This document shows positions 1 to 64,000 of a DNA stretch of 64,000 nt, one piece after another. A program made the translations under genes and the position numbers. The notes under the pieces were generated by a model, which saw only the letters and a program-made list of their open reading frames with translations, was not told the DNA's origin and did not search any database. Origin of the DNA: Melioribacteraceae bacterium (GTDB lineage Bacteria > Bacteroidota > Ignavibacteria > Ignavibacteriales > Melioribacteraceae); NCBI GenBank assembly GCA_016342755.1, contig JAEINS010000002.1, positions 1-64,000 on the forward strand. Reading direction: 5' to 3'. The stretch's first letter is position 1. Each line of letters begins with the position of its first letter.

Positions 1-94
1 TAGATTTGAAGATCGGCTGATGCCGTTCTTATAAAATTACAAAATAACGTTTACACAAAATAATTTACAGTCTCGTATAAATAGGTTTTATCTG

Positions 95-124
95 GTTAAC
101 CAATGGATTATCCTATTGGTTAAC
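95..124. repeat. Inverted repeat downstream of the Ig-like lipoprotein gene
   Basis: Two perfect 10-base arms (GTTAACCAAT at 95-104 and ATTGGTTAAC at 115-124) flank a 10-base loop that is itself nearly palindromic (GGA-TTA-TCC). It lies just past the stop codon of the minus-strand lipoprotein gene, so it may end transcription, but no T-run follows it on the minus strand, so a classical terminator is not supported. Confidence 0.5.
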
Positions 125-131
125 TGTTATT

Positions 132-1802
132 TTAATTACTCAACTCAAAATTGATTTTACCAACCGGCCATCTTGCACGCAAATTCAATGTATCCGGATA
201 ATAAAAAAACCTTTCAGCTAATTCTGTATTTAATATATCGCCTTTATTTAATACATTATTAGAATCTTTATCATTAAATCCCCACAAAAAATATTTTCCC
301 GGTTTAATTCTTTTAAACTCAAATTTATTTTGAATTACTTTTTGAGTGTAGGATTCTTTCTTGTTTATTTCTTCAAGTAATAGAATAATATTTTTGCTGC
401 TGTCACTTACAGTTCCCGATGCGCCGCTAAAATCAAGACCGTCAATAGCGGTAAAATTATAAGTATAAACCGAGTCTTCAATGTTACCCAAAGCATCAGG
501 CATTTTATTCATATCTATTAAAACTTTAATCTCGGACTTTGCTTTAATTTTTTCTTTAAGTTTAATCTCAAACTTTGCATTATCCCATGGATAAACACTA
601 AATTCAAGTTTGTTATCCTTATCGTCAATAATACTAATAGCTTCATCAAGTTTCGAATTATCAAATCCATCAATATATTCAAAAGTTACTTTTGGATACA
701 GATTGTCAATCTGATTCTTTTCAAACTCAGTTGTAAATCTGCTAAGTTTTACCGGAACTGTATCGGCACTAGTATTAACCGCAAAAGAAATTGATTCTTT
801 TTTATTTGCATTTCCAAATCTGTCTTCAAAATTAGAAACAAATAAATGATAAACATTTTCCTCTTTTAAACTGTCTTTGAAAGCAAGAAATATTTCTTTC
901 GCTTTAGATTTTCCTTTGTATATGTACTCAACAGAATGGTTAATATTATTTGTTGAATCAACTATTTCAAAATTCCCGGATTTTAATTTCGAAGAATCAA
1001 CGGGTTCAGAAAACTCTAGCAATATATGGGCTCTATCAGTCATAGTTGCAGTCATTAAGTGTGGAACCAGTGTATCGGCTTTTGTTAATTGAAAATCAAT
1101 ATTTGTGTGAACAGAATCTTCTTCCGAAATTTTAACATCAGTAAAAGTAAAGCCATACATATCTTCATCAATATCAAACAAGTAATTCTTAAATCTGTCT
1201 TTTACGGCAAGAATGCGGTAATCAGATTCAGCCAGACCCATTAGTTTATAATTCCCATTCTCTCCTACCTGCGAAAGATAATTTGGTTTTACTTTTGAAG
1301 GATTAAATTTAGCAGTGTCCAGTTTATAAGCAAAGATAAATGTACCCTGCGGTTCTTTGTCATAAACCTTTCCGCCAATTATCCCATTATCTATTTTATT
1401 CCCGGTTGAAAACCGGAATGTAAATGATTGCGCCATATTATTGCCGTTATTTAAATCTTTTACATCAGTTCCAATTGTTACAACGTATGTTGTATTTTGC
1501 CTAAGCGAATCTCTTTCAAAAGAAACTTCCAAAGTTTTTCCAGACCAGTTATACTCAATATCGCCTGTAATTGCCGGCGAAATAAATATAGCTTCTTTAA
1601 CCGACCTCTTATCAACGTACTCAGAAAAGGTTAATTCAAAAAAGTTATCCGGGTAATTTATTGTTTTATCCGCAGGCAAGTATTCAACTATTTCCGGCGG
1701 TATTTTATCAATCTCACCTCCGCTGGGTGCTACCTGAATTGCACAATAATAGAATGTAAATCCTAGTAATATAAATATGATATTTCTGATCAAATTTTTC
1801 AT
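132..1802 (-). CDS. Ig-like domain lipoprotein
   Basis: Predicted envelope lipoprotein of 556 residues. The N-terminus is a lipoprotein signal peptide: a basic start, a hydrophobic stretch and a cysteine at residue 20 (TFYYC). Residues about 34-132 look like an SbsA-type bacterial Ig-like domain (PPEIVEYLPADKT opening, FRFSTG end), and further beta-rich segments follow. The C-terminal part (GKYFLWGFNDKDSNN) resembles the end of FCB Ig-like lipoproteins. The ATG overlaps the stop of the upstream mltG as ATGA, so the two are translationally coupled. A structural or surface role is inferred; no enzymatic motif is seen. Confidence 0.8.
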   Translation of the reverse strand: MKNLIRNIIFILLGFTFYYCAIQVAPSGGEIDKIPPEIVEYLPADKTINYPDNFFELTFSEYVDKRSVKEAIFISPAITGDIEYNWSGKTLEVSFERDSLRQNTTYVVTIGTDVKDLNNGNNMAQSFTFRFSTGNKIDNGIIGGKVYDKEPQGTFIFAYKLDTAKFNPSKVKPNYLSQVGENGNYKLMGLAESDYRILAVKDRFKNYLFDIDEDMYGFTFTDVKISEEDSVHTNIDFQLTKADTLVPHLMTATMTDRAHILLEFSEPVDSSKLKSGNFEIVDSTNNINHSVEYIYKGKSKAKEIFLAFKDSLKEENVYHLFVSNFEDRFGNANKKESISFAVNTSADTVPVKLSRFTTEFEKNQIDNLYPKVTFEYIDGFDNSKLDEAISIIDDKDNKLEFSVYPWDNAKFEIKLKEKIKAKSEIKVLIDMNKMPDALGNIEDSVYTYNFTAIDGLDFSGASGTVSDSSKNIILLLEEINKKESYTQKVIQNKFEFKRIKPGKYFLWGFNDKDSNNVLNKGDILNTELAERFFYYPDTLNLRARWPVGKINFELSN

Positions 1803-2851
1803 CTGTTAGCTCGTCGCCATACTCTGTAATTATTAACGTTCTTTAAATGCTGAGAATAATTTTTCGCAAAAATATGCCCGCCTTTTCCATCAGCCACAAA
1901 ATAATACAAGTTATGTTTTTCTGGATTAATAGAAGCCAGAATAGCTTCCTTGCTTGGGTTATTTATTGGACCGGGCGGCATTCCCGGGTATTTATAAGTA
2001 TTATAGGGAGAATCAATTTCTAAATCTTTATACAAAATCCTATTTCGTCTTTTACTTTTTCTTTTAAGATATTGTACTGTAGGATCTGCCTGCAGTTTCA
2101 TACCGCGCTTTAATCTGTTATAATAAACTCCGGCAATCGTTCCAAACTCATCAACAATATTCGATTCAGCTTCAACAATTGAAGCTATAGTAAGAATTTC
2201 ATGTTTTGAATATCCCATTTTTTTTATTTGAACAAGTACAGAATCTGTAAACAGCTTATTAGTCTCTGAAACAAGTTTTCTCATCACCTCTTCAACACTC
2301 GAGGTTTTAACAAAATCAAATGTTTCAGGTCGCATGTAACCTTCAAGATTACTGCAATTTAAACCAAGACTTTTTATAAATGATTTATTTTTACTTAACT
2401 CAATAAATCTGGCTGAATCTAAATCCATTTCTTTTCTAAAAATTTGAGCAAGCCTGAATTGCCAGATACCTTCCGGGATTGTAACCCTCACAGATTCTTC
2501 CGGAGTTCCTTTAAGAAACAGCTTCACAAGTTCAAAATAATTTAGACCGTTTGGGATTCTATATTTACCGGCTTTTATTTGGTGAGATGCATCGTAAAAA
2601 ACAGATGCAATACGCATATTAAATTTTGATGGAATTATTTCATCCTGATGTAAACGCTGAATTATCTGATTTAAATTTTCACCTTTTTTTATTTCAAAAA
2701 GAACCTGGTTGTTATTTGCATAATAGTTTGGTGAAAAAAATATGAACAGAAGAATTCCAAGAATAAACCCGCCAAAACCAGTAGAGATGTATATTATCGA
2801 TTTCTTTTGCAGATAATCATTTGTAATATCTATAAATTTTTTGATGGTCAC
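1799..2851 (-). CDS. mltG: Endolytic murein transglycosylase MltG
   Basis: Member of the MltG/YceG family, inner-membrane lytic transglycosylases that cut nascent glycan strands and terminate their growth. One membrane helix at about residues 18-42 is followed by a periplasmic domain. The family catalytic signature IASIVEAE, with its glutamate, lies near residue 225, and the conserved ADPTVQY and PGMPPGPINNP motifs follow. At 350 residues the length is normal. The start codon is GTG. The last codon overlaps the ATG of the lipoprotein gene downstream. Confidence 0.93.
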   Translation of the reverse strand: MTIKKFIDITNDYLQKKSIIYISTGFGGFILGILLFIFFSPNYYANNNQVLFEIKKGENLNQIIQRLHQDEIIPSKFNMRIASVFYDASHQIKAGKYRIPNGLNYFELVKLFLKGTPEESVRVTIPEGIWQFRLAQIFRKEMDLDSARFIELSKNKSFIKSLGLNCSNLEGYMRPETFDFVKTSSVEEVMRKLVSETNKLFTDSVLVQIKKMGYSKHEILTIASIVEAESNIVDEFGTIAGVYYNRLKRGMKLQADPTVQYLKRKSKRRNRILYKDLEIDSPYNTYKYPGMPPGPINNPSKEAILASINPEKHNLYYFVADGKGGHIFAKNYSQHLKNVNNYRVWRRANR

Positions 2852-2949
2852 TTATCGCCGTTACTAATTTGATATTCAATTTTTGAGAACACAAATATAG
2901 TAAAAATCATTTGGACTTTATAAAAAGTTTAAGGTGAAAATGATTTGAA

Positions 2950-3972
2950 TTATTTTGGTGACTTAAAAGTATCTGGTGGTAAACTTGGAAATGCGTTTGC
3001 GGAAAGATTAAATCTTTTCCCGTTTTCATATAATTTTAATCCTCTATAAGCAATCATAGCCGCATTATCACCGCAGTAAGAAATATCCGGTACTACAACT
3101 TTTTTATTAAATTTCTGTCCAATCTTTTCAATTGCGGTTCTTATCGCTTTATTTGCCGCAACTCCGCCTACTAAAGAAATAGATTTAACATTATTCTGTT
3201 TAACTGCCTTTTCAACCTTCTTCATCAATGCTCTAACCACAGCATCTTGAAAAGAAGCAGTTATATCTGGGAGATCTTCATCAGGAATAATACGCTCTTG
3301 TCCATAGTTTTGTTCAAGATATCTTAGTACCGATGTTTTTAATCCGCTGAACGAGAAATCATATTCCCCTTTTAATTGGGCAACCGGGAATATTATTTTT
3401 TTAGGATTTCCATTTTCTGCACTTGCTTGCAATTTTGGACCGCCCGGATAACCTAATCCAGCCATCTTTGCAACTTTATCAAATGCTTCGCCTGCCGCGT
3501 CATCAATAGTAGAACCCAGTTTAATAATCTCTAAATCATTTTTAACAATAAGTAAAAGAGTATGCCCGCCAGATACAACTAAACATAAATATGGAAACTC
3601 CGGCTTTTCCTCCATTAGAAATCCCGAAAAAATATGTCCTTCAATATGATTTACAGGAACTAAAGGTTTATCGATTGAATAAGCCAGGGATTTTCCAAAT
3701 GTTAATCCTACTAATACAGCACCAATAAGACCCGGACCCGCAGTGGCACAAACTAAATCAATATCACTAATTTTTAAGCCCGATTTTTTTAACGCGTCTT
3801 TTAAAAGTGGAACAACCATTTGCAGATGTGCTCTGCTAGAAAGTTCAGGTACAACACCACCATACTTAACATGAAAATCTTGCGAAGCAATTAAATTAGC
3901 CGTTAATTCACCATTGGAAATAACGGCCACTGACGTTTCGTCACACGAACTTTCTATACCAATTACATTCAT
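2950..3972 (-). CDS. tsaD: tRNA N6-adenosine threonylcarbamoyltransferase TsaD
   Basis: TsaD (Gcp/YgjD/Kae1) transfers the threonylcarbamoyl group from TC-AMP to A37 of ANN-decoding tRNAs, working with TsaB, TsaE and TsaC. The protein is 340 residues, the usual size. It opens with the ASKHA signature GIESSCDETSVAV, carries the metal-binding HxxxH as H109 and H113 (NHIEGH), and has the later VGGVAANKAIR and CGDNAAMIA motifs. The ATG directly abuts the TAA of the upstream proline dehydrogenase gene, indicating one transcript. Confidence 0.97.
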   Translation of the reverse strand: MNVIGIESSCDETSVAVISNGELTANLIASQDFHVKYGGVVPELSSRAHLQMVVPLLKDALKKSGLKISDIDLVCATAGPGLIGAVLVGLTFGKSLAYSIDKPLVPVNHIEGHIFSGFLMEEKPEFPYLCLVVSGGHTLLLIVKNDLEIIKLGSTIDDAAGEAFDKVAKMAGLGYPGGPKLQASAENGNPKKIIFPVAQLKGEYDFSFSGLKTSVLRYLEQNYGQERIIPDEDLPDITASFQDAVVRALMKKVEKAVKQNNVKSISLVGGVAANKAIRTAIEKIGQKFNKKVVVPDISYCGDNAAMIAYRGLKLYENGKRFNLSANAFPSLPPDTFKSPK

Positions 3973-4872
3973 TTAACTCTTTATAAAAATACTCTTTGTA
4001 ATATACCATGCCATATTAGGATTTTCCTGAAGTCTTCTCATGGAATACGCGTACCAATGTTCTCCAAAAGGCACATATACTCGTATTTTATATCCGTCGG
4101 CATTTATTTTATCCCGTAAAATTTCTTTAACTCCATAAAGCATTTGGAATTCAAATTTATCTTTTGGAATATTTTTTTCTTTAATTAACTTGTAAGATTC
4201 TTCCACTAAATAATCATCATGAGTTGCTATACCAACATAATTCCCATCATCAAACATTCTGGTAAGAATCTTCATATAGTTATCCCGAACCTCTTGTTTC
4301 TCTTTAAAAGCCAGTTTTTCGGGTTCAATATAAATACCTTTACATAATCTGTAATGCGCTCCATTTTTATTTAATGCAACAACATCATCATAAGTTCTTC
4401 TTAAATAAGCCTGAACAACTATTCCAACATTATCAAACTCATTTTTTAGTCTGTTAAAAACTTCAATAGTAATATCTGTATATGGAGTATCTTCCATATC
4501 AATTCTAACAAAGTTGTTTAACTCTTTTGCTCTTTTAATAATTTCTTTCAATTGCTCGTAACAGAATTCAGAATCTAAACCTAATCCTAATTGCGTAGGT
4601 TTAATTGATACATTTGAATTAAGCTTGTTTTCTTCAATTGCTTCTAAAACTTCAAGGATTTCATTTTTTGCGGTAATTGCTTCTTCTTTTGTGGAAATAG
4701 ATTCACCAAGAACATCCATTGTTGCAACAATATTTTTACTATTTAATTCTTTAGTCGCGTTAACAGCCTGGTCAAGAGTGTTGCCTGCAACATATTTTTT
4801 AGCAAAAATGTACACAATAGATTTTGGTAATAATTTTACAAATCCAACTATAAAGTTGTTTAACGGATTCAA
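3973..4872 (-). CDS. Proline dehydrogenase family protein
   Basis: Monofunctional PRODH-type TIM barrel of 299 residues, expected to oxidise proline to pyrroline-5-carboxylate with FAD and pass electrons to the quinone pool. Visible hallmarks are an alternating strand/helix pattern, IDMEDTPYTD, the R-rich YRLCKGIY segment and, near the C-terminus, MRRLQENPNMAW, which matches the substrate-binding YxxRRLxEN signature of PutA/PRODH. No P5C dehydrogenase gene is present in the window, so the second step must be encoded elsewhere. A sodium:proline symporter remnant lies at 47.2-47.5 kb, but any functional link is speculation. Confidence 0.9.
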   Translation of the reverse strand: MNPLNNFIVGFVKLLPKSIVYIFAKKYVAGNTLDQAVNATKELNSKNIVATMDVLGESISTKEEAITAKNEILEVLEAIEENKLNSNVSIKPTQLGLGLDSEFCYEQLKEIIKRAKELNNFVRIDMEDTPYTDITIEVFNRLKNEFDNVGIVVQAYLRRTYDDVVALNKNGAHYRLCKGIYIEPEKLAFKEKQEVRDNYMKILTRMFDDGNYVGIATHDDYLVEESYKLIKEKNIPKDKFEFQMLYGVKEILRDKINADGYKIRVYVPFGEHWYAYSMRRLQENPNMAWYITKSIFIKS

Positions 4873-5003
4873 AAATCACCTCATTTTAATAATCAACAAT
4901 AAATCAATTAGAAAGTCGTTGGCAAATTTAATTTAAGTGGACATAAAGGTCAAATTGAAAAAAATTAACTTTTGCGAAGTCTAATTTTTTTAGGTATGCT
5001 ATC

Positions 5004-5618
5004 CTAATCCCCTTTAAAAGAAAGTGTTTTTAGAAGATTAATGATAAATTCAGATTTCTGTTTTAGCTCTTCTAAAGTACCGTTATTTATAATAGTAAAA
5101 TCGGAATTTCGTTTTTTCTCTTCTTCAGATATTTGATTATCCATTCGTCTGAGAATTTCTTCCTCAGAAATATTATCTCTTTCCATTACACGCTTAATTC
5201 TGGTTTCTTCGTCGGCAGAGACAACAATAACATAATCAAACATATCTTCACGGTTAGCTTCAAATATTAAAGCTGATTCACAAAAAGCTACTCCCGTTTT
5301 TTCATTTTCAGCATCCAATAAACTCATCATTTTTTTTATTGTAACCGGATGAACAATTGAATTTATCTTTTTAACATTTCCCGAATCTATAAAAACTTTT
5401 TCAGCAAGATATTCTATATTTAATCCTTCATCATTGTATGAGTCAATTCCAAAAAATGATATTATCTTGTTTTTAACAGATTCATCTTCAACCAGAATAT
5501 TCTTGGCAACTTCATCGGCTTTAATAACATTATAACCGGCTTCTTCAATCATTTTTGAAAACACAGTTTTACCTGAACCAATTCCGCCTGTTATTGCAAC
5601 TTTTAATTTATTGTTCAT
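5004..5618 (-). CDS. coaE: Dephospho-CoA kinase
   Basis: CoaE phosphorylates the 3'-hydroxyl of dephospho-CoA, the last step of coenzyme A synthesis. The 204-residue protein has a perfect P-loop at residues 11-18 (GGIGSGKT), the ADEVAKNIL segment that contacts substrate, the VHPVTIKKM motif, and a lid region rich in arginine (RIKRVMERD). Length and motif order are typical. It stands alone between proline dehydrogenase and rny, with about 180 bp of hairpin-rich sequence upstream. Confidence 0.95.
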   Translation of the reverse strand: MNNKLKVAITGGIGSGKTVFSKMIEEAGYNVIKADEVAKNILVEDESVKNKIISFFGIDSYNDEGLNIEYLAEKVFIDSGNVKKINSIVHPVTIKKMMSLLDAENEKTGVAFCESALIFEANREDMFDYVIVVSADEETRIKRVMERDNISEEEILRRMDNQISEEEKKRNSDFTIINNGTLEELKQKSEFIINLLKTLSFKGD

Positions 5619-5670
5619 AATTTATCTCTTGTATAAAACATGCAACAAAGATCTCTATGGGCTAAACTTT

Positions 5671-5725
5671 CGGAAATGACAAAAGGCTGTCATTTAAAAT
5701 CTCAGCATTACACGGTGAGAAATCT
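5671..5725. repeat. Hairpin-rich intergenic repeat, possibly related to the 19.4 kb element
   Basis: The coaE-rny spacer carries AAATGACA (5674-5681) facing TGTCATTT (5688-5695), then AAATCTCA and GTGAGAAATCT. The same words (TGTCATTT, AAATCT, AGATTTCTCAC) make up the palindromic element at 19364-19432, although their order differs here. It looks like a decayed or rearranged relative of a dispersed palindromic repeat; a chance match of short words is not excluded. Confidence 0.4.
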
Positions 5726-5744
5726 GGTTACATAAATTAAATGA

Positions 5745-5775
5745 TATAAAAAAACCCATCCAATTGGATGGGTTT
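5745..5775 (-). terminator. Rho-independent terminator of rny
   Basis: A 24-base perfect palindrome (AAACCCATCCAA/TTGGATGGGTTT at 5752-5775) lies 25 bases past the rny stop codon and is followed on the minus strand by a run of T. This is a strong intrinsic terminator for the rny transcript. Confidence 0.9.
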
Positions 5776-5799
5776 AAAGATAACATTTTCTAATTAAAT

Positions 5800-7374
5800 T
5801 TATTTAGCGTAAGATATTTTTCTTACTTCTCTAATTACCATTACTTTTACCTGACCAGGATATTCCATTTCTTCCTGAATCTTTTTAGAAATGTCATGCG
5901 CAAGCTGATCGGATAAATTATCATCAATTTTATCAGGTTCAACAACAACACGAATTTCACGTCCAGCCTGTATAGCATAAGTTTTAGAAACACCTTCAAA
6001 AGACTGAGCAACACTTTCAAGATTTTCTAATCTCTTAACATAGCTTTCTAACGGCTCTCTTCTGGCTCCGGGTCTTGCACCGCTTATTGCATCGGCTGCC
6101 TGCACTAATGCTGATATTGGATGTTCCATTTCAATATCTTCATGATGACTACCAATAGCATTTGCAACAATTGGATGAACTTTACATTTTTTAGCTAATT
6201 CATAACCAACTAAAGCATGTGGTCCTTCAATACTCTTATCAACTGTTTTACCTAAATCATGATAAAGTCCGGCTTTCTTAGCTATACTTACATCAAAACC
6301 AAGTTCACCAGCCATTATACCAGTTAAATAAGCAACTTCAATACTATGCTGAAGAAGATTTTGACCATAACTTGAACGATACTTCATTCTTCCAAGATGT
6401 TTTACAATTTCGGGATGTACACCATGAATACCAAGTTGTATTAATGTGTTTTCACCTACATGCATTATTTCTTCTTCAATTTCTTCTGTTACTTTCTTTA
6501 CAACTTCTTCAATTCTTGCCGGATGAATCCTTCCGTCAGAGATTAAACGTTCTAAAGAAATTCTTGCAACTTCTCTTCTAAACTGATCGAAAGATGAAAG
6601 GATTACTGCTTCCGGAGTATCATCAACTATCACGTCAACACCTGTAGCAGATTCAAAAGAACGAATGTTTCTTCCTTCTCTACCAATAATTCTTCCTTTC
6701 ATTTCATCATTCTGAATTTGAACAACTGAAACAGTCGACTCAACTGAATGATCTACAGCAGTTTTTTGTATGGCTTGTACAACTATTTTCTGGGCATCTT
6801 TCTTCGCTTCACTTTTTGCCTTTTCGCGAAGTTCTCTAATACCCTGGGCAGCTTCAGCCTGAGCCTGATTTGTCATGTTTTCCATAAGCATCTTCTTAGC
6901 ATCATCAGCCGTTAAACCAGCTGTTTTTTCTAAGCGGATATTTTGCTCATGAATCATAATATCCAGATTTTCATGTTTTTGAGTTAAAGACTGATTCTTT
7001 GAAACCAATTCTTTCTCAATTTTTTGAATATCTTTTTCTTTCTGTGCTATTAATTCATGTTTCTTTTCCAGACCTTCTTCACGAGCAGCAATCTGCTTCT
7101 CGGTGTGTAGTTGTTTTTGTTTTTTCTTGTTTGCATCAGCATCAAATTCTTGCTTTTTCTTATACCATTCGTCTTTAACTTCTAATAACTTTTCACGCTT
7201 AATATTTTTAGCTTCTTTTTCAGCATCTTCAACAATTCTTTTAGCTTTTTCTTCAGAGTTTATAATACTATTACTACCAATCTTAGAATTTATAAACCAC
7301 CCTAAATAAAACGCTAAGGCTAACAAAACAACAACTACTGGAATTAAAACTAGCGGATTCAGTATCATTTCCAT
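5800..7374 (-). CDS. rny: Ribonuclease Y
   Basis: Membrane-anchored endoribonuclease that initiates mRNA turnover. Order of parts: one transmembrane helix (about residues 4-25), a long charged coiled coil (about 30-190), a KH RNA-binding domain (MKGRIIGREGRNIRSFE region), an HD domain with the metal-binding HD pair in GLYHDLGKTVD, and a C-terminal domain. I place the start at the ATG at 7374 (524 residues): it has GGAGG five bases upstream, whereas the in-frame TTG at 7386 overlaps that Shine-Dalgarno site. The gene follows zapA and the 6S RNA gene. Confidence 0.96.
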   Translation of the reverse strand: MEMILNPLVLIPVVVVLLALAFYLGWFINSKIGSNSIINSEEKAKRIVEDAEKEAKNIKREKLLEVKDEWYKKKQEFDADANKKKQKQLHTEKQIAAREEGLEKKHELIAQKEKDIQKIEKELVSKNQSLTQKHENLDIMIHEQNIRLEKTAGLTADDAKKMLMENMTNQAQAEAAQGIRELREKAKSEAKKDAQKIVVQAIQKTAVDHSVESTVSVVQIQNDEMKGRIIGREGRNIRSFESATGVDVIVDDTPEAVILSSFDQFRREVARISLERLISDGRIHPARIEEVVKKVTEEIEEEIMHVGENTLIQLGIHGVHPEIVKHLGRMKYRSSYGQNLLQHSIEVAYLTGIMAGELGFDVSIAKKAGLYHDLGKTVDKSIEGPHALVGYELAKKCKVHPIVANAIGSHHEDIEMEHPISALVQAADAISGARPGARREPLESYVKRLENLESVAQSFEGVSKTYAIQAGREIRVVVEPDKIDDNLSDQLAHDISKKIQEEMEYPGQVKVMVIREVRKISYAK

Positions 7375-7404
7375 TTTTTCCTCCAAATGTAGCCGGTTAA
7401 ATAA

Positions 7405-7600
7405 GGTCCGCGCATGTCAGCTCAATAGACGAAAGAACTCGTCTATATTCACGGTGGGAAATCTCCAGCTGCTTTTTACTTCCACCGGGTACCCTAAAGT
7501 ACACTCCTGCAAGCAGGATGAGGCCTGTAATACACAACATGAGTAGATAACCCTAATGTAAGTTGTTAGTTCTTTTATGTTAGAACTGACAGCGCGGGTA
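7405..7600 (-). ncRNA. ssrS: 6S RNA (RNA polymerase-regulating)
   Basis: The gap between zapA and rny folds as a 6S-like rod. Its ends pair in a closing stem (CCGCGCATGTCAG at 7408-7420 against CTGACAGCGCGGG at 7586-7598, one bulge). Inside are side hairpins, for example TAGACGA/TCGTCTA around 7426-7445 and AGTTC/GAACT near 7569-7586, and a terminal GC-rich stem around GCAAGCAGG. At about 196 nt the size is right, and 6S genes often sit beside zapA. 6S RNA mimics an open promoter and traps sigma-70-type RNA polymerase in stationary phase. Exact ends are approximate. Confidence 0.85.
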
Positions 7601-7622
7601 TAATTTTTATAGGGAAATAAAA

Positions 7623-7904
7623 CTAAGTAGACTCGTTCAAAAGAAGTTTAATTTTTTTGATTTTATCTATTGATTGAATACTGAATTCTCTAAAATTATT
7701 TTTTTCCAAAAATAAATCATATGCAATATTTAACGCAGCTATTACAGCTATTGTTTCAGTTGACTGATCTTTCAAATCATCACGTGTTTCGTTCATAACT
7801 TCGTTTACATATTTAGCTAATTCGGTAGCAATCTCCTGATTTTCTACTAATAGAGAGTATTCTTTATCAAAAATATTAATTTTAAGCTTCTTTTTTTCAG
7901 TCAT
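7623..7904 (-). CDS. zapA: Cell division protein ZapA
   Basis: Small (93 residues) FtsZ-ring-associated protein. The N-terminus (KKKLKINIFDKEYSLLV) is the beta-strand start of ZapA domains, followed by a helix (ATELAKYVNEVMNET) and the conserved alanine-rich AVIAALNIAYDLF helix. ZapA bundles FtsZ filaments. It is followed directly by 6S RNA, the same pairing seen in other bacteria, and preceded by a coiled-coil gene that may be a partner. Confidence 0.9.
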   Translation of the reverse strand: MTEKKKLKINIFDKEYSLLVENQEIATELAKYVNEVMNETRDDLKDQSTETIAVIAALNIAYDLFLEKNNFREFSIQSIDKIKKIKLLLNEST

Positions 7905-7937
7905 GTTAGAATTTAATCCACTATACTAACAAAATGT

Positions 7938-8246
7938 TTAAGATCGAAGATGGTAATCAATATTACTAATCAAACCATCTATTACCTTAATAATTTTCTC
8001 TTTATCATCGCCTTTAAAAGAATTAACTAATCCTTCTTTTTGTAACTCCAACTCATTAAGGCGCTCTTCAAGTTCTTCATTCTTTAACCTAAGGACTTCA
8101 TTTTCATCCTTAAGTGTATTTAATTTATTAAATAGCTCATGGTTCTTTTCAGTCACTTCTAAATTTTTATGAATAAAAACATTCACCAGCTTTTCCAGCG
8201 AATTTAACTCATTCATAAAAAAATCATATTTAGAACCGTCGCTCAC
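7938..8246 (-). CDS. Small coiled-coil protein between pheT and zapA, possibly ZapB-like
   Basis: A 102-residue protein that is mostly one long heptad-bearing coiled coil (about residues 10-75: LFNKLNTLKDENEVLRLKNEELEERL), with a short C-terminal helix (IIKVIDGLISNIDYHL). The start codon is GTG and follows the pheT TAA without a gap (TAAGTG), so it is translationally coupled to pheT. The size, the coiled coil and the position just before zapA suggest a ZapB-like division-ring partner of ZapA. That function is inferred from context only. Confidence 0.75.
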   Translation of the reverse strand: MSDGSKYDFFMNELNSLEKLVNVFIHKNLEVTEKNHELFNKLNTLKDENEVLRLKNEELEERLNELELQKEGLVNSFKGDDKEKIIKVIDGLISNIDYHLRS

Positions 8247-10652
8247 TTATTCTCCTCTAAGTTCACCGTTTAATTTAGATTTTACAACTTCAATTGCTTT
8301 TCTAAACTCTTTATCAACTTCTTCCTCAGTTAATGTCCGTTTAGAATCATAAAATTCTAGTTGATATGCAAGGCTTCTTTTGCCTTCACCTAAATTCTTA
8401 CTTTCAAAGATATCGAATAACTTTATATTTTTCAATAGATTAGATGTTTCATTTGAAATTACTGAAATTACTTTTTCATTTGAAACGGATTTATCTAAAA
8501 TAAACGCAAAGTCTTTAATTACTTTTGGATACTTCAATAACTCCTGGAATTTCTTTTTACCAACCGTTAATTCCTTTAATGCCGTAATATTGAAGCTAAA
8601 AATAAAGACGTCCTGTTCTATATCAAATCTGCTTAATAATTTACTATTTACTTTACCGCCTTTCCCAACAATATTTTTTTTGAATGATTTGGTAAAGCTA
8701 TATTCAAAAATTTCATCTGATTCTGTTATATAATTATCTTTTAATGAAACAGCCAATCCAAGTTTAGCTTCAAACTCATTTACAAAACCTTTAAGATCAA
8801 AAAAATCAAAATTTCTTTCAGATGCAAACCATTCTGTATTAGCAGCTTTTCCACAGATAGCAATTTGAATATTTTCTATCTCCGTGAAATCCTCAAAATC
8901 TTTTATTTCTTTCTTTTCTAATTGATTAAAGGTATGCCCGACTTCAAAAAACTTTAAACTGTTTTCTTTTACTTTTAAGTTTTTAGAAATAGTTTGTAGA
9001 GATCCGGGAATTAAACTCGGTCTTAAATGGGTCATCCCTTGGTTTTGCGGATTAAGAACACTTATAGGATTACCAAAAACACTAGCAATATCTTCATTTA
9101 ATAATGAGTTTGTAACAATTTCATTAAATCCCAAGCCAATAACAGTTTCTCTAGCCTTATTTACAAACATGGCTTCATCAACTTTAGCATCAAGAGTAAC
9201 AAAAATTTTTTCAACTGCCGGAATGTCATCATAACCATGAATTCTGGCTACTTCCTCTATAAGATCAATTTCCCGTTCTATATCATGTCTAAATGTAGGT
9301 ACAGAAACTTTTAATTTTTCTTCTGTTTCTTCTAGAATTTCGAACCCAAGTTTGCCAAAACAATCTTTTACTTCTTCAACCGGAATTTCGAAACCTAATA
9401 TTTTTGTTATTCGCGCATAACGTACTTCACAAATTTTTGGTTCAACAACGTATGGATAAACATCTATTTCACCTTTACAAACTTTACCACCGGAAACTTC
9501 GGCAAGTAACTGCGCAGCTCTTTTTGCCGCCCATAAAGAAATATTAGGGTCGCAGCCTCTTTCAAATCTGTAAGACGCATCTGTAGAGAGACCTAAAAGT
9601 TTAGAAGTTTTTCTAATAGAAGAAGGATCAAAATATGCGCTTTCTATTAAAATATTTTTTGTTGTTTCTGTAACTTCAGAATTTTCACCACCCATAACGC
9701 CGGCTATAGCTACGTTTTTTTCAGCATCACAGATCATTAAATCTGTATCTTTTAATTCTCTTTCTTTTGAATCGAGAGTTACAAATTTTTCACCGGCTTT
9801 TGCATTCTTAACAATAATTTTTTTACCGGCTAACTGATCAAGATCAAAACCGTGCAGAGGCTGTCCTATTTCATGTAAAACAAAGTTGGTAACATCAACT
9901 ACATTGTTTATCGGACGAAGACCTATTGCGGTTAAACATTTTTTCATCCAATCGGGTGAGTCTTTAATCTCAACATCAGTAACAACTTTACCAACATATC
10001 TTTTGCAGGAATCTGTATTTTCTATTTCAATTGAAGCAAGTTCCGCTGATTCAGTTCCAACTTCTTCTATTTCTATTTCAGGCAGTCTTAAAGGCTGCTT
10101 TAATAAAGCCGCTAAATCTCTGGCAACACCAATATGGCTAAGCGCATCCGCTCTGTTTGGAGTAATAGAAATTTCTATAATTACATCATTCATTCCCAAT
10201 GCATCAGCAAGCGGAGTTCCAACTTCTAATGTATCATCAAGAACAATAATACCGGAATGATCATCACCTAGACCAAGCTCATCTTCAGCACAGATCATAC
10301 CTAAAGAAACTTCACCGCGTATTTTTGCTTTCTTTATTTCAAATCCGCCATTAGGAACAACTGCACCAACTTTAGCAAACGCGATTTTTTGTCCGGCATC
10401 AACATTTGGAGCGCCGCAAACAACGTTATAATCTACTGTTCCGTCAGTTACAATACAAACGGATAATTTATCTGCATTAGAATGCTGTTTTTTTTCTTTA
10501 ACATACCCAACAACAAAGTTTTCAAAATTTTTATTCTGATCTATAATCTCTTCAACTTCGAGTCCCGAAGTAGTTAATTTTTCTTCAATCGTATCAACTG
10601 ATACGCCTTCTAAATCAATATATTTTTTTAACCAGTTTAACGAGATATTCAA
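8247..10652 (-). CDS. pheT: Phenylalanine--tRNA ligase beta subunit
   Basis: Large subunit of the heterotetrameric phenylalanyl-tRNA synthetase, 801 residues, normal length. Order of domains: EMAP-type tRNA-binding domain (about 40-150), B3/B4 editing domain, B5 domain, catalytic-like core (IDLIEEVARIHGYDDIP), and a C-terminal ferredoxin-fold anticodon-binding domain (about 705-800, YPKVIKDFAFILD). It lies 15 bp after pheS in the same operon and is coupled to the coiled-coil gene downstream. Confidence 0.97.
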   Translation of the reverse strand: MNISLNWLKKYIDLEGVSVDTIEEKLTTSGLEVEEIIDQNKNFENFVVGYVKEKKQHSNADKLSVCIVTDGTVDYNVVCGAPNVDAGQKIAFAKVGAVVPNGGFEIKKAKIRGEVSLGMICAEDELGLGDDHSGIIVLDDTLEVGTPLADALGMNDVIIEISITPNRADALSHIGVARDLAALLKQPLRLPEIEIEEVGTESAELASIEIENTDSCKRYVGKVVTDVEIKDSPDWMKKCLTAIGLRPINNVVDVTNFVLHEIGQPLHGFDLDQLAGKKIIVKNAKAGEKFVTLDSKERELKDTDLMICDAEKNVAIAGVMGGENSEVTETTKNILIESAYFDPSSIRKTSKLLGLSTDASYRFERGCDPNISLWAAKRAAQLLAEVSGGKVCKGEIDVYPYVVEPKICEVRYARITKILGFEIPVEEVKDCFGKLGFEILEETEEKLKVSVPTFRHDIEREIDLIEEVARIHGYDDIPAVEKIFVTLDAKVDEAMFVNKARETVIGLGFNEIVTNSLLNEDIASVFGNPISVLNPQNQGMTHLRPSLIPGSLQTISKNLKVKENSLKFFEVGHTFNQLEKKEIKDFEDFTEIENIQIAICGKAANTEWFASERNFDFFDLKGFVNEFEAKLGLAVSLKDNYITESDEIFEYSFTKSFKKNIVGKGGKVNSKLLSRFDIEQDVFIFSFNITALKELTVGKKKFQELLKYPKVIKDFAFILDKSVSNEKVISVISNETSNLLKNIKLFDIFESKNLGEGKRSLAYQLEFYDSKRTLTEEEVDKEFRKAIEVVKSKLNGELRGE

Positions 10653-10667
10653 AATTTAATCTCCAAA

Positions 10668-11660
10668 TTAAAATTGCTTTAAGAAACGTTTATCATTATC
10701 AAAAAATGTACGAATGTCACTAACACCATATTTCAACATGGCAATTCTTTCTACACCCATTCCAAAAGCGTATCCAACATACTTTTCAGAATCAATGCCG
10801 CAGTTTTCAAGAACATTCGGATCTACCATGCCGCATCCTAAGATTTCAAGCCATCTTCCTTCTTTGCCATTAGCAGGCTCCCACCAAATGTCAACTTCAG
10901 CACTCGGCTCTGTAAACGGAAAGAAACTAGGACGAAATCTGTACTTAACATCCTTTCCGTAGAACTGCTGGGCAAAAGAAACTATTGTGCCTTTTAATTC
11001 AGCAAAAGTTACATCAGTATCAATGTATAAACCTTCAACCTGATGAAAAAGACAATAACTCTTAGCACTTATTGCTTCGTTTCTATAAACCTTTCCAGGC
11101 ATAATAGCCCTGAGAGGCGGTTTCTGATTACTCATTAATCTAATCTGAACCGGAGATGTATGAGTTCTTAATAAAAAATCCTTATTAACAAAAAATGTAT
11201 CCTGCATATCGCGTGCTGGATGATCCGCTGGAAAATTTAACATTTCAAAATTTAAATGATCAGATTCCAATTCAGGCCCCTCATGTACAGAAAATCCGAG
11301 ACCTCTAAAGATGTCTCTCATTTCTTCAAGTGTCTGAGTAAGAATGTGTTTGGTTCCAACTTCAACTTTTCTACCGGGTAATGTTAAGTCAATATCAGCA
11401 TTTCCATTTGAAGAACCTTCTGAAAGTTTTTCTTTCATTTCATCAAATTTATTCTGACTAGTAGTTTTTAGGATATTTAACTCTTTACCGACAGTACGTT
11501 TTTCTTCATTAGGTAAATTTTTAAAGTCTTCAAAGAGCTGGGATATTTTTCCCTTTCTTCCAAGGTAGGCAATTCTTAGGTTTTCTAGCTGCTCTGCAGA
11601 TGTAACAATTTTCAGATCGTTATCAAAACTTTCTCTAATTTCATTAATAATTTGATGCAT
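10668..11660 (-). CDS. pheS: Phenylalanine--tRNA ligase alpha subunit
   Basis: Catalytic subunit of phenylalanyl-tRNA synthetase (330 residues). An N-terminal coiled-coil arm (about 1-90, IAYLGRKGKIS) precedes the class II catalytic core: HPARDMQDTFF, LLRTHTSPVQIR (motif 2 neighbourhood), FHQVEGLYID, FRPSFFPFTEPSAEVD, and motif 3 GMGVERIAMLKYG. It is separated from the upstream rplT by a terminator-like hairpin, so pheST may have partly independent expression. Confidence 0.97.
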   Translation of the reverse strand: MHQIINEIRESFDNDLKIVTSAEQLENLRIAYLGRKGKISQLFEDFKNLPNEEKRTVGKELNILKTTSQNKFDEMKEKLSEGSSNGNADIDLTLPGRKVEVGTKHILTQTLEEMRDIFRGLGFSVHEGPELESDHLNFEMLNFPADHPARDMQDTFFVNKDFLLRTHTSPVQIRLMSNQKPPLRAIMPGKVYRNEAISAKSYCLFHQVEGLYIDTDVTFAELKGTIVSFAQQFYGKDVKYRFRPSFFPFTEPSAEVDIWWEPANGKEGRWLEILGCGMVDPNVLENCGIDSEKYVGYAFGMGVERIAMLKYGVSDIRTFFDNDKRFLKQF

Positions 11661-11682
11661 GACAACACTATTTTTAAAATTT

Positions 11683-11733
11683 AAAAAAATACCCTCGCTT
11701 TAAGTAATAACTTACCTAAATTTAACGAGGGTA
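11683..11733 (-). terminator. Terminator or attenuator hairpin between rplT and pheS
   Basis: TACCCTCG (11690-11697) pairs with CGAGGGTA (11726-11733), with AAGTAATAACTT able to form an inner stem, and seven T follow on the minus strand. The layout is that of an intrinsic terminator closing the thrS-infC-rpmI-rplT transcript. Because pheS starts only about 23 bases after the T-run, it could also attenuate read-through into pheST. Confidence 0.85.
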
Positions 11734-11742
11734 ATATAATTT

Positions 11743-12090
11743 TTAGTTCATTACGAAGTTGCAAATATCAGAAAACGCTTTTGGGTTTTCTGTCGCTAAA
11801 CTTGCAAGTACTTTTCTATTAATTTCTACACCTTTAATATCCAGGGCATGAATTAATTTTGAATAAGTAGTCCCGTTTATTCTGGCAGCAGCATTAATTC
11901 TAACAATCCATAATTGTCTAAACGTTCTCTTCTTAGTCTTGCGATCTCTGTATGCATGCAAAAGACCTTTTTCTATGTGATGCTTAGCAACAGTATAAAC
12001 TTTGCTTCGTGCACCCCAATAGCCTTTCGCCATACCCATAATCTTCTTTCGTCTTCTATGCGAAGCTACCTTATTCTTTGAGCGTGGCAT
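11743..12090 (-). CDS. rplT: 50S ribosomal protein L20
   Basis: Ribosomal protein bL20, 115 residues, needed early in 50S assembly. The highly basic N-terminus ([16 protein letters not shown]), the [15 protein letters not shown] segment and the [21 protein letters not shown] core are the family hallmarks. It is third in the infC-rpmI-rplT operon, 17 bases after rpmI, and a strong hairpin follows the stop codon. Confidence 0.98.
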
Positions 12091-12107
12091 TACTTAATCC
12101 TCTTTTC

Positions 12108-12299
12108 TTATTGAATCATTGTTTTAACTTTTCTAGAATCTGCAGCCGATACAAGAGTAGCTGTTCTCAGATTTCTTTTAGTCTTGCGGGACTTTTTAGT
12201 TAAAATATGTGCTTTAAAAGCTTTATGTCTTTTAATTTTTCCACTTCCTGTTACTTTAAATGTCTTAGCCGCACCGCGGTTACTTTTCATCTTTGGCAT
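12108..12299 (-). CDS. rpmI: 50S ribosomal protein L35
   Basis: Ribosomal protein bL35, 63 residues. The sequence begins [20 protein letters not shown] and continues with [15 protein letters not shown], a textbook L35 pattern. It lies between infC and rplT, the universal bacterial order. Confidence 0.97.
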
Positions 12300-12324
12300 A
12301 TTGTCCTACCTTATAACTTAATTT

Positions 12325-12852
12325 CTACTTTTTCTTTTTCGATTTAGTTGGCGCTAAAATAGTTAACATTGTTCTGCCTTCAAACTTAATTGGCTGTTCA
12401 ACTTTAGCAACTTCTTCTAATTTTTCTATAAATCTTTCAAGCAACTGTCGTCCATGTTCTTTGTAAGCTAATTCTCGACCTTTGAATATAACAGCAACTT
12501 TAACTTTATTTGCGTCATCTATAAAATTTAATGCGTGTTTTACTTTGAAATCAAAATCATGTGTATCTGTATTCGGATGAAGTCTAATCTCTTTTAAAAC
12601 TGTAACCGATTGTTTTTTCTTCTGTAATTTCTCTTTACGTTTCTGTTCATAAATAAATTTACCAAAATCAACAATCTTACATACAGGCGGCTTTGCATTT
12701 GGCGCTATTTCAATTAAATCCAGCTCAGCCTCTCCAGCTTTTTTAAGAGCGGTTTTAATATCTAAAACACCTAATTGATCACCATCATCAGTAATTACTC
12801 TTACTTCAGAAGCTGTTATTTCTTCATTCACGCGAATTCTTTGCTTTGCGAT
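12325..12852 (-). CDS. infC: Translation initiation factor IF-3, with ATC start codon
   Basis: IF-3 keeps 30S subunits free and rejects poor start codons. Both domains are present: N-terminal (RVITDDGDQLGVLDIKTAL) and C-terminal (KEIRLHPNTDTHDFDFKVKHA), with the linker between. The first standard start is a GTG at 12831 (168 residues), but it has no Shine-Dalgarno site. Seven codons upstream an in-frame ATC at 12850-12852 has AGAGG six bases before it, and starting there restores the usual IF-3 N-terminus (AKQRIRVNEEI). I therefore choose ATC (175 residues). E. coli infC likewise starts at a rare AUU that allows autoregulation. Confidence 0.9.
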   Translation of the reverse strand: MAKQRIRVNEEITASEVRVITDDGDQLGVLDIKTALKKAGEAELDLIEIAPNAKPPVCKIVDFGKFIYEQKRKEKLQKKKQSVTVLKEIRLHPNTDTHDFDFKVKHALNFIDDANKVKVAVIFKGRELAYKEHGRQLLERFIEKLEEVAKVEQPIKFEGRTMLTILAPTKSKKKK

Positions 12853-12858
12853 GAAAAA

Positions 12859-12863
12859 CCTCT
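12859..12863 (-). promoter_or_regulatory. Shine-Dalgarno site that decides the infC start
   Basis: AGAGG on the minus strand begins immediately after the thrS stop codon TAA and lies six bases before the ATC proposed as the infC start. It is 28 bases from the GTG at 12831, too far to serve that codon. Confidence 0.75.
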
Positions 12864-14795
12864 TTATATGTTATTAATTCTGTTTTTTACTTCATCTAAA
12901 ATCTGAGTTTTAAACTCAGCAACAGATTTAGTTCCCTGGTCACCTTTTTTATGCTGACGAACAGAAACAGCTTCCGCTTCAATTTCTTTATCACCAACTA
13001 TCAACATATAAGGAACTTTCTGAGTTTCCCAATCCCTTATCTTGTAACCAATTTTTTCATTACGTTTATCAAGAACAATTCTAATATCAGATTCTTTAAG
13101 TTCTTTTTCAACTTTCTCAGCATACTCAATATGATTTTGAGAAACCGGAACAACAGCAACTTGCAGAGGAGCTAACCAGCTTGGGAACGAACCGCCGTAA
13201 TGCTCAATTATAACTCCCATAAAACGCTCAATAGAACCAAGCAACGCTCTATGAACCATAAAAGGCCTATGAGTTTTACCATCTTCTCCAACATATTCCA
13301 TATCAAATCTTTCCGGAAGGTTGAAATCAAATTGGATAGTACTCATCTGCCATTCGCGATGCAAAGCATCTTTAATCTTAATATCTATTTTAGGTCCGTA
13401 AAAAGCACCGCCACCTTCATCAACTTCATAATTTAGACCTTCTTTTTCTAAAGCGTTTTCTAACGATTTTGTGGCTTTATCCCACAATTCATTTTCACCA
13501 ACAGCTTTTTCAGGACGAGTAGAAACATAATATTTTAAGTCTTCAAAACCAAACGTTTTCCATATAGAATTTGAAAAACGAATTACTTCAATAATTTCAT
13601 CTTCAATCTGTTCATGAGTACAGAAAATATGAGCATCGTCTTGTGTAAATCCGCGCACTCTTAATAACCCGTGAAGTACACCGCTCTTTTCATATCTATA
13701 AACAGTTCCTAACTCAGCCCATCTTAATGGAAGATCTCTGTAAGATCTTAGCTGAGTCTGGTATATTTTTATATGAAATGGACAATTCATTGGTTTTGCA
13801 TAATAGTCCATATCATCAATTGACATTGCAGCAAACATACTTTCTTTATAAAAGCCTAAGTGACCGCTAGTTTCCCATAAAGCTTTTTTCCCAATATGGG
13901 GAGTGTAAAGCATATCGTAGCCGCCATCGAAGTGAGCCTTTTTCCAAAAATCTTCGATTATGTGCCTGATACGCGCGCCTTTAGGATGCCAGTAAATTAA
14001 TCCAGGACCTGCATCTTCATGAATACTAAAAAGGTCTAATGCTTTACCAAGTTTACGATGATCACGTTTTTTTGCTTCTTCTAATAATCTTAAATGTTCA
14101 TCCAACTGCTTCTTCTTTGGAAACGAAATGCCATAAATTCTTTGAAGCTGTTTGTTTTTTTCGTCACCTCTCCAGTAAGAACCAGAAACATTTAATAACT
14201 TAACAAACTTAATTTTACCAACAGACGGGATATGCGGTCCAGAACACAGATCTGTGAAAGCACCTTCTTCATAAATGCTTATAACAGCATCTTCAGTAAT
14301 AATATCTTCAAGTATTTCTAATTTATACTGATCACCTTTAGCTTTAAAAAACTCAACAGCTTCGTTTCTGCTTACTTCTTTTCTTACAAATAATTTATCT
14401 TCATTTGCAAGTTCAAGCATTTTCTTTTCAAGTTTTTCTAAGTGTTCATCTGTTAATTGAGAATTTATATCTATATCGTAGTAGAATCCGGTTTCTATTG
14501 CAGGTCCTACGCCAAATTTTGCTTCCGGGAAAACAGTCTGAATTGCATGCGCCATTAAGTGGGCAGTAGAATGCCAATAGGCTTCTCTGCCTTCGTTATC
14601 TTCAAACTTAAATAATTGAATTGCGGCATCCTCATTAATAGGTGCGTTTAGATCAACAGTTTTGCCATTAACCTTTGCAACTAAAACAAATTCAGCTAAT
14701 TTTTTTGAGATTGATTCCGCAACTTCGAAAGCAGTAATACCTTTTGAAAACTCTTTAACGGAACTATCGGGGAATGTTATCTTTATATTTTCCAT
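12864..14795 (-). CDS. thrS: Threonine--tRNA ligase
   Basis: Class II synthetase of 643 residues. Order of domains: N-terminal TGS domain (about 1-62), the N2 editing domain with the HSTAHLMAHAIQ zinc-type motif, the catalytic core (MNCPFHIKIY with the zinc-binding cysteine, RWAELGTVYRYEKSGVLHGLLRVR cut here as motif 2, HRALLGSIERFMG as motif 3), and the anticodon-binding domain (LAPLQVAVVPVS). It lies directly upstream of infC, as in E. coli, and downstream of a tRNA cluster that has its own terminator. Confidence 0.97.
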   Translation of the reverse strand: MENIKITFPDSSVKEFSKGITAFEVAESISKKLAEFVLVAKVNGKTVDLNAPINEDAAIQLFKFEDNEGREAYWHSTAHLMAHAIQTVFPEAKFGVGPAIETGFYYDIDINSQLTDEHLEKLEKKMLELANEDKLFVRKEVSRNEAVEFFKAKGDQYKLEILEDIITEDAVISIYEEGAFTDLCSGPHIPSVGKIKFVKLLNVSGSYWRGDEKNKQLQRIYGISFPKKKQLDEHLRLLEEAKKRDHRKLGKALDLFSIHEDAGPGLIYWHPKGARIRHIIEDFWKKAHFDGGYDMLYTPHIGKKALWETSGHLGFYKESMFAAMSIDDMDYYAKPMNCPFHIKIYQTQLRSYRDLPLRWAELGTVYRYEKSGVLHGLLRVRGFTQDDAHIFCTHEQIEDEIIEVIRFSNSIWKTFGFEDLKYYVSTRPEKAVGENELWDKATKSLENALEKEGLNYEVDEGGGAFYGPKIDIKIKDALHREWQMSTIQFDFNLPERFDMEYVGEDGKTHRPFMVHRALLGSIERFMGVIIEHYGGSFPSWLAPLQVAVVPVSQNHIEYAEKVEKELKESDIRIVLDKRNEKIGYKIRDWETQKVPYMLIVGDKEIEAEAVSVRQHKKGDQGTKSVAEFKTQILDEVKNRINNI

Positions 14796-14813
14796 CTACC
14801 TTAACTTATACTT

Positions 14814-14837
14814 TAAAAAAAAACGGAGCAAACTCCG
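14814..14837 (-). terminator. Terminator of the tRNA-Leu/tRNA-Val transcript
   Basis: CGGAG/CTCCG (14824-14828 and 14833-14837) with a four-base loop, followed on the minus strand by about ten T, sits between tRNA-Val and thrS. Confidence 0.85.
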
Positions 14838-14847
14838 ATTTTAATTG

Positions 14848-14921
14848 TGGGTTCTAGGGGATTCGAACCTCTGACCTTCTGCACGTCAAGCAGACGCTCT
14901 AACCAACTGAGCTAAGAACCC
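14848..14921 (-). tRNA. tRNA-Val (GAC)
   Basis: A 74-nt cloverleaf on the minus strand: acceptor arm GGGTTCT with AGAACCC, D-arm AGCTCAGTTGGTTAGAGC, anticodon stem TCTGC/GCAGA around loop TTGACGT (anticodon GAC), and T-arm GGTTCGAATCC. Discriminator A; no CCA is encoded. Confidence 0.93.
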
Positions 14922-14951
14922 TAGAAAACTTAATTATTAAAATAAACGTTG

Positions 14952-15037
14952 TACCGAGGGCCGGACTCGAACCGGCACGGGAATAAATTCCCACTGGATT
15001 TTAAGTCCAGTGCGTCTACCAATTCCGCCACCCCGGC
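14952..15037 (-). tRNA. tRNA-Leu (UAA)
   Basis: An 86-nt class II tRNA on the minus strand with a long variable arm (GGGAATTTATTCCC). Acceptor GCCGGGG, anticodon stem CTGGA/TCCAG around CTTAAAA (anticodon TAA), T-arm GGTTCGAGTCC, discriminator A. CCA is not encoded. Confidence 0.95.
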
Positions 15038-15162
15038 AACAAACGAGAATTTAAAATTACAATTTTTATATTTAAGACGCAAGACCATAAATTAAACTCG
15101 GTTAATTTTTTTGGAATTGCACTAAAGTCTCATGCGTGCACAAATTCAATAAGTTAAGAACA

Positions 15163-15197
15163 AAAAACTTTAAGCCTCAAAGTTGCCTCTGAGGCTT
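15163..15197 (-). terminator. Terminator after the CAU tRNA gene
   Basis: AAGCCTCA (15172-15179) pairs with TGAGGCTT (15190-15197); a T-rich tract follows on the minus strand. It lies eight bases past the 3' end of the CAU tRNA, so that tRNA appears to be its own transcription unit. Confidence 0.8.
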
Positions 15198-15204
15198 TGC
15201 TCTG

Positions 15205-15278
15205 TGGGCCCAGATGGACTCGAACCACCGACCCTCTGATTATGAGTCAGATGCTCTAACCAACTGAGCTATAGGCCC
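15205..15278 (-). tRNA. tRNA with CAU anticodon (tRNA-Ile2 or elongator tRNA-Met)
   Basis: A 74-nt minus-strand cloverleaf: acceptor GGGCCTA/TGGGCCC (one G-U pair), D-arm AGCTCAGTTGGTTAGAGC, anticodon stem TCTGA/TCAGA around CTCATAA (anticodon CAT), T-arm GGTTCGAGTCC. It lacks initiator features. The loop fits either lysidine-modified tRNA-Ile2 or elongator tRNA-Met; the acceptor stem mildly favours Ile2, but the sequence alone does not settle it. Confidence 0.9.
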
Positions 15279-15551
15279 AAAAAGAACGAATAGAAAATTA
15301 GTATTTTTGCAATTAATATGCAAATAGTTTTACTGAAAATTTTTACTTTATTTTGAAATATTATCACCACTCTCTTCTGAATCTCTAATTTATTATTTAA
15401 ATCAAAAAATCTAAACTTTGAGATCTAGTCAATTAAAAGTCACTTCTGCTGAGGGATTTTATTTCTTAAGTGTTACAGGAAATTTCATTATTGTTGGTAA
15501 TATTTGGATGTAGTCTAACGTGTTTTATAAGGGATCTTTGCAACTCTAAGT
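15279..15551. other. AT-rich intergenic stretch without a recognisable gene
   Basis: About 270 bases between the CAU tRNA and the 3' end of the beta-helix gene. The minus-strand tRNA promoter should lie at its left edge, but I cannot pick out convincing -35/-10 boxes. No good hairpin, open frame or repeat is seen. Confidence 0.5.
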
Positions 15552-17420
15552 TCAACGCAAGAAAATCATTTTCTTTGTTGTTAAACCTTTATCAAATTTT
15601 AAGCGATAATAATATACTCCCGATGAAATGTTTTTAGGAGTCCAATTATATGTATGATGCCCTCTTGGTAACATACCAGCAAATAATACTTCCAATTCTT
15701 GACCTTGAATATCAAATACTACTAGTTCCACATAAGATAATTTCAACAACTCAAAATGAATATTTGTGCTTGGATTAAATGGATTAGGATAATTCTGGAA
15801 AAGTAATATTTCCTTCGGTATTAATTTATCTATTGAACCTGACTGATTTGTTGAAGTTTGTACTTCTTGGGGACGCAATGTCACTTTAGTAGAATTTTTT
15901 ACATATAAATTATAATTTATTCCCTCAAGTAATCTATACTCGAAAATACTACCAGCAATTAAAAAATTATTATCAGAGGTATACAATTCCATAATTATAT
16001 TATTAGAATTAGAAAAATTTATTGTTTGGTCTGAGCCTTGAATATCTGTTACCCAACCACTACTATCTATTCTCTCAATTATCCATTTTTCTAATTCAAT
16101 AACTCCATCTCTATATTCTAAATCACCTTTATTAATTATTTCACCCTCACAAGTACGTAATTTAAATTTCACATGAAATGACCTTGGCTTTCTTGACAAA
16201 TCATTTATTCGAAAATAATTTAAATATCGATTGTTGCTGTTCCTTACAGTGTAGTAATAAGGAAAAACAATTAGATCAGCTCCTCCCGGATCAAATTCAT
16301 ACTTTGCCCGATGAAGAGGATTATTTGCATTGCCTATGGGATTTGAACTTAAATAAATATAGGCAGGATCTTCATCAATAATGTCATCAATATTAACATC
16401 AAAAGCAGATCGGATTTGATTAAAATTATTGCCTTTATGTCCCTTGGGAATGTAGAAGGGTTGTGAACTATCATGTTGATCATCATAATTATCCGGCCAT
16501 TCATATTCTTCGAACGGCCAACCAGCTTTATTGTAAACAAACATTCGTACATATTTATATGCGGAATTATCATACACATTGGACTCTTTATATCCCTCTG
16601 ATAATAAACAATTGGTGTTGGTGACAACATTACCAGTAGAAAGTTTCGTCTGCCCGCTTCCATTTCTTGCAATAAAGTAGGCATGATCACCACATCCATC
16701 GTAAATAGTATTTCCATCAAACTTGTTATTATCACTTCCATCTACACACTTAAAAACACCACCACTACAATAAAAGACTGTATTATTTCTTATTTGAGTA
16801 TCATCAGACCTGGTTAAATAAACGGTATGTAAACCAATTCCCGGTGAGCTCAGATTACGAAAAGTATTATTTTCAATAGTATTGTTGTTGTAATTCCCTT
16901 CACAATCTTGAACGCTTATTGCTGCCCAGGCTCCTTCACGATTCATATTTTGGAAAATACAGTTTTTAATGGTACAGTTACTACTTTTGTACATTAAAAC
17001 TTGCAATCTATAAAAACCATCAAAAGTAATGTTTTCAATAATCAGCCCTGATGTTTCACTGCCAATTTTAAATGCACGCTCTACATCATTTCCCCCTTTA
17101 ATCGTTACAGATGCATTTAACTCCGGTTTTATTGTTAAAGTGTAACCTTCATTGGGATTTGATATTCTATCACCCCAGATTATATTATGCCAATCGGAGT
17201 TACTGTAAAGACCTTCTTTTATCTCTATTATCCAATTCTTGTTTCTATCTTCCTTGCTGATATTACCACTTTCACGTAGCCAATTATTCATTTCCTTTAA
17301 GTTCGCTTTATGGGTTTTAATTGAATTGTCAATTATTAAGGTTACTTCATCTTGACCATAAATTACGATTTGCATCAATATTAGAATGTAAAACTGACAC
17401 AAGAAAATTTTGAATGTCAT
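15552..17420 (-). CDS. Secreted right-handed beta-helix protein with T9SS sorting domain
   Basis: Predicted extracellular protein of 622 residues. It has a signal peptide ending near IVIYGQ, then an N-terminal region followed by beta-helix coils (repeating N/I/F patterns such as GLIIENITFDGFY, CTIKNCIFQNMN, NNTIENNTFRNLS, TQIRNNTVFYCSGG), the fold of pectate-lyase-like and polysaccharide-binding proteins. The last 82 residues form a type IX secretion sorting domain (YPNPFNPS near residue 545, then a beta sandwich ending KKMIFLR). I take the ATG at 17420, because the upstream in-frame start is a TTG. The substrate is unknown; the chondroitinase B or alginate lyase type is possible. Confidence 0.82.
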   Translation of the reverse strand: MTFKIFLCQFYILILMQIVIYGQDEVTLIIDNSIKTHKANLKEMNNWLRESGNISKEDRNKNWIIEIKEGLYSNSDWHNIIWGDRISNPNEGYTLTIKPELNASVTIKGGNDVERAFKIGSETSGLIIENITFDGFYRLQVLMYKSSNCTIKNCIFQNMNREGAWAAISVQDCEGNYNNNTIENNTFRNLSSPGIGLHTVYLTRSDDTQIRNNTVFYCSGGVFKCVDGSDNNKFDGNTIYDGCGDHAYFIARNGSGQTKLSTGNVVTNTNCLLSEGYKESNVYDNSAYKYVRMFVYNKAGWPFEEYEWPDNYDDQHDSSQPFYIPKGHKGNNFNQIRSAFDVNIDDIIDEDPAYIYLSSNPIGNANNPLHRAKYEFDPGGADLIVFPYYYTVRNSNNRYLNYFRINDLSRKPRSFHVKFKLRTCEGEIINKGDLEYRDGVIELEKWIIERIDSSGWVTDIQGSDQTINFSNSNNIIMELYTSDNNFLIAGSIFEYRLLEGINYNLYVKNSTKVTLRPQEVQTSTNQSGSIDKLIPKEILLFQNYPNPFNPSTNIHFELLKLSYVELVVFDIQGQELEVLFAGMLPRGHHTYNWTPKNISSGVYYYRLKFDKGLTTKKMIFLR

Positions 17421-17463
17421 TTTATTTCTCAAGCACTACCATATTTTATATTTTAAAACACTT

Positions 17464-18216
17464 TTAATAATTCTCGACTGTACTTTTAACTCTAGGTGCT
17501 ATCTTTTTTAAAAACTTTTCTGGCCATGGATTTCTACTTGATGGTTTCATAAGTATACCAGGATGAGGTATACAAACGAAATGTCTTTCAGTGTTATTAA
17601 TAAATTTAATTTTGACTTCACCATCAAGATACTCTTTGGCTACTTTTTGAGATACTGAAAATATATTCATTATCACTTCAAGCCCTAGTAGAATTACTAA
17701 CTTTGGATTTGCAATTTCAATTTCTTCATATAACCATTCTAAACTTTTTTCTGCATACTCATTGAACTTACTTCTATTCTCTTTGAAATCTTTCTTACCA
17801 AGTTTCTCATATCTTTTAATATGACCATCTTTAAATAGAAACACTTTTACTAAATCAGTGACCCAGCAATCAGAACGTTTAACACCTATGTTTGAAAGTA
17901 TCATCTCATTTAACTCTTTACCAGAAGGTATCGTTCGCACTGTACTGCCGTCAAAATAAGATTCGTTTGAGAATGGTGAATCGTTATCATAAAGTGGTGT
18001 TGTCGTTACTTTATTTACTGTGAAGAATTTTGCCGATGGATAAGCCCCAACAATCATAAATTTGTTTACGGCAGTTTCAATAGGCACTAAAACATTGATA
18101 GGGTTACCATAATAGTATTTATACTTTTTATTGTAGCCTATACTCTTTTTGTAATCTTTGAAACATCTTTTTTGATATTCTTTAATCATTTCTTCGATTG
18201 ATTTAGATTTACCCAT
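17464..18216 (-). CDS. Uracil-DNA glycosylase superfamily protein
   Basis: About 250 residues with the layout of the UDG superfamily: an active-site-like loop (MIVGAYPSA) in place of GEAPG, then PSGKELNEMIL, a VTDLVKVFLF strand corresponding to the TNVVKCRP strand, the helix/strand pair EEIEIANPKLVILLG, and the distal HPGILMK motif matching the HPS/HPA loop. The usual Fe-S cysteines of family 4 are not evident. The start is set at ATG 18216, which has GAGGG upstream; an upstream in-frame ATG at 18264 has no site. Whether it excises uracil or does another base-related job is open. Confidence 0.7.
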   Translation of the reverse strand: MGKSKSIEEMIKEYQKRCFKDYKKSIGYNKKYKYYYGNPINVLVPIETAVNKFMIVGAYPSAKFFTVNKVTTTPLYDNDSPFSNESYFDGSTVRTIPSGKELNEMILSNIGVKRSDCWVTDLVKVFLFKDGHIKRYEKLGKKDFKENRSKFNEYAEKSLEWLYEEIEIANPKLVILLGLEVIMNIFSVSQKVAKEYLDGEVKIKFINNTERHFVCIPHPGILMKPSSRNPWPEKFLKKIAPRVKSTVENY

Positions 18217-18605
18217 AGTGCTACCCTCATTTATGATTAACAAAAAATTAAAAGAACTAAACATATTAAAAGAAAATTTAATCCCCGGCTAACTACTGTG
18301 AATTATTGCTAAACTATCTAATTGAGTTAAATATATCAAGAATTCAAAATTAAAATCGTTTTAGTATTTGAAATATTATTTAAATAAGTGTGTATGGGGA
18401 TCATACAATATAGTCTACAAATGATCCAAATTGGGTATGTGAAAATTGTGATTCCAAGTTTTTTACTAATGACATTAAGTTTTTAATTTCTATCCAAATT
18501 AAGCAATTGCGCTTAATTTTATTTTTCATTATAAATATATGTGATTTTTTTAGTACTAAACTTATTGTTCTCTTTCACCTCAAATTTAACTTTAGTGAGG
18601 TTACC
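18217..18605. promoter_or_regulatory. Divergent intergenic region with an inverted repeat
   Basis: This 390-base AT-rich region separates two divergent genes and must hold both promoters. The only clear structure is GGATCAT (18398-18404) facing ATGATCC (18421-18427) with a 16-base gap, which could be an operator or a weak hairpin. A start upstream of 18606 in the plus-strand frame is possible, but the intervening codons look non-coding. Confidence 0.35.
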
Positions 18606-19352
18606 ATGACCATTAACTCCGCCACTTCGGTGCATTACAATAAACCTGATATTAACTCAGGCAATACTGTTCCTAAAACTATAAAAACGGATGTTAAATC
18701 GTTTAATGCTTATACCAAATCCAGACTTAATGATTCTAAAATTTATACTAAAGATGGTGCTTTTGTTTATAATCGTGTATTAAATAAGACTGAACAAACT
18801 GAAATTACTACAAAAACTGTACAAACCGATAGTTTTAAACGTTCGGAAACAATAGGCAATACAATTTATAATGCTCAGGGAAAACTTGTAAGCAACGCAA
18901 ACAGTTCTTCCATTCATGAATCTTACAAAGCAATTAAACAGAATATTAAAGAGCAGATAGAGTTTTTATTTGGCAGTTTTATTAAGGATGAAGAAAACAT
19001 TAATGAGTTTGATGATGCCGGCAATAAATTAAAAACTTTTTATCAGAATAATCCGCAGGCACTGGAACAAATTTCAAAAGGAAAAATTCCGGAGTATTTT
19101 AATGTTGAGAATACTGCTAAACGACAGTTTGAAATTGCGCTATGGAGTTACAACAAAGATGATGACCCTGAAGAATTTTATAATAAATCTGTGGAACTTA
19201 TAAATCAGGCATACGGTGATGTTGAAAAGAAACTGCCTTTTGAACTTCCGGATATTGTAAAGAATACCAGAGAAGCTGTTCTTGATGCTCTTAAACAATT
19301 TAGAGATGGTATTTCAAAAGAAGATATTGTTTTTGGTAAGCCAAACGAGTAA
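18606..19352 (+). CDS. Uncharacterised protein (possibly DUF5610-like)
   Basis: A 248-residue, probably cytoplasmic protein with no signal peptide. The N-terminal third is polar and threonine-rich, ending in repeated T/K words (TEITTKTVQTDSFKR); the C-terminal two-thirds are helical (IKEQIEFLFGSFIKDEENI, AKRQFEIALWSYNKDDDPEEFYNKS) and end with VKNTREAVLDALKQFRDGIS. The C-terminal pattern reminds me of DUF5610 proteins, without certainty. I set the start at ATG 18606 (TGAGGT upstream); an earlier in-frame ATG at 18507 would add an implausible hydrophobic leader. Function unknown. Confidence 0.7.
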   Translation: MTINSATSVHYNKPDINSGNTVPKTIKTDVKSFNAYTKSRLNDSKIYTKDGAFVYNRVLNKTEQTEITTKTVQTDSFKRSETIGNTIYNAQGKLVSNANSSSIHESYKAIKQNIKEQIEFLFGSFIKDEENINEFDDAGNKLKTFYQNNPQALEQISKGKIPEYFNVENTAKRQFEIALWSYNKDDDPEEFYNKSVELINQAYGDVEKKLPFELPDIVKNTREAVLDALKQFRDGISKEDIVFGKPNE

Positions 19353-19363
19353 TTGATGTATAA

Positions 19364-19432
19364 TGTCATTTCGAAGAGTTTACACCGGGAAATCTTTATA
19401 ATAAGATTTCTCACACTCAGTTCGAAATGACA
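19364..19432. repeat. Palindromic repeat element between convergent genes
   Basis: Outer arms TGTCATTTCGAA (19364-19375) and TTCGAAATGACA (19421-19432) are perfect complements, and inner arms GAAATCT (19389-19395) and AGATTTC (19404-19410) also pair, giving a two-tier hairpin of 69 bases. Very similar TCATTTCGA.../GAGAAATCT words are common as dispersed repeats in Bacteroidota-type genomes. Placed between two converging genes, it may also serve as a bidirectional terminator. Confidence 0.75.
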
Positions 19433-19442
19433 CTATATTAAG

Positions 19443-20258
19443 TTAAATATCAAAAGTTCCAATAACCGGACAATGATCAGAGGGTTTTTCCATTGCTCTA
19501 ATTTCATAATCAATTTCAACATCTTTAAGTTTGTTCATCATTTTTTCAGTCGCTAAAATCAGATCAATTCTTAAACCTCTTTTAGGTTCACGGTCAAATC
19601 CTTTGCTTCTATAATCAAACCAGCTAAATAGATTATCTTCATCCGCATATTTTTCGCGGAAGGAATCTTTTAATCCCCAACTCATTAATTCTTCCAGCCA
19701 TTCCCGTTCCTCCGGTAAAAAGCTGCATTTTCCGGTTCGTAGCCAGCGTTTTCTATTATCTTCGCCAATACCAATATCTAAATCGGTTGAAGCTATATTC
19801 ATATCGCCAATAATTAATAAATTGTCGTCCGGCGTAAATGTTTCTCTAATGTACTTGTTAAGATCGGCATAAAACTTAACTTTATATGGAAATTTAGTTT
19901 CATGATCACGGCTTTCACCTTGCGGGAAATATCCGTTAATTACAGTAACAGTTTCACCCGATTCAGTTTTAACTCTGCCTTCAATTAATCGTCTCTGCGC
20001 ATCTTCAGAATCCCATGGATAACCTTTCTGTACAAATTCAAATTTTTCTTTCGAAAGTATTGCTACTCCGTAGTGAGATTTTTGACCAAAAAATTCCACA
20101 TTATATCCAAGTGATTCAATATCTTCAATTGGGAATTCTTCATCACGAACTTTTACTTCCTGTAGCCCAATAATATCAGGACTATGTTTTTCAACAAGTT
20201 TTTTTAACTGATGATTTCTTGCGCGAATACCATTTACATTAAAAGAAACTACTTTCAT
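19443..20258 (-). CDS. xthA: Exodeoxyribonuclease III (AP endonuclease)
   Basis: Member of the EEP nuclease family, repairing abasic sites and 3' blocks (271 residues). Opening [10 protein letters not shown], metal-binding glutamate in GLQEVKV, catalytic GDMNIAS, and the terminal SDHCPVIG with the catalytic Asp-His pair are all present, along with the [11 protein letters not shown] motif of the XthA branch. It begins 13 bases after the stop of the GHL10 gene, so the two are probably co-transcribed. Confidence 0.96.
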
Positions 20259-20270
20259 AATTTAACCTTT

Positions 20271-21773
20271 CTATTTTTCAGAATGATATATTACCGCTTT
20301 CAACTGATTATTTTTACTTTCATTATAAAGTTTATCTAACGCTGTTACAACATATCTATAAGTTTTATCATTTTCTAATTCCGATTTATCAAGATAATTT
20401 TGTGTATTAAAGGGAACTATCTTAATAATATTTTCATTCGAATCTGTTTTAACTTCTTCTCCTTCACCAAATCTGTAAATGGCAAAAAACTTTGCATTGT
20501 CGCCATCTTCTGCTTCCTGTCCAATTTGCCAGCTAAGACTTATTCCCTCTTCTAAATTTTCTGCCTTCAGACTATCAACAGCCATAGGATCAATGTTATC
20601 CTTCCATGGCATTGCAGGAGGAAATGCGGGAACAGCATACCACTGTTTTAATGAATCCAGCAGTCCGCTCCAATTTTCAGAAATTGATTTAGCACTAAAA
20701 TATACTTCGCCTAAAACATTATTGTATGTGCGGTTCATTCTTACCTGATTACCTATCTCACTTTTGGCTCCTTTATATCTTTCGGCAGACATTTTGCTCG
20801 AGAATAAACCCGGATATAAATGTCTTTCTGAAGATACTTTGTTCCACCAGGGTAATAATTTTCTATAAGCAGCTTTAGAATGATCCATTTCCCAATAGAG
20901 TTGCGGAGTTATATAATCTACTATTTTATTATCAAGCCAGTTCAGCGGATCGCAGTATAAAGTATTATAAGATTCAAATCCGCCTGTTCCGGCATATTTA
21001 TTTTCAACAATACCAAACGGACTTATTCCAAACTTGACTCTTGGTTTTACTGCTAAAACAATTTTATAAATCTTAGCCATAAGATCATTAATATTAAATC
21101 GTCTCCAATCATGAATGTCTTTTATACCTTCGCTATGCTTAACAAATGTTAAAGAATCTTGATTTGTTATCTGTGTATAAGGATAGAAGTAATCGTCAAA
21201 GTGAATACCGTCAATCTCATATCTTGAGATTACATCAGTAACAACACTTAGAATATATTCTTTAACGGCAGGTAATCCCGGATTAAGCATAATATACTTA
21301 TCAACTTTTAACAGCCATTCAGGATGAAGCTTGGCCACGTGGTTTTCAGCAAGTTCATATTCATCATCAATACGAATAGCTCTGTAAGGATTAAACCATG
21401 CATGAAGTTCCATTCCTCTTTTATGTGCTTCTGATACAGCAAATTTTAACGGATCAAAAAATGGTTCAGGTGCTAATCCTTGTTCCCCGGTTAACCAAAA
21501 AGACCAGGGTTCAATATCCGATTGATAAAACGCGTCACACTCAGCTCTAATCTGAAAAAACACAGCATTTAATCCTGCTTCTTTTAGCTTCTCAAATTGG
21601 TTCGCCATTTCAATTATCTGCTCACCCGATGATAACTCTTTATCCGAAGGCCAGTCAATGTTTGCTACCGTTGCAACCCATGCAGCACGCATTTCATACT
21701 TGTTGGTTTTTTCTTGTGCAGAAATTTTCGCAGTTATTAGGCACAATAGAAATACAATTACTAATTTTTTCAT
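20271..21773 (-). CDS. Secreted glycoside hydrolase-like (GHL10) protein
   Basis: Predicted exported 500-residue protein with a signal peptide (KKLVIVFLLCLITAKISA). The first 370 residues match the GHL10/DUF187 TIM barrel: EMRAAWVATVANIDWPS, AGLNAVFFQIRAECDAFY, ELHAWFNPYRA, YEIDGIHFDDYFYPY with candidate acidic residues, and YITPQLYWEMDH. The C-terminal 110 residues look like a fibronectin type III domain (SLSWQ, YRYVVTALDKLYNES). Such proteins are thought to act on glycans or peptidoglycan. The ATG at 21773 follows GGGGA; an upstream in-frame start at 21794 lies in the shared divergent promoter region. Confidence 0.9.
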   Translation of the reverse strand: MKKLVIVFLLCLITAKISAQEKTNKYEMRAAWVATVANIDWPSDKELSSGEQIIEMANQFEKLKEAGLNAVFFQIRAECDAFYQSDIEPWSFWLTGEQGLAPEPFFDPLKFAVSEAHKRGMELHAWFNPYRAIRIDDEYELAENHVAKLHPEWLLKVDKYIMLNPGLPAVKEYILSVVTDVISRYEIDGIHFDDYFYPYTQITNQDSLTFVKHSEGIKDIHDWRRFNINDLMAKIYKIVLAVKPRVKFGISPFGIVENKYAGTGGFESYNTLYCDPLNWLDNKIVDYITPQLYWEMDHSKAAYRKLLPWWNKVSSERHLYPGLFSSKMSAERYKGAKSEIGNQVRMNRTYNNVLGEVYFSAKSISENWSGLLDSLKQWYAVPAFPPAMPWKDNIDPMAVDSLKAENLEEGISLSWQIGQEAEDGDNAKFFAIYRFGEGEEVKTDSNENIIKIVPFNTQNYLDKSELENDKTYRYVVTALDKLYNESKNNQLKAVIYHSEK

Positions 21774-21859
21774 TATTTCCCCATAATTATTCAATATAAA
21801 ATAGTGATATTTACTATTTTGGTTAACTTAAATTTAATCAATTTATTTATTGTGGGGAA

Positions 21860-24841
21860 ATGAATATGCAGTTGATTGCAAAACTATTTTTATTATTTGC
21901 TATTTTATTTATTGTTTCATGCGGATCATCTAAAGATATAGTTGATAAATCAGAACTTACATTAGTTGAACTTTCCGAAAATTTTAAAGAAGAATTTAAT
22001 GAAACCGGTCTTGGTTTAAATCTTAAATTTAAACCAAAAATTGATTCCATTGATATTGATGAATTATCGGATGATGTAGTTATACACTTTGATAAAGTTA
22101 TTTCCGGAAATCCTATTAGAGAGGAAACAATATCTGAGCTTGAAAAAGTTACCCGGGAATTTTTTAATTCAAAAAACATAAGCTTTAAATTTTTGACTCA
22201 TAACATTCCAATACAAGAGTTAATACCTAACATTTACCGAAGTAAAACTGAAATTGATAAAAACAGAATTCCACTTCCAGACTACTCGCGACCAATGAAA
22301 GTTGTGACAAACCTGAGTAAACCATATTTAATTAATAGTGGATTAAATAATAGAAATATTGCTTTATGGCATAGTCATGGCTGGTATTACAGCAACGCAA
22401 TGAAAAGATGGGAGTGGCAAAGACCACGATTGTTTCAAACTGTTGAAGATCTTATTCCGATGCAGTTTACTTTGCCGTACATAATTCCAATGTTAGAAAA
22501 TGCTGGGGCAAATGTTTATGTCCCAAGGGAAAGAGATACGCAGGTAAACGAAATTATTATTGATAACGATTCCAAGGATATTAATGATAATATGACTGCT
22601 GATAAAAATATTTGGCTGAATGATTCAACAGGATTTGCCGTTGGAAATCCTCCATATGAATTAAACTACAATCCGTTTGAAAACGGGACAAGTATATTTG
22701 CACTTTCAGAAGAACGGAAAACTTCCCAGGTAAACTGGATACCGAATATCAAGGAAGATGGTGAATACGCGGTCTATATCAGTTATATTGGTTCAAAAGA
22801 GAATGTTGAAGATGCACATTACACAGTTTATCATTTAGGCGGCAAAACTGAATTTTTAATCAACCAGCAAATTGGCGGAAACAGTTGGTATTATCTGGGT
22901 ACATTCAAATTCAAAAAAGGGAATAACAAAAATTTAGGATCTGTAGTTTTAGATAACAGCAGTATTACTCGAAACAGAATTGTCTCAGCCGATGCAGTTA
23001 GATTCGGCGGCGGAATGGGAGTTGTTAAAAGGGATGGGAAAACCAGCGGCAGACCTAAATATATTGAGGCAGCAAAATATTATCTGCAATTTGCCGGAAT
23101 GCCGGATACATTAGTTTATAATTTAAATGATAACAAAAATGATTATAACGATGATTATCAATCACGCGGAGAATATGTAAATTACTTAATGGGTAATCCG
23201 GGCGATCCAAATAAAAAGAGAGATGCCGATGGTCTGGGCATACCAATTGATTTATCATTTTCGTTCCATACCGATGCCGGAATAACTCAGGATAGTTCCA
23301 CTATTGGTACACTTGGAATTTATAGTATTTTTGATAAAGACAAAAATAGAACATTCCCAAATGGTATTTCCAGGATGTCTAACCGGGATATAACAGACAT
23401 TATTCAAACTCAAATTGTTGATGATATTAGATATAAATATAATGCGACCTGGAATCGCCGAAAGCTGTATAATGCAATGTACAGTGAAGCATACCGCCCA
23501 AACACACCTACTATGTTAGTTGAATTACTCTCACATCAAAATTTAGCTGATATGAGCTACATGCACGATCCTCGTTTCAGATTTGATGTTTCAAGAGCCA
23601 TATATAAAGGCATGCTGAAATTTATAGCTGGTCAAAATGATTTTGATTATATTGTTCAGCCATTGCCGGTTACACATTTTAAAAGTGAACTGCTTAGTGG
23701 AGAAGTTAAGTTATCATGGCAGCCTGAATTGGATGAACTGGAATCAACAGCATCACCAAATGGTTATATAGTTTATACCAGAGTTAATAATGGCGGATTT
23801 GATAATGGTAGAATTACGAATGAATCAAATCTTGATATCACTATTGAACCAGATTTGATTTATAGTTTTAAAGTTACTGCTGTTAATGATGGCGGTGAAA
23901 GCTTCCCTTCAGAAATTCTATCTGTATGTAAAAAGAGTAATTCAAAAGGAACTGTTTTAGTTGTTAATGGATTTGATAGAATTTGCGGACCGGAAAGTTT
24001 TAGAACAGATATAATAAGCGGATTAAACTCTCGTTATGATAATGGCGTACCTGATAAAAGAGATATCGGGTTTACCGGTTTTCAATTTGATTATCTGAGT
24101 AATTCAAAATTTATTACAAATGATGCACCGGGACATGGAGCAAGTTATGCGGATTATGAAACTAAAATTATAGCTGGTAATACTTTTGATTATCCATACA
24201 CGCATGGCAAATCTATTACCAATGCGGGCTATTCCTTTGTTTCATCATCAGATGAGTGTATAGAAGATTCACTTATTAATTTGAATGATTATACAATTTT
24301 AGATTTAATTATGGGAGAAGAAAAATCAACTCAGTCTAGCAGCCCAAAAGGAGTTCTTAAAAACAAAATTAGCTTCAAAACTTTTTCTAAAAAATTAAAA
24401 AAACAAATAACTTCTTATATAAACAACTCCGGGAATATTTTCTTAAGTGGAGCTTACATCGGAAGTGATCAGTACAATGAATTCGCCAGTGAGGAAGATC
24501 AAAAATTCATTCAGGATGTTTTTAAATTTCAGCTGGCTGCAAATCATGCCAGCAAATTAGGAGAAGTATTCAGTACTTCAGAAAAATTTATTGCTGATAG
24601 CGAATTAAATTTTTGCACTAATTTTAATGAAAACATTTATTGTGTAGAAGCACCGGATGCTATCAATCCGTCAAATGGATCACATACAATTTTTAGGTAT
24701 AGTGATAATAGCTTCAGCGCAGGTATAGCTTATAATAATGAATATGGAGTTGTTGCTCTCGGCTTTCCTTTTGAAACCATTGTAGATGAATTTAGAAGAG
24801 ATCAATTAATGAAAAATATTTTAATGTATTTTGAGAAGTAA
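21860..24841 (+). CDS. Large lipoprotein with amidase-like fold and golvesin-type domain
   Basis: A 993-residue lipoprotein (lipobox IVSC, Cys21). Part of the sequence recalls N-acetylmuramoyl-L-alanine amidase (Amidase_3): WHSHGWYYS near 170, VYVPRERDT, SFSFHTDAG and MLVELLSHQN in place of the usual zinc and glutamate sites. Between them lies a golvesin C-terminal-like beta domain (YAVYISYIGSKENVEDAHY to RIVSADAVRFGGG). A fibronectin type III domain (PLPVTHFKSELLSG, YSFKVTAVNDGGES) and a 300-residue C-terminal domain follow. Relatives in Bacteroidota are often labelled xanthan lyase, which I would not adopt. M3 (21866) is an alternative start with better SD spacing. Confidence 0.8.
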   Translation: MNMQLIAKLFLLFAILFIVSCGSSKDIVDKSELTLVELSENFKEEFNETGLGLNLKFKPKIDSIDIDELSDDVVIHFDKVISGNPIREETISELEKVTREFFNSKNISFKFLTHNIPIQELIPNIYRSKTEIDKNRIPLPDYSRPMKVVTNLSKPYLINSGLNNRNIALWHSHGWYYSNAMKRWEWQRPRLFQTVEDLIPMQFTLPYIIPMLENAGANVYVPRERDTQVNEIIIDNDSKDINDNMTADKNIWLNDSTGFAVGNPPYELNYNPFENGTSIFALSEERKTSQVNWIPNIKEDGEYAVYISYIGSKENVEDAHYTVYHLGGKTEFLINQQIGGNSWYYLGTFKFKKGNNKNLGSVVLDNSSITRNRIVSADAVRFGGGMGVVKRDGKTSGRPKYIEAAKYYLQFAGMPDTLVYNLNDNKNDYNDDYQSRGEYVNYLMGNPGDPNKKRDADGLGIPIDLSFSFHTDAGITQDSSTIGTLGIYSIFDKDKNRTFPNGISRMSNRDITDIIQTQIVDDIRYKYNATWNRRKLYNAMYSEAYRPNTPTMLVELLSHQNLADMSYMHDPRFRFDVSRAIYKGMLKFIAGQNDFDYIVQPLPVTHFKSELLSGEVKLSWQPELDELESTASPNGYIVYTRVNNGGFDNGRITNESNLDITIEPDLIYSFKVTAVNDGGESFPSEILSVCKKSNSKGTVLVVNGFDRICGPESFRTDIISGLNSRYDNGVPDKRDIGFTGFQFDYLSNSKFITNDAPGHGASYADYETKIIAGNTFDYPYTHGKSITNAGYSFVSSSDECIEDSLINLNDYTILDLIMGEEKSTQSSSPKGVLKNKISFKTFSKKLKKQITSYINNSGNIFLSGAYIGSDQYNEFASEEDQKFIQDVFKFQLAANHASKLGEVFSTSEKFIADSELNFCTNFNENIYCVEAPDAINPSNGSHTIFRYSDNSFSAGIAYNNEYGVVALGFPFETIVDEFRRDQLMKNILMYFEK

Positions 24842-24844
24842 AAA

Positions 24845-24874
24845 AATCCCGGTGATCTTAAAACCGCCGGGATT
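24845..24874. terminator. Bidirectional terminator between convergent genes
   Basis: AATCCCGG (24845-24852) and CCGGGATT (24867-24874) form an 8-bp stem. T-rich sequence follows on the plus strand (AAATCTTTT), and a run of A precedes it, giving T on the minus strand. It lies between the plus-strand lipoprotein gene and the minus-strand epimerase gene. Confidence 0.85.
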
Positions 24875-24884
24875 AAATCTTTTA

Positions 24885-25979
24885 TTAACCCAGCTTTTCT
24901 GAAAGTATCTCAGCAATTCTCTCTGCTGCTTTACCATCCCAAAGTTCAGGTGTTTTACCTTTTTTTATATTTCCATCAAGAACTTCCAGACAAACCTTTT
25001 CAGCTTTTATCAAATCAATTCCAATTAACTGATTAGTACCAACCTCAACAGTAATGGGTCTTTCAGTCGATGTTCTTAATGTAATACACTGAACACCAAG
25101 GTATGTTGATTCTTCCTGAATACCTCCGCTGTCAGTAACAACCACTTCAGCATTTTTTGTTAATGACTGGAAATCGATATAACCAATAGGATCTGATAAA
25201 ATTACATTTTCATTAAGTCCTTTAAGAAGATCAAATTTTTCTAAATTGTTTTTTGTACGGGGATGAATAGGGAAAACAACTTTTCTTTTAGCACCAAGTG
25301 TATTTAAGAAATTCACTAGTCCGTCTAATGAATCTTTGGTATCAACATTGCTCGGTCTATGTAATGTTACTAATACATACTTCCCTTTTTCTAATTTCAA
25401 TTCTGAATGAATATCCGATTCATCAGCCTTCGGTAAATAGTGGCAGAGACTGTCTATCATAACATTACCCACAAAATAGACTTTATCAGAAGGAACTCCT
25501 TCGTGTAATAAATTTTCTAAGCCGCTTTTTTCCGTTACAAATAAATAATCTGAAATTCTATCTGTAAGAATTCTATTGATCTCTTCAGGCATTTCCATAT
25601 CAAAGCTTCGTAAACCCGCTTCTACATGCACTATTTTTATATGCAGCTTTGCAGCCGTTAAACTACAAGCTATAGTTGAGTTAACATCACCAACAACCAA
25701 AATCATATCCGGTTTTTCGTTAATCAGAATTTTTTCAAATTCTATCATTACCTTTGCAGTCTGCTCAGCATGACTCCCGCTGCCAACTCCCAAATAAAAA
25801 TCAGGATGCGGAAGTTCTAAATCATCAAAAAACACTTTACTCATTTTTTCATCATAGTGTTGCCCTGTATGACAAACCAGGTGTGTTATCCGATCAGAAT
25901 ATTTTTTAAACGCTTTATGTATAGGAGCAATTTTCATAAAATTAGGTCGTGCTCCAACTACTGAAATTATTTTTTTCAA
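24885..25979 (-). CDS. wecB: UDP-N-acetylglucosamine 2-epimerase (non-hydrolysing)
   Basis: Interconverts UDP-GlcNAc and UDP-ManNAc for surface polysaccharide synthesis. Signature segments: SVVGARPNFMKIAP at the N-terminus, CHTGQHYDEKMS, VVGDVNSTIACSL, HVEAGLRS, VTLHRPSNVD, FPIHPRTK, and the UDP-binding DSGGIQEESTYLG. I favour a TTG start at 25979 (364 residues), because the GAGGGG Shine-Dalgarno site overlaps the first codons of the longer GTG form at 25991 and sits four bases before the TTG. It leads a minus-strand group with a Wzi-like barrel and a sugar transferase. Confidence 0.93.
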   Translation of the reverse strand: MKKIISVVGARPNFMKIAPIHKAFKKYSDRITHLVCHTGQHYDEKMSKVFFDDLELPHPDFYLGVGSGSHAEQTAKVMIEFEKILINEKPDMILVVGDVNSTIACSLTAAKLHIKIVHVEAGLRSFDMEMPEEINRILTDRISDYLFVTEKSGLENLLHEGVPSDKVYFVGNVMIDSLCHYLPKADESDIHSELKLEKGKYVLVTLHRPSNVDTKDSLDGLVNFLNTLGAKRKVVFPIHPRTKNNLEKFDLLKGLNENVILSDPIGYIDFQSLTKNAEVVVTDSGGIQEESTYLGVQCITLRTSTERPITVEVGTNQLIGIDLIKAEKVCLEVLDGNIKKGKTPELWDGKAAERIAEILSEKLG

Positions 25980-26049
25980 CTTTCCCCTCACTCTAAAAAT
26001 TTAATCCTACAAAAGTAATTATAAATATATTGCAAACCAAAATAGTTGT

Positions 26050-27897
26050 TTATTTCAAGCCATATCTAAACGAAAACGAAAGACCATTATTTGATTTCGA
26101 TTGGAATTGACCTCCCTCAATTTCTTTCTTAATATTTATATCAGTGTAATTTAAATCCAAATAAAAATCGTGTATAGCTTCATATGATATATCAACTCCC
26201 AAATATCTATAGTATGTATCTAACCCAAATAAAAACGGCTGCGCAGGCATATTATACTGAATATTTGCACTTCCATTTTCACCCTGACTTATATGCTGAT
26301 ACCATACTTTGACTTTAAGACTTCTTAAAACATTGTACGCAACTGATGTATAAATCAATTCACTGTTATGTCCAATCCAATGCCCCAATAAATAATCTGC
26401 GCTTTTATATGTTTGTGTCTGAATATAATGCTCGTAGACAAATGGATTAATTCTAGTATATTCTGATGAGAATTTTAGATCATCAATTGGGAAATCAACA
26501 ACTTCAAAACCAAGTGTCAGCCCGTACTGATCGCGGACAACGTCTTCATCCTCAATGCCATAAACCGATAATTCATCAATTAATAATGTTCCATATAAAT
26601 GTGTATTTGGAATATGATTCCGACTGCTTATACTAGCAAAAATTTGAGTATTGCTTCCAAAATTGTGATTATCCCTAACGTTTTCAAGATCGGCCATTTT
26701 GTAAACTAAGAATGGCAATAGATAATAAACATTGTATGTATCACTAAAAACAACTGATTCCCCTATTGAAAACTCCAATCCCTTCAGCGGATTAAATATA
26801 AATGATTTCGTAATCAGATATTTGGAACGAAGTTCTCGATATAATTTTGATTTTAATTGAGTTTTGTAAACACTTCCTGAATCAATAACCTCTGATGAAA
26901 GCCAGCCCTGGAAAAAATTAAACTTAAACCAATCAGTAAATTTAAGATCTAACCGTGCGAATAAAAAAGACGGTGCTTTACTCGAAAGAACTAATTGTCC
27001 CCTTTTTCCGTATCCTATATTAACATGATCTTTCCCAATAGAGAATTTCCCCCAGTTCCAATTGGCGCTTATTTCAGTCTGAACTTTTGAATACTCAAAA
27101 CCAAATTCTTCTTCCAAAGGAATAATGCCGGTTTCAGGTGACAATCTGTCATGATTAGAAATATCTAAATGCTCTCTTTTATCGTACCAATTAAAGTTTA
27201 GGCTCATTCCAAGCCAGTTATATAAGTACGCATAAATATTTGCCCCAAACCACCGCACCCTTTCGTGTTCCAAATAATTCTGTTCTCTGTAACCTAAATT
27301 TGGCTGGATGCGGATTAAAAAATCTGAATCCTGAATACTAACAACTCTGCTTCTTTCGAATTCATCATTCTTAAAAATTGATATTGTCTTTATATTTTTA
27401 ATTGCCACTAATGGATTTAAAAGATTTAACCAAAATTTATATTGATTCAAAGGTTCATTTAAATATTTATTAGGATTAGTATCCGAAGAATTGAGACTAA
27501 GCTTATACTGATTTTCTTTTACTCTATTTTGTAAAAATGATAATCTAAAAAAAAGTAACTGATTAAATAAATGAAAATGCTGGTCGTTTGATTTTTTCCT
27601 TTGTTCAATTTTTTCCAACTCTAAGCCAAACTCTTCCTTAAAAAAAATTAAATTGGCTCTCTCAACTCTGCTTAATTTATAAATATTACCCGAAATTTCT
27701 TTTAGTTTTTCCGCAACATATATTCTTGACAATGGTTTTACATAATCATCAAATTCAATAATTCCCTTTACAGAAAGGTCTGAAAGGAACTCATATATAT
27801 TATTCTCAATCGGGATATTAACCACTTGTGCATGGTTTACCCTGACTTGAATAAATATGATTATAATTAAAATTATTTTATTATATCTAAAAAACAA
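26050..27897 (-). CDS. Wzi-like outer-membrane beta-barrel protein
   Basis: A 615-residue exported protein. It has a signal peptide (ends near VNHAQ), a short helical domain (about 25-120, with the IYVAEKLKEIS motif), then many amphipathic beta strands with aromatic belts (YRYLGVDISYEAI, FRYGLK at the end). The segments WNWGKFSIGKDHVNIGYGKRG and FARLDLKFTDWFKFNFFQGWLSS fit the capsule-assembly Wzi family, which binds capsule at the cell surface. The Wzi call rests on these segments and on its neighbours (epimerase and sugar transferase). No sequence search was available. Confidence 0.6.
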   Translation of the reverse strand: MFFRYNKIILIIIIFIQVRVNHAQVVNIPIENNIYEFLSDLSVKGIIEFDDYVKPLSRIYVAEKLKEISGNIYKLSRVERANLIFFKEEFGLELEKIEQRKKSNDQHFHLFNQLLFFRLSFLQNRVKENQYKLSLNSSDTNPNKYLNEPLNQYKFWLNLLNPLVAIKNIKTISIFKNDEFERSRVVSIQDSDFLIRIQPNLGYREQNYLEHERVRWFGANIYAYLYNWLGMSLNFNWYDKREHLDISNHDRLSPETGIIPLEEEFGFEYSKVQTEISANWNWGKFSIGKDHVNIGYGKRGQLVLSSKAPSFLFARLDLKFTDWFKFNFFQGWLSSEVIDSGSVYKTQLKSKLYRELRSKYLITKSFIFNPLKGLEFSIGESVVFSDTYNVYYLLPFLVYKMADLENVRDNHNFGSNTQIFASISSRNHIPNTHLYGTLLIDELSVYGIEDEDVVRDQYGLTLGFEVVDFPIDDLKFSSEYTRINPFVYEHYIQTQTYKSADYLLGHWIGHNSELIYTSVAYNVLRSLKVKVWYQHISQGENGSANIQYNMPAQPFLFGLDTYYRYLGVDISYEAIHDFYLDLNYTDINIKKEIEGGQFQSKSNNGLSFSFRYGLK

Positions 27898-27928
27898 AAG
27901 CTTACCCGCTTAATAAAATACTTATTAT

Positions 27929-27980
27929 CAGGCTAGTTATATTAGAGTTTCTTAAACGTTCGGAAAGACAGGCTAGTTAT
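27929..27980. repeat. Short direct repeat at the sugar transferase 3' end
   Basis: CAGGCTAGTTAT occurs at 27929-27940 and again at 27969-27980, 40 bases apart. The second copy spans the stop codon of the sugar transferase gene. It may be the footprint of a small tandem duplication, or chance. Confidence 0.5.
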
Positions 27981-28959
27981 CGAGCAACTGATTTTCGGCA
28001 GTTTTTTCTTTGATTGCTTCTTTTCGGAAGTTATATCCGTTTATTAATAATAATACCAATATTTTCATTTCTAAGCCAAAAGAGGGATTTTCATTATAAT
28101 ATCTATCAAATAATAACATCTCTTTTTTATCGATATCCGGTTCCACAGCAACTTGCCAAAAGCTTGCTATACCTGGTCTGCAAGAGATATTGCATCTTTG
28201 TTTACCATAAATTAAATTAAATTCTTTAAGCGTATAAGCCCTTTGTCCTATAAAACTTAATTCCCCTTTTAAGATATTTATAAATGAGGGTAAATAATCT
28301 AATGAATATTTTAGAAACAATTTTTTAACCATGATTTCATACTTACCTGAAAACTCATTTATATCAAGGTTTAGTTTTCTAAGCGAGAATAACTTTCCAT
28401 GTTTAGTAATTCTATTAACTAAAATAATATTACTTTTTTTGAATCCGCAAATGGAAAAGTAAAGTATAAAAATGGGGAGAAAATATACTAATCCAACAAT
28501 TGAAAATAAAACATCAACTGTTCTTTTTGTTAGCCAAAATAATTTTTTATTAAGGTTTGATAAAAAATTATTCTCTATGGAAAGAATCTTCTTAAAAAAG
28601 TTCTTTTCTTTGGGAAACATTGTAAAATTCTCTGAAACAAGCTTCACATCTACTTTTAGAAGTTTTCCAGTTTCAATTACTTCTAATATACTTGATTTCG
28701 GTAACTGATCGGCAATTACAATTATTTTTTTCACTTCAAATTTTTTTACTAAAAAAGGAACCTGGTAGACTCGGCCTACAATTGAATAATTTTCGAAAAC
28801 TTTAGAATAAAGTTTCTGTGTATCATCAATAAACCCGATTAACTTATATTTTTTTAACGAACCATATAAATATTTAATGGACTCGAAATAAGCCTGATCG
28901 CATGCCCCAATTATTAAAATATTGCCCACTCTTCTCTCAACAGTAATTGTTAAGGACAA
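27973..28959 (-). CDS. Divergent polyprenyl-phosphate sugar transferase-like protein
   Basis: 328 residues. The N-terminal part (about 10-120) is a Rossmann-like domain (NILIIGACDQ, KLIGFIDD) as in WbaP-type initiating transferases; a membrane segment (TVDVLFSIVGLVYFLPIFIL) and the sugar-transferase domain follow (KLFSLRKLN, YSLDYLPSFINILKGELSFIGQR, RPGIASFWQV). The order matches polyisoprenyl-phosphate hexose-1-phosphate transferases, but the catalytic Asp-Glu pair of SLDELPQ reads Asp-Tyr (SLDYLPS), and the KFRTM loop is also altered. It may be a weak, changed or inactive enzyme. It is the last gene of the polysaccharide group. Confidence 0.75.
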   Translation of the reverse strand: MSLTITVERRVGNILIIGACDQAYFESIKYLYGSLKKYKLIGFIDDTQKLYSKVFENYSIVGRVYQVPFLVKKFEVKKIIVIADQLPKSSILEVIETGKLLKVDVKLVSENFTMFPKEKNFFKKILSIENNFLSNLNKKLFWLTKRTVDVLFSIVGLVYFLPIFILYFSICGFKKSNIILVNRITKHGKLFSLRKLNLDINEFSGKYEIMVKKLFLKYSLDYLPSFINILKGELSFIGQRAYTLKEFNLIYGKQRCNISCRPGIASFWQVAVEPDIDKKEMLLFDRYYNENPSFGLEMKILVLLLINGYNFRKEAIKEKTAENQLLDN

Positions 28960-29008
28960 ATGTAATATCTTAATTAATAAATTTCAAATAAAAACACTTT
29001 TTGAATAA

Positions 29009-29320
29009 TTAAATTAGTTCACTTTCCCAGCTGATAATTCCATATTCAAGATGGGCAACATCTGTAAACCCCTGCGAAATCATATATTGCCCGACCTGAA
29101 AACTTCTAGATCCGCTGTGACAATAAATTAAACATCTTTTTGTTTTATCCAGTTTGTTTATTTTTTCAACAAAACTTTTACTTGAACAATCAATCTGGAT
29201 TGCATTTGCAATACTTCCCGACTGAAATTCCATATCGGTTCTTACATCTATAAGAACACAATTACTATCTTCATCAATACATTTTTTAAATGATGATGCA
29301 TCTAAATCTATTAAGTTCAA
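29009..29320 (-). CDS. Rhodanese-like sulfurtransferase
   Basis: Single-domain rhodanese of 103 residues, cytoplasmic (no signal). The CH2A-like LIDVRTDMEFQSGSI and the active-site loop YCHSGSRS, with catalytic Cys67, are intact, followed by the GYxxV-type end AHLEYGIISWES. Such proteins carry persulfide sulfur. It is the last gene of the thyX-folA-mutL-lipoprotein-CNNM run, 18 bases after the CNNM gene. Confidence 0.92.
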   Translation of the reverse strand: MNLIDLDASSFKKCIDEDSNCVLIDVRTDMEFQSGSIANAIQIDCSSKSFVEKINKLDKTKRCLIYCHSGSRSFQVGQYMISQGFTDVAHLEYGIISWESELI

Positions 29321-29338
29321 TCTATACCTTTCTAACTT

Positions 29339-30592
29339 TTAATCTGATGAATGTTTAATTTCTATCAATTTTTGCTCATTAACAAAAACTTTTACCAGAT
29401 CTATTTTTGTATTATCCGATCTTAAAATTGTGAACGCAAATTGATCAATTTCAAATTCCTCACCTTTTTCAGGAATTCTTCCTACATATGATGTTATAAA
29501 CCCGCCAATGGTTTCATAATCTCCTTCAGTAATTCTCAGGTCATATTCTTCATTGATATGATCAATTTCTACCTTGCCGCTAATCACAAATAAATTGGGT
29601 TCAATCTCTTTGCAAATAACATCATCAATATCATATTCATCTTTTATTTCACCAAACAATTCTTCAAGAATATCCTCAACAGTAACAATACCGGCAGTTC
29701 CGCCAAACTCATCAACAACAACCGCTATGGAAACTTGCTTTTCAAGCATTTCATTAAGCATATCTAAACTTTTTTTTGTATCAGGAACAAAAATAACATC
29801 GCGGATAATACTCTTTAAATCTTCCGGCGATTTATACATATCATTTACAAAAACAACACCTTTTATGTTGTCCAAATTTTCTTCATAAACCGGAAGTTTT
29901 GAATAACCCGATTGTATAAATATTTTTATTAGATCTTGTAATGATGCAGTCATATCAACTCCCATTATGTCGGTTCTGGGAGTCATAGCTTCATAAACAC
30001 GCTGATCGCCTAATGAAATAACTTTTTTTACGATGTCAGAATCATCTTCACCAACTTTTCCGGCAACCACGCTTTCATTAACCAACTGGTGTAAATCATC
30101 TTTTTCAAAAAGGTATATTGAAGTTTCCTCATTAACACTGGCGTTCTGAGTTAGTGTATCTGAAATTACCGAAGTCAGTTTAACAATAGGATAAATAATA
30201 AACGTAATCAATCTTAAAGGATTTACCATTATCATTATTGATCTATCCGGTAGTTCGCGTGCAAAATATTTTGGCATCAATTCCCCGAAGAGCAAAAGAA
30301 GCATAGTGGAAATAATTAAAATTGTTATATCACCATAATCAAAATAAGTTGAGAGGAAAATTGTAATAATTGAAGCAAACGCTATGTTAATTATATTATT
30401 TGAAATGAGTATTGTTGAAAAAAACACCTGCGGATTTTCAACATAGTACTGAGCATTTTTGGCCGCGAAATTATCTTTCCTTGCCCGTAACTCTATTTTA
30501 ATTTTGTTAGAAACAATAAAAGCCAGTTCTGAGGAAGAAAAAAATCCACTTAACAATAAGAGAATTACTAAAATAAATATGTCAACAACCAT
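29339..30592 (-). CDS. CNNM/CorC-type membrane protein (DUF21-CBS-CorC_HlyC)
   Basis: 417-residue inner-membrane protein of the hemolysin-C/CorC family, linked to Mg or Co transport. Order of parts: DUF21 transmembrane domain (about 1-130, SGFFSSSELAFIV, GELMPKYFA), a CBS pair (about 190-330, TPRTDIMGVDM, VVVDEFGGTAGIVTVEDILEE as the acidic CBS2 loop), and a C-terminal CorC_HlyC domain (GDYETIGGFITSYVG). Related Bacteroidota proteins include GldE, but there is no gliding-gene context here. The start lies 2 bp after the lipoprotein gene. Confidence 0.92.
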   Translation of the reverse strand: MVVDIFILVILLLLSGFFSSSELAFIVSNKIKIELRARKDNFAAKNAQYYVENPQVFFSTILISNNIINIAFASIITIFLSTYFDYGDITILIISTMLLLLFGELMPKYFARELPDRSIMIMVNPLRLITFIIYPIVKLTSVISDTLTQNASVNEETSIYLFEKDDLHQLVNESVVAGKVGEDDSDIVKKVISLGDQRVYEAMTPRTDIMGVDMTASLQDLIKIFIQSGYSKLPVYEENLDNIKGVVFVNDMYKSPEDLKSIIRDVIFVPDTKKSLDMLNEMLEKQVSIAVVVDEFGGTAGIVTVEDILEELFGEIKDEYDIDDVICKEIEPNLFVISGKVEIDHINEEYDLRITEGDYETIGGFITSYVGRIPEKGEEFEIDQFAFTILRSDNTKIDLVKVFVNEQKLIEIKHSSD

Positions 30593-30594
30593 TA

Positions 30595-31053
30595 TTACTG
30601 AACTCGATCAATTTTACAGTTTTTTTTAAGATATGTAAATATATCATCATCTTCTTCAAATATAAAATAAATATCTACATTTTTATTTATATCCAGATTT
30701 TCATTTGGCAATAAACCCTTAACTGTTGAAAACTGAATTCTAGTTTTAGAATCATCCTTTCTAACAACAGGTTTAATAAAATATACTTCCAAATTATTCT
30801 GAAGAATTTTTATAGTTTTCAATTCTACATTTTCACAATTATAACCCGGAGATTCTAACACTAAAATATCACCGGTAATATTGAATCTTCTCTCGCTGCC
30901 CGGCATTTCGTTAATCCAGCAATAGGCTTTGTTAACTTTAATATTTATTGTTGATTCATATTCAAATTTATCGTTCTTATTAAATCTAACCGTTGAAGTA
31001 CAGGAAAAAATAGTTAGAACAAGTAATCCGAATATTAAAACTCTATTTATCAT
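30595..31053 (-). CDS. Uncharacterised lipoprotein
   Basis: 152-residue predicted lipoprotein: signal peptide NRVLIFGLLVLTIFSC with a lipobox cysteine at residue 18. The mature part is beta-rich with charged loops, and I recognise no domain. I start it at the ATG at 31053, directly after the mutL stop; an in-frame start at 31089 would overlap mutL. It sits between mutL and the CNNM gene in an apparent operon. It was considered as LptC-like because of its size and beta content, but no supporting motif was found. Confidence 0.75.
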   Translation of the reverse strand: MINRVLIFGLLVLTIFSCTSTVRFNKNDKFEYESTINIKVNKAYCWINEMPGSERRFNITGDILVLESPGYNCENVELKTIKILQNNLEVYFIKPVVRKDDSKTRIQFSTVKGLLPNENLDINKNVDIYFIFEEDDDIFTYLKKNCKIDRVQ

Positions 31054-31054
31054 T

Positions 31055-32926
31055 TTATGTTCTACCAAATCTTTTATCAAATTCATCAAGAGGAATTTTA
31101 ATTACAATTGGCCGGCCATGCGGACAAACATACGGCATTGTAGTAGCAAATAATTGGTCTACTAATAAACGCATTTCCTTTTCATCAAGTTTATCACCTG
31201 CTTTTATAGCGGCTTTACATGCATACGAAGCTGCCATTTTTTCCCGTATATCAATATCCTTTTCTCTCTGGTTTGTTTTATACTCATCAAGAATTTCCAT
31301 AAGTATATTTACTTCATTCCCCATTTTAATATCAGAAGGAACGCCATCAATTACAATTGTATTATTTCCAAAAAATTTAAGTTCAAAACCCAGTTTACTA
31401 AAATGCGGATTTAATTCTTTTATTAGTGTAAAATCGCCCGGATCAACCTGATGTGTCTGGGAAAATAAAAGCTGCTGTGAAAAAGGCATATTTGTGTTTA
31501 ATGATTTAAGAGCTTTTTCATAAAGAATTCGTTCAGCCGCAACATGCGCGTCAATAATCATTAAGCCGCTTTTAATCTGCGAAAGAATATACTTGTTGTG
31601 AAGTGCCACTATAAATGATGCATGGGTAGATTCCGTTGAAGTACTCTGTTCAATGGTTCGGGAATCAACATGATAAATTTCTTTTGAGGATTTTTCATCA
31701 AACGGATGAGAAACCTCTCTGTCTAAGTTGGCAGCGTTTTTTTTAATGCCCGGATTTAATGAATCGAAAAGCTGGTCAATATCATCATCGCTAAAAGCCG
31801 ACTTGTTTTTTATAATCTTATTCCCGGTGTTTACCGGTCTGTCGCTAAAATCATTTTTTGCGGAACCAGAATATTCCGTAAACCTTAATTTCTCTTTCCC
31901 GTCCCGTTCGTTAAAAGATATCTGCGGAACAAGATCATAACTGCCTATACTTTTTTTAACAATGGCATTCACTAATGAATAAATGCTTTTCTCGTCATCA
32001 AACTTAATTTCTCTTTTTGTAGGATGAACATTCACATCAACTTTGTATGGATCAATATTAAGGAAGAGTGCAAAAAACGGGTAATCTCCTTTTTCAACAA
32101 TACTCTCATAAGCCGAAAAAACCGCATGGTTAACAAGTTTACTTACAACAAATCTTTTGTTAATAAACAGATATTGCTCAGCTTTACTTCGTTTTAAAAA
32201 AGTCGGTTTGGCAATAAACCCGCTAACACTTAGGAAATCAGTTGGTTCATTCACTTCAATTACAGAATCAAGAATCTTATCGTTAAAAAGTTCTCTCATT
32301 CTGTTATAAATATTATCTCCTTTTAAGTTATATAAAAGGTCGTCATCATTATAAAATTTGAATGAAATACCCGGATAACTGAGCGCAATTTTCTTAAAAG
32401 TATCAATTAGATGTTTAAGTTCAGTAGCGTTTGTTTTTAAAAAATTTCGGCGGGCAGGAACATTAAAAAATAAATTTTTAACTGCAACCGAAGTTCCTTT
32501 ACTGAACGATCCTTTTTCAATTATAACATTTTCGCCGCCATCAGTAATAATCAGAGTCCCAATGTCGTCATCCTGCATTTCGGTCCGTATTTCAAATTTA
32601 CTTACTGCCGCAATTGAGCTTAAGGCTTCTCCTCTAAAACCAAATGTATTTATTGATTCAAGATCGCGAACATCCTTAATTTTGCTTGTAGCATGTCGCT
32701 GAATACAAATAAGCGCGTCATCTTCGGTCATTCCTTTTCCGTCATCAACAACCTGTATTAAACTTTTACCGGCCTGCTTAACAATTACATCAATATTCTT
32801 CGACTCTGCATCAAGCGCGTTCTCTAAAAGCTCTTTTAATACAGACTCTGGACGCTGAACAACTTCGCCGGCAGCAATTTTATTTGAAATATTTTCGGGT
32901 AATATATTTATAATATTTTTAGTCAT
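31055..32926 (-). CDS. mutL: DNA mismatch repair protein MutL
   Basis: GHKL ATPase of mismatch repair, 623 residues. N-terminal ATPase motifs: ELLENALDA, DDGKGM, FGFRGEALSSI, GTSVAVKNLFFNVPARR and NVHPTKREIKF. After a variable linker, the C-terminal dimerisation/endonuclease domain shows ACKAAIKAGD and CPHGRP (601-606). The metal-binding DQHA(x)2E(x)4E motif reads DAHVAAERILYE at 459-470: the Asp, His and both Glu stay, but Gln and the following Ala are replaced. It overlaps folA by 8 bp. Confidence 0.96.
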   Translation of the reverse strand: MTKNIINILPENISNKIAAGEVVQRPESVLKELLENALDAESKNIDVIVKQAGKSLIQVVDDGKGMTEDDALICIQRHATSKIKDVRDLESINTFGFRGEALSSIAAVSKFEIRTEMQDDDIGTLIITDGGENVIIEKGSFSKGTSVAVKNLFFNVPARRNFLKTNATELKHLIDTFKKIALSYPGISFKFYNDDDLLYNLKGDNIYNRMRELFNDKILDSVIEVNEPTDFLSVSGFIAKPTFLKRSKAEQYLFINKRFVVSKLVNHAVFSAYESIVEKGDYPFFALFLNIDPYKVDVNVHPTKREIKFDDEKSIYSLVNAIVKKSIGSYDLVPQISFNERDGKEKLRFTEYSGSAKNDFSDRPVNTGNKIIKNKSAFSDDDIDQLFDSLNPGIKKNAANLDREVSHPFDEKSSKEIYHVDSRTIEQSTSTESTHASFIVALHNKYILSQIKSGLMIIDAHVAAERILYEKALKSLNTNMPFSQQLLFSQTHQVDPGDFTLIKELNPHFSKLGFELKFFGNNTIVIDGVPSDIKMGNEVNILMEILDEYKTNQREKDIDIREKMAASYACKAAIKAGDKLDEKEMRLLVDQLFATTMPYVCPHGRPIVIKIPLDEFDKRFGRT

Positions 32927-33398
32927 TAACTCTAATATAATTTTTTATAGTGAAACCAATCTTCTTTTCTTCCGAAACTAAAATCCAATTATTTGTAATT
33001 TCCGGGAAGTAAACATTTCCATCAGCAAAAAGATCCATTTCAGATAAAATAATTTTGTCCGAAAAACTCATTGCCTCCTCGTAAACCTTTCTGCCGCCAA
33101 TAATAAAAACTTTTTCAAATTTTTGATCTACGCAAAAAAGAAACGCGTCATTTAACTTAGAAAAACTTTTTACTTTTTCATTTTTACTTTTTAATTCATG
33201 TTTTGTCAGAACAATATTTAATCGTCCCGGAAGTACTTTGCCAATTGAATCGTGAGTTTTTCTTCCCATTATTATGGGAAAACCCATTGTTAATTTCTTA
33301 AAATGGGTTAGTTCAGCTTCCGATTTCCAAGGGATTTTTCCATCTTTTCCGATAATCCCGTTTTTAGAAACTGCCGCTATAATAATTTTTTCTATCAA
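32919..33398 (-). CDS. folA: Dihydrofolate reductase
   Basis: FolA reduces dihydrofolate to tetrahydrofolate with NADPH. At 159 residues the length is typical. Motifs: IIAAVSKNGIIGKDGKIPW, ELTHFKKLTMG, IIMGRKTHDSIGKVLPGR and VFIIGGRKVYEEA. A glutamate (AEL) occupies the substrate-binding acidic position. It lies 6 bp after thyX and overlaps mutL by 8 bp, so the three genes are likely co-translated. Confidence 0.95.
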   Translation of the reverse strand: MIEKIIIAAVSKNGIIGKDGKIPWKSEAELTHFKKLTMGFPIIMGRKTHDSIGKVLPGRLNIVLTKHELKSKNEKVKSFSKLNDAFLFCVDQKFEKVFIIGGRKVYEEAMSFSDKIILSEMDLFADGNVYFPEITNNWILVSEEKKIGFTIKNYIRVND

Positions 33399-33404
33399 GT
33401 ATCT

Positions 33405-34331
33405 CTATTTATTCCAGGGAGCAGTTATTCCAAGTTTAGAAATTTTTTCTTCAAATTCTAAGCGTTCTCTATTTCTTACCAGAGTTCCATCCTTGCGTTT
33501 TTTAAGCCAGCCAGATTCATCAGCGGTTTTTTCTAAATCTTCAGGTGTCCCGGAAACAATTTGTTTAAGAACATCCATTTCAATTCCGGAAAAACTTGTT
33601 GAATTGAACATATAATCTTTGAAAGCTTTCCAGGTAAGCGGACACCATTTGCTTAAAATCTCTTCACCAATAACTTCGGCATATCTTCTAATTTCGTACT
33701 GAGCGTGTGGATCCATTCTTAGCTTTAAAAATCTCAATAAGTTTTGCAAATCAATTTTCCAATAAGCTTCTGTATAAGTTGAAAGAGGGAGATCTTTTCT
33801 GGCCTGCTCTCTGGCAATGCCATTTTCTATTCTACTGTTATAAATATCGCGTGCATGCTTATGAAATTCTTCTTCCTGCTTAGTAAGAAGTTTGCCTTCT
33901 TCTTCCTGAACAAAACCAGAACTTCCTTGCTTATTATCCGCAGCCTGAAAACGCCATTCGCCAGGTAAAGTTTGCTGCGAATCGTCTATTGCTATCGAAT
34001 ATCTTGTAGAATATTCATTAACATTTGCTGTTCTATGTCTTATCCACTGTCTCCAGGCATCCATTGGCACTTTAATATGAAGTTTAATTTCACACATTTC
34101 GAAAGGAGATGTATGCATATTACGTAATAAATATCTAATTAATTTTTCATCTTCACTTACTTGTTTTGTACCAACACCATAAGAAACTCTGGCAGCCTGA
34201 ACAATTGAACTATCAGTACCCATATAATCAACAACTCTTATAAATCCTTTATCAAGTACTTTAAAAGGAATACCTAAAATTTTATCTAATTCTTCCGAAG
34301 TTGATTTATTTAATTTCTCGAATTGCTCCAT
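33405..34331 (-). CDS. thyX: Flavin-dependent thymidylate synthase ThyX
   Basis: ThyX methylates dUMP to dTMP using methylene-THF, FAD and NADPH. The family motif RHRx7S is intact (RHR at 98-100, S108; RHRTANVNEYSTRYS). The dUMP-binding and flavin-binding parts (HTSPFEMCEIKLHIKVP, LPLSTYTEAYWKIDLQNLLRFLKLR shown here as two words) are also visible. The 308-residue length is at the upper end of the family and includes a polar insert around 130-160. It sits next to folA, which is unusual because ThyX does not consume THF stoichiometrically. Confidence 0.95.
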   Translation of the reverse strand: MEQFEKLNKSTSEELDKILGIPFKVLDKGFIRVVDYMGTDSSIVQAARVSYGVGTKQVSEDEKLIRYLLRNMHTSPFEMCEIKLHIKVPMDAWRQWIRHRTANVNEYSTRYSIAIDDSQQTLPGEWRFQAADNKQGSSGFVQEEEGKLLTKQEEEFHKHARDIYNSRIENGIAREQARKDLPLSTYTEAYWKIDLQNLLRFLKLRMDPHAQYEIRRYAEVIGEEILSKWCPLTWKAFKDYMFNSTSFSGIEMDVLKQIVSGTPEDLEKTADESGWLKKRKDGTLVRNRERLEFEEKISKLGITAPWNK

Positions 34332-34408
34332 TTACAATAATCCTGTTCAATTGTTTAAGTGTGAATTTTTAAAGGTCAAATTTAATATTTTCAGGAGTTA
34401 GATGTTAC

Positions 34409-34918
34409 CTATTTTTCAGATTCTACTTCTTTAAATGCTTTTATCAAATTCTTTTTTGTCTCAATCAATTCGTGCGAAATAATTTTTACTTCCCCAATTA
34501 CCGGCATAAAGTTAGTATCACCTATCCACCTTGGAACTATATGAAAATGCAGATGCTGATCAATTCCGGCTCCGGCAGCTTTACCAACATTCATCCCTAT
34601 GTTAAAACCCTGAGGTTTCATCATCTTGTTCATTGTTTTTATAGTTAAATCAACATTTTTCATAATTTCCTGATGTTCTTCAACGCTTAGATCAGTAAAA
34701 TTTGAAATATGCCGTTTAGGAATAATCATTAAATGACCATTATTATACGGGTATAAGTTCAAAATAACAAAAGTCAGTTTATCTCTGTAAACCACCAGGC
34801 ATTTATCATCATCTATATTTTGCGTTTGCGCATTACAAAATACACAGGTATTATCCTTGTTTTCTTCCTTAAATGAATCGATATATTGCGACCGCCATGG
34901 AGACCACATTCTATCCAT
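34409..34918 (-). CDS. HIT-family nucleotide hydrolase
   Basis: 169-residue HIT protein of the branch starting MWSPWR, known to hold Ap4A-phosphorylase/hydrolase-type proteins. It has a CxxC zinc-binding pair (C25, C28), GHLMIIPKRHIS, and the catalytic H122-x-H124-x-H126 triad (QHLHFHIVPRW). The true start is the ATG at 34918, with GGAGG upstream; the in-frame GTG at 34930 overlaps that site. Substrate not determinable here. Confidence 0.92.
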   Translation of the reverse strand: MDRMWSPWRSQYIDSFKEENKDNTCVFCNAQTQNIDDDKCLVVYRDKLTFVILNLYPYNNGHLMIIPKRHISNFTDLSVEEHQEIMKNVDLTIKTMNKMMKPQGFNIGMNVGKAAGAGIDQHLHFHIVPRWIGDTNFMPVIGEVKIISHELIETKKNLIKAFKEVESEK

Positions 34919-34934
34919 AAAATCCTCCACAAAT

Positions 34935-34962
34935 AAAAAAGGCGGAAGTTTGCACTTCCGCC
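34935..34962 (-). terminator. Rho-independent terminator of the EF-G-like gene
   Basis: GGCGGAAGT (34941-34949) and ACTTCCGCC (34954-34962) form a 9-bp stem with a 4-base loop, with T residues following on the minus strand, 22 bases past the stop of the EF-G-2-like gene. Confidence 0.92.
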
Positions 34963-34984
34963 AATTTATTAAGTTACATTTTTA

Positions 34985-37066
34985 CTATTCTTCTTCTTTT
35001 GATTTGTATTCTTCAATTACTTTTGCTTCAATATCTTTAGGTACGTATTCGTAACTATGGAATTTTCTGCTGTGCAATCCTCTGCCTTGTGTTAAACTTC
35101 TAAGGTGAGTTGAATATTTATATAGTTCTGATAACGGAACTAGAGCTTTAATAATCTGCCAAGGGCCTTCAGCATCCATTCCAAGTATTTTTCCTCTTCT
35201 ACTTGAAACATCACCCATTACATCACCCATATATTCTTCAGGAACTTTTATGGTAATTTCATAAATAGGCTCTAATAATAAAGGATCAGATTTTAAGAAA
35301 CCCTGCTTAAATGCATTTGTTGCGGCTAATTTAAATGATACCTCGTCAGAATCAACATTATGGTAACTGCCATCAAATAAAGTTACTTTAACATCAATAA
35401 TTACACTTCCGGTTAAAATACCTTTATTCATTATTTCTTTAAGACCTTTTTCTACGGCTGGAATATAGTTTTTAGGAACAACACCACCAACAATCCCATC
35501 AACAAACTCATACCCGGTTCCGCGAGGCTGCGGCTCAAGTTTTAAGTAAACGTGTCCGTACTGACCTCTACCGCCAGATTGTTTTTTATGCTTATATTCT
35601 GAAGAGTCGCATCTTCCTCTAATTGTTTCACGATAAGGAATTCTTGGCTCAGCAAGTTCAACTTCAACTTTAAAACGATCTCTTAATATTTTTTTGGCAA
35701 GATCTAATTGTAATTCTCCCTGACCAGAAACAATAGTCTGACCTAATTCCGGTTCAAACTTTGCTACTAAAGTAGGATCTTCTTCATGAATTGTATGAAG
35801 TCCGTTTGCAATTTTATCTTCATCACCTTTTGTTTTAGGTAATACAGCGCCACGAATTACAGGATCCGGGAAAGCTATTTTAGGTAATTGAATTGAAAAG
35901 TTTTTAGAGCAAAGAGTATCGGAGGTATGAGTATCTTTCAATTTAACAACAGCACCAATATCGCCGGCTAAAAGTTTAGAAATTTCTTTTCTATTTTTAC
36001 CGTTTACCACATATATCTGTCCTAATCTTTCAGGTTTATTTCTTGCAACATTTTCCAGATCATTACCGGTAGAAACACTGCCGGAATAAACTTTGAATAT
36101 TGAAAGTTCACCAACATGCTGTTCTGATAATGATTTAAATACAAATAGAGAAGGCTCACCATTAGGATCACATTTTACTTCAATTTCAGTATCTCCTTTA
36201 AGAGCTTTTACAGCACCTCTTTCGTTAGGAGCCGGAAAATAATTTACTACAAAATCCATAAAATCATTTGAGCCAACACCTTTTGTTGAAGAAATAGCGA
36301 ATACTGGTAAAAAACTTCCATTGATAATTGCGGTTTTTAATCCTTTTCCTAATTCTTCTTCGGTAAGTGTACCTTCTTCAAAAAATTTCTCTAATAATGC
36401 TTCATCAGATTCAGCAACTTTTTCAATTAGCTGCTCTCTTAATGCTTCTGCTTCTTCTTTTACATCGGCAGGTATATCGGCTAAAGTAACACTTTTGCTT
36501 CCAACTTCGCCATAAGTAACAGCTTTCATTTTTATAAGATCAATAACGGTATCAAAGTTAATACCTTCATTTGTTGGAAATGTAACTACCGTTGCGTCCG
36601 CAGATAAACGTTCTTTAACCATTTCTAATGTATCATTAAATTTAGAATGCTCGTTGTCGCATTTGTTAATAACAATAGCACCCGGTAATTTAGCATCTTT
36701 TACAAAACCCCAAGTCTGCTCTGTACCAACTTCAACGCCATCATTCGATTTTACCACAGCAATTGCGGTATCAACAACATGTAAGCTTGCTTTAACTTGT
36801 CCTAAGAAATCAGAATAACCTGGTGTATCTAAAAAGTTGATTTTTACATCTTTCCATTCAACGTGCAGCGGTGTAGCAGAAATAGAAATATGTCTTTCAA
36901 TTTCGTTTGCATTAAAATCTGATACTGTATTCCCTTCTTCGATCTTTCCCAGTCTGTTGGTTTCTCCCGCGGTAAATAACATCAACTCAGATAAGGAAGT
37001 TTTTCCACTTCCTCCATGCCCTATAAACGCAATATTCCTGATAGCATCAGGATTGAACTCTTTCAA
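34985..37066 (-). CDS. Elongation factor G-like GTPase (EF-G-2 type)
   Basis: 693-residue translational GTPase with all EF-G domains: GTPase (G1 GHGGSGKT at 16-23, G3 DTPGYSDF, G4 NKCD), domain II, domains III-V (QSGGRGQYGHVYL, SHRRGKILGM-like SSRRGKILGM). The G3 histidine that activates water in canonical EF-G (DTPGH) is tyrosine here, and G1 is GHGGSGKT rather than AHxDAGKT. This is the EF-G-2 type known from Thermus and others, so the gene is a paralogue and the canonical fusA should be elsewhere. Its own terminator follows. Confidence 0.9.
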   Translation of the reverse strand: MKEFNPDAIRNIAFIGHGGSGKTSLSELMLFTAGETNRLGKIEEGNTVSDFNANEIERHISISATPLHVEWKDVKINFLDTPGYSDFLGQVKASLHVVDTAIAVVKSNDGVEVGTEQTWGFVKDAKLPGAIVINKCDNEHSKFNDTLEMVKERLSADATVVTFPTNEGINFDTVIDLIKMKAVTYGEVGSKSVTLADIPADVKEEAEALREQLIEKVAESDEALLEKFFEEGTLTEEELGKGLKTAIINGSFLPVFAISSTKGVGSNDFMDFVVNYFPAPNERGAVKALKGDTEIEVKCDPNGEPSLFVFKSLSEQHVGELSIFKVYSGSVSTGNDLENVARNKPERLGQIYVVNGKNRKEISKLLAGDIGAVVKLKDTHTSDTLCSKNFSIQLPKIAFPDPVIRGAVLPKTKGDEDKIANGLHTIHEEDPTLVAKFEPELGQTIVSGQGELQLDLAKKILRDRFKVEVELAEPRIPYRETIRGRCDSSEYKHKKQSGGRGQYGHVYLKLEPQPRGTGYEFVDGIVGGVVPKNYIPAVEKGLKEIMNKGILTGSVIIDVKVTLFDGSYHNVDSDEVSFKLAATNAFKQGFLKSDPLLLEPIYEITIKVPEEYMGDVMGDVSSRRGKILGMDAEGPWQIIKALVPLSELYKYSTHLRSLTQGRGLHSRKFHSYEYVPKDIEAKVIEEYKSKEEE

Positions 37067-37102
37067 ATTACCTCCAAATATTTCTTAACCAAAAAAAATT
37101 AT

Positions 37103-37486
37103 TTAGTCTTTTAGCCTACTTAAAAAAGCAGAAATTCCTTTTGTTATTGCCGTAAGATTTATAATAAGATTTCTTATGGGATTTTCATCTCTTACTCTTA
37201 AACTGCCGCCTTTAACAAAACTGCCTACCCTATCTCTCAAATTTTCAACAAAATTAATACTTTCATCTACTTTAGCTTCAATTTCATTAGCAACTCCATA
37301 AAAGGTTTTACTTGTAGCTTCTATATTTGCTAATATAGGAATGGTTTTTTCGCTAATTTCATGTAGATCATGCTCAATATTCTTGAAAGATATAGTAATT
37401 TCCTTTATGTATTTTATTAAATAAATACATAAGACAGAGGCTGAAATTAATAATATTATTACAAATATATCTACTATGATATCCAT
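37103..37486 (-). CDS. DUF948-like membrane protein
   Basis: 127-residue protein with one N-terminal membrane helix (IIVDIFVIILLISASVLCIYL region), then a long helix with heptad spacing (ISEKTIPILANIEATSKTFYGV, given here as two words) that fits DUF948/YtxG-like proteins. The ATG at 37486 immediately follows the YtxH stop (TAGCATG), a coupled arrangement; the in-frame start at 37522 would overlap YtxH. The pairing of DUF948 and YtxH proteins is a common stress-envelope pair. Confidence 0.75.
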   Translation of the reverse strand: MDIIVDIFVIILLISASVLCIYLIKYIKEITISFKNIEHDLHEISEKTIPILANIEATSKTFYGVANEIEAKVDESINFVENLRDRVGSFVKGGSLRVRDENPIRNLIINLTAITKGISAFLSRLKD

Positions 37487-37487
37487 G

Positions 37488-37904
37488 CTACGCTTCTTTT
37501 TCAGCTTTATAGGCGTCAACACCAGCTTTAACGGCAGATTTTATTTTACCGCTTTCTTTATCTAATTTCTCTTTGCTTGTGCCAATAATACCCGAGCTTT
37601 TATCTTTAGCGTCACTTAATAATTTTTCAGATTCTTCAATTAAGCTGCTAACTTTAACTTTTGCATCTGCTATTAATTCTTCCGATTTTTTTTTGCCATC
37701 ATTTATTATTTCAGTGGCTTTTTCTTTAGCCTGATCAACAAGATTCTCTGCATCTTCAAGCAAATCGCCAGATTTAGTTTTTATATCTTCCCGCAATTCC
37801 TTTCCAGGTTTAGGAGCATACAATAAAGCAATAACGGACCCAACTATTGAACCTGCTAAAAATCCAAGAAACAATCCTTTTCCAACACCATTATCTTGTG
37901 ACAT
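37488..37904 (-). CDS. YtxH domain-containing protein
   Basis: 138-residue protein whose N-terminal glycine/alanine-rich helix (KGLFLGFLAGSIVGSVIALLYAPKPGKELR, seen at residues 9-38) is the YtxH signature. The rest is a lysine/alanine/aspartate-rich amphipathic coiled coil with repeating KSEELIADAK words, like apolipoprotein or LEA-type helices. GGAGG precedes the ATG. Function in the family is unknown and stress-linked; the pair with the downstream DUF948 gene suggests a membrane-associated complex. Confidence 0.85.
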   Translation of the reverse strand: MSQDNGVGKGLFLGFLAGSIVGSVIALLYAPKPGKELREDIKTKSGDLLEDAENLVDQAKEKATEIINDGKKKSEELIADAKVKVSSLIEESEKLLSDAKDKSSGIIGTSKEKLDKESGKIKSAVKAGVDAYKAEKEA

Positions 37905-38014
37905 AATAGACCTCCGTGTAATAAATAAATGAATTTTTTAAAATACTAAGTGACTTAACTAAAATCAAGGATTAGAAGCGTATTAATATAGATATAAGTA
38001 AAAATAGTGAAGAA

Positions 38015-38962
38015 TTATTTAGAATAAACTTTTCCAAATTTTCTTGTGTAAATAAGCAGAAAAATTATTCCTAATAAAATTGTAAACCAAAGAGTTACAG
38101 TTCGGGTAATAATTGTAATGGCAACCGCATTTTCATTGTTTATGTTAAAATGCATTAGCAGATAACTAAGTGAACCGTCTGTAATTCCCAATCCGCCAGG
38201 AAGCATTGAAGCCGCACCAACAACAATTGAAAATGCAAATATAAAGCTGGCCCATAAAAAGGAGAAATCACTATTAAAGCTATGTATAATTATATAAAAA
38301 GCATAAAACTCAAATATCCAGCCTATTGTATTTATTATTAATGCATTAATAAATGGAACAGGTTTAAGTAAAATATTCGATTTTTCGAAAACACCCATTA
38401 TTGACGGTCTATATTTTTTAAGAAAAGAAATTTTTGTTAAAATAGTAATGAAACCCTGAACGAATTTCTGATTGGAGAAAAGCAATAATATTAACCCAAT
38501 AAGACCCAGCAGAGTTAAAACTATTAAAATTCCAAAATTGTATAGAAAAATACCACAGGCTGTAATTATAAGTAAAGACAAAAATTCTGTAATTCTCTCA
38601 GCAATTATTATTGGTGATGAAACACTTAAGGGAATATCAGCATGTTTCTTTAGAGAATACGATTTAACAAATTCCCCTAATTTGCCGGGTGTTACGGCCA
38701 TTATTAAACTGCTAAAAAAAATCAACAGAGATTCAGAAGTCTTTATATTAATCTTTAATAATCTTAAATAATAAGACCATCTAAAAAAACGACTTAAATG
38801 AGTTAAAAAGGTTAAAAATAATAATAATGGGATTGTGAGCCAATTATAATTACCGAATGAATATATTACTAATTCATAATCCGCATAAACTGTAAACAAA
38901 ATATAGATGATAACTATTGCCAGTAAAGCAATAAGTATATGTTTTTTTACTTTGCCAGACAA
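38015..38962 (-). CDS. Lysylphosphatidylglycerol synthase TM-region (flippase-like) protein
   Basis: 315-residue polytopic inner-membrane protein with about seven to eight hydrophobic helices. It fits UPF0104/LPG_synthase_TM (YbhN, AglD) through FFSSLIMAVTPGKLGEFVKSYSLK, the conserved proline-glycine-glutamate loop, and the late ASMLPGGLGITDGSLSYLL region. No soluble catalytic domain is present. Family members move or modify lipids; the substrate here is unknown. It follows maf by 1 base. Confidence 0.85.
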   Translation of the reverse strand: MSGKVKKHILIALLAIVIIYILFTVYADYELVIYSFGNYNWLTIPLLLFLTFLTHLSRFFRWSYYLRLLKINIKTSESLLIFFSSLIMAVTPGKLGEFVKSYSLKKHADIPLSVSSPIIIAERITEFLSLLIITACGIFLYNFGILIVLTLLGLIGLILLLFSNQKFVQGFITILTKISFLKKYRPSIMGVFEKSNILLKPVPFINALIINTIGWIFEFYAFYIIIHSFNSDFSFLWASFIFAFSIVVGAASMLPGGLGITDGSLSYLLMHFNINNENAVAITIITRTVTLWFTILLGIIFLLIYTRKFGKVYSK

Positions 38963-38963
38963 A

Positions 38964-39542
38964 TTATATTATATCCAATAATGAAGTATAAATTTTTGAA
39001 ACCGGAAGACCCATAACATTGTAATAACATCCATTTATACCTGATACAAATATAGATCCAAGCGGATCCTGAATTCCATAAGCACCTGCTTTATCGAAGG
39101 GACTTTTTGTATCAATGTATTCTGCAATTTCCTTTTCTGATAATTTTTTGAAGGTTACATCCGTTTTTACAAAATCCAGAATTTTTATATTTTTTATCTG
39201 GTTGAATAAACAAAATCCGGTAATTACAGAATGAGTTTTTCCGCTAAGGCTATTTAACATATTAAGAGCATCAAAAGAATCAGCCGGTTTGCCAAGAATT
39301 TTATTATCTATCCCTACAATTGTATCGGCAGTTAAAATAATTCCGGGCTCAGATATTTCATCAATATTATCCATCTTTTCTTGGGCTAAACCTTTTGCAA
39401 TATCAACCGGAGTGTCCCCTTTCATAACTTCTTCTTCTAAATTAACTTTAAGAATTTTAATATTGGGAATAATATTTTGCAATAGTTGTTTACGTCTGGG
39501 TGATTTTGATGCTAAATAGAAAGGATAAGAAATATAAATCAT
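38964..39542 (-). CDS. Maf-family nucleotide pyrophosphatase
   Basis: 192-residue house-cleaning NTP pyrophosphatase. The Maf signature is complete: LASKSPRRKQLL at the N-terminus, ILTADTIVGIDNKILGKP with the catalytic Asp, SGKTHSVITGFCL, and the DKAGAYGIQDPLG loop. It removes modified nucleotides (dTTP/UTP type YhdE, or m7GTP type YceF); I cannot tell which. Length is normal. Confidence 0.93.
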   Translation of the reverse strand: MIYISYPFYLASKSPRRKQLLQNIIPNIKILKVNLEEEVMKGDTPVDIAKGLAQEKMDNIDEISEPGIILTADTIVGIDNKILGKPADSFDALNMLNSLSGKTHSVITGFCLFNQIKNIKILDFVKTDVTFKKLSEKEIAEYIDTKSPFDKAGAYGIQDPLGSIFVSGINGCYYNVMGLPVSKIYTSLLDII

Positions 39543-39547
39543 GTAGA

Positions 39548-39967
39548 TTATCTGAATAATGCTTTAATACTACCCCAGGTTTTTTTAGTAGTAGAAACTT
39601 TATCATGTGTAACAGAAATTGCTTTAACTTCTGCTTTACTTCCATCAGTTAAAATTATTTCCAATTTATAACAATAGAATGATCCGCTATTTGAAGACTT
39701 ATAAGCACTATTATCATTAAAAATGTAAGTGTAGCCAAATCCTTTTGATTTTTCTTCATGAATCGTAGTAAATTCTCCATCCATTGAAGTTCCTCTTAAA
39801 ACATTATAATGGTCAACTTCACTCTCGCTCGAAGATTCCCAGGTTACAACAATATCATCACCGGTACTCTGTGCTTCAAACCTAATTATTATTGCCCCTG
39901 CAAGAACTACACTAATGTTAAGTAAGAGGAGAATTACTCCTGTATATAATAAACCATGATTTTTCAT
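39548..39967 (-). CDS. Small secreted protein with fibronectin-type fold
   Basis: 139 residues: signal peptide (YTGVILLLLNISVVLAG) and about 110 residues of beta sandwich. The segment VVTWESSSESEVDHYNVLRG is the FN3-like entry (WxxxSExxxxxYxVxRG) common in FCB secreted proteins, followed by YCYKLEIILTDGSK. It has no sorting domain. It sits 5 bp before maf on the same strand. Possibly an adhesion-type or scaffold protein; inferred only. Confidence 0.7.
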   Translation of the reverse strand: MKNHGLLYTGVILLLLNISVVLAGAIIIRFEAQSTGDDIVVTWESSSESEVDHYNVLRGTSMDGEFTTIHEEKSKGFGYTYIFNDNSAYKSSNSGSFYCYKLEIILTDGSKAEVKAISVTHDKVSTTKKTWGSIKALFR

Positions 39968-40505
39968 GTCATGAATATATTTTTAAATATTAAATTTGTC
40001 AAGAAAAAATTTGAATTTATTTTTCTTTTAAAACAGACCTTATATTCCATTTTACAATTGGAAAGTACTATTTGTACAAAAACTTAATATTTCTACAAAA
40101 GAGCTAAACTTATTTTTTTATATTTTTAGTTGTCTTAGCCTTCCTTTTTAACGCTTCTTATTGTTTTTGTCTTTTTTTCTTCTGTATTTTCAATACTTTC
40201 CATTAACGGCTTAGTTGAAATTAAAAAGTTTTTTTTTGTATATTTCTCTCACATTATTAAATAATTTTATTTATATTAAAAATTCAATAATTGAAGTGAT
40301 AATATTTAATTTGATAATTTTTTCCTTATTGACAGGAAATTTTACTTCATAAAAAAAAATGCTTATTGGGGATATGTTAAAAGTTACTAAAGAAAAAACC
40401 TTTGGCTTCTTCGGCTCATCATTATTAATTCATCTCATTGAATTCCGTAATAATAAAATAATCTTATCTAATAGAAATTCTGTAAACTCACTTTTAGGAG
40501 GTTCT
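39968..40505. other. Divergent AT-rich intergenic region
   Basis: 538 bases between the divergent FN3-type gene and the T9SS cargo gene. It must hold two promoters. A TTGACA at 40329-40334 is the best -35-like word, but no good -10 box follows at 16-18 bases. A GTAC-flanked 14-mer near 40066 is weakly palindromic. An in-frame ATG at 40359 exists but has no site. No gene is supported. Confidence 0.5.
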
Positions 40506-41948
40506 ATGAAACGTCTTCACTTTATTCCTATCTTTTTATTATTTATTTCTACTCTTTCTTTTTCTCAAACTATGGATGGTGACTGGTCAGTTGCTTATGC
40601 CCTAACAGACGATGCGGCAAATGGAACTGGTTTAAATACTATCTCTGTTGCTGTTGTTGAAGAAGATGCATTTATCGGGTTGGTTCGCAGAGCCAGTGCT
40701 AGTACATATTATCTTGTAGGTTACCGTAATGCTGATTCAACTAGCGGCAGACTTGGCAGTTATCCTTATAACGCGTCTGAGCTAAAAACACTTTGGGTTA
40801 ATTTCTTTGATCAGAAATTTTTAAATGACGCAAAAGGAATTACTCACTGGAAAGATAATATTGTTCTTGTAGCTAATAATGATGAAGAACATAATCTGCT
40901 GGCGTTTGAATTAGGACAGGATTCAATTGCGTCTCATTCTAAACGATTATCTACAGGTGCAAATCCAATATGGGCAATTCATGCTGATAAAGCTGATCAT
41001 GTTTATGTTACTCAGGATGGTGATGATGCAACTGCTCCAAAAGTTTTAGTTTATCAGGGACCCGATGGCAACAATAGCTGGTCTTCAGGTTATCTTGGAA
41101 ATCCTATTCAGGAAATTGAATTACCTGTAACAGGAACTGCGCGTGGTATTACAACTAATGATGATGGTTCTTATTTATATGTTTCTACTTTTGAAGCGGA
41201 AAAAATATTCTGTTATAAAGGAAGTCCTGAAACTGGTTACACGTTAAATAATGATTTTAATTTTGATTTAAACGATACATTAAAAACTGAAGCAGATACA
41301 TTATATGCCGGTAACTGGGAAGTTGAATTAATGCCGGAAAAAAATATTCTTTTTGTATCCACACATTTCGATTTCCAGGGCGGAACCGGATACCAATACG
41401 GTAGAATTTATGCGGTTAATCCTAACACTGCAGAAATTTTAGATACAATTGATGTTGCTGAATGGAACTATAGTGTAAATGACGCTTATGATAATAGAAA
41501 TCAGCAGAATGGTATTTCTTCCGGTTATACTTCTCCTTACGCAGTTGATTTTGATGAAAACAACAATTTATATAGTGTGTCATTTTTTGGCTGGACAGTT
41601 GATAAATGGTCATACTCAGGTGAGTTCCCAACAATAGAACTTGGCGCAACTGGAATTGAACTTGCTGACAACAATTTACCTGAAGAGTTTAGTTTAAGTC
41701 AAAATTACCCAAATCCTTTTAATCCATCAACAACAATTAATTTTTCAATTGCAAAATCTACTAATATAGAGTTATCTATATATACAATTACTGGTGAATT
41801 GGTTGGAAAACTAATTGATTCGCAAAATTATGCAAGCGGTAACTACAATTTAACTTTTAATGCTTCAAATCTTGCCTCTGGTACTTATATATACCAGTTA
41901 AAAGCTGATAATGTACAATTTACAAAAAAAATGATGTTACTTAAATAA
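40506..41948 (+). CDS. Secreted beta-propeller-like T9SS cargo protein
   Basis: 480-residue secreted protein. The start is set at ATG 40506 (AGGAGG just upstream); the upstream in-frame ATG at 40359 would bury the signal peptide. Signal peptide RLHFIPIFLLFISTLSFS. The body has repeats typical of beta-propellers (GITTNDDGSYLYVSTFEAEKI, ILFVSTHFDFQGG, YAVDFDENNNLYSVSFFG). A type IX secretion sorting domain begins near residue 400 (QNYPNPFNPSTTINF, KKMMLLK end). A terminator follows. Ligand unknown. Confidence 0.85.
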   Translation: MKRLHFIPIFLLFISTLSFSQTMDGDWSVAYALTDDAANGTGLNTISVAVVEEDAFIGLVRRASASTYYLVGYRNADSTSGRLGSYPYNASELKTLWVNFFDQKFLNDAKGITHWKDNIVLVANNDEEHNLLAFELGQDSIASHSKRLSTGANPIWAIHADKADHVYVTQDGDDATAPKVLVYQGPDGNNSWSSGYLGNPIQEIELPVTGTARGITTNDDGSYLYVSTFEAEKIFCYKGSPETGYTLNNDFNFDLNDTLKTEADTLYAGNWEVELMPEKNILFVSTHFDFQGGTGYQYGRIYAVNPNTAEILDTIDVAEWNYSVNDAYDNRNQQNGISSGYTSPYAVDFDENNNLYSVSFFGWTVDKWSYSGEFPTIELGATGIELADNNLPEEFSLSQNYPNPFNPSTTINFSIAKSTNIELSIYTITGELVGKLIDSQNYASGNYNLTFNASNLASGTYIYQLKADNVQFTKKMMLLK

Positions 41949-41954
41949 ACAAAC

Positions 41955-41982
41955 GGGGAAGAAAATCTTCCCCACAATTTTT
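41955..41982 (+). terminator. Terminator after the first T9SS cargo gene
   Basis: GGGGAAG (41955-41961) pairs with CTTCCCC (41967-41973), followed by ACAATTTTTAATT. The next cargo gene begins 37 bases later behind its own GGGGAGG site. Confidence 0.85.
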
Positions 41983-42019
41983 AATTCACACTTTCACTCA
42001 CAATTTATGGGGAGGCATT

Positions 42020-45000
42020 ATGAATAGGAAAATACTATCCTTTTTGTTAGCCTTATTATTAGCAACAAACTTTATTTACGCGCAAGACCAAGAATTTGTA
42101 AGAAAAGCTGTAATCCCGGTACCTGATATTGAAAATGGTGGTTTAGGAAACGTACTATCCGGTTTAGATATTGATGGTGACGGAATGCAGGAAATTTATG
42201 CAGTTAATAACAACTGGAATGATTCAGGCCAGGAGTTAATCCCTTCTATTTATAAGTATGAATATGATGGTAATGATTGGGTTCTTGTCTGGAAAGCAAC
42301 TCCAAATATTCCGGCACAAAATACATGGCCAATACTAATGAGTGGCGACTGGGATAAGGATGGAAAAGAAGAAATTATCTGGGGAGTTGTAAACAACACA
42401 AGTGATTCTAATCCTAATCCATCTAGAATTCTTGTTTATGAAGAAGCTGGTGATGGAAGTGATAACCTGGGTATTGCTGATGGCGATAACTGGTTGCCAA
42501 ATGCTTCTAATCCTTTAACTGACAAACAAAAAGTTAATATTCGTCCGTTTAAAGCAATGCTAATGGATGTTGATGAAGACGGAACTGACGAACTAATCTT
42601 TGCTGACAGAGGCGGAGAATTTTCTTTTGGTGTTGTTTCTGTAGACAATATTCCTGATGATGGAAATGGCTCTGAAGTTTGGGACATTGAAGTTATTGGT
42701 AATGAACTTGAATCATTCTACCGTTCTGCTATGATTGAAGTACCTGAAAATGCTGGAACAGCAGGTTTTGGTAATGCAGTTAGCGGCGTTGACTTTGATA
42801 ATGACGGAAACAAAGAAATTTATGCTGTAAATAATAACTGGGGTGATGTAGGTGATGAATTGATCCCTCAGATATATAAGTATGAAAACAATGGAAATGG
42901 CTGGGAAATTGTTTGGCAGGCTACTTTAGGTGTTCCTTTACAAAATACATGGCCTGCATTAACAACTGGCGATCTTGATAAAGATGGTAAGATGGAAGTT
43001 ATTTGGGGACCAGTAAATTATACTGATGCCACTTCAAATCCAAATCCTCCAAGAATTGTTGTTTTTGAAGCTATTGGTGACAGCACAGATATTATGGGTG
43101 TTGATGACGGATTAGGCGGTTATAAGCCTAACGCGGAATGGCCAATTGTAAACGTTGATATGTCTAATGAAAGACCTATTAGATGGCATGTTGCTGATAT
43201 TGATGGTGACAACACTGATGAAATAGTATTTGGAGCCAGAGCTGGCGATCTTAGATTTGGTGTCGTATCAGTATCTGACATTCCTGATGCTGGTGACGGA
43301 TCTGAAACCTGGACTTTAGAAACTTCCGCTCTTGATGCTACATTAACAGTTGCCGGAGGTACAATTTATGATATCGCTATTCTAGATAATTCTTTATATC
43401 TATTTCACTCTACTGGCGATGTAACTCCTGTAAGATATAATAGCGGAACATGGACTACAGATCCTATAGTTGTAGGAGGAATGCCGGGCGGATCATGGTT
43501 ATCAGCCGAAGTAGTTGATTTAGACTCAAACGGAACAAAAGAAATGTTAGTCGGTAGCTGGTCAAGTGGTACTGATACACAAATATATTTATTACAAGAA
43601 GATGGTGCCAGTCTTACAACTACTCCTATTGCTGAGTTACCTTTAGCTGGTGGTAGAATTTACGGTGGTGCTTCTGGTGATCTTGATAATAATGGTCTGC
43701 TAGATTTCGTATATAGCTCGCGTGATTCTGATCCCAATGGAATTGTTTGCCGTGTTGAGTATTTAGGCGGTGACATAACTAGTACTGAAAGTTATAAAAC
43801 TACTGTAATTGACTATGATGCACCTATAGCTGGTGGCCGTTGGGGAACAGTTAATGTTGCTAATTTAGATGACGACGCTGATGATGAAATATTGTATACT
43901 AGTACCGTTGGCGGTGCAGCTCCATTAGTAATATTAGACAGAACTTCAATGTCAGGATCGAAATGGGATTTTGCATATATGAATGAAAAATTTTATTTCA
44001 CTTCACTTTCTGGTACATCAATTCAGTCAGTTAAGCATACTCAATTTGGCTGGATGCTTGGTTCAGTACAAACGTTACCTATCGGCGGTACATTTAAATC
44101 AGCACAAGTTGCCGATATTGATGGCGATATGACTGAAGAAATGGTAATTGCTGATTATTATAGTGGTGGTATATATCTGTTGCAGGATAAAGAAAATTCT
44201 TTAGAAGTTTCAAAAATTGCCGATGCAGCTCCTCTTGGTGCAACTAAATTAACTGGTGGTGCTAGTGGTGATATTGATGGTGATACAAACATTGACTTTG
44301 TATTTGGTTCAAGAGATAATATCCCAAATTCATCAGTGTATAGAATTGAATATAAAGGTGATGGTGACATTACAAGCATGGATAGCTATGAATTATCTGT
44401 TTTAGATAGTTCTATTGTTGCAGTCGCTGGTCAGATAGATGCGATTAACGTTGCAAATGTTGATGATGATGGTGATCTGGAAATAATATATACCGGAACT
44501 CCTAGGGGAAGCGATGTAATTCCAATAGTAATCTTAGATCTATTTAGAGCAGTTCAAAAAGTATCTATTGCTGATGCTAGAATTGACTCTGATAATAATT
44601 TTGTTCCTGATCTATTAGATTCTTCAGTTACAATTATTGGTGTAATCACTACTCCAAATCTTCAAGCAAATTCTGGTGATCTTGGTCATTACTTACAAGA
44701 TGAAACAGCTGGTATATTCTTATTTGCACCTGGCGATTCTACTGAATTAGCTATTGGTGATCAAATTCAGGTAACCGGTAAAATTACACAGTATAGCGGT
44801 TTAACTGAAATAGTTATAACCAGCTTCGATGCTGATGCAATAAAATTAGGTAAAGGTACCGTTACACCAAAAGAAATAACTGTGCCCGAGCTTAATACAA
44901 AAGGTGAAATGTATGAAGGTTCTTTAGTTAAAATTAAAGGCGTTGCTAAAATGGAAGGCGCAAAAGACTGGCCTCAAAACGCAACTAACTCTGGAACTTC

Positions 45001-45862
45001 AATAAATATGTGGGATGGTTATAATGAATTTGTATTAAGAATTGATCATGATACAAATTTAGATGAAAATCCTGAACCTACTTATCCAATAAATGTTACT
45101 GGTATTGCTTCACAGTATAAATATGCTGAACCTTTTGAAGGCGGATATCAATTGATTCCTGCACAATATTCGGGTATAGCACAAAATGTTGCTTCAGCTC
45201 CAAATCCATATTTCTTCTATGATGCTGATACAAAGGCACTTGATGGACAAACAATTGAAATATTAAGCAACGAAGAAACATTAGTATTAGCATGGCATCC
45301 GGCAGTTGATCTTAATGGTGAAGATCTTCTTTATCAATTATTAGGAACATTTGGCGAAACTACACTAAACTTAACTGCCGATGGCGGTGGTTTAGATACT
45401 ACTTATACTACTACTGGTCAGGCATTAATTGCCAGCTTAGGCGGAAATGCTTCTGTAGAAGCACAGTTTGTTGTGCAGACTGTTTCTCTAAAGGGCGGTG
45501 CTCTTAGCGGTGAACCAATTGTAACTAGTGTTGATACATTGAAGTTTACTCTTGTTGATAAAGTAACTGGTATTGAAGATGTTAATCAAATTCCAGAAAC
45601 ATTCTATGTACAGCAAAACTATCCTAATCCATTTAATCCTGCTACAACAATTAAATTTGGATTACCTGAAGCTGCACAAGTTGACTTAAGAATCTATAAT
45701 ATTTTAGGTCAGGAAGTAGCAACATTAATTAGTAATGAAACTATGAATGCAGGACATCATTATAAAATGTTTAATGCTACTAAATTTGCAAGTGGTACTT
45801 ATATTTATGTATTGCGTAAAGGCAATGATGTTGTTTCTAAAAAAATGCTATTGATTAAATAA
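42020..45862 (+). CDS. Very large multidomain T9SS cargo protein with FG-GAP-like repeats
   Basis: 1280 residues. Signal peptide (ILSFLLALLLATNFIYA), then two near-identical blocks of FG-GAP/VCBS-type repeats (about 25-235 and 236-420; shared EIYAVNNNW, NTWPxL, DKDGKxExIWG). A second pair of blocks follows (about 480-640 and 690-850; LPLAGGRIYGGASGDLDNNG and GATKLTGGASGDIDGDTN). Next come an OB-like domain (about 875-985, TIIGVITTPN), an Ig-like domain, and a C-terminal T9SS domain (YPNPFNPAT). Asp/Asn/Gly-rich loops suggest calcium-binding beta-propellers. It probably decorates or modifies the cell surface. GGGGAGG precedes the ATG. Confidence 0.88.
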   Translation: MNRKILSFLLALLLATNFIYAQDQEFVRKAVIPVPDIENGGLGNVLSGLDIDGDGMQEIYAVNNNWNDSGQELIPSIYKYEYDGNDWVLVWKATPNIPAQNTWPILMSGDWDKDGKEEIIWGVVNNTSDSNPNPSRILVYEEAGDGSDNLGIADGDNWLPNASNPLTDKQKVNIRPFKAMLMDVDEDGTDELIFADRGGEFSFGVVSVDNIPDDGNGSEVWDIEVIGNELESFYRSAMIEVPENAGTAGFGNAVSGVDFDNDGNKEIYAVNNNWGDVGDELIPQIYKYENNGNGWEIVWQATLGVPLQNTWPALTTGDLDKDGKMEVIWGPVNYTDATSNPNPPRIVVFEAIGDSTDIMGVDDGLGGYKPNAEWPIVNVDMSNERPIRWHVADIDGDNTDEIVFGARAGDLRFGVVSVSDIPDAGDGSETWTLETSALDATLTVAGGTIYDIAILDNSLYLFHSTGDVTPVRYNSGTWTTDPIVVGGMPGGSWLSAEVVDLDSNGTKEMLVGSWSSGTDTQIYLLQEDGASLTTTPIAELPLAGGRIYGGASGDLDNNGLLDFVYSSRDSDPNGIVCRVEYLGGDITSTESYKTTVIDYDAPIAGGRWGTVNVANLDDDADDEILYTSTVGGAAPLVILDRTSMSGSKWDFAYMNEKFYFTSLSGTSIQSVKHTQFGWMLGSVQTLPIGGTFKSAQVADIDGDMTEEMVIADYYSGGIYLLQDKENSLEVSKIADAAPLGATKLTGGASGDIDGDTNIDFVFGSRDNIPNSSVYRIEYKGDGDITSMDSYELSVLDSSIVAVAGQIDAINVANVDDDGDLEIIYTGTPRGSDVIPIVILDLFRAVQKVSIADARIDSDNNFVPDLLDSSVTIIGVITTPNLQANSGDLGHYLQDETAGIFLFAPGDSTELAIGDQIQVTGKITQYSGLTEIVITSFDADAIKLGKGTVTPKEITVPELNTKGEMYEGSLVKIKGVAKMEGAKDWPQNATNSGTSINMWDGYNEFVLRIDHDTNLDENPEPTYPINVTGIASQYKYAEPFEGGYQLIPAQYSGIAQNVASAPNPYFFYDADTKALDGQTIEILSNEETLVLAWHPAVDLNGEDLLYQLLGTFGETTLNLTADGGGLDTTYTTTGQALIASLGGNASVEAQFVVQTVSLKGGALSGEPIVTSVDTLKFTLVDKVTGIEDVNQIPETFYVQQNYPNPFNPATTIKFGLPEAAQVDLRIYNILGQEVATLISNETMNAGHHYKMFNATKFASGTYIYVLRKGNDVVSKKMLLIK

Positions 45863-45885
45863 GCATTTTAATTCTTTTTATAAAG

Positions 45886-45916
45886 AGCCGATTGTGAAAA
45901 CAGTCGGCTTTTTTTA
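45886..45916 (+). terminator. Terminator after the large cargo gene
   Basis: AGCCGATTG (45886-45894) pairs with CAGTCGGCT (45901-45909) in a 9-bp stem with one G-U pair, followed by seven T. Confidence 0.92.
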
Positions 45917-46001
45917 TATCAATTAAAAATACTAATTCTTAGATATTTTCATTTTTTTTATTATTTTGCTGATATATTTCTTTGAATAATATGGAATTGG
46001 T

Positions 46002-46553
46002 TTGGATAGACAAGAAGAAATTAAGTCTTTAATAAGCTCGCTGGGAATTAAGCAGAGCTATATTGCAGAAAAACTGGGTATTAAAAAACAGACACTCTCC
46101 TATTTACTAAACGAAAGCACCAAATTTGATGATGAACTTTATGATAAGCTAAAAGAGATTATTGATGATTTTCAGTTTGAGTTTAGTTTTATTGGCGAAG
46201 AAAAAGACGATAATTATGATCTTTTTGATGAAGCAAAACTCCGCCTTGGTATTGGTCAGAGAATTAGAATGTTTGCAAAACGTAAGTATGGCACCTTAAA
46301 AAATCTTGCTGATGAAATGGAAATTTCTCCCCAACAGCTTCAGCAATATATTAGCGGTAAAAGAGAACCCGGCTCAAAAGTTCTTGTAAAACTGCTTAAG
46401 CTGGGATGTGATATAAACTGGCTGCTTGGCGGATCGGAATCTATTGAGTCTTACAGAATTTATAAATTGGAAACTGAAATTAAAAAATTTCATAGCGGAC
46501 TAGGACAAATAAACACAATAATAAATAAACTGGATTATCATAAACATAATTAG
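46002..46553 (+). CDS. Double helix-turn-helix (XRE-type) transcriptional regulator
   Basis: 183 residues with two XRE-type HTH domains. The first spans about 1-55 (IKQSYIAEKLGIKKQTLSYLL); the second spans about 85-145 (TLKNLADEMEISPQQLQQYISGKREPG, ending INWLLGG, the usual phage-repressor-type tail). Both lack a ligand domain. The start appears to be TTG (46002-46004); no in-frame ATG exists upstream before a stop, so ATT at 45996 is the only alternative. It converges with the PIPPI-repeat gene and is separated from it by a terminator. Target unknown. Confidence 0.82.
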   Translation: MDRQEEIKSLISSLGIKQSYIAEKLGIKKQTLSYLLNESTKFDDELYDKLKEIIDDFQFEFSFIGEEKDDNYDLFDEAKLRLGIGQRIRMFAKRKYGTLKNLADEMEISPQQLQQYISGKREPGSKVLVKLLKLGCDINWLLGGSESIESYRIYKLETEIKKFHSGLGQINTIINKLDYHKHN

Positions 46554-46560
46554 TAGTTAT

Positions 46561-46588
46561 AAAAAAAACTCCCTTGGCGAGGGAGTTT
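46561..46588 (-). terminator. Terminator between the HTH gene and the PIPPI-repeat gene
   Basis: AAACTCCCT (46566-46574) and AGGGAGTTT (46580-46588) form a 9-bp stem with a five-base loop; eight T follow on the minus strand, so it ends the PIPPI-repeat transcript. Read on the plus strand it lacks a T-run. Confidence 0.85.
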
Positions 46589-46634
46589 AAAAAGGGCTCA
46601 CTTTATTTAACTAACCGGGAAGAAACAAAACTTT

Positions 46635-46922
46635 TTACTTCAATAAATAGGCTGTTACATTATATATAAAATTTGATAACATATTAGTTCTAATTGGTGG
46701 TATTGGGTGAAATGACATTAGAACATTTGTTTTGATTGGAGGAATAGGACGAAACGAATCTAAACTTTTTTTAGTTTTAATTGGGGGTATTGGATGAAAA
46801 GATTTACTTACCTGAACACTTGACTTAGTATTGTCAAATTTTCTTTCAGCTTTGTTAACTCCGCTAAACGCCGCTAAAAATATTACAGTAAAAATTACAG
46901 TTACATTTATTGCTTTTTTCAT
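46635..46922 (-). CDS. Small secreted protein with three PIPPI repeats
   Basis: 95 residues, start at ATG 46922 (GGAG six bases upstream; an ATG at 46934 overlaps that site). Residues 1-21 form a signal peptide (VIFTVIFLAAFSG). The mature part has three copies of SF(H/R)PIPPI(K/R)T at 41-50, 56-65 and 70-79, about 14-15 residues apart, then a short hydrophobic tail. The repeats differ at synonymous DNA positions (for example CCA/CCT/CCC, ATA/ATT), suggesting selection on the peptide. I know no named family with this motif; role unknown. Confidence 0.75.
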   Translation of the reverse strand: MKKAINVTVIFTVIFLAAFSGVNKAERKFDNTKSSVQVSKSFHPIPPIKTKKSLDSFRPIPPIKTNVLMSFHPIPPIRTNMLSNFIYNVTAYLLK

Positions 46923-46987
46923 CTTACTCTCCATTAATAATTTTTACACAGAGTAAAACAAAGGATATGCCACAGCATTGTTTTAGC

Positions 46988-47014
46988 GTAAAGTATTGTA
47001 ATTTAAGACTTTAC
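46988..47014. promoter_or_regulatory. Inverted repeat upstream of the PIPPI-repeat gene
   Basis: GTAAAGT (46988-46994) and ACTTTAC (47008-47014) flank a 13-base AT-rich spacer, 66 bases upstream of the PIPPI-repeat start. Its arms and spacing would suit a dimeric HTH regulator; the double-HTH gene close by is a candidate. This is inference. Confidence 0.35.
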
Positions 47015-47248
47015 AACGACAATAGATTTTCGGGAATTAATTACTTATTGGAAAGTTAAATTTAAAGAAAAGTTTAAATTTGGCTGTATTATGAGAAATC
47101 AAGCTGAAATCAAACTAGCAATTTTTATTTACACTTCACTAATATTTACACTCATTTTTATTCTTCTATTTCACTTAACACTACTAATCTGCCCAAAAGT
47201 ACTACAGTTTAATGACATTGCATAAAAAAGGAAATAGTTATGGGAACG

Positions 47249-47497
47249 AATCACGGAAACACAGCCTGGAGCCGTTCAGAGCTCCATATAACCGGCTGCA
47301 AGAGCAGCACCGGGGAAATCCCGGCAATAGCCATGCACTTTCTCCTGAAGCTCTTGCAGAGAATGCTGCGACCCACGGATTTAATTTTAATCAGCCTAAA
47401 AATAATTTTTGTGCTATTTATTATAACGGTAAATAAAAAATCCAACTGTAAATACTAAAATAAGGTAGAGGATAAATCCAACTAAAGTATAATCCAT
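47249..47497 (-). pseudogene. putP: Decayed sodium:proline symporter (PutP/SSS family) 5' fragment
   Basis: A good Shine-Dalgarno site (GAAGGGG) and an ATG at 47497 open a 27-residue frame (MDYTLVGFILYLILVF, GFFIYRYNK) that ends in TAG at 47414-47416. Beyond the stop, other frames continue the symporter: HKNYF, then FLG (stop TGA 47391-47393), LKLNPWVAAFSARASGESAW, LLPGFP, and after a +1 shift near 47311-47315, GAALAAGYMEL, stop (47276-47278), TAPGC. These match the first two helices of SSS-family proline transporters (AxSxRASGESAWLLLGLPG). Only about the first sixth of a normal 500-residue gene is left. The GC-rich patch at 47240-47390 is explained by this remnant. Confidence 0.8.
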
Positions 47498-47565
47498 ATT
47501 CCCCTTCTCAGTAATTATAACATTCCAAAAGGGAAATAAGAATTATCCCGGAAATTTTCTAGAAT

Positions 47566-47853
47566 TTATTGAACTTCATCTTCTTCAATAATTTCTTCAA
47601 ATTCTGCATCTTTATCATCTTCAGTCCTAATTACTTCTATTTTGAAACTTGCAACTAATCCGGCTAAAGCACCAACAGCAGCTGCAATGGGAGCGGCAAT
47701 AACTCCTATAACACCAATTGTTAAAGGTATTTCAATGAAAGTTTTATCGTCTGCATCTTTAATAATAATTCTGCGTACATTTCCTTCATGAATAAGTTCT
47801 TCAATCTTCTTTAATAACTCTTTCCCTTTTACCTTAAATTCTTCAGTTTTCAT
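47566..47853 (-). CDS. DUF4342 domain protein
   Basis: 95 residues with the DUF4342 layout: N-terminal charged helix (FKVKGKELLKKIEELIHEG), a beta strand (RRIIIKDADDKTFIEIPL), then one membrane helix rich in glycine and alanine (TIGVIGVIAAPIAAAVGALAGLV), and an acidic tail. GGAGG lies seven bases before the ATG. The family is described only as unknown; a small membrane-associated regulator is likely. Confidence 0.85.
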   Translation of the reverse strand: MKTEEFKVKGKELLKKIEELIHEGNVRRIIIKDADDKTFIEIPLTIGVIGVIAAPIAAAVGALAGLVASFKIEVIRTEDDKDAEFEEIIEEDEVQ

Positions 47854-48039
47854 CTTTTCCTCCGTTAAATGATTTATACCTTAGATGTTAGAAGAATAGA
47901 TTTGTTCCGTTATTAATAATTATGTTTGTCGTGCATCTAATTTAATGAGATTGTCGGGGGAAAACAATGTACGATGTTTTGGGACTTCAGCGTTGCCCGG
48001 TCAACAGGCAAACTTACGATAAACTGTTACAGAAAAATC

Positions 48040-48714
48040 TTATTCCAAATCTAAAAACAAGGATTCTTCGTCGTCTTGTTCTTCATCCTGACTATTTAAT
48101 TCTATATTCTGAATTGCCTGATTAATAAGTTCGAAGGAATATCCACGCCCTTGCAGGAAGATACTTATTTTCTGCCTTAATTTGAAAGGTTCTAATTCTT
48201 TGTGACTGAGCTGTTTTAATTTTTTTCCGGCTAGTGAAATTGCGTTTTCTAAATGTGCATCCGAATTGCTAAGTTTAAGAACAATCTCATCAATTATGCT
48301 TCGGGAAATTCCTTTAGTCATAAGAGCATTGCGGACTTTATTAAGTCCGTATTTTTTAACCCTGATTAATTCCTTAGCATATTTTTCGGCAAAATCTTTA
48401 TCATTTAAATATTTTTTTTCTGTTAAGTAATTAAGAACTTCCTCAATAACAGAGCTTTCGTATCCTTTCTTAACTAACTTTCTTTTTAACTCTGATTTTG
48501 CGTGCTGTCTTCTGGAAAGAATATTTATCGCCGATTCTTTAATTAAAAAAAGTTCATTATCATTTCTCAGCGATTCAATCTTTTTTTCAGAAAGATCATC
48601 CCCTTTTATAATCATACCTTTTACAAAAATCTCGTAACGCACTGCTATTGAATCACCGCTTTCGAATGTGATTATTACGTTTCTTCTCTTTTTTTCCAGG
48701 GATATAATTTTCAT
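48040..48714 (-). CDS. recX: Regulatory protein RecX
   Basis: RecX binds RecA filaments and modulates strand exchange. The 224-residue protein has the three-helix RecX repeats (SRRQHAKSELKRKLVKKGY; LNDKDFAEKYAKELIRVKKYGLNKVRNAL seen as two words; RQKISIFLQGRGYSFELI) and an acidic C-terminus. It lies downstream of recA in the same direction, separated by about 120 bases that carry a strong hairpin. Confidence 0.92.
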   Translation of the reverse strand: MKIISLEKKRRNVIITFESGDSIAVRYEIFVKGMIIKGDDLSEKKIESLRNDNELFLIKESAINILSRRQHAKSELKRKLVKKGYESSVIEEVLNYLTEKKYLNDKDFAEKYAKELIRVKKYGLNKVRNALMTKGISRSIIDEIVLKLSNSDAHLENAISLAGKKLKQLSHKELEPFKLRQKISIFLQGRGYSFELINQAIQNIELNSQDEEQDDEESLFLDLE

Positions 48715-48795
48715 TTCGGTATGAAGTTTAGATTTTTATTTATTGGAATAATTATAATTGCGCCGTCTGATTTAATTCCGGCATTTTTTAGACAG

Positions 48796-48829
48796 AGTCC
48801 GGTATACCCGATAACCGGGAAACCGGACT
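48796..48829 (-). terminator. Hairpin between recA and recX
   Basis: AGTCCGGT (48796-48803) pairs with ACCGGACT (48822-48829), with an inner CCCG/CGGG stem, just after the recA stop codon. No T-run follows on the minus strand, so it is a poor intrinsic terminator, but it could stabilise recA mRNA or reduce read-through into recX, as the recA-recX hairpin does in E. coli. Confidence 0.7.
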
Positions 48830-48837
48830 GCAAAAAT

Positions 48838-49887
48838 CTATTTTTTATCTTTAGTTTCTTCTTTTACTTCAGTTGCTTCTTCAGGTTCACCTTCAATCAT
48901 TCCAAGATAAACTTTTACTTCTTTTTCTAAACTAGCCATCATCTCAGGTATTTCTTTAATTTTTCTTCTAAAAGATTCTCTGCCTTGGAAACGATCTTCT
49001 TTATACGTAAACCATGCACCGCTCTTTTTTATTATTCCGGCCTGAAGTGCAAGATCCATAAGATCTCCGGCTTTACTTATTCCTTCATTGTAAAGAATAT
49101 CAAATTCAACTATCTTAAACGGAGGCGCAACTTTACTTTTAACAACTTTAACTTTTGTTCTATTACCAATTACATTTTCGCCTTCTTTAATAGCAGCAAT
49201 ACGTCTTATATCTAAACGAAGTGACGCATAGAACTTTAGCGCATTTCCGCCGGTTGTTGTTTCCGGACTTCCAAACATAACGCCAAGTTTACTTCTTAGC
49301 TGGTTAGTAAAAATAACACAAGTATTAGATTTACTAATTACACCGGTAATTTTTCTTAAAGCCTGCGACATCAATCTGGCTTGCATTCCCATCTGAGGAT
49401 CACCCATATCGCCTTCTAATTCGGAACGGGGAACAAGTGCCGCAACTGAATCGATTACAATAACATCAAGAGCATTACTTCTTATTAATGTATCAACTAT
49501 TTCTAGAGCTTGTTCTCCATAATCCGGCTGCGACAATAAGAGATTATTTGTATCAACACCTAATTTTTTAGCATAATTTACATCAAGTGCATGTTCTGCA
49601 TCAATAAATGCAACAATACCGCCAGTCTTTTGAGCTTCGGCAATTACATGTAAACAGACAGTAGTTTTACCAGAAGATTCCGGTCCGTAAATTTCAACAA
49701 TTCTGCCACGGGGCACTCCGCCAATTCCCAAGGCAAAATCAAGAGAAATTGATCCAGTCGAAATACTTTCAATATTCTTAATAATAACTCCATCACCTAA
49801 TTTCATGATGGAACCTTTACCATGCTGTTTCTCAATATTGGCAATCGCGTCTTCCAAAATTTTCATTCTTGCATCTTTTTCAGCCAT
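48838..49887 (-). CDS. recA: Recombinase RecA
   Basis: RecA strand-exchange protein, 349 residues, standard length. The Walker A is GPESSGKTT (68-76), the Walker [19 protein letters not shown], the L1/L2 loop segments [14 protein letters not shown] (as [12 protein letters not shown]) and [30 protein letters not shown] (in two parts) are intact, and the C-terminus is acidic. GGAGGAATA precedes the ATG. Its neighbours thpR and cinA are upstream. Confidence 0.99.
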
Positions 49888-49898
49888 TATTCCTCCAT

Positions 49899-50447
49899 TT
49901 ATTTTAATTCAAAACTTTCAACTTTTTCATAAACTGATCCGCCTGGTAATAATTTACTTTTAAATAAACTAATGTTTGATGCTGTAAAATTACCCTCTTC
50001 AATTTCAACTTTAGAGAGATTTATTACTTTATCTATATTTTCGCGGCCACGTAATCTTAATAATGTTAAATGCGGATTAAATTTTCTTTTCTCTTTTTGA
50101 AAACCAATTTTTTCCAGTTCCACATTTATTTCATTATAAATTTTTAACAACTCATTTGAATGATTTAACCCTACCCATAAAATTGAGGGATTATCGTTTC
50201 TGTAAAATAATCCAAATCTCAAAAACTGCAACTCAAATCTGTATTTATTACTCATAACCGATTGAAGTGTTTTTATTACTTTCTCTGTATTTGTTTCAGA
50301 AACATCACCCAAAAAATTTAATGTAATATGAAGTTTATCTCTTTTTTCCCATTTAACAGGTTCATCATAAAATTCATCTCTAATAATTATTATTTCATCA
50401 AGAATTTCACTTGGTATTTCTAAAGCAATAAAAAGTCTATTGGTCAT
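49899..50447 (-). CDS. thpR: RNA 2',3'-cyclic phosphodiesterase
   Basis: 2H-phosphoesterase of the ThpR/LigT type, 182 residues. The two HxT motifs are present: HITL (40-43, [10 protein letters not shown]) and PHLTLLR later. Such enzymes open 2',3'-cyclic phosphates on RNA ends, though their cellular role is unsettled. I start it at the ATG at 50447; the upstream in-frame TTG lacks support. The gene overlaps the 3' end of cinA by 11 bp, so co-translation is likely. Confidence 0.9.
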
Positions 50448-51693
50448 ACTCAATTCCAAGAATACATCTGCGCAGCATTTCTAGAGCAGCCTGGGAAGTT
50501 CTATCCTTATTTAATAATCTGTTCTCGCCAAATCTAAACTCTTTAGCTGTTACCATATTTTCATCACAAATGCCAATGTAAACTAATCCAACCGGTTTAT
50601 CAGAGAAATCACTTTTGGGTCCCATTATTCCGGTTGTGGCAATCCCAATATCTGTTCCGCTTGTTGATCTAATTCCCTCTGCCATTTGTCTTGCAACTTC
50701 AATACTTACAGCACCATGTTTGTCAATCATATCTTCATCAACACGCAAAAGTTCTACCTTAGCTCCGTTGCTGTAAGTAACAACACCACGGTTAAAAAAA
50801 ATGCTGCTTCCAGAAATGTTAGTCAGTCTGTTTGCTAAAGCTCCTCCGGTACAAGATTCGGCAGTAGCTATTGTTAAACCTCTGTCAGTTAATAATCTTG
50901 CAACAACTTCTTCTAATGTTTCCTCTTTGCACGTATAAATGTATCTTCCGACAATAGTTCTTATTCGCTGCTCAATTTCAGTTATTTTATTATCGGCTTC
51001 TTCATTAGTTGCTGCTGTAGCATTCACTCTTACTTTAACTCCAAATTGATTTGGAAGAAACGCAACTTTGCCGCCATTTAGAAGTGTTGTTAAATCGCCT
51101 AATTTTTCAAATAAAGTTGATTCCGGAATTCCGGTAGTAGAGAAGGTTTTTGATTTTGTTATATCTGCAACTTCTCCCCTTCGCTCAATAAGTTTTGGTA
51201 ACACATATTTAGAGAACATCATTTCCATTTCGCTTGGAACACCCGGCATCGAAATAAATATCCAGCCATCTTTTTCAATCCAGCTTCCCGGAGCAGTACC
51301 CATTATATTTGGAATAGGTTCAGAGCACTTTGGAACAAGAGCCTGCTCTTTATTTATATCAGTAACTTCTCTGCCGCGTCTGGCAAAAATAGACTTTATG
51401 TTTTCAAGAATCTTTTCATTCTCAATTAATTCTGTTTCAAAAAATTCTTTAATACACTTCATTGTTATATCATCATGAGTAGGACCTAAACCACCCGTAA
51501 CAATAGCTACATCAAAGTTTTTTGAACTGTACTCGAAAGCATCTTTTATGGACTGTTCATCATCGCCGACAACTGAAATTTTAGTAACGTTAATCTGATT
51601 TTCGGTAAGCAGATTTCCAATAAACGCGGCATTTGTGTTTAAAGTTTTACCTATAAGGAGTTCGTCTCCAATTGAAATAATTTGAGCTTTCAT
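50437..51693 (-). CDS. cinA: CinA-family nicotinamide-nucleotide amidase
   Basis: 418 residues, two-domain CinA: N-terminal molybdopterin-binding-like domain (IISIGDELLIGKTLNTN, TGGLGPTHDD, TAPGSWIE, MPGVPSEMEMMF) and C-terminal PncC amidase (about 255-410, ATAESCTGGALANRLT, GIATTGIMGP). The family hydrolyses NMN to recycle NAD and is often in competence/recA clusters. Length is usual. It sits between pgpA and thpR/recA. Confidence 0.95.
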   Translation of the reverse strand: MKAQIISIGDELLIGKTLNTNAAFIGNLLTENQINVTKISVVGDDEQSIKDAFEYSSKNFDVAIVTGGLGPTHDDITMKCIKEFFETELIENEKILENIKSIFARRGREVTDINKEQALVPKCSEPIPNIMGTAPGSWIEKDGWIFISMPGVPSEMEMMFSKYVLPKLIERRGEVADITKSKTFSTTGIPESTLFEKLGDLTTLLNGGKVAFLPNQFGVKVRVNATAATNEEADNKITEIEQRIRTIVGRYIYTCKEETLEEVVARLLTDRGLTIATAESCTGGALANRLTNISGSSIFFNRGVVTYSNGAKVELLRVDEDMIDKHGAVSIEVARQMAEGIRSTSGTDIGIATTGIMGPKSDFSDKPVGLVYIGICDENMVTAKEFRFGENRLLNKDRTSQAALEMLRRCILGIEYDQ

Positions 51694-51706
51694 AGTTCTT
51701 CTTTAT

Positions 51707-52156
51707 TTATAATAAGAATAATCCTAATTGAACAATAACAAGGGTAATTAAACCGGCAACAATATCATCAAGCATAATTCCCCAACCACCAGAAATTTTT
51801 TCCATCAATCCAATTGGAGGCGGTTTAAAAATATCGAGCAACCGCCAAATAATAAATGCTACTGCAATAACAAATATCTCTTTCGGCAAAAACAGAAGAC
51901 TTATCCAGGTGCCAATAATTTCATCAACCACACAAATTGAAGGATCTTTACCGTAAACCTGTTCAAACTTGTTTGCTACATATACTCCCATTAGAGTAAA
52001 AACAAGTATTAAAGATAACATTAAAGTAGGATTTTCAAAACCAGGAATCATAAAAATCCCAAGTCCGACTAAACTACCCATTGTTCCGGGAGCAAACGGA
52101 ATATATCCTGAAAAAAAGCCTGAACCAATTATTTTTTCTACAAAATTAATCTTCAA
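51707..52156 (-). CDS. pgpA: Phosphatidylglycerophosphatase A
   Basis: Integral-membrane phosphatase that makes phosphatidylglycerol from PGP. 149 residues: GSGFFSGYIPFAPGTMGSLVG at the N-terminus and the active-site-like CVVDEIIGTW with paired acidic residues. The start is TTG (52154-52156) and overlaps pgsA by 11 bp, so the two consecutive steps are encoded together. Confidence 0.93.
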   Translation of the reverse strand: MKINFVEKIIGSGFFSGYIPFAPGTMGSLVGLGIFMIPGFENPTLMLSLILVFTLMGVYVANKFEQVYGKDPSICVVDEIIGTWISLLFLPKEIFVIAVAFIIWRLLDIFKPPPIGLMEKISGGWGIMLDDIVAGLITLVIVQLGLFLL

Positions 52157-52742
52157 ATTTTATCAGATTTTTAATTAATAATCTGTTTGAATATAGATAT
52201 GTAATGCCGGTAATAAGTGTAAACAGAGTTACAAAAAGCATTGAATAATATGTATAATCCGAATACAAAATTGTTTCGAATAAACTTTCATTCCCGGAAT
52301 AGAAATAATCGAATGTTGTAGCTACATAGATTAGCAGCAGCAGATATAGAAAAGCCATTTGAATCATGGTTTTCCATTTGGCAAGTAAACTTGTTGTGAA
52401 AGATTTTTTCTTAAACTCGGCATATAATCTTAGTCCGGTAACAATAAGATCTCTAAGAACAATTATTACCACCATCCAAAGTTCAAGAATTCCAATAGCC
52501 GCAAAGGCAAAAAATGCTGTTGAGGTTAAAATTTTATCCGCAAGCGGATCCATAAATTTTCCCCAGGCAGTTATATAATTAAATTTTCTTGCAAGCCAGC
52601 CATCGTACCAGTCAGTTAAAGCCGCAAGTACAAATACTGCAACGGAAATCTGTTTACATAAAGGATCGTCCATTATAAACAATACTAAAAATACAGGAGT
52701 TAAAATAATCCTTAATGTTGTTAACTGATTTGGTAAAATCAT
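52146..52742 (-). CDS. pgsA: CDP-diacylglycerol--glycerol-3-phosphate 3-phosphatidyltransferase
   Basis: PGP synthase, 198 residues, inner membrane. The CDP-alcohol transferase motif is exact: D44-x2-D47-G48-x2-A51-R52-x8-G61-x3-D65-x3-D69. Multiple hydrophobic helices surround it. It catalyses the step before PgpA. Confidence 0.96.
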   Translation of the reverse strand: MILPNQLTTLRIILTPVFLVLFIMDDPLCKQISVAVFVLAALTDWYDGWLARKFNYITAWGKFMDPLADKILTSTAFFAFAAIGILELWMVVIIVLRDLIVTGLRLYAEFKKKSFTTSLLAKWKTMIQMAFLYLLLLIYVATTFDYFYSGNESLFETILYSDYTYYSMLFVTLFTLITGITYLYSNRLLIKNLIKFED

Positions 52743-52745
52743 AAA

Positions 52746-53048
52746 TTATTTTTCTTTAATAGTATTTGAAATTTCTCTTAAATAATTAAACTCATAAAAA
52801 CCAATATTGTGTCCATCTTTCCAAGTTATATTAAGCGCATAATTTCCGCTCGGAACTATTTCAATAATAGTTAATTGATCTTTTGAATATAGGGGAATAT
52901 AACCTTCTCCCTGTTCTTCATGCTCTTTAATACAAACTGCACAAGGGCATAAATTACGCAAGTTAACTAATTTTATACTCGAAACCTTATTGTCGTTCCA
53001 TGTTAAAAACAACTCGCTATTTACTAATTCAACTTTAACCGGAACCAT
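52746..53048 (-). CDS. DUF971 domain protein
   Basis: 100 residues, the DUF971 beta-rich domain (GBBH-like N-terminal domain). It carries CPCAVC (C34, C36, C39), the cysteine cluster family members use for a metal, and the WKDGHNIGFYEFNYLR end. In other bacteria the domain is fused to or sits beside Fe-S carrier Mrp/ApbC, so an Fe-S or metal role is likely. Its ATG overlaps the purC stop as TAATG. Confidence 0.88.
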   Translation of the reverse strand: MVPVKVELVNSELFLTWNDNKVSSIKLVNLRNLCPCAVCIKEHEEQGEGYIPLYSKDQLTIIEIVPSGNYALNITWKDGHNIGFYEFNYLREISNTIKEK

Positions 53049-53944
53049 TAGTCTATTTTCTTTCCGGTTAATACAAATAATGCTTCTTCGTATTTTTTTG
53101 TTGTATTAGAAATCACTTCCGCCGGTAATGCGGGAGCAGGTGGTTTTTTATTAAAATTAATGGATGTTAAATAATCCCGTACATATTGTTTGTCGTAGCT
53201 AGCCTGACTCTTTCCTTTTTCATAATCAGCTAAAGGCCAAAATCTTGATGAATCCGGAGTTAATAATTCGTCAATTAAAATTACTTTCCCATCAACAATA
53301 CCAAATTCCATTTTTGTATCAGCTAGAATAATACCTTTTGTAAGCGCGTATTCAGAAGCCTTTTTATAAACTTCCATAGTTGAAGTTTTAATCTTCTCAT
53401 ATATTTCTGAACCAACTATTTCAATAGCTTGCCCGGCAGTTATATTTTCATCATGATCACCTATATCGGCTTTTGTAGAAGGAGTAAAAATAGGCTCTGG
53501 CAATTTTTCCGATTCAATCAAACCTTCAGGCAATTCAATTCCGCACACTTTTCCGGTTCTCTGATAATCCTTTAATCCGGAACCTGTTATGTAACCTCTT
53601 ACAATACATTCGATAGGAATTAGTTCCGCTTTTTTTACCAGCATCGATCTTCCGCGCAGTGTTTCCGCATACTCTTTACATTCTTCAGGATATTCATCAA
53701 CATTAGTTGTAACAACATGATTTTCAACTATGCCTTTTGTATAATCAAACCAGAATTCGGAAATCTTTGTTAATACCGCGCCTTTATTTGGAATCCCTTC
53801 ATTCAGGATTACATCATATGCTGAGAGTCTATCGGATGAAACAATTAAATAATACTGACCTAAATCATAAACTTCTCTGACTTTTCCTTGTTTGAAGAGT
53901 TTTAAGCTAGGGAAATTAGTCTCTAATACTATATTCTTTTCCAT
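53048..53944 (-). CDS. purC: Phosphoribosylaminoimidazole-succinocarboxamide synthase
   Basis: SAICAR synthase of purine synthesis, 298 residues (the longer type found in yeast and FCB bacteria). Motifs: FKQGKVREVYDLG, LIVSSDRLSAYD, IPIECIVRGYITGSG, PIFTPSTKADIGDHDE, LADTKMEFGIVDG and ELLTPDSSRFWP. The start is ATG, and the C-terminus couples to the DUF971 gene. Confidence 0.97.
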   Translation of the reverse strand: MEKNIVLETNFPSLKLFKQGKVREVYDLGQYYLIVSSDRLSAYDVILNEGIPNKGAVLTKISEFWFDYTKGIVENHVVTTNVDEYPEECKEYAETLRGRSMLVKKAELIPIECIVRGYITGSGLKDYQRTGKVCGIELPEGLIESEKLPEPIFTPSTKADIGDHDENITAGQAIEIVGSEIYEKIKTSTMEVYKKASEYALTKGIILADTKMEFGIVDGKVILIDELLTPDSSRFWPLADYEKGKSQASYDKQYVRDYLTSINFNKKPPAPALPAEVISNTTKKYEEALFVLTGKKID

Positions 53945-54044
53945 TTCAATCCTATATAAATCAATAATTTTAAAAGTTAAATATAGTTAGAGAATTGCCA
54001 TATTTCAACGGAGCAGCGTTTTTTAATTTAGCTTTAGATATGAA

Positions 54045-55370
54045 TTAAGATGTCTGGCTGACAACTTCATCTTTAACAAATTTTAATAGAATTATTCCAA
54101 TAATAAAAAATAATGTTAATGATAGGATTGCAATCCTCTGACTCTCAGTAATGTAGCTGATAAGCCCGAATACAAGCGGTCCTACAATTGCTGAACTTTT
54201 TCCAAAAAATGAATAGAATCCAAAAAATTCTGTTTTCTTATTTTCCGGAGTTAATTTTGACATAAAACTTCTACTTACAGATTGCGTGGCTCCCATCACA
54301 CTTCCAGCCAGCAAACCAACAATATAAAATGATTTTTTTGCCAATTCAAAAATGTCTGTTTCAAATTCAACTGCCAGACTTTGCATTAATCCGCTTGTCT
54401 GATCACTTGTTACAAACGCAACAATCATTGTAAAAATCCAGATATAAAGTGAAAGTAAAATCGATTTTTTCTGTCCGTATGAATCAGCAATTATACCAAA
54501 TATTATGGAACCGAATATTGCTGTACTTTGCACAATTATAAAAAACACAATCAATTCATTATTAGAAAATTTTAAGGTTGTACTTGCGTAATTTCCAGAA
54601 AAAAAGATAACTGTATTAACACCTTCAATGTAAAAGAAAAATGCTAACAGAAATAGAGCAAGGTTTTTATATTGCGGAAGATTTTTAACTGTGTTTGCAA
54701 CTCTTTTAATACCAATTGAAATAAAAGTTATTTGTGATTTCTGTACAGGTTTTCTGTTGTCTTTAATGAAGATAAAAAATGGGATTGAGAAGATAAGAAA
54801 AAATAACGCCGCAATTGGGAAAGTTTCCTTAATCATGTTATTCTCAATAAACGGGAAACAAATAAACAAAACAGCTAAAGAACCTATATAACCCATTCCA
54901 TAACCGTATCCGCTAACTCTGCCATAATTTTTACTAGTTGTAATATCAGGCAAAAAAGCATCGTAGAAAACTAACCCGGCTTCAAATCCTATTGAAGCAA
55001 TAACAAACAGAATAATTCCACTAAGAACATGCCCCGCCTCAATAAAATATAATAGCGAAGTTGGCACTATGCACAATAGTGTAAAAAACAGCAGAAATCT
55101 TTTTCTGCCGGCAGAATAATCAGCAATAGCTCCAAGGACAGGTGAAATTAAAGCTGTTATAAGCATTGCGGAACTAGTTCCAAAGCTCCAGTATAAATCG
55201 CCAACCGGCTCGCCGCCGGCAACTGTCTCTTTAAAATAGACCGCAAATAAAAATGTAACTACTACTATGGAAAAAGAAGTATTGGCAAAATCAAATAATG
55301 TCCAATAGAAAATATTTAATTTATTGTTGGAACTACTTTTTGTCTGATTTTTTTGGGAGGGTGTCTTCAA
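54045..55370 (-). CDS. MFS permease, UMF1 (Atg22-like) family
   Basis: 441-residue transporter with about 12 hydrophobic helices. The UMF1/Atg22 signature is clear: FYWTLFDFANTSFSIVVVTFLFAVYF at the start, SPVLGAIADYSAGRKRFL in the first loop, GFEAGLVFYDAFLPDI and GLLAGSVMGATQSVSRSFMSKLTP in the second half. The substrate is unknown. The start is TTG with AGAGG five bases upstream; it overlaps nusB by 38 bp, so the pair is translationally coupled. Confidence 0.9.
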   Translation of the reverse strand: MKTPSQKNQTKSSSNNKLNIFYWTLFDFANTSFSIVVVTFLFAVYFKETVAGGEPVGDLYWSFGTSSAMLITALISPVLGAIADYSAGRKRFLLFFTLLCIVPTSLLYFIEAGHVLSGIILFVIASIGFEAGLVFYDAFLPDITTSKNYGRVSGYGYGMGYIGSLAVLFICFPFIENNMIKETFPIAALFFLIFSIPFFIFIKDNRKPVQKSQITFISIGIKRVANTVKNLPQYKNLALFLLAFFFYIEGVNTVIFFSGNYASTTLKFSNNELIVFFIIVQSTAIFGSIIFGIIADSYGQKKSILLSLYIWIFTMIVAFVTSDQTSGLMQSLAVEFETDIFELAKKSFYIVGLLAGSVMGATQSVSRSFMSKLTPENKKTEFFGFYSFFGKSSAIVGPLVFGLISYITESQRIAILSLTLFFIIGIILLKFVKDEVVSQTS

Positions 55371-55821
55371 TTAATCCTCTTCCAACTTTATTGAGACTTC
55401 CATTTTTCTTAAGGTCGTTAAGAATTGCATCAAGAATACCATTAATAAATTTACCGCTGTTTGCAGTAGAATATTCTTTAGCAATTTCAATTACTTCATT
55501 AATTGAAACTTTTGGAGGTATATCTTCAAAGTATAATAATTCGGCAAGTCCTAATCTCAGCAATAATTTATCTATAAGAGCTATTCTGTCCATTTCCCAG
55601 TTATTAACTCTTTTCATAATATTCGCGTCTATTTCATCAAAATGGGCAACTGTTTTATTAATTAGAACTCTTCCAAACTCTTTATCCGGAACAGATTCAA
55701 TATCGTTTAGAATTCCTTCAGTAAGAGCAGTAAGACTATCTTTATTCATCTCGTAAGCATACAAAACCTGTAAACATTTTTCTCTAACTACTCTTCGTCC
55801 AAATTTTTTATTTATCATCAT
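55333..55821 (-). CDS. nusB: Transcription antitermination factor NusB
   Basis: All-helical NusB domain, 162 residues: RRVVREKCLQVLYAYEMN at the N-terminus, NWEMDRIALIDKLLLRLGLAELL and SINEVIEIAKEYSTANSGKFINGILDAI (in two parts) as the conserved core. NusB with NusE binds boxA and supports rRNA antitermination. The 3' end overlaps the MFS gene. Confidence 0.95.
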   Translation of the reverse strand: MMINKKFGRRVVREKCLQVLYAYEMNKDSLTALTEGILNDIESVPDKEFGRVLINKTVAHFDEIDANIMKRVNNWEMDRIALIDKLLLRLGLAELLYFEDIPPKVSINEVIEIAKEYSTANSGKFINGILDAILNDLKKNGSLNKVGRGLIEDTLPKKSDKK

Positions 55822-55929
55822 ATCCTCATCATCTCGCTACTGCGTGTCATAGTACAAATTATTTTAAAGTTTAAAGATACGATCTATTTGTCTAAGTATA
55901 AAATCTTTTTATCAGTTTTCTGTATTTAT

Positions 55930-56943
55930 CTAGATAGCAAAAAACCAAAATAACAGCAGACCAATACTATCTCTAATTTTATAATAAAAATGTTTTTCCC
56001 AATTTAACTTATAATCAGAAGCAACACACATTACGTTTATATTAAAAAACTTACTCATTTCTAAGATTCTAACCAGATGAAAACTATCTGATATAACAAT
56101 AATCTTATCAAAACCCTTTTTGTTAACTAAATTATTTTTTATAAATCTGATCTGTTCCGATGTAGTTTTTGTATCTTCTTCGAGTAATAATTTATCTTCG
56201 TCAATTCCCTTTTCTATAAGATAATTATAAGCACACATTCCTTCGGTTATCTCTCCCGGAGCTTTTCCGCCTGTTAATTGAACTTTTCCTATTTCATTAT
56301 TTTGGATTAGCTCTTTAGCCTTTTCTATTCTGCCTTTCAGTATAGGACTGGGTTTGTTATCTCTATAAACAGCTGCTCCAAGAACAACAGCAATTTCACT
56401 TTTCCCGGAAAAATTTCCATTAATATATTTTAACGCGAATGAAGAATATAATACAGCTAATATAACAATGCCCAGTATACCTGATACAGAAAACAAAAAC
56501 GCTTTTGGTATATTAAAATTTGAGGGATTAAAAAAACAAAGGAATAACAAAAGAACAACATATAATTGAAGAAATGCCGAGCTAAAGTAATTTAAAGTGA
56601 TAAGAATTTTCCCCAGCGGATACGAAAAGAAATATTCATTTAGCAAATTGAGATCAATTCTTTGAATTATAAAAACAATTATCAGATTTATTGTGGAAAT
56701 ATAGGTAAGAATTAATATGAATTTTAGAATTGAAGACTTGAAAGATTTATTGAACACAGTATTTATAAGTAAACCAGAGATAACCAAAATAAATAAAAAC
56801 AGATTAAATATGTTTCCAAGATTTGAAAAGTTGAAATCGGAATACACAAAATGATTTTGCGAATATTTAAGAAAATATAAGAAAACTAAATTAAGTGTAG
56901 AAATCAGAATTGTATAAAAAACAGTTTTATAATTTTCTTTCAA
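55930..56943 (-). CDS. YdcF/SanA-like (DUF218) membrane protein
   Basis: 337 residues. Five or so transmembrane helices fill the first 175 residues, then a DUF218 domain: AVVLGAAVYRDNKPSPILKGRI, VQLTGGKAPGEITEGM, LLLEEDTKTTSEQ, IIVISDSFHLVRI. DUF218 proteins such as SanA and ElyC act in envelope polysaccharide or peptidoglycan biology. The substrate is unknown. Confidence 0.87.
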   Translation of the reverse strand: MKENYKTVFYTILISTLNLVFLYFLKYSQNHFVYSDFNFSNLGNIFNLFLFILVISGLLINTVFNKSFKSSILKFILILTYISTINLIIVFIIQRIDLNLLNEYFFSYPLGKILITLNYFSSAFLQLYVVLLLFLCFFNPSNFNIPKAFLFSVSGILGIVILAVLYSSFALKYINGNFSGKSEIAVVLGAAVYRDNKPSPILKGRIEKAKELIQNNEIGKVQLTGGKAPGEITEGMCAYNYLIEKGIDEDKLLLEEDTKTTSEQIRFIKNNLVNKKGFDKIIVISDSFHLVRILEMSKFFNINVMCVASDYKLNWEKHFYYKIRDSIGLLLFWFFAI

Positions 56944-57049
56944 AGAAATTACCTAAAATGAAAGTTTTGCATTATTAAATATAAACAGGGTTCTTATGTT
57001 AGGAATTTGAGGAATAACAATCAATTAGAAATGTGATAATTTATACAGC

Positions 57050-57076
57050 AAAAAAAAGCGCCCAAAGGCGCTTTTT
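57050..57076 (-). terminator. Terminator of the tonB-like gene
   Basis: AAAAAGCGCC (57053-57062) and GGCGCTTTTT (57067-57076) with a 4-base loop and T-run on the minus strand, four bases past the stop of the TonB gene. Confidence 0.92.
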
Positions 57077-57079
57077 AAT

Positions 57080-57736
57080 TTATTGAAGTTTAAATACAAT
57101 CGGAATAGCAACCTGAACTTTCACAGCTTTACCTCTCTGTTTTCCAGGCTTAAACTTAGTTTTCATAACAGCATCCATTGCAGCTTCATCACAACCAGCT
57201 CCAATACCTCTAATTAAATCAACTTTAGTAACGTTTCCGTTTTCATCAACATAAGCCTTAACAAAAACACGTCCTTGAACACCAGCTCTTTTTGCAATTT
57301 CAGGATAAATAATTTTCTGCTGAATTGCGCCAATACCGCCAATAGGTTCTGGCATATCTTCAACAGCTACAAAGAAAACTGCTTCTTCTTCCTCTTCTTC
57401 TTCTTCCATTGCAGGAGGTGGAGCTTCAACTACAGCTTCCATATCAATTTCAGTTTCTTCAATTTCCAAGTCTTCTAAAACATCATCAGTTGGAGCTTCA
57501 ATTGGAATAGGAGGTTTTGGTGGTGGCGGTGGTTTATTTTCCTGACGCGTGTTATCAATATCTTCCACATTCACCAACTCTTGAGGCGCTTCAATCGCCA
57601 TTGCTTGACCATCGCCCCAGCGAGGGAAAAACTTAAATGCTAAGATTACAACTAAAATGGCAATTATCATACTTATTTCTAATATACGCTGCCATTTTAA
57701 CCTTAGGTCGACTTTTGGATTTTTATTTAAAGCCAA
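57080..57736 (-). CDS. Energy transducer TonB family protein
   Basis: 218 residues: one membrane helix near the N-terminus (ISMIIAILVVILAFKFF), then the proline-rich span PPPPPKPPIPIEAPT, a glutamate-rich linker (EEEEEEEEAVFF), and a C-terminal TonB domain (IYPEIAKRAGVQGRVFVKAYVDENG, seen here as two words, and KTKFKPGKQRGKAV). TonB passes proton-motive force to outer-membrane transporters; no ExbBD genes lie here. The start is TTG with AAGGAGG five bases upstream. Confidence 0.92.
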   Translation of the reverse strand: MALNKNPKVDLRLKWQRILEISMIIAILVVILAFKFFPRWGDGQAMAIEAPQELVNVEDIDNTRQENKPPPPPKPPIPIEAPTDDVLEDLEIEETEIDMEAVVEAPPPAMEEEEEEEEAVFFVAVEDMPEPIGGIGAIQQKIIYPEIAKRAGVQGRVFVKAYVDENGNVTKVDLIRGIGAGCDEAAMDAVMKTKFKPGKQRGKAVKVQVAIPIVFKLQ

Positions 57737-57869
57737 TTTATCCTCCTTGATTCAGAAATTTTAGTCATCTAAATTAAAAAAACATTACCGCTTTGTCAAT
57801 TTTAAAAACGCTAATTAAACAAAAATTTAATCAGTATGTTCCTTTGAAAACCATAATAAATAGGGCAAT

Positions 57870-58277
57870 TTAGACTACCTTTATAATATTTTCATCGTTT
57901 TTAACTATAAAAAATCTAACTAACAATACACCAACAATTCCTCCTGCAATATTTGCAACCCAGTCATAAAATTCACAATAGCGTCCGGGAATAAAATACT
58001 GGTGAATTTCATCTGCCATTCCGTAAAAAGCTATAATTCCCAAAGTTATTACAGTACACATTTTAAGTGTAAGGTTATATTTCTCCTGAAAATGGAGGGT
58101 AAGCTTTAAAAGAATAGTTAAAATAAAATAGGCCAGAAAATGCTTTATTTTATCACTAAACGCAACTGACGGCAAAGACTTTGATGGCAATGTTGTTAAT
58201 GCAAAAAGAATTACCCAATAAATACCTAATGGAATGTAGACTAATTTAACTTTATGGTTTTTTATAAAATTATACAA
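57870..58277 (-). CDS. VanZ-family membrane protein
   Basis: 135 residues with four hydrophobic helices. The VanZ signature is present: SLPSVAFSDKIKHFLAYFIL, GMADEIHQYFIPGRYCEFYDWVANIAGGIVG (in two parts) with the conserved DE and D-N residues. Function in the family is poorly defined. The start is TTG (GGAG seven bases upstream), and the gene overlaps nnrDE by 8 bp. Confidence 0.9.
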   Translation of the reverse strand: MYNFIKNHKVKLVYIPLGIYWVILFALTTLPSKSLPSVAFSDKIKHFLAYFILTILLKLTLHFQEKYNLTLKMCTVITLGIIAFYGMADEIHQYFIPGRYCEFYDWVANIAGGIVGVLLVRFFIVKNDENIIKVV

Positions 58278-59835
58278 ATGAGTTCTCCAAAAATTTTAAT
58301 GTAACCGGTATATTATTCAGCAAATCATTTGCTGAATATCCTAATTCTGTAAATTTATTTTTTAGTAAATCAGCAGATAAACTATGAATATAAACACCTG
58401 AGACTGCCGCAGTTTCTCTATCGCCGTGCTGACTTAAAAGACCAGCGATTAAACCGGTTAAAACGTCTCCGGTTCCAAATTTAGCCATTCCGGCATTTCC
58501 GGCAGTGTTTATTATTGATTCACCTTTCGGAGTAAAAATAATTGTCGGCGCTCCCTTTAGAACAAGATAAGCACCAGTCTCAAAAGAAAACTTTTTACCC
58601 AGATAAAATAAATTATTTTCCACCTCTTCAACTGATTTACCAACCAAATCTGCATATTCCTTATAATGCGGCGTAAGTATTGAATTTGATAAATCTAATT
58701 CCTTGTATTTACCATTCCTTAATGCGTAAATACCGTCAGCGTCAATTACCAGATTTTTCTTAGAATATTTCTTAATAATAGATTTAACAGCTGCCTGAGT
58801 CTTTTCTTCTCTTCCTAATCCCGGGCCAACTGCAATAACTCCGGCCCATTTTAATCTCGATTCAAGTTCATCTAAATTTTCAACTTTAAGGACTTCATTC
58901 ATTTCATCTCTATAAGGATAAACAACACCAACTTCCAGTTTTTCCTGAGCCACAGATTTAACTGATTCCGGGAATGCTAAAAACATTGATCCGGCACCTA
59001 TTTTTGTAGACGCATTAGCCGTAAAGCAAGCGGCTCCGGGCATTTTCCCCGATCCGGCAATTACAAGCACTTTTCCCGAAGAATATTTGTGAGCATTTAT
59101 TTCCCTTTTGGGCAGACTAAAATATACGTCTTCCGGTTCAATTAAATAATCTTCAACTTTTAATTCATCAAAATATTCAGAACCAATACCAATACTGCCT
59201 TTTTTAATTCTTCCGGAATTTATGTATCCTTTATTAAAGTATAATCCCCGTTTTAATTCAGCCAGGGTTACGGTTAAATCAGAATTAAAAATAATCTCAC
59301 CATTTCCGTCATCAACATTCAAACCACTTGGAATATCAATTGCTGCTTTACCTGAGTTAAGTTTATTAACTTTTTGAATTATGCTTTTATAAGGTTCTCT
59401 TAACTCTCCTTTTGTTCCGGTTCCTAAAAGCGCGTCAATTATTAAAGAACATTCTGATAGTTTTTTTAAATCTTTTCCGTTTTTATATTCAATAAAGTTT
59501 GAACTTTTTTTTAATTCAATCAGATTCAGAACTATATCACAATTTGTTTTTGCGTCACCTTTTAATTCACTCCTCAATCCGGCCAGAATAATAATTACAT
59601 TAAATCCATTATTAATAAAATGCCTTGCAACTGCAAAACCATCGCCGCCATTATTACCCTTTCCGCATAAAATACCAATTGGATTTATTTGATCCAGATC
59701 AATAAAATGATCTCTAATGCTTCTATAAATATTAATAGAAGCGTTTTCCATCAGAATAATTCCTGGAATTTTTAAAGTATTACTCGCGAATGAATCAGCT
59801 TCACGTACTTGAGAAGATGTGAATAATGGAATCAT
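58270..59835 (-). CDS. nnrDE: Bifunctional NAD(P)H-hydrate epimerase/dehydratase
   Basis: 521 residues that combine both NAD(P)HX repair steps: NnrE epimerase (about 1-210; GILCGKGNNGGDGFAVARH, AIDIPSGLNVDDG) and NnrD ADP/ATP-dependent dehydratase (about 230-515; VLVIAGSGKMPGAACFTANAS, AVGPGLGRE, LTPHYKEYADL, GNAGMAKFGTGDVLTG). Both halves look intact. It overlaps the VanZ gene at its 3' end. Confidence 0.96.
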   Translation of the reverse strand: MIPLFTSSQVREADSFASNTLKIPGIILMENASINIYRSIRDHFIDLDQINPIGILCGKGNNGGDGFAVARHFINNGFNVIIILAGLRSELKGDAKTNCDIVLNLIELKKSSNFIEYKNGKDLKKLSECSLIIDALLGTGTKGELREPYKSIIQKVNKLNSGKAAIDIPSGLNVDDGNGEIIFNSDLTVTLAELKRGLYFNKGYINSGRIKKGSIGIGSEYFDELKVEDYLIEPEDVYFSLPKREINAHKYSSGKVLVIAGSGKMPGAACFTANASTKIGAGSMFLAFPESVKSVAQEKLEVGVVYPYRDEMNEVLKVENLDELESRLKWAGVIAVGPGLGREEKTQAAVKSIIKKYSKKNLVIDADGIYALRNGKYKELDLSNSILTPHYKEYADLVGKSVEEVENNLFYLGKKFSFETGAYLVLKGAPTIIFTPKGESIINTAGNAGMAKFGTGDVLTGLIAGLLSQHGDRETAAVSGVYIHSLSADLLKNKFTELGYSANDLLNNIPVTLKFLENSFV

Positions 59836-59846
59836 AGTGCCTCAAA

Positions 59847-59890
59847 TTTTATATTTGGATTACGGACAAATCCGCAACCCAAATATAAAA
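59847..59890. terminator. Inverted repeat between nhaD and nnrDE
   Basis: Arms TTTATATTTGG and CCAAATATAAA close a 21-base loop that carries a GGATT/AATCC-like inner pairing. It lies 19 bases past the nhaD stop and near the nnrDE start. No T-run follows on the minus strand, so termination is uncertain. Confidence 0.4.
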
Positions 59891-59908
59891 AACTATGAAG
59901 TTAAATTC

Positions 59909-61357
59909 TTAAACCTGACCATAGAAAAATATTAGCCATACTACGAAGAAGATTGGAATTAAAACCGGAAGTGAATATTTAAAAACATAAGCAAAGAAAC
60001 TAGGCATTTTAATACCGGCTCTTTCACTAATAGATTTAACCATAAAGTTTGGTCCGTTACCAATATATGTAATTGCGCCAAAATAAACAGCGGCAACAGA
60101 TATAGCACGTAAATACATTCCATGTCCTATTTCAAAATTATGAACCTCTTCAACAAGATTTACATTCATTCCAAATTTACCCATAGCGGCACTAAGGAAA
60201 TTAAGATATGTCGGGGCATTATCTAAAACACCGGATAAAAGACCAGTTGCCCAATAGAATATTCCCGGATCAAGTTGATCGCCCATTGCAGATGCTTGAT
60301 GAGAGATTAATTGTAAAGCCGGAATCATTGTTAAAAATATTCCTATAAATAGATAAGCAACTTCTTTAATTGGTTCAAAATCAAATTCATTTTCTTTTAG
60401 AATTTCATTATCAGCAGTTCTATACGCAAAATAAACAACTCCAAATTGAATTATTTCTCTAATACCAAATGGTAATGGGGCAAGGCTTGGAACCCATGGC
60501 ATAACTGTTGGGTCAATAAATACTGCTATTAGAATTATTAAAAGGTATACTAAATTCTTTCCGCCTTTAAAAATAATCTGACCCGTATATTCTTTAACTT
60601 CGTCAGCGGTATCATTATTTCTAGAATCAATAACATAAAATATAGCTGCAATTAAAAGGATTGTTGGAATCCAGATATGCCAGACATTTTGGGCAACCCA
60701 GAAGAAATCAACACCTCGTAAGAATCCTAAAAACAAAGGAGGATCACCAATAGGAGTTAATGCGCCACCAATGTTACTTACTAAAAAGATAAAGAAAACA
60801 ATGTGGTAAGGTTTTATTCTTCCTTTATTGATGTTGATAAAAGGTCTTATTAAAAGCATTGATGCACCAGTTGTACCAATTACATTGGCAATTACAGCAC
60901 CAAATAATAAGATAATAACATTTAACAAAGGTGTAGCCTTTTTATCAACTTTAATTAAGATACCGCCGGAAGCCACAAATAAAGATGCCAGTAAAGCTAT
61001 AAACGACAAATACTCAGCAAGCGAATGTAACAGACTGTGTGTATCGTGCAGAACAAAGCCGTAGTAACAAGATGTAACTATACCTAATGCAATAGCTACT
61101 TTTGGATAATGATGTTCCCAAAAATGATGATAAAATAAAGGTCCTGTAGCAATCATCAATAATAAGATAGCAAATGGAAGCACCATAAGTGCATTTGGTA
61201 ATTCATGATGGGCTTCAACTGTTTCAGCTTGTTCGTTAACCGCGACAGTTTCACTTAAATTATTACCGGTTGAATCAGCAGTAACAGCTTTACTATTAAC
61301 ATTTAATGCTAACAGAAGTAGTATTACAACTGATATTTGTTTGATTAATGATTTCAT
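59909..61357 (-). CDS. nhaD: NhaD-type sodium:proton antiporter
   Basis: 482-residue protein of the ion transporter superfamily. A signal-like N-terminus and a histidine-bearing linker (EAHHELPNALMVLPFAILLLM) lead into about 12 helices. NhaD segments: VIGTTGASMLLIRPFININ, NIGGALTPIGDPPLFLGFLRG, and GVLDNAPTYLNFLSAAMGKF. It likely exchanges Na+ or Li+ for H+. It stands alone between asnS and nnrDE. Confidence 0.9.
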   Translation of the reverse strand: MKSLIKQISVVILLLLALNVNSKAVTADSTGNNLSETVAVNEQAETVEAHHELPNALMVLPFAILLLMIATGPLFYHHFWEHHYPKVAIALGIVTSCYYGFVLHDTHSLLHSLAEYLSFIALLASLFVASGGILIKVDKKATPLLNVIILLFGAVIANVIGTTGASMLLIRPFININKGRIKPYHIVFFIFLVSNIGGALTPIGDPPLFLGFLRGVDFFWVAQNVWHIWIPTILLIAAIFYVIDSRNNDTADEVKEYTGQIIFKGGKNLVYLLIILIAVFIDPTVMPWVPSLAPLPFGIREIIQFGVVYFAYRTADNEILKENEFDFEPIKEVAYLFIGIFLTMIPALQLISHQASAMGDQLDPGIFYWATGLLSGVLDNAPTYLNFLSAAMGKFGMNVNLVEEVHNFEIGHGMYLRAISVAAVYFGAITYIGNGPNFMVKSISERAGIKMPSFFAYVFKYSLPVLIPIFFVVWLIFFYGQV

Positions 61358-61401
61358 AAATATAGATATCCTAAATATTCTCGATTTTATTTTATTAAAC
61401 T

Positions 61402-61425
61402 AAAATGCCGGAAACAAATCCGGCA
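61402..61425 (-). terminator. Terminator of asnS
   Basis: TGCCGGA (61406-61412) and TCCGGCA (61419-61425) form a 7-bp stem with six-base loop; TTTTAGTTTAA follows on the minus strand, a few bases beyond the asnS stop codon. Confidence 0.85.
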
Positions 61426-61430
61426 AATTT

Positions 61431-62735
61431 TTATGGAGTATTTCTATAAATCATTCTTGGAAATGGAATAGTTTCTCTAATATGTTTGATACCAGAAATC
61501 CATGCTACAGTTCTTTCAATTCCAAGCCCAAAGCCGGAATGAGGAACAGAGCCGTATCTTCTTAGATCTAAATACCATTCAAAAAATTCCTGAGGAAGAT
61601 CATGTTCCTTTATTCTTCCAAGAAGTAATTCTAAATCGTCTTCTCTCTGACTTCCGCCAATAATTTCACCGTAACCTTCAGGTGCTAAAACATCAACAGC
61701 TAAAGCAACTTTTGGATTTTCAGGATCACGTTTCATATAAAATGCTTTTATTTCTGAAGGATATCTGTGTACCAGAACCGGAGCGTCATATCGGCTTGAT
61801 ATAATTGTTTCATCTTCGGCACCAAAATCATCTCCCCATTTAAAATCAACACCATTCTCTTTTAAAATTTCAACAGCCTGATCGTAACTGATTCTTGGGA
61901 AAGGTCTTTTCACTTTTTCTAATTTACTTATATCTCTTTCTAATATTTCTAATTCTTGTTTTTTGTCTTTTAAAACCGATTGAACAATATACTCTAAAAA
62001 TTCTTCAGCCAGATCCATATCATCATTTAAATCATAAAATGCCATTTCGGGTTCTACCATCCAAAATTCAGTTAAGTGTCTTCTGGTCTTAGATTTTTCA
62101 GCACGGAAAGTTGGCCCAAATGTGTACACCTTTCCATGAGCCATTGCAGAAGCCTCTGCGTAAAGCTGTCCGGATTGAGTTAGATATGCACTGCCTAAAT
62201 CGAAGTAAGGAGTTTCAAATAAAGTTGAAGTTCCTTCACATGCATTGGGAGTAATAATTGGAGAATCCATCAGAGTAAAATCTCTTTCATCAAAAAAATC
62301 ACGAACAGCTTTTACAATTCTGTGTCTAACACGCATTAAAGCCCACTGTTTCTTCGATCTCAGCCAAAGATGTCTTTGATCAATTAAAAACTCTACACCG
62401 TGTTCTTTTGGGGTAATTGGAAATTCTTCTGCTTTTGAAATTGTTTTTACATTAGTTACATCTAATTCAAATCCGCCAAAAGCTCTTGGTTCCTCTTTAA
62501 CCAGTCCGGTTACTTCAAATGAAGATTCCTGAGTTAATGCTTTTGCTTCCTCAAAAACTTCTTCCGAAACATTACCTTTAAAAACAATACATTGTAAAAG
62601 CCCGGATCCATCACGGAACATTAAAAATTGTACTTTCCCACTTTTCCTTTTATTAAATAACCAACCCTTAAGCGTAACTGTTTCACCAACATGTTTTCCG
62701 AGATCACATATTCTAATTTTCACGATTTCATCCAC
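61431..62735 (-). CDS. asnS: Asparagine--tRNA ligase
   Basis: Class IIb synthetase of 434 residues. N-terminal OB-fold anticodon domain (about 1-110, [20 protein letters not shown]), then the catalytic core: motif 2 [20 protein letters not shown] and motif 3 [15 protein letters not shown]. The [15 protein letters not shown] segment favours AsnRS over AspRS. Two in-frame GTG starts at 62735 and 62723 compete; I keep the longer one. A terminator follows. Confidence 0.93.
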
Positions 62736-62847
62736 TTTTAATTATAAAATTAAGGGATAAATATAATTAGTGAGGGTCTGAAAATCAAAAGAATTTGATT
62801 GATGCTGAACACATTGTTTACAATCATAAAACTTTTTGAAAATCATG

Positions 62848-64000
62848 TTATTTCAGCAAAATCATTTTCCGTGTATCAGTAAAGCGTCCGGCTTCAATTC
62901 TATAAAAATAAATTCCTGAAGGAAGAACTTCCGCATCAAATTTAATTTTATAATTTCCAGAAGAAAGTTTTTTATTTACAAGAGTTTTAATTTTCCTTCC
63001 AAGGATATCAAAAACATTTAATTGCACAATAGCTAGATGCCCCGTCGCTACGTTTGGAATTGAGAACTCTATTGTAGTAGCCGGATTAAAAGGATTGGGA
63101 TAATTCTGGTACAGTATATATTCAGAAATTTCTCCAACACTATTTTCATCAATCTCTGTTGCTACATCATTTCTGTAACCGGGAGTTCCATTCCTAATTG
63201 ATAAGTCCCAATTTCCCGGATCTGAATTTTCGGAGTATACATCAATTAATTCAAGTGACTTATTTTCTCCATCACTTATAATAGGCCATGGCAACTCATT
63301 TTTAAATGTAAGTGAATCTACAATGCCGCCCGAAGCACTATAAACACGTACTAATTCACCATTGCTGCTTAAACCAAAATCAAAATCGCCTAAATAATTT
63401 GTAACATTTGGAAAAATATTTTTAAATTTTGCTGTATCTGCGCAAAGCACAAAATAATCATTCGATTTAATTGTTTTATTTTTAATAATAAAATTATGGT
63501 TATCATCACTGTCTTTAAACATCCAATTTGAAATGTCAGCATCTGATCTGCTGTAATTATAAAGCTCTATCCAGTCACCCGAATCAAAATCATCCGATTG
63601 TGTATAGCTTATCTCGTTTATAGCAACTGATGTTTGTTCTTCTTTTACAAAATTAGCTTTTAGTGTTAAATTATATTCCATACTCACTAAAATAGAATCA
63701 GCACTTTCAGTACTTCCTTCCCAGCTTTCAAATCTGTATCCCGGCTTAGGAATTGCCTTTATAGTAACCGGCACATTATAAAAATAAAAACCATTCCAGG
63801 GGAATGTATTTATATATAACGAATTTAATTGAATTGATCCTTCAGAATCATCTGATATATCAAGTTTAATAAACCTGGTTGTTGATAGGTTAAACTCCTG
63901 AACAAAGTGGATTCTACACAGGTTTAATCTTTTTGATGAAAAACTTTTTAATCTTTCAACCTCATGCTTCCAGTATTCATAATTACCGCTCTGCGGCCAT
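62848..64000 (-). CDS. C-terminal part of a CotH-like T9SS cargo protein (5' end outside window)
   Basis: The minus-strand frame stays open from 64000 to the stop at 62848, so the gene is cut by the window edge; a GTG at 63774 is not the true start. The extension reads WPQSGNYEYWKHEVERLKSF and later ISDDSEGSIQLNSLYINTFPW then NGFYFYNVPVTIKAIPKPGY in separate parts, as in CotH kinase-type spore-coat-H-like proteins. A lamin-tail domain (INEISYTQSDDFDSGDWIELYN) and a T9SS domain (QNYPNPFNPAT near the end, KMILLK) follow. The CotH call depends on the region upstream. Confidence 0.8.
   Translation of the reverse strand, partial: WPQSGNYEYWKHEVERLKSFSSKRLNLCRIHFVQEFNLSTTRFIKLDISDDSEGSIQLNSLYINTFPWNGFYFYNVPVTIKAIPKPGYRFESWEGSTESADSILVSMEYNLTLKANFVKEEQTSVAINEISYTQSDDFDSGDWIELYNYSRSDADISNWMFKDSDDNHNFIIKNKTIKSNDYFVLCADTAKFKNIFPNVTNYLGDFDFGLSSNGELVRVYSASGGIVDSLTFKNELPWPIISDGENKSLELIDVYSENSDPGNWDLSIRNGTPGYRNDVATEIDENSVGEISEYILYQNYPNPFNPATTIEFSIPNVATGHLAIVQLNVFDILGRKIKTLVNKKLSSGNYKIKFDAEVLPSGIYFYRIEAGRFTDTRKMILLK

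Follow-up and report, generated by a model that had tools for sequence, protein, structure and literature searches.

A probable small exported protein with three near-identical PIPPI repeats in a member of the Melioribacteraceae

Gene content of the locus

Analysis of a 64,000-nucleotide stretch of contig JAEINS010000002.1 from a Melioribacteraceae bacterium (GCA_016342755.1; hereinafter, the window) identified a short ORF that encodes a repeat-containing protein, P0001, with the sequence MKKAINVTVIFTVIFLAAFSGVNKAERKFDNTKSSVQVSKSFHPIPPIKTKKSLDSFRPIPPIKTNVLMSFHPIPPIRTNMLSNFIYNVTAYLLK (Table 1). The initial annotation had placed a 95-residue ORF here without giving its strand; the ORF exists and is read from the minus strand. 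It starts with the ATG at 46922, and an alternative in-frame ATG at 46934 would yield a protein longer by 4 amino acids. The gene is present in a single copy in the 4.73 Mb genome. A terminator-like hairpin lies 46 nt past the stop codon on the same strand, in agreement with the claim that the gene has its own terminator. Upstream, where a possible operator had been proposed, inverted repeats are indeed present in very AT-rich DNA. Perfect inverted repeats having 7-nt arms are more numerous than expected (6 observed vs 1.1 expected; reached in 3 of 200 shuffles), whereas the only one with 9-nt arms is reached in 12 of 200 shuffles, and the operator role remains putative.

Table 1. Features of the P0001 locus and its neighborhood (coordinates in the window).
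Feature	Coordinates	Strand	Details
Protein matching TIGR04183	40506-41945	plus
Protein matching TIGR04183	42020-45859	plus
XRE protein	46002-46553	plus	two HTH domains
Intrinsic terminator	46566-46588	minus	9-bp stem, 5-nt loop, T run; same hairpin in the centroid fold
ORF, exported repeat protein P0001	46635-46922	minus	95 aa; shuffle test and synonymous codon score
Predicted C-terminal helix	46641-46682	minus	MLSNFIYNVTAYLL, residues 81-94; AlphaFold2 single-sequence model, pLDDT near 90 across the 15 C-terminal residues
Repeat 3	46686-46715	minus	SFHPIPPIRT, residues 70-79
Repeat 2	46728-46757	minus	SFRPIPPIKT, residues 56-65
Repeat 1	46773-46802	minus	SFHPIPPIKT, residues 41-50
Putative signal sequence	46863-46922	minus	MKKAINVTVIFTVIFLAAFS, residues 1-20; KK, then hydrophobic stretch; inferred cleavage AFS|G
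Ribosome-binding site	46927-46932	minus	GGAGAG, 4 nt 5' of the ATG; read from the sequence
Inverted repeat, possible operator	46988-47014		GTAAAGTATT/AAGACTTTAC; 10-nt arms, 90%
Inverted repeat, possible operator	47058-47081		AAATTTAAA-6-TTTAAATTT; 12/200 shuffles have one as good
Decayed symporter-like gene, N-terminal part	47258-47497	minus	stops and frame changes

To the left of P0001 lie two genes for proteins matching TIGR04183, followed by a gene for an XRE protein; to the right, there are a decayed symporter-like remnant, a gene for a DUF4342 protein, and recX-like and recA-like genes, which we take to be recX and recA. The remnant, presumably of a symporter gene, coincides with a local G+C peak of approximately 47% and has a match in one of the 78 other family genomes, namely, a 475-aa ORF in another genus (L199:312-1739, minus strand), to which it is 73% identical at the DNA level along approximately 129 bases.

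The XRE gene is matched in 73 of the 79 genomes of the family set, which consists of 78 other genomes from 34 other genera and the genome analyzed here, the only one of its genus. The best matches in the 72 other genomes are 41-68% identical, and of the 29 other loci that were read, 27 have the gene next to a transporter ORF that we take to be of the MATE type. A PIPPI-repeat ORF was not seen beside the XRE gene in any of these 29 loci, and a six-frame scan of the XRE loci detected only single PMPPI, PMPPV or PVPPL words, in 6 of them. Because the gene is widespread in the family and has no neighbor of this kind in the loci read, it provides no evidence for a peptide-regulator pair, and we reject such a pairing: the XRE protein is a conserved putative regulator of the family and not a partner of P0001.

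Coding potential and strand

Several tests of coding potential were applied, and the P0001 gene is probably real. When the intergenic stretch 46555-47211 was subjected to first-order shuffling, 9 of 2000 shuffles contained an ORF of at least 95 codons in any of the six frames. The synonymous codon score of the P0001 frame, 0.348, resembles that of the genes of the window, whose 156 true-frame pieces average 0.326. The total codon score (0.103) exceeds the highest value (0.079) among 32 shadow ORFs located within genes, but ranks low among 36 long ORFs (range of 0.07 to 0.51).

On the plus strand, the frame in which third codon positions lie opposite those of P0001 reads LVLIGGIG, FVLIGGIG and LVLIGGIG across the copies. 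Because the third positions of the two frames face each other, the silent pattern described below cannot by itself choose the strand, and the codon scores of the facing frame are higher (total, 0.274 vs 0.101; synonymous, 0.396 vs 0.348). Among the 156 real-gene pieces, another frame outscores the true one in 6 cases for total and in 25 for synonymous usage, and an equally low true-minus-facing difference in total usage occurs in one. The excess may be due to amino acid composition, given that proline and histidine are uncommon. Alternatively, the plus strand could be the meaningful one, encoding either short peptides of hydrophobic character or an RNA that contains three blocks of ATTGGnGGnATnGG; seven consecutive codons are conserved at the amino acid level in that frame too, and both of its codon scores are higher, but it contains four stops in this stretch, two of them immediately behind a copy, and no in-frame ATG, and there is no Rfam match in the region 45800-48000, which makes this reading highly improbable. 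Because of these stops and the missing ATG, we retain the minus strand as the coding strand, a choice that is preferred, though not certain.

Selective constraint on the repeats

The initial annotation had described three copies of SF(H/R)PIPPI(K/R)T at a spacing of about 15 residues, which is what P0001 contains, the distances between copy starts being 15 and 14 residues. The copies differ at the amino acid level only by H/R and K/R replacements. Nine of the 30 aligned nucleotide columns are variable, 7 at third, 2 at second and none at first codon positions (hypergeometric P = 0.0017), so the copies differ mostly at silent positions, as originally claimed. A comparison of Ka and Ks between the repeat units, which had been proposed as a check, was performed with the NG86 method: dN is 0.046 for pairs 1-2 and 1-3 and 0.096 for pair 2-3, and dS is 0.57 for pair 1-3 and saturated, hence not computable, for pairs 1-2 and 2-3. 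When the same number of changes is placed at random, so few residue changes are obtained with P = 0.0007 for pair 1-2 and P = 0.002 for pair 2-3, whereas the result for pair 1-3 is not significant (P = 0.061). Conservation does not extend from the 10-mer to the spacers, which read KKSLD, NVLM and, behind copy 3, NML. The third-position drift and the restriction of residue changes to H/R and K/R, along with the ribosome-binding site, the oriented terminator and the long open frame, indicate that the repeat peptide probably was under selection, in support of the initial proposal.

Search for homologs

No homolog of P0001 was found in the 78 other family genomes: with E-values up to 10, matches were obtained in 24 of these (best E = 0.0106), at 33 places, 30 of them with a locus. 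All 30 loci were scanned for P(I/V/L/M)PP(I/V/L/M), and the ORFs were read in four (L004, L011, L027 and L029). L004, which reads SPIPPVKTKA, and L027, which reads nearly so, resemble the repeat because they are antisense to an acetate-kinase-like gene, presumably acetate kinase, and were rejected as relatives; the ORFs of L011 and L029 include no repeat protein like P0001. Likewise, no homolog was found in 390 further genomes of the class, a sample that partly coincides with the family set; 10 of these yield matches at E up to 0.01. The best of these, L064 (E = 1.7e-4), and L068 were rejected as antisense to an L7/L12-like gene, which we take to encode ribosomal protein L7/L12, and L070 as antisense to an acetate-kinase-like gene; six further matches lie within or opposite larger frames or contain stops.

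A search of the GTDB r220 contigs returned 117 pattern-matching stretches, none of which was confirmed as a homolog; the peptide words on which this search was based lie mostly outside the PIPPI core. The strict motif TTYNNNCCNATHCCNCCNATHNNNACN occurs only in the three copies, that is, in one of 79 genomes of the family and one of 164 genomes of the order, and the looser motif CCNRTHCCNCCNRTH is found at 27 places in the P0001-encoding genome, the three copies included, vs 6 when the motif was run backward as a control. A search for closely spaced pairs of PIPPI words detected 60 GTDB and 7 viral stretches. Both words are in one frame in 56 of these 67, including 29 PIPPIPPI simple repeats, and SFxPIPPIxT does not occur in any frame of the 67; because the first codon was fixed as CCA, this search samples only a part of the possible relatives. 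Four viral contigs (loci L134, L137, L138 and L139), as read, carry a 17-residue unit, LVNPIPPIMLLFLIQVE, in two or three tandem copies. None of the listed papers matching PIPPI-repeat peptides concerns such a protein, as judged from titles and the opening lines of abstracts.

Thus, the search for the protein and its motif in related genomes, which had been suggested in the initial annotation, revealed neither an orthologue nor conservation in the family, the class or GTDB r220, with the genus represented by a single genome, and because no homolog turned up in any genome searched, there is no independent evidence of conservation. The recX-like gene lies roughly 1.1 kb from P0001. It has matches in 74 of the 79 family genomes, with identity not exceeding 44% beyond its own genome; even the nearest of the searched genomes are therefore distant, and a 75-residue chain that evolves rapidly could escape detection.

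An intergenic repeat array and the possibility of a non-functional ORF

The class search also led to an intergenic palindromic array with a 42-nt period (L069:1498-1650, minus strand) in a genome from another family of the same class. The array reads GFYPIPPFVKGGMG, and its palindrome consists of CCCCCTTT with its complement. It aligns with P0001 at E = 0.004 in the genome search and at 8e-8 against the 1650-base locus alone; the alignment score of 71 is higher than that of any of 1000 shuffles (maximum of 60) in which the PIPP words, but not the period, were preserved. The best DNA match to the P0001 repeats is 17 nt long at 88% identity (E = 0.004 against 250 bases). The two arrays share the 42-nt period and the FxPIPP reading, but differ in the palindromic core and KGG, both present in L069 and absent in P0001; being a palindromic intergenic array, L069 was rejected as a homolog. 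Such an array can give rise to spurious predictions of small repeat proteins.

Accordingly, P0001 might not be a working gene but a young or drifting ORF in the intergenic stretch that separates the XRE gene from the symporter-like remnant, perhaps one that arose from an intergenic repeat array reading FxPIPPx by chance. The failure of all searches to detect a homolog, the decay of the symporter-like gene in the neighboring stretch and the L069 array with the same period are compatible with this possibility. Nevertheless, the P0001 array lacks the palindrome of L069, a search for perfect 6-nt inverted repeats with loops of up to 14 nt having found none, and its DNA has no second copy in the genome (the next match is 23 bp, E = 0.055). 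A dispersed palindromic intergenic repeat was rejected on these grounds. The third-position drift, the open frame, the putative signal sequence and the ribosome-binding site further argue against a non-functional ORF, which we consider possible, albeit unlikely.

Protein architecture

In agreement with the initial annotation, which named no family with this motif, P0001 has no family match in the libraries searched: no match was found at the cut-off in Pfam (best E = 0.18), at E up to 0.1 in NCBIfam, where the T9SS sorting domain TIGR04183 was absent as well, or at E of 1 in PHROGs, and no solved relative was found in the PDB (one match, E = 0.15). The N-terminus resembles a Sec-type signal sequence, suggesting that this small protein is exported, as previously claimed; the Kyte-Doolittle hydrophobicity over residues 7-18 is 2.77. 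The predicted mature chain of about 75 residues is basic, with 12 K+R, 3 D+E and no cysteine. In a single-sequence AlphaFold2 model, residues 7-30 and 81-94 form helices and the repeats are unstructured; the model, which rests on one sequence, has a mean pLDDT of 68.7 (59-65 over the repeats) and a pTM of 0.21. The predicted C-terminal helix has a hydrophobic moment of 0.32 and a mean hydrophobicity of 0.49.

Possible function of P0001

The succession of a putative signal sequence, a pro-region and three near-identical cores separated by variable spacers, in a protein with a basic mature chain, would fit a multi-copy peptide precursor, that is, an exported protein cut into three near-identical proline-rich signal or inhibitor peptides. 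Yeast alpha-factor and insect multi-copy proline-rich (antimicrobial) peptides are produced from precursors of this kind. Microviridin precursors with several cores are described as well (PMC5934393). P0001 resembles all these in combining a putative leader with several near-identical cores and variable spacers, but lacks conserved core flanks and a processing gene among its four scanned neighbors. Specifically, the flanks that a protease would need are unconserved (K, D and M before the cores; KK, NV and NM after them), and no peptidase, exporter or modifying enzyme was found among these neighbors, namely, the XRE protein, the DUF4342 protein and the two T9SS-sorted proteins. Because the core-flanking residues are not conserved, a peptide precursor is less likely than the docking protein discussed below, and we regard it as improbable. 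The specific possibility of an alpha-factor-like multi-copy signal or inhibitor peptide, encoded by a free-standing gene in a bacterium with T9SS-sorted proteins and no processing enzyme among the scanned neighbors, appears slightly less probable still; if true, a multi-copy secreted peptide would be of wider interest. Pro-Arg-Pro motifs are named for proline-rich antimicrobial peptides (PMC11678341); compared with these peptides, P0001 is similarly basic and proline-rich, but contains no Pro-Arg-Pro.

The explanation that we tentatively put forward, with somewhat less than even confidence, is that P0001 is encoded by a genuine gene of narrow distribution and acts as a multivalent docking protein, exported and extended in conformation. 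The signal sequence would carry P0001 through the inner membrane, and the mature chain, probably largely unstructured, would display the three SFxPIPPI(K/R)T copies as docking motifs separated by spacers of near-fixed length and free sequence, whereas the C-terminal helix may anchor the protein to the membrane or to a partner. Each of the copies would recognize one common partner, located in the envelope or beyond the cell, and the three-fold display would strengthen the binding by avidity.

The pattern PxxPx(K/R) is characteristic of class II SH3 ligands in eukaryotes. It is present in each copy of the P0001 repeat, as PIPPIK or PIPPIR (residues 44-49, 59-64 and 73-78), and the variation between the copies preserves it. 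P0001 differs from the SH3 ligands in that it is bacterial and probably exported, and the similarity is confined to the motif and does not imply homology.

Small exported proteins confined to a single taxon are frequently encountered but seldom understood. P0001 itself bears signs of selection at the peptide level, an advantage in the case of an orphan, and its 10-residue motif could be synthesized as a peptide to fish for the partner.
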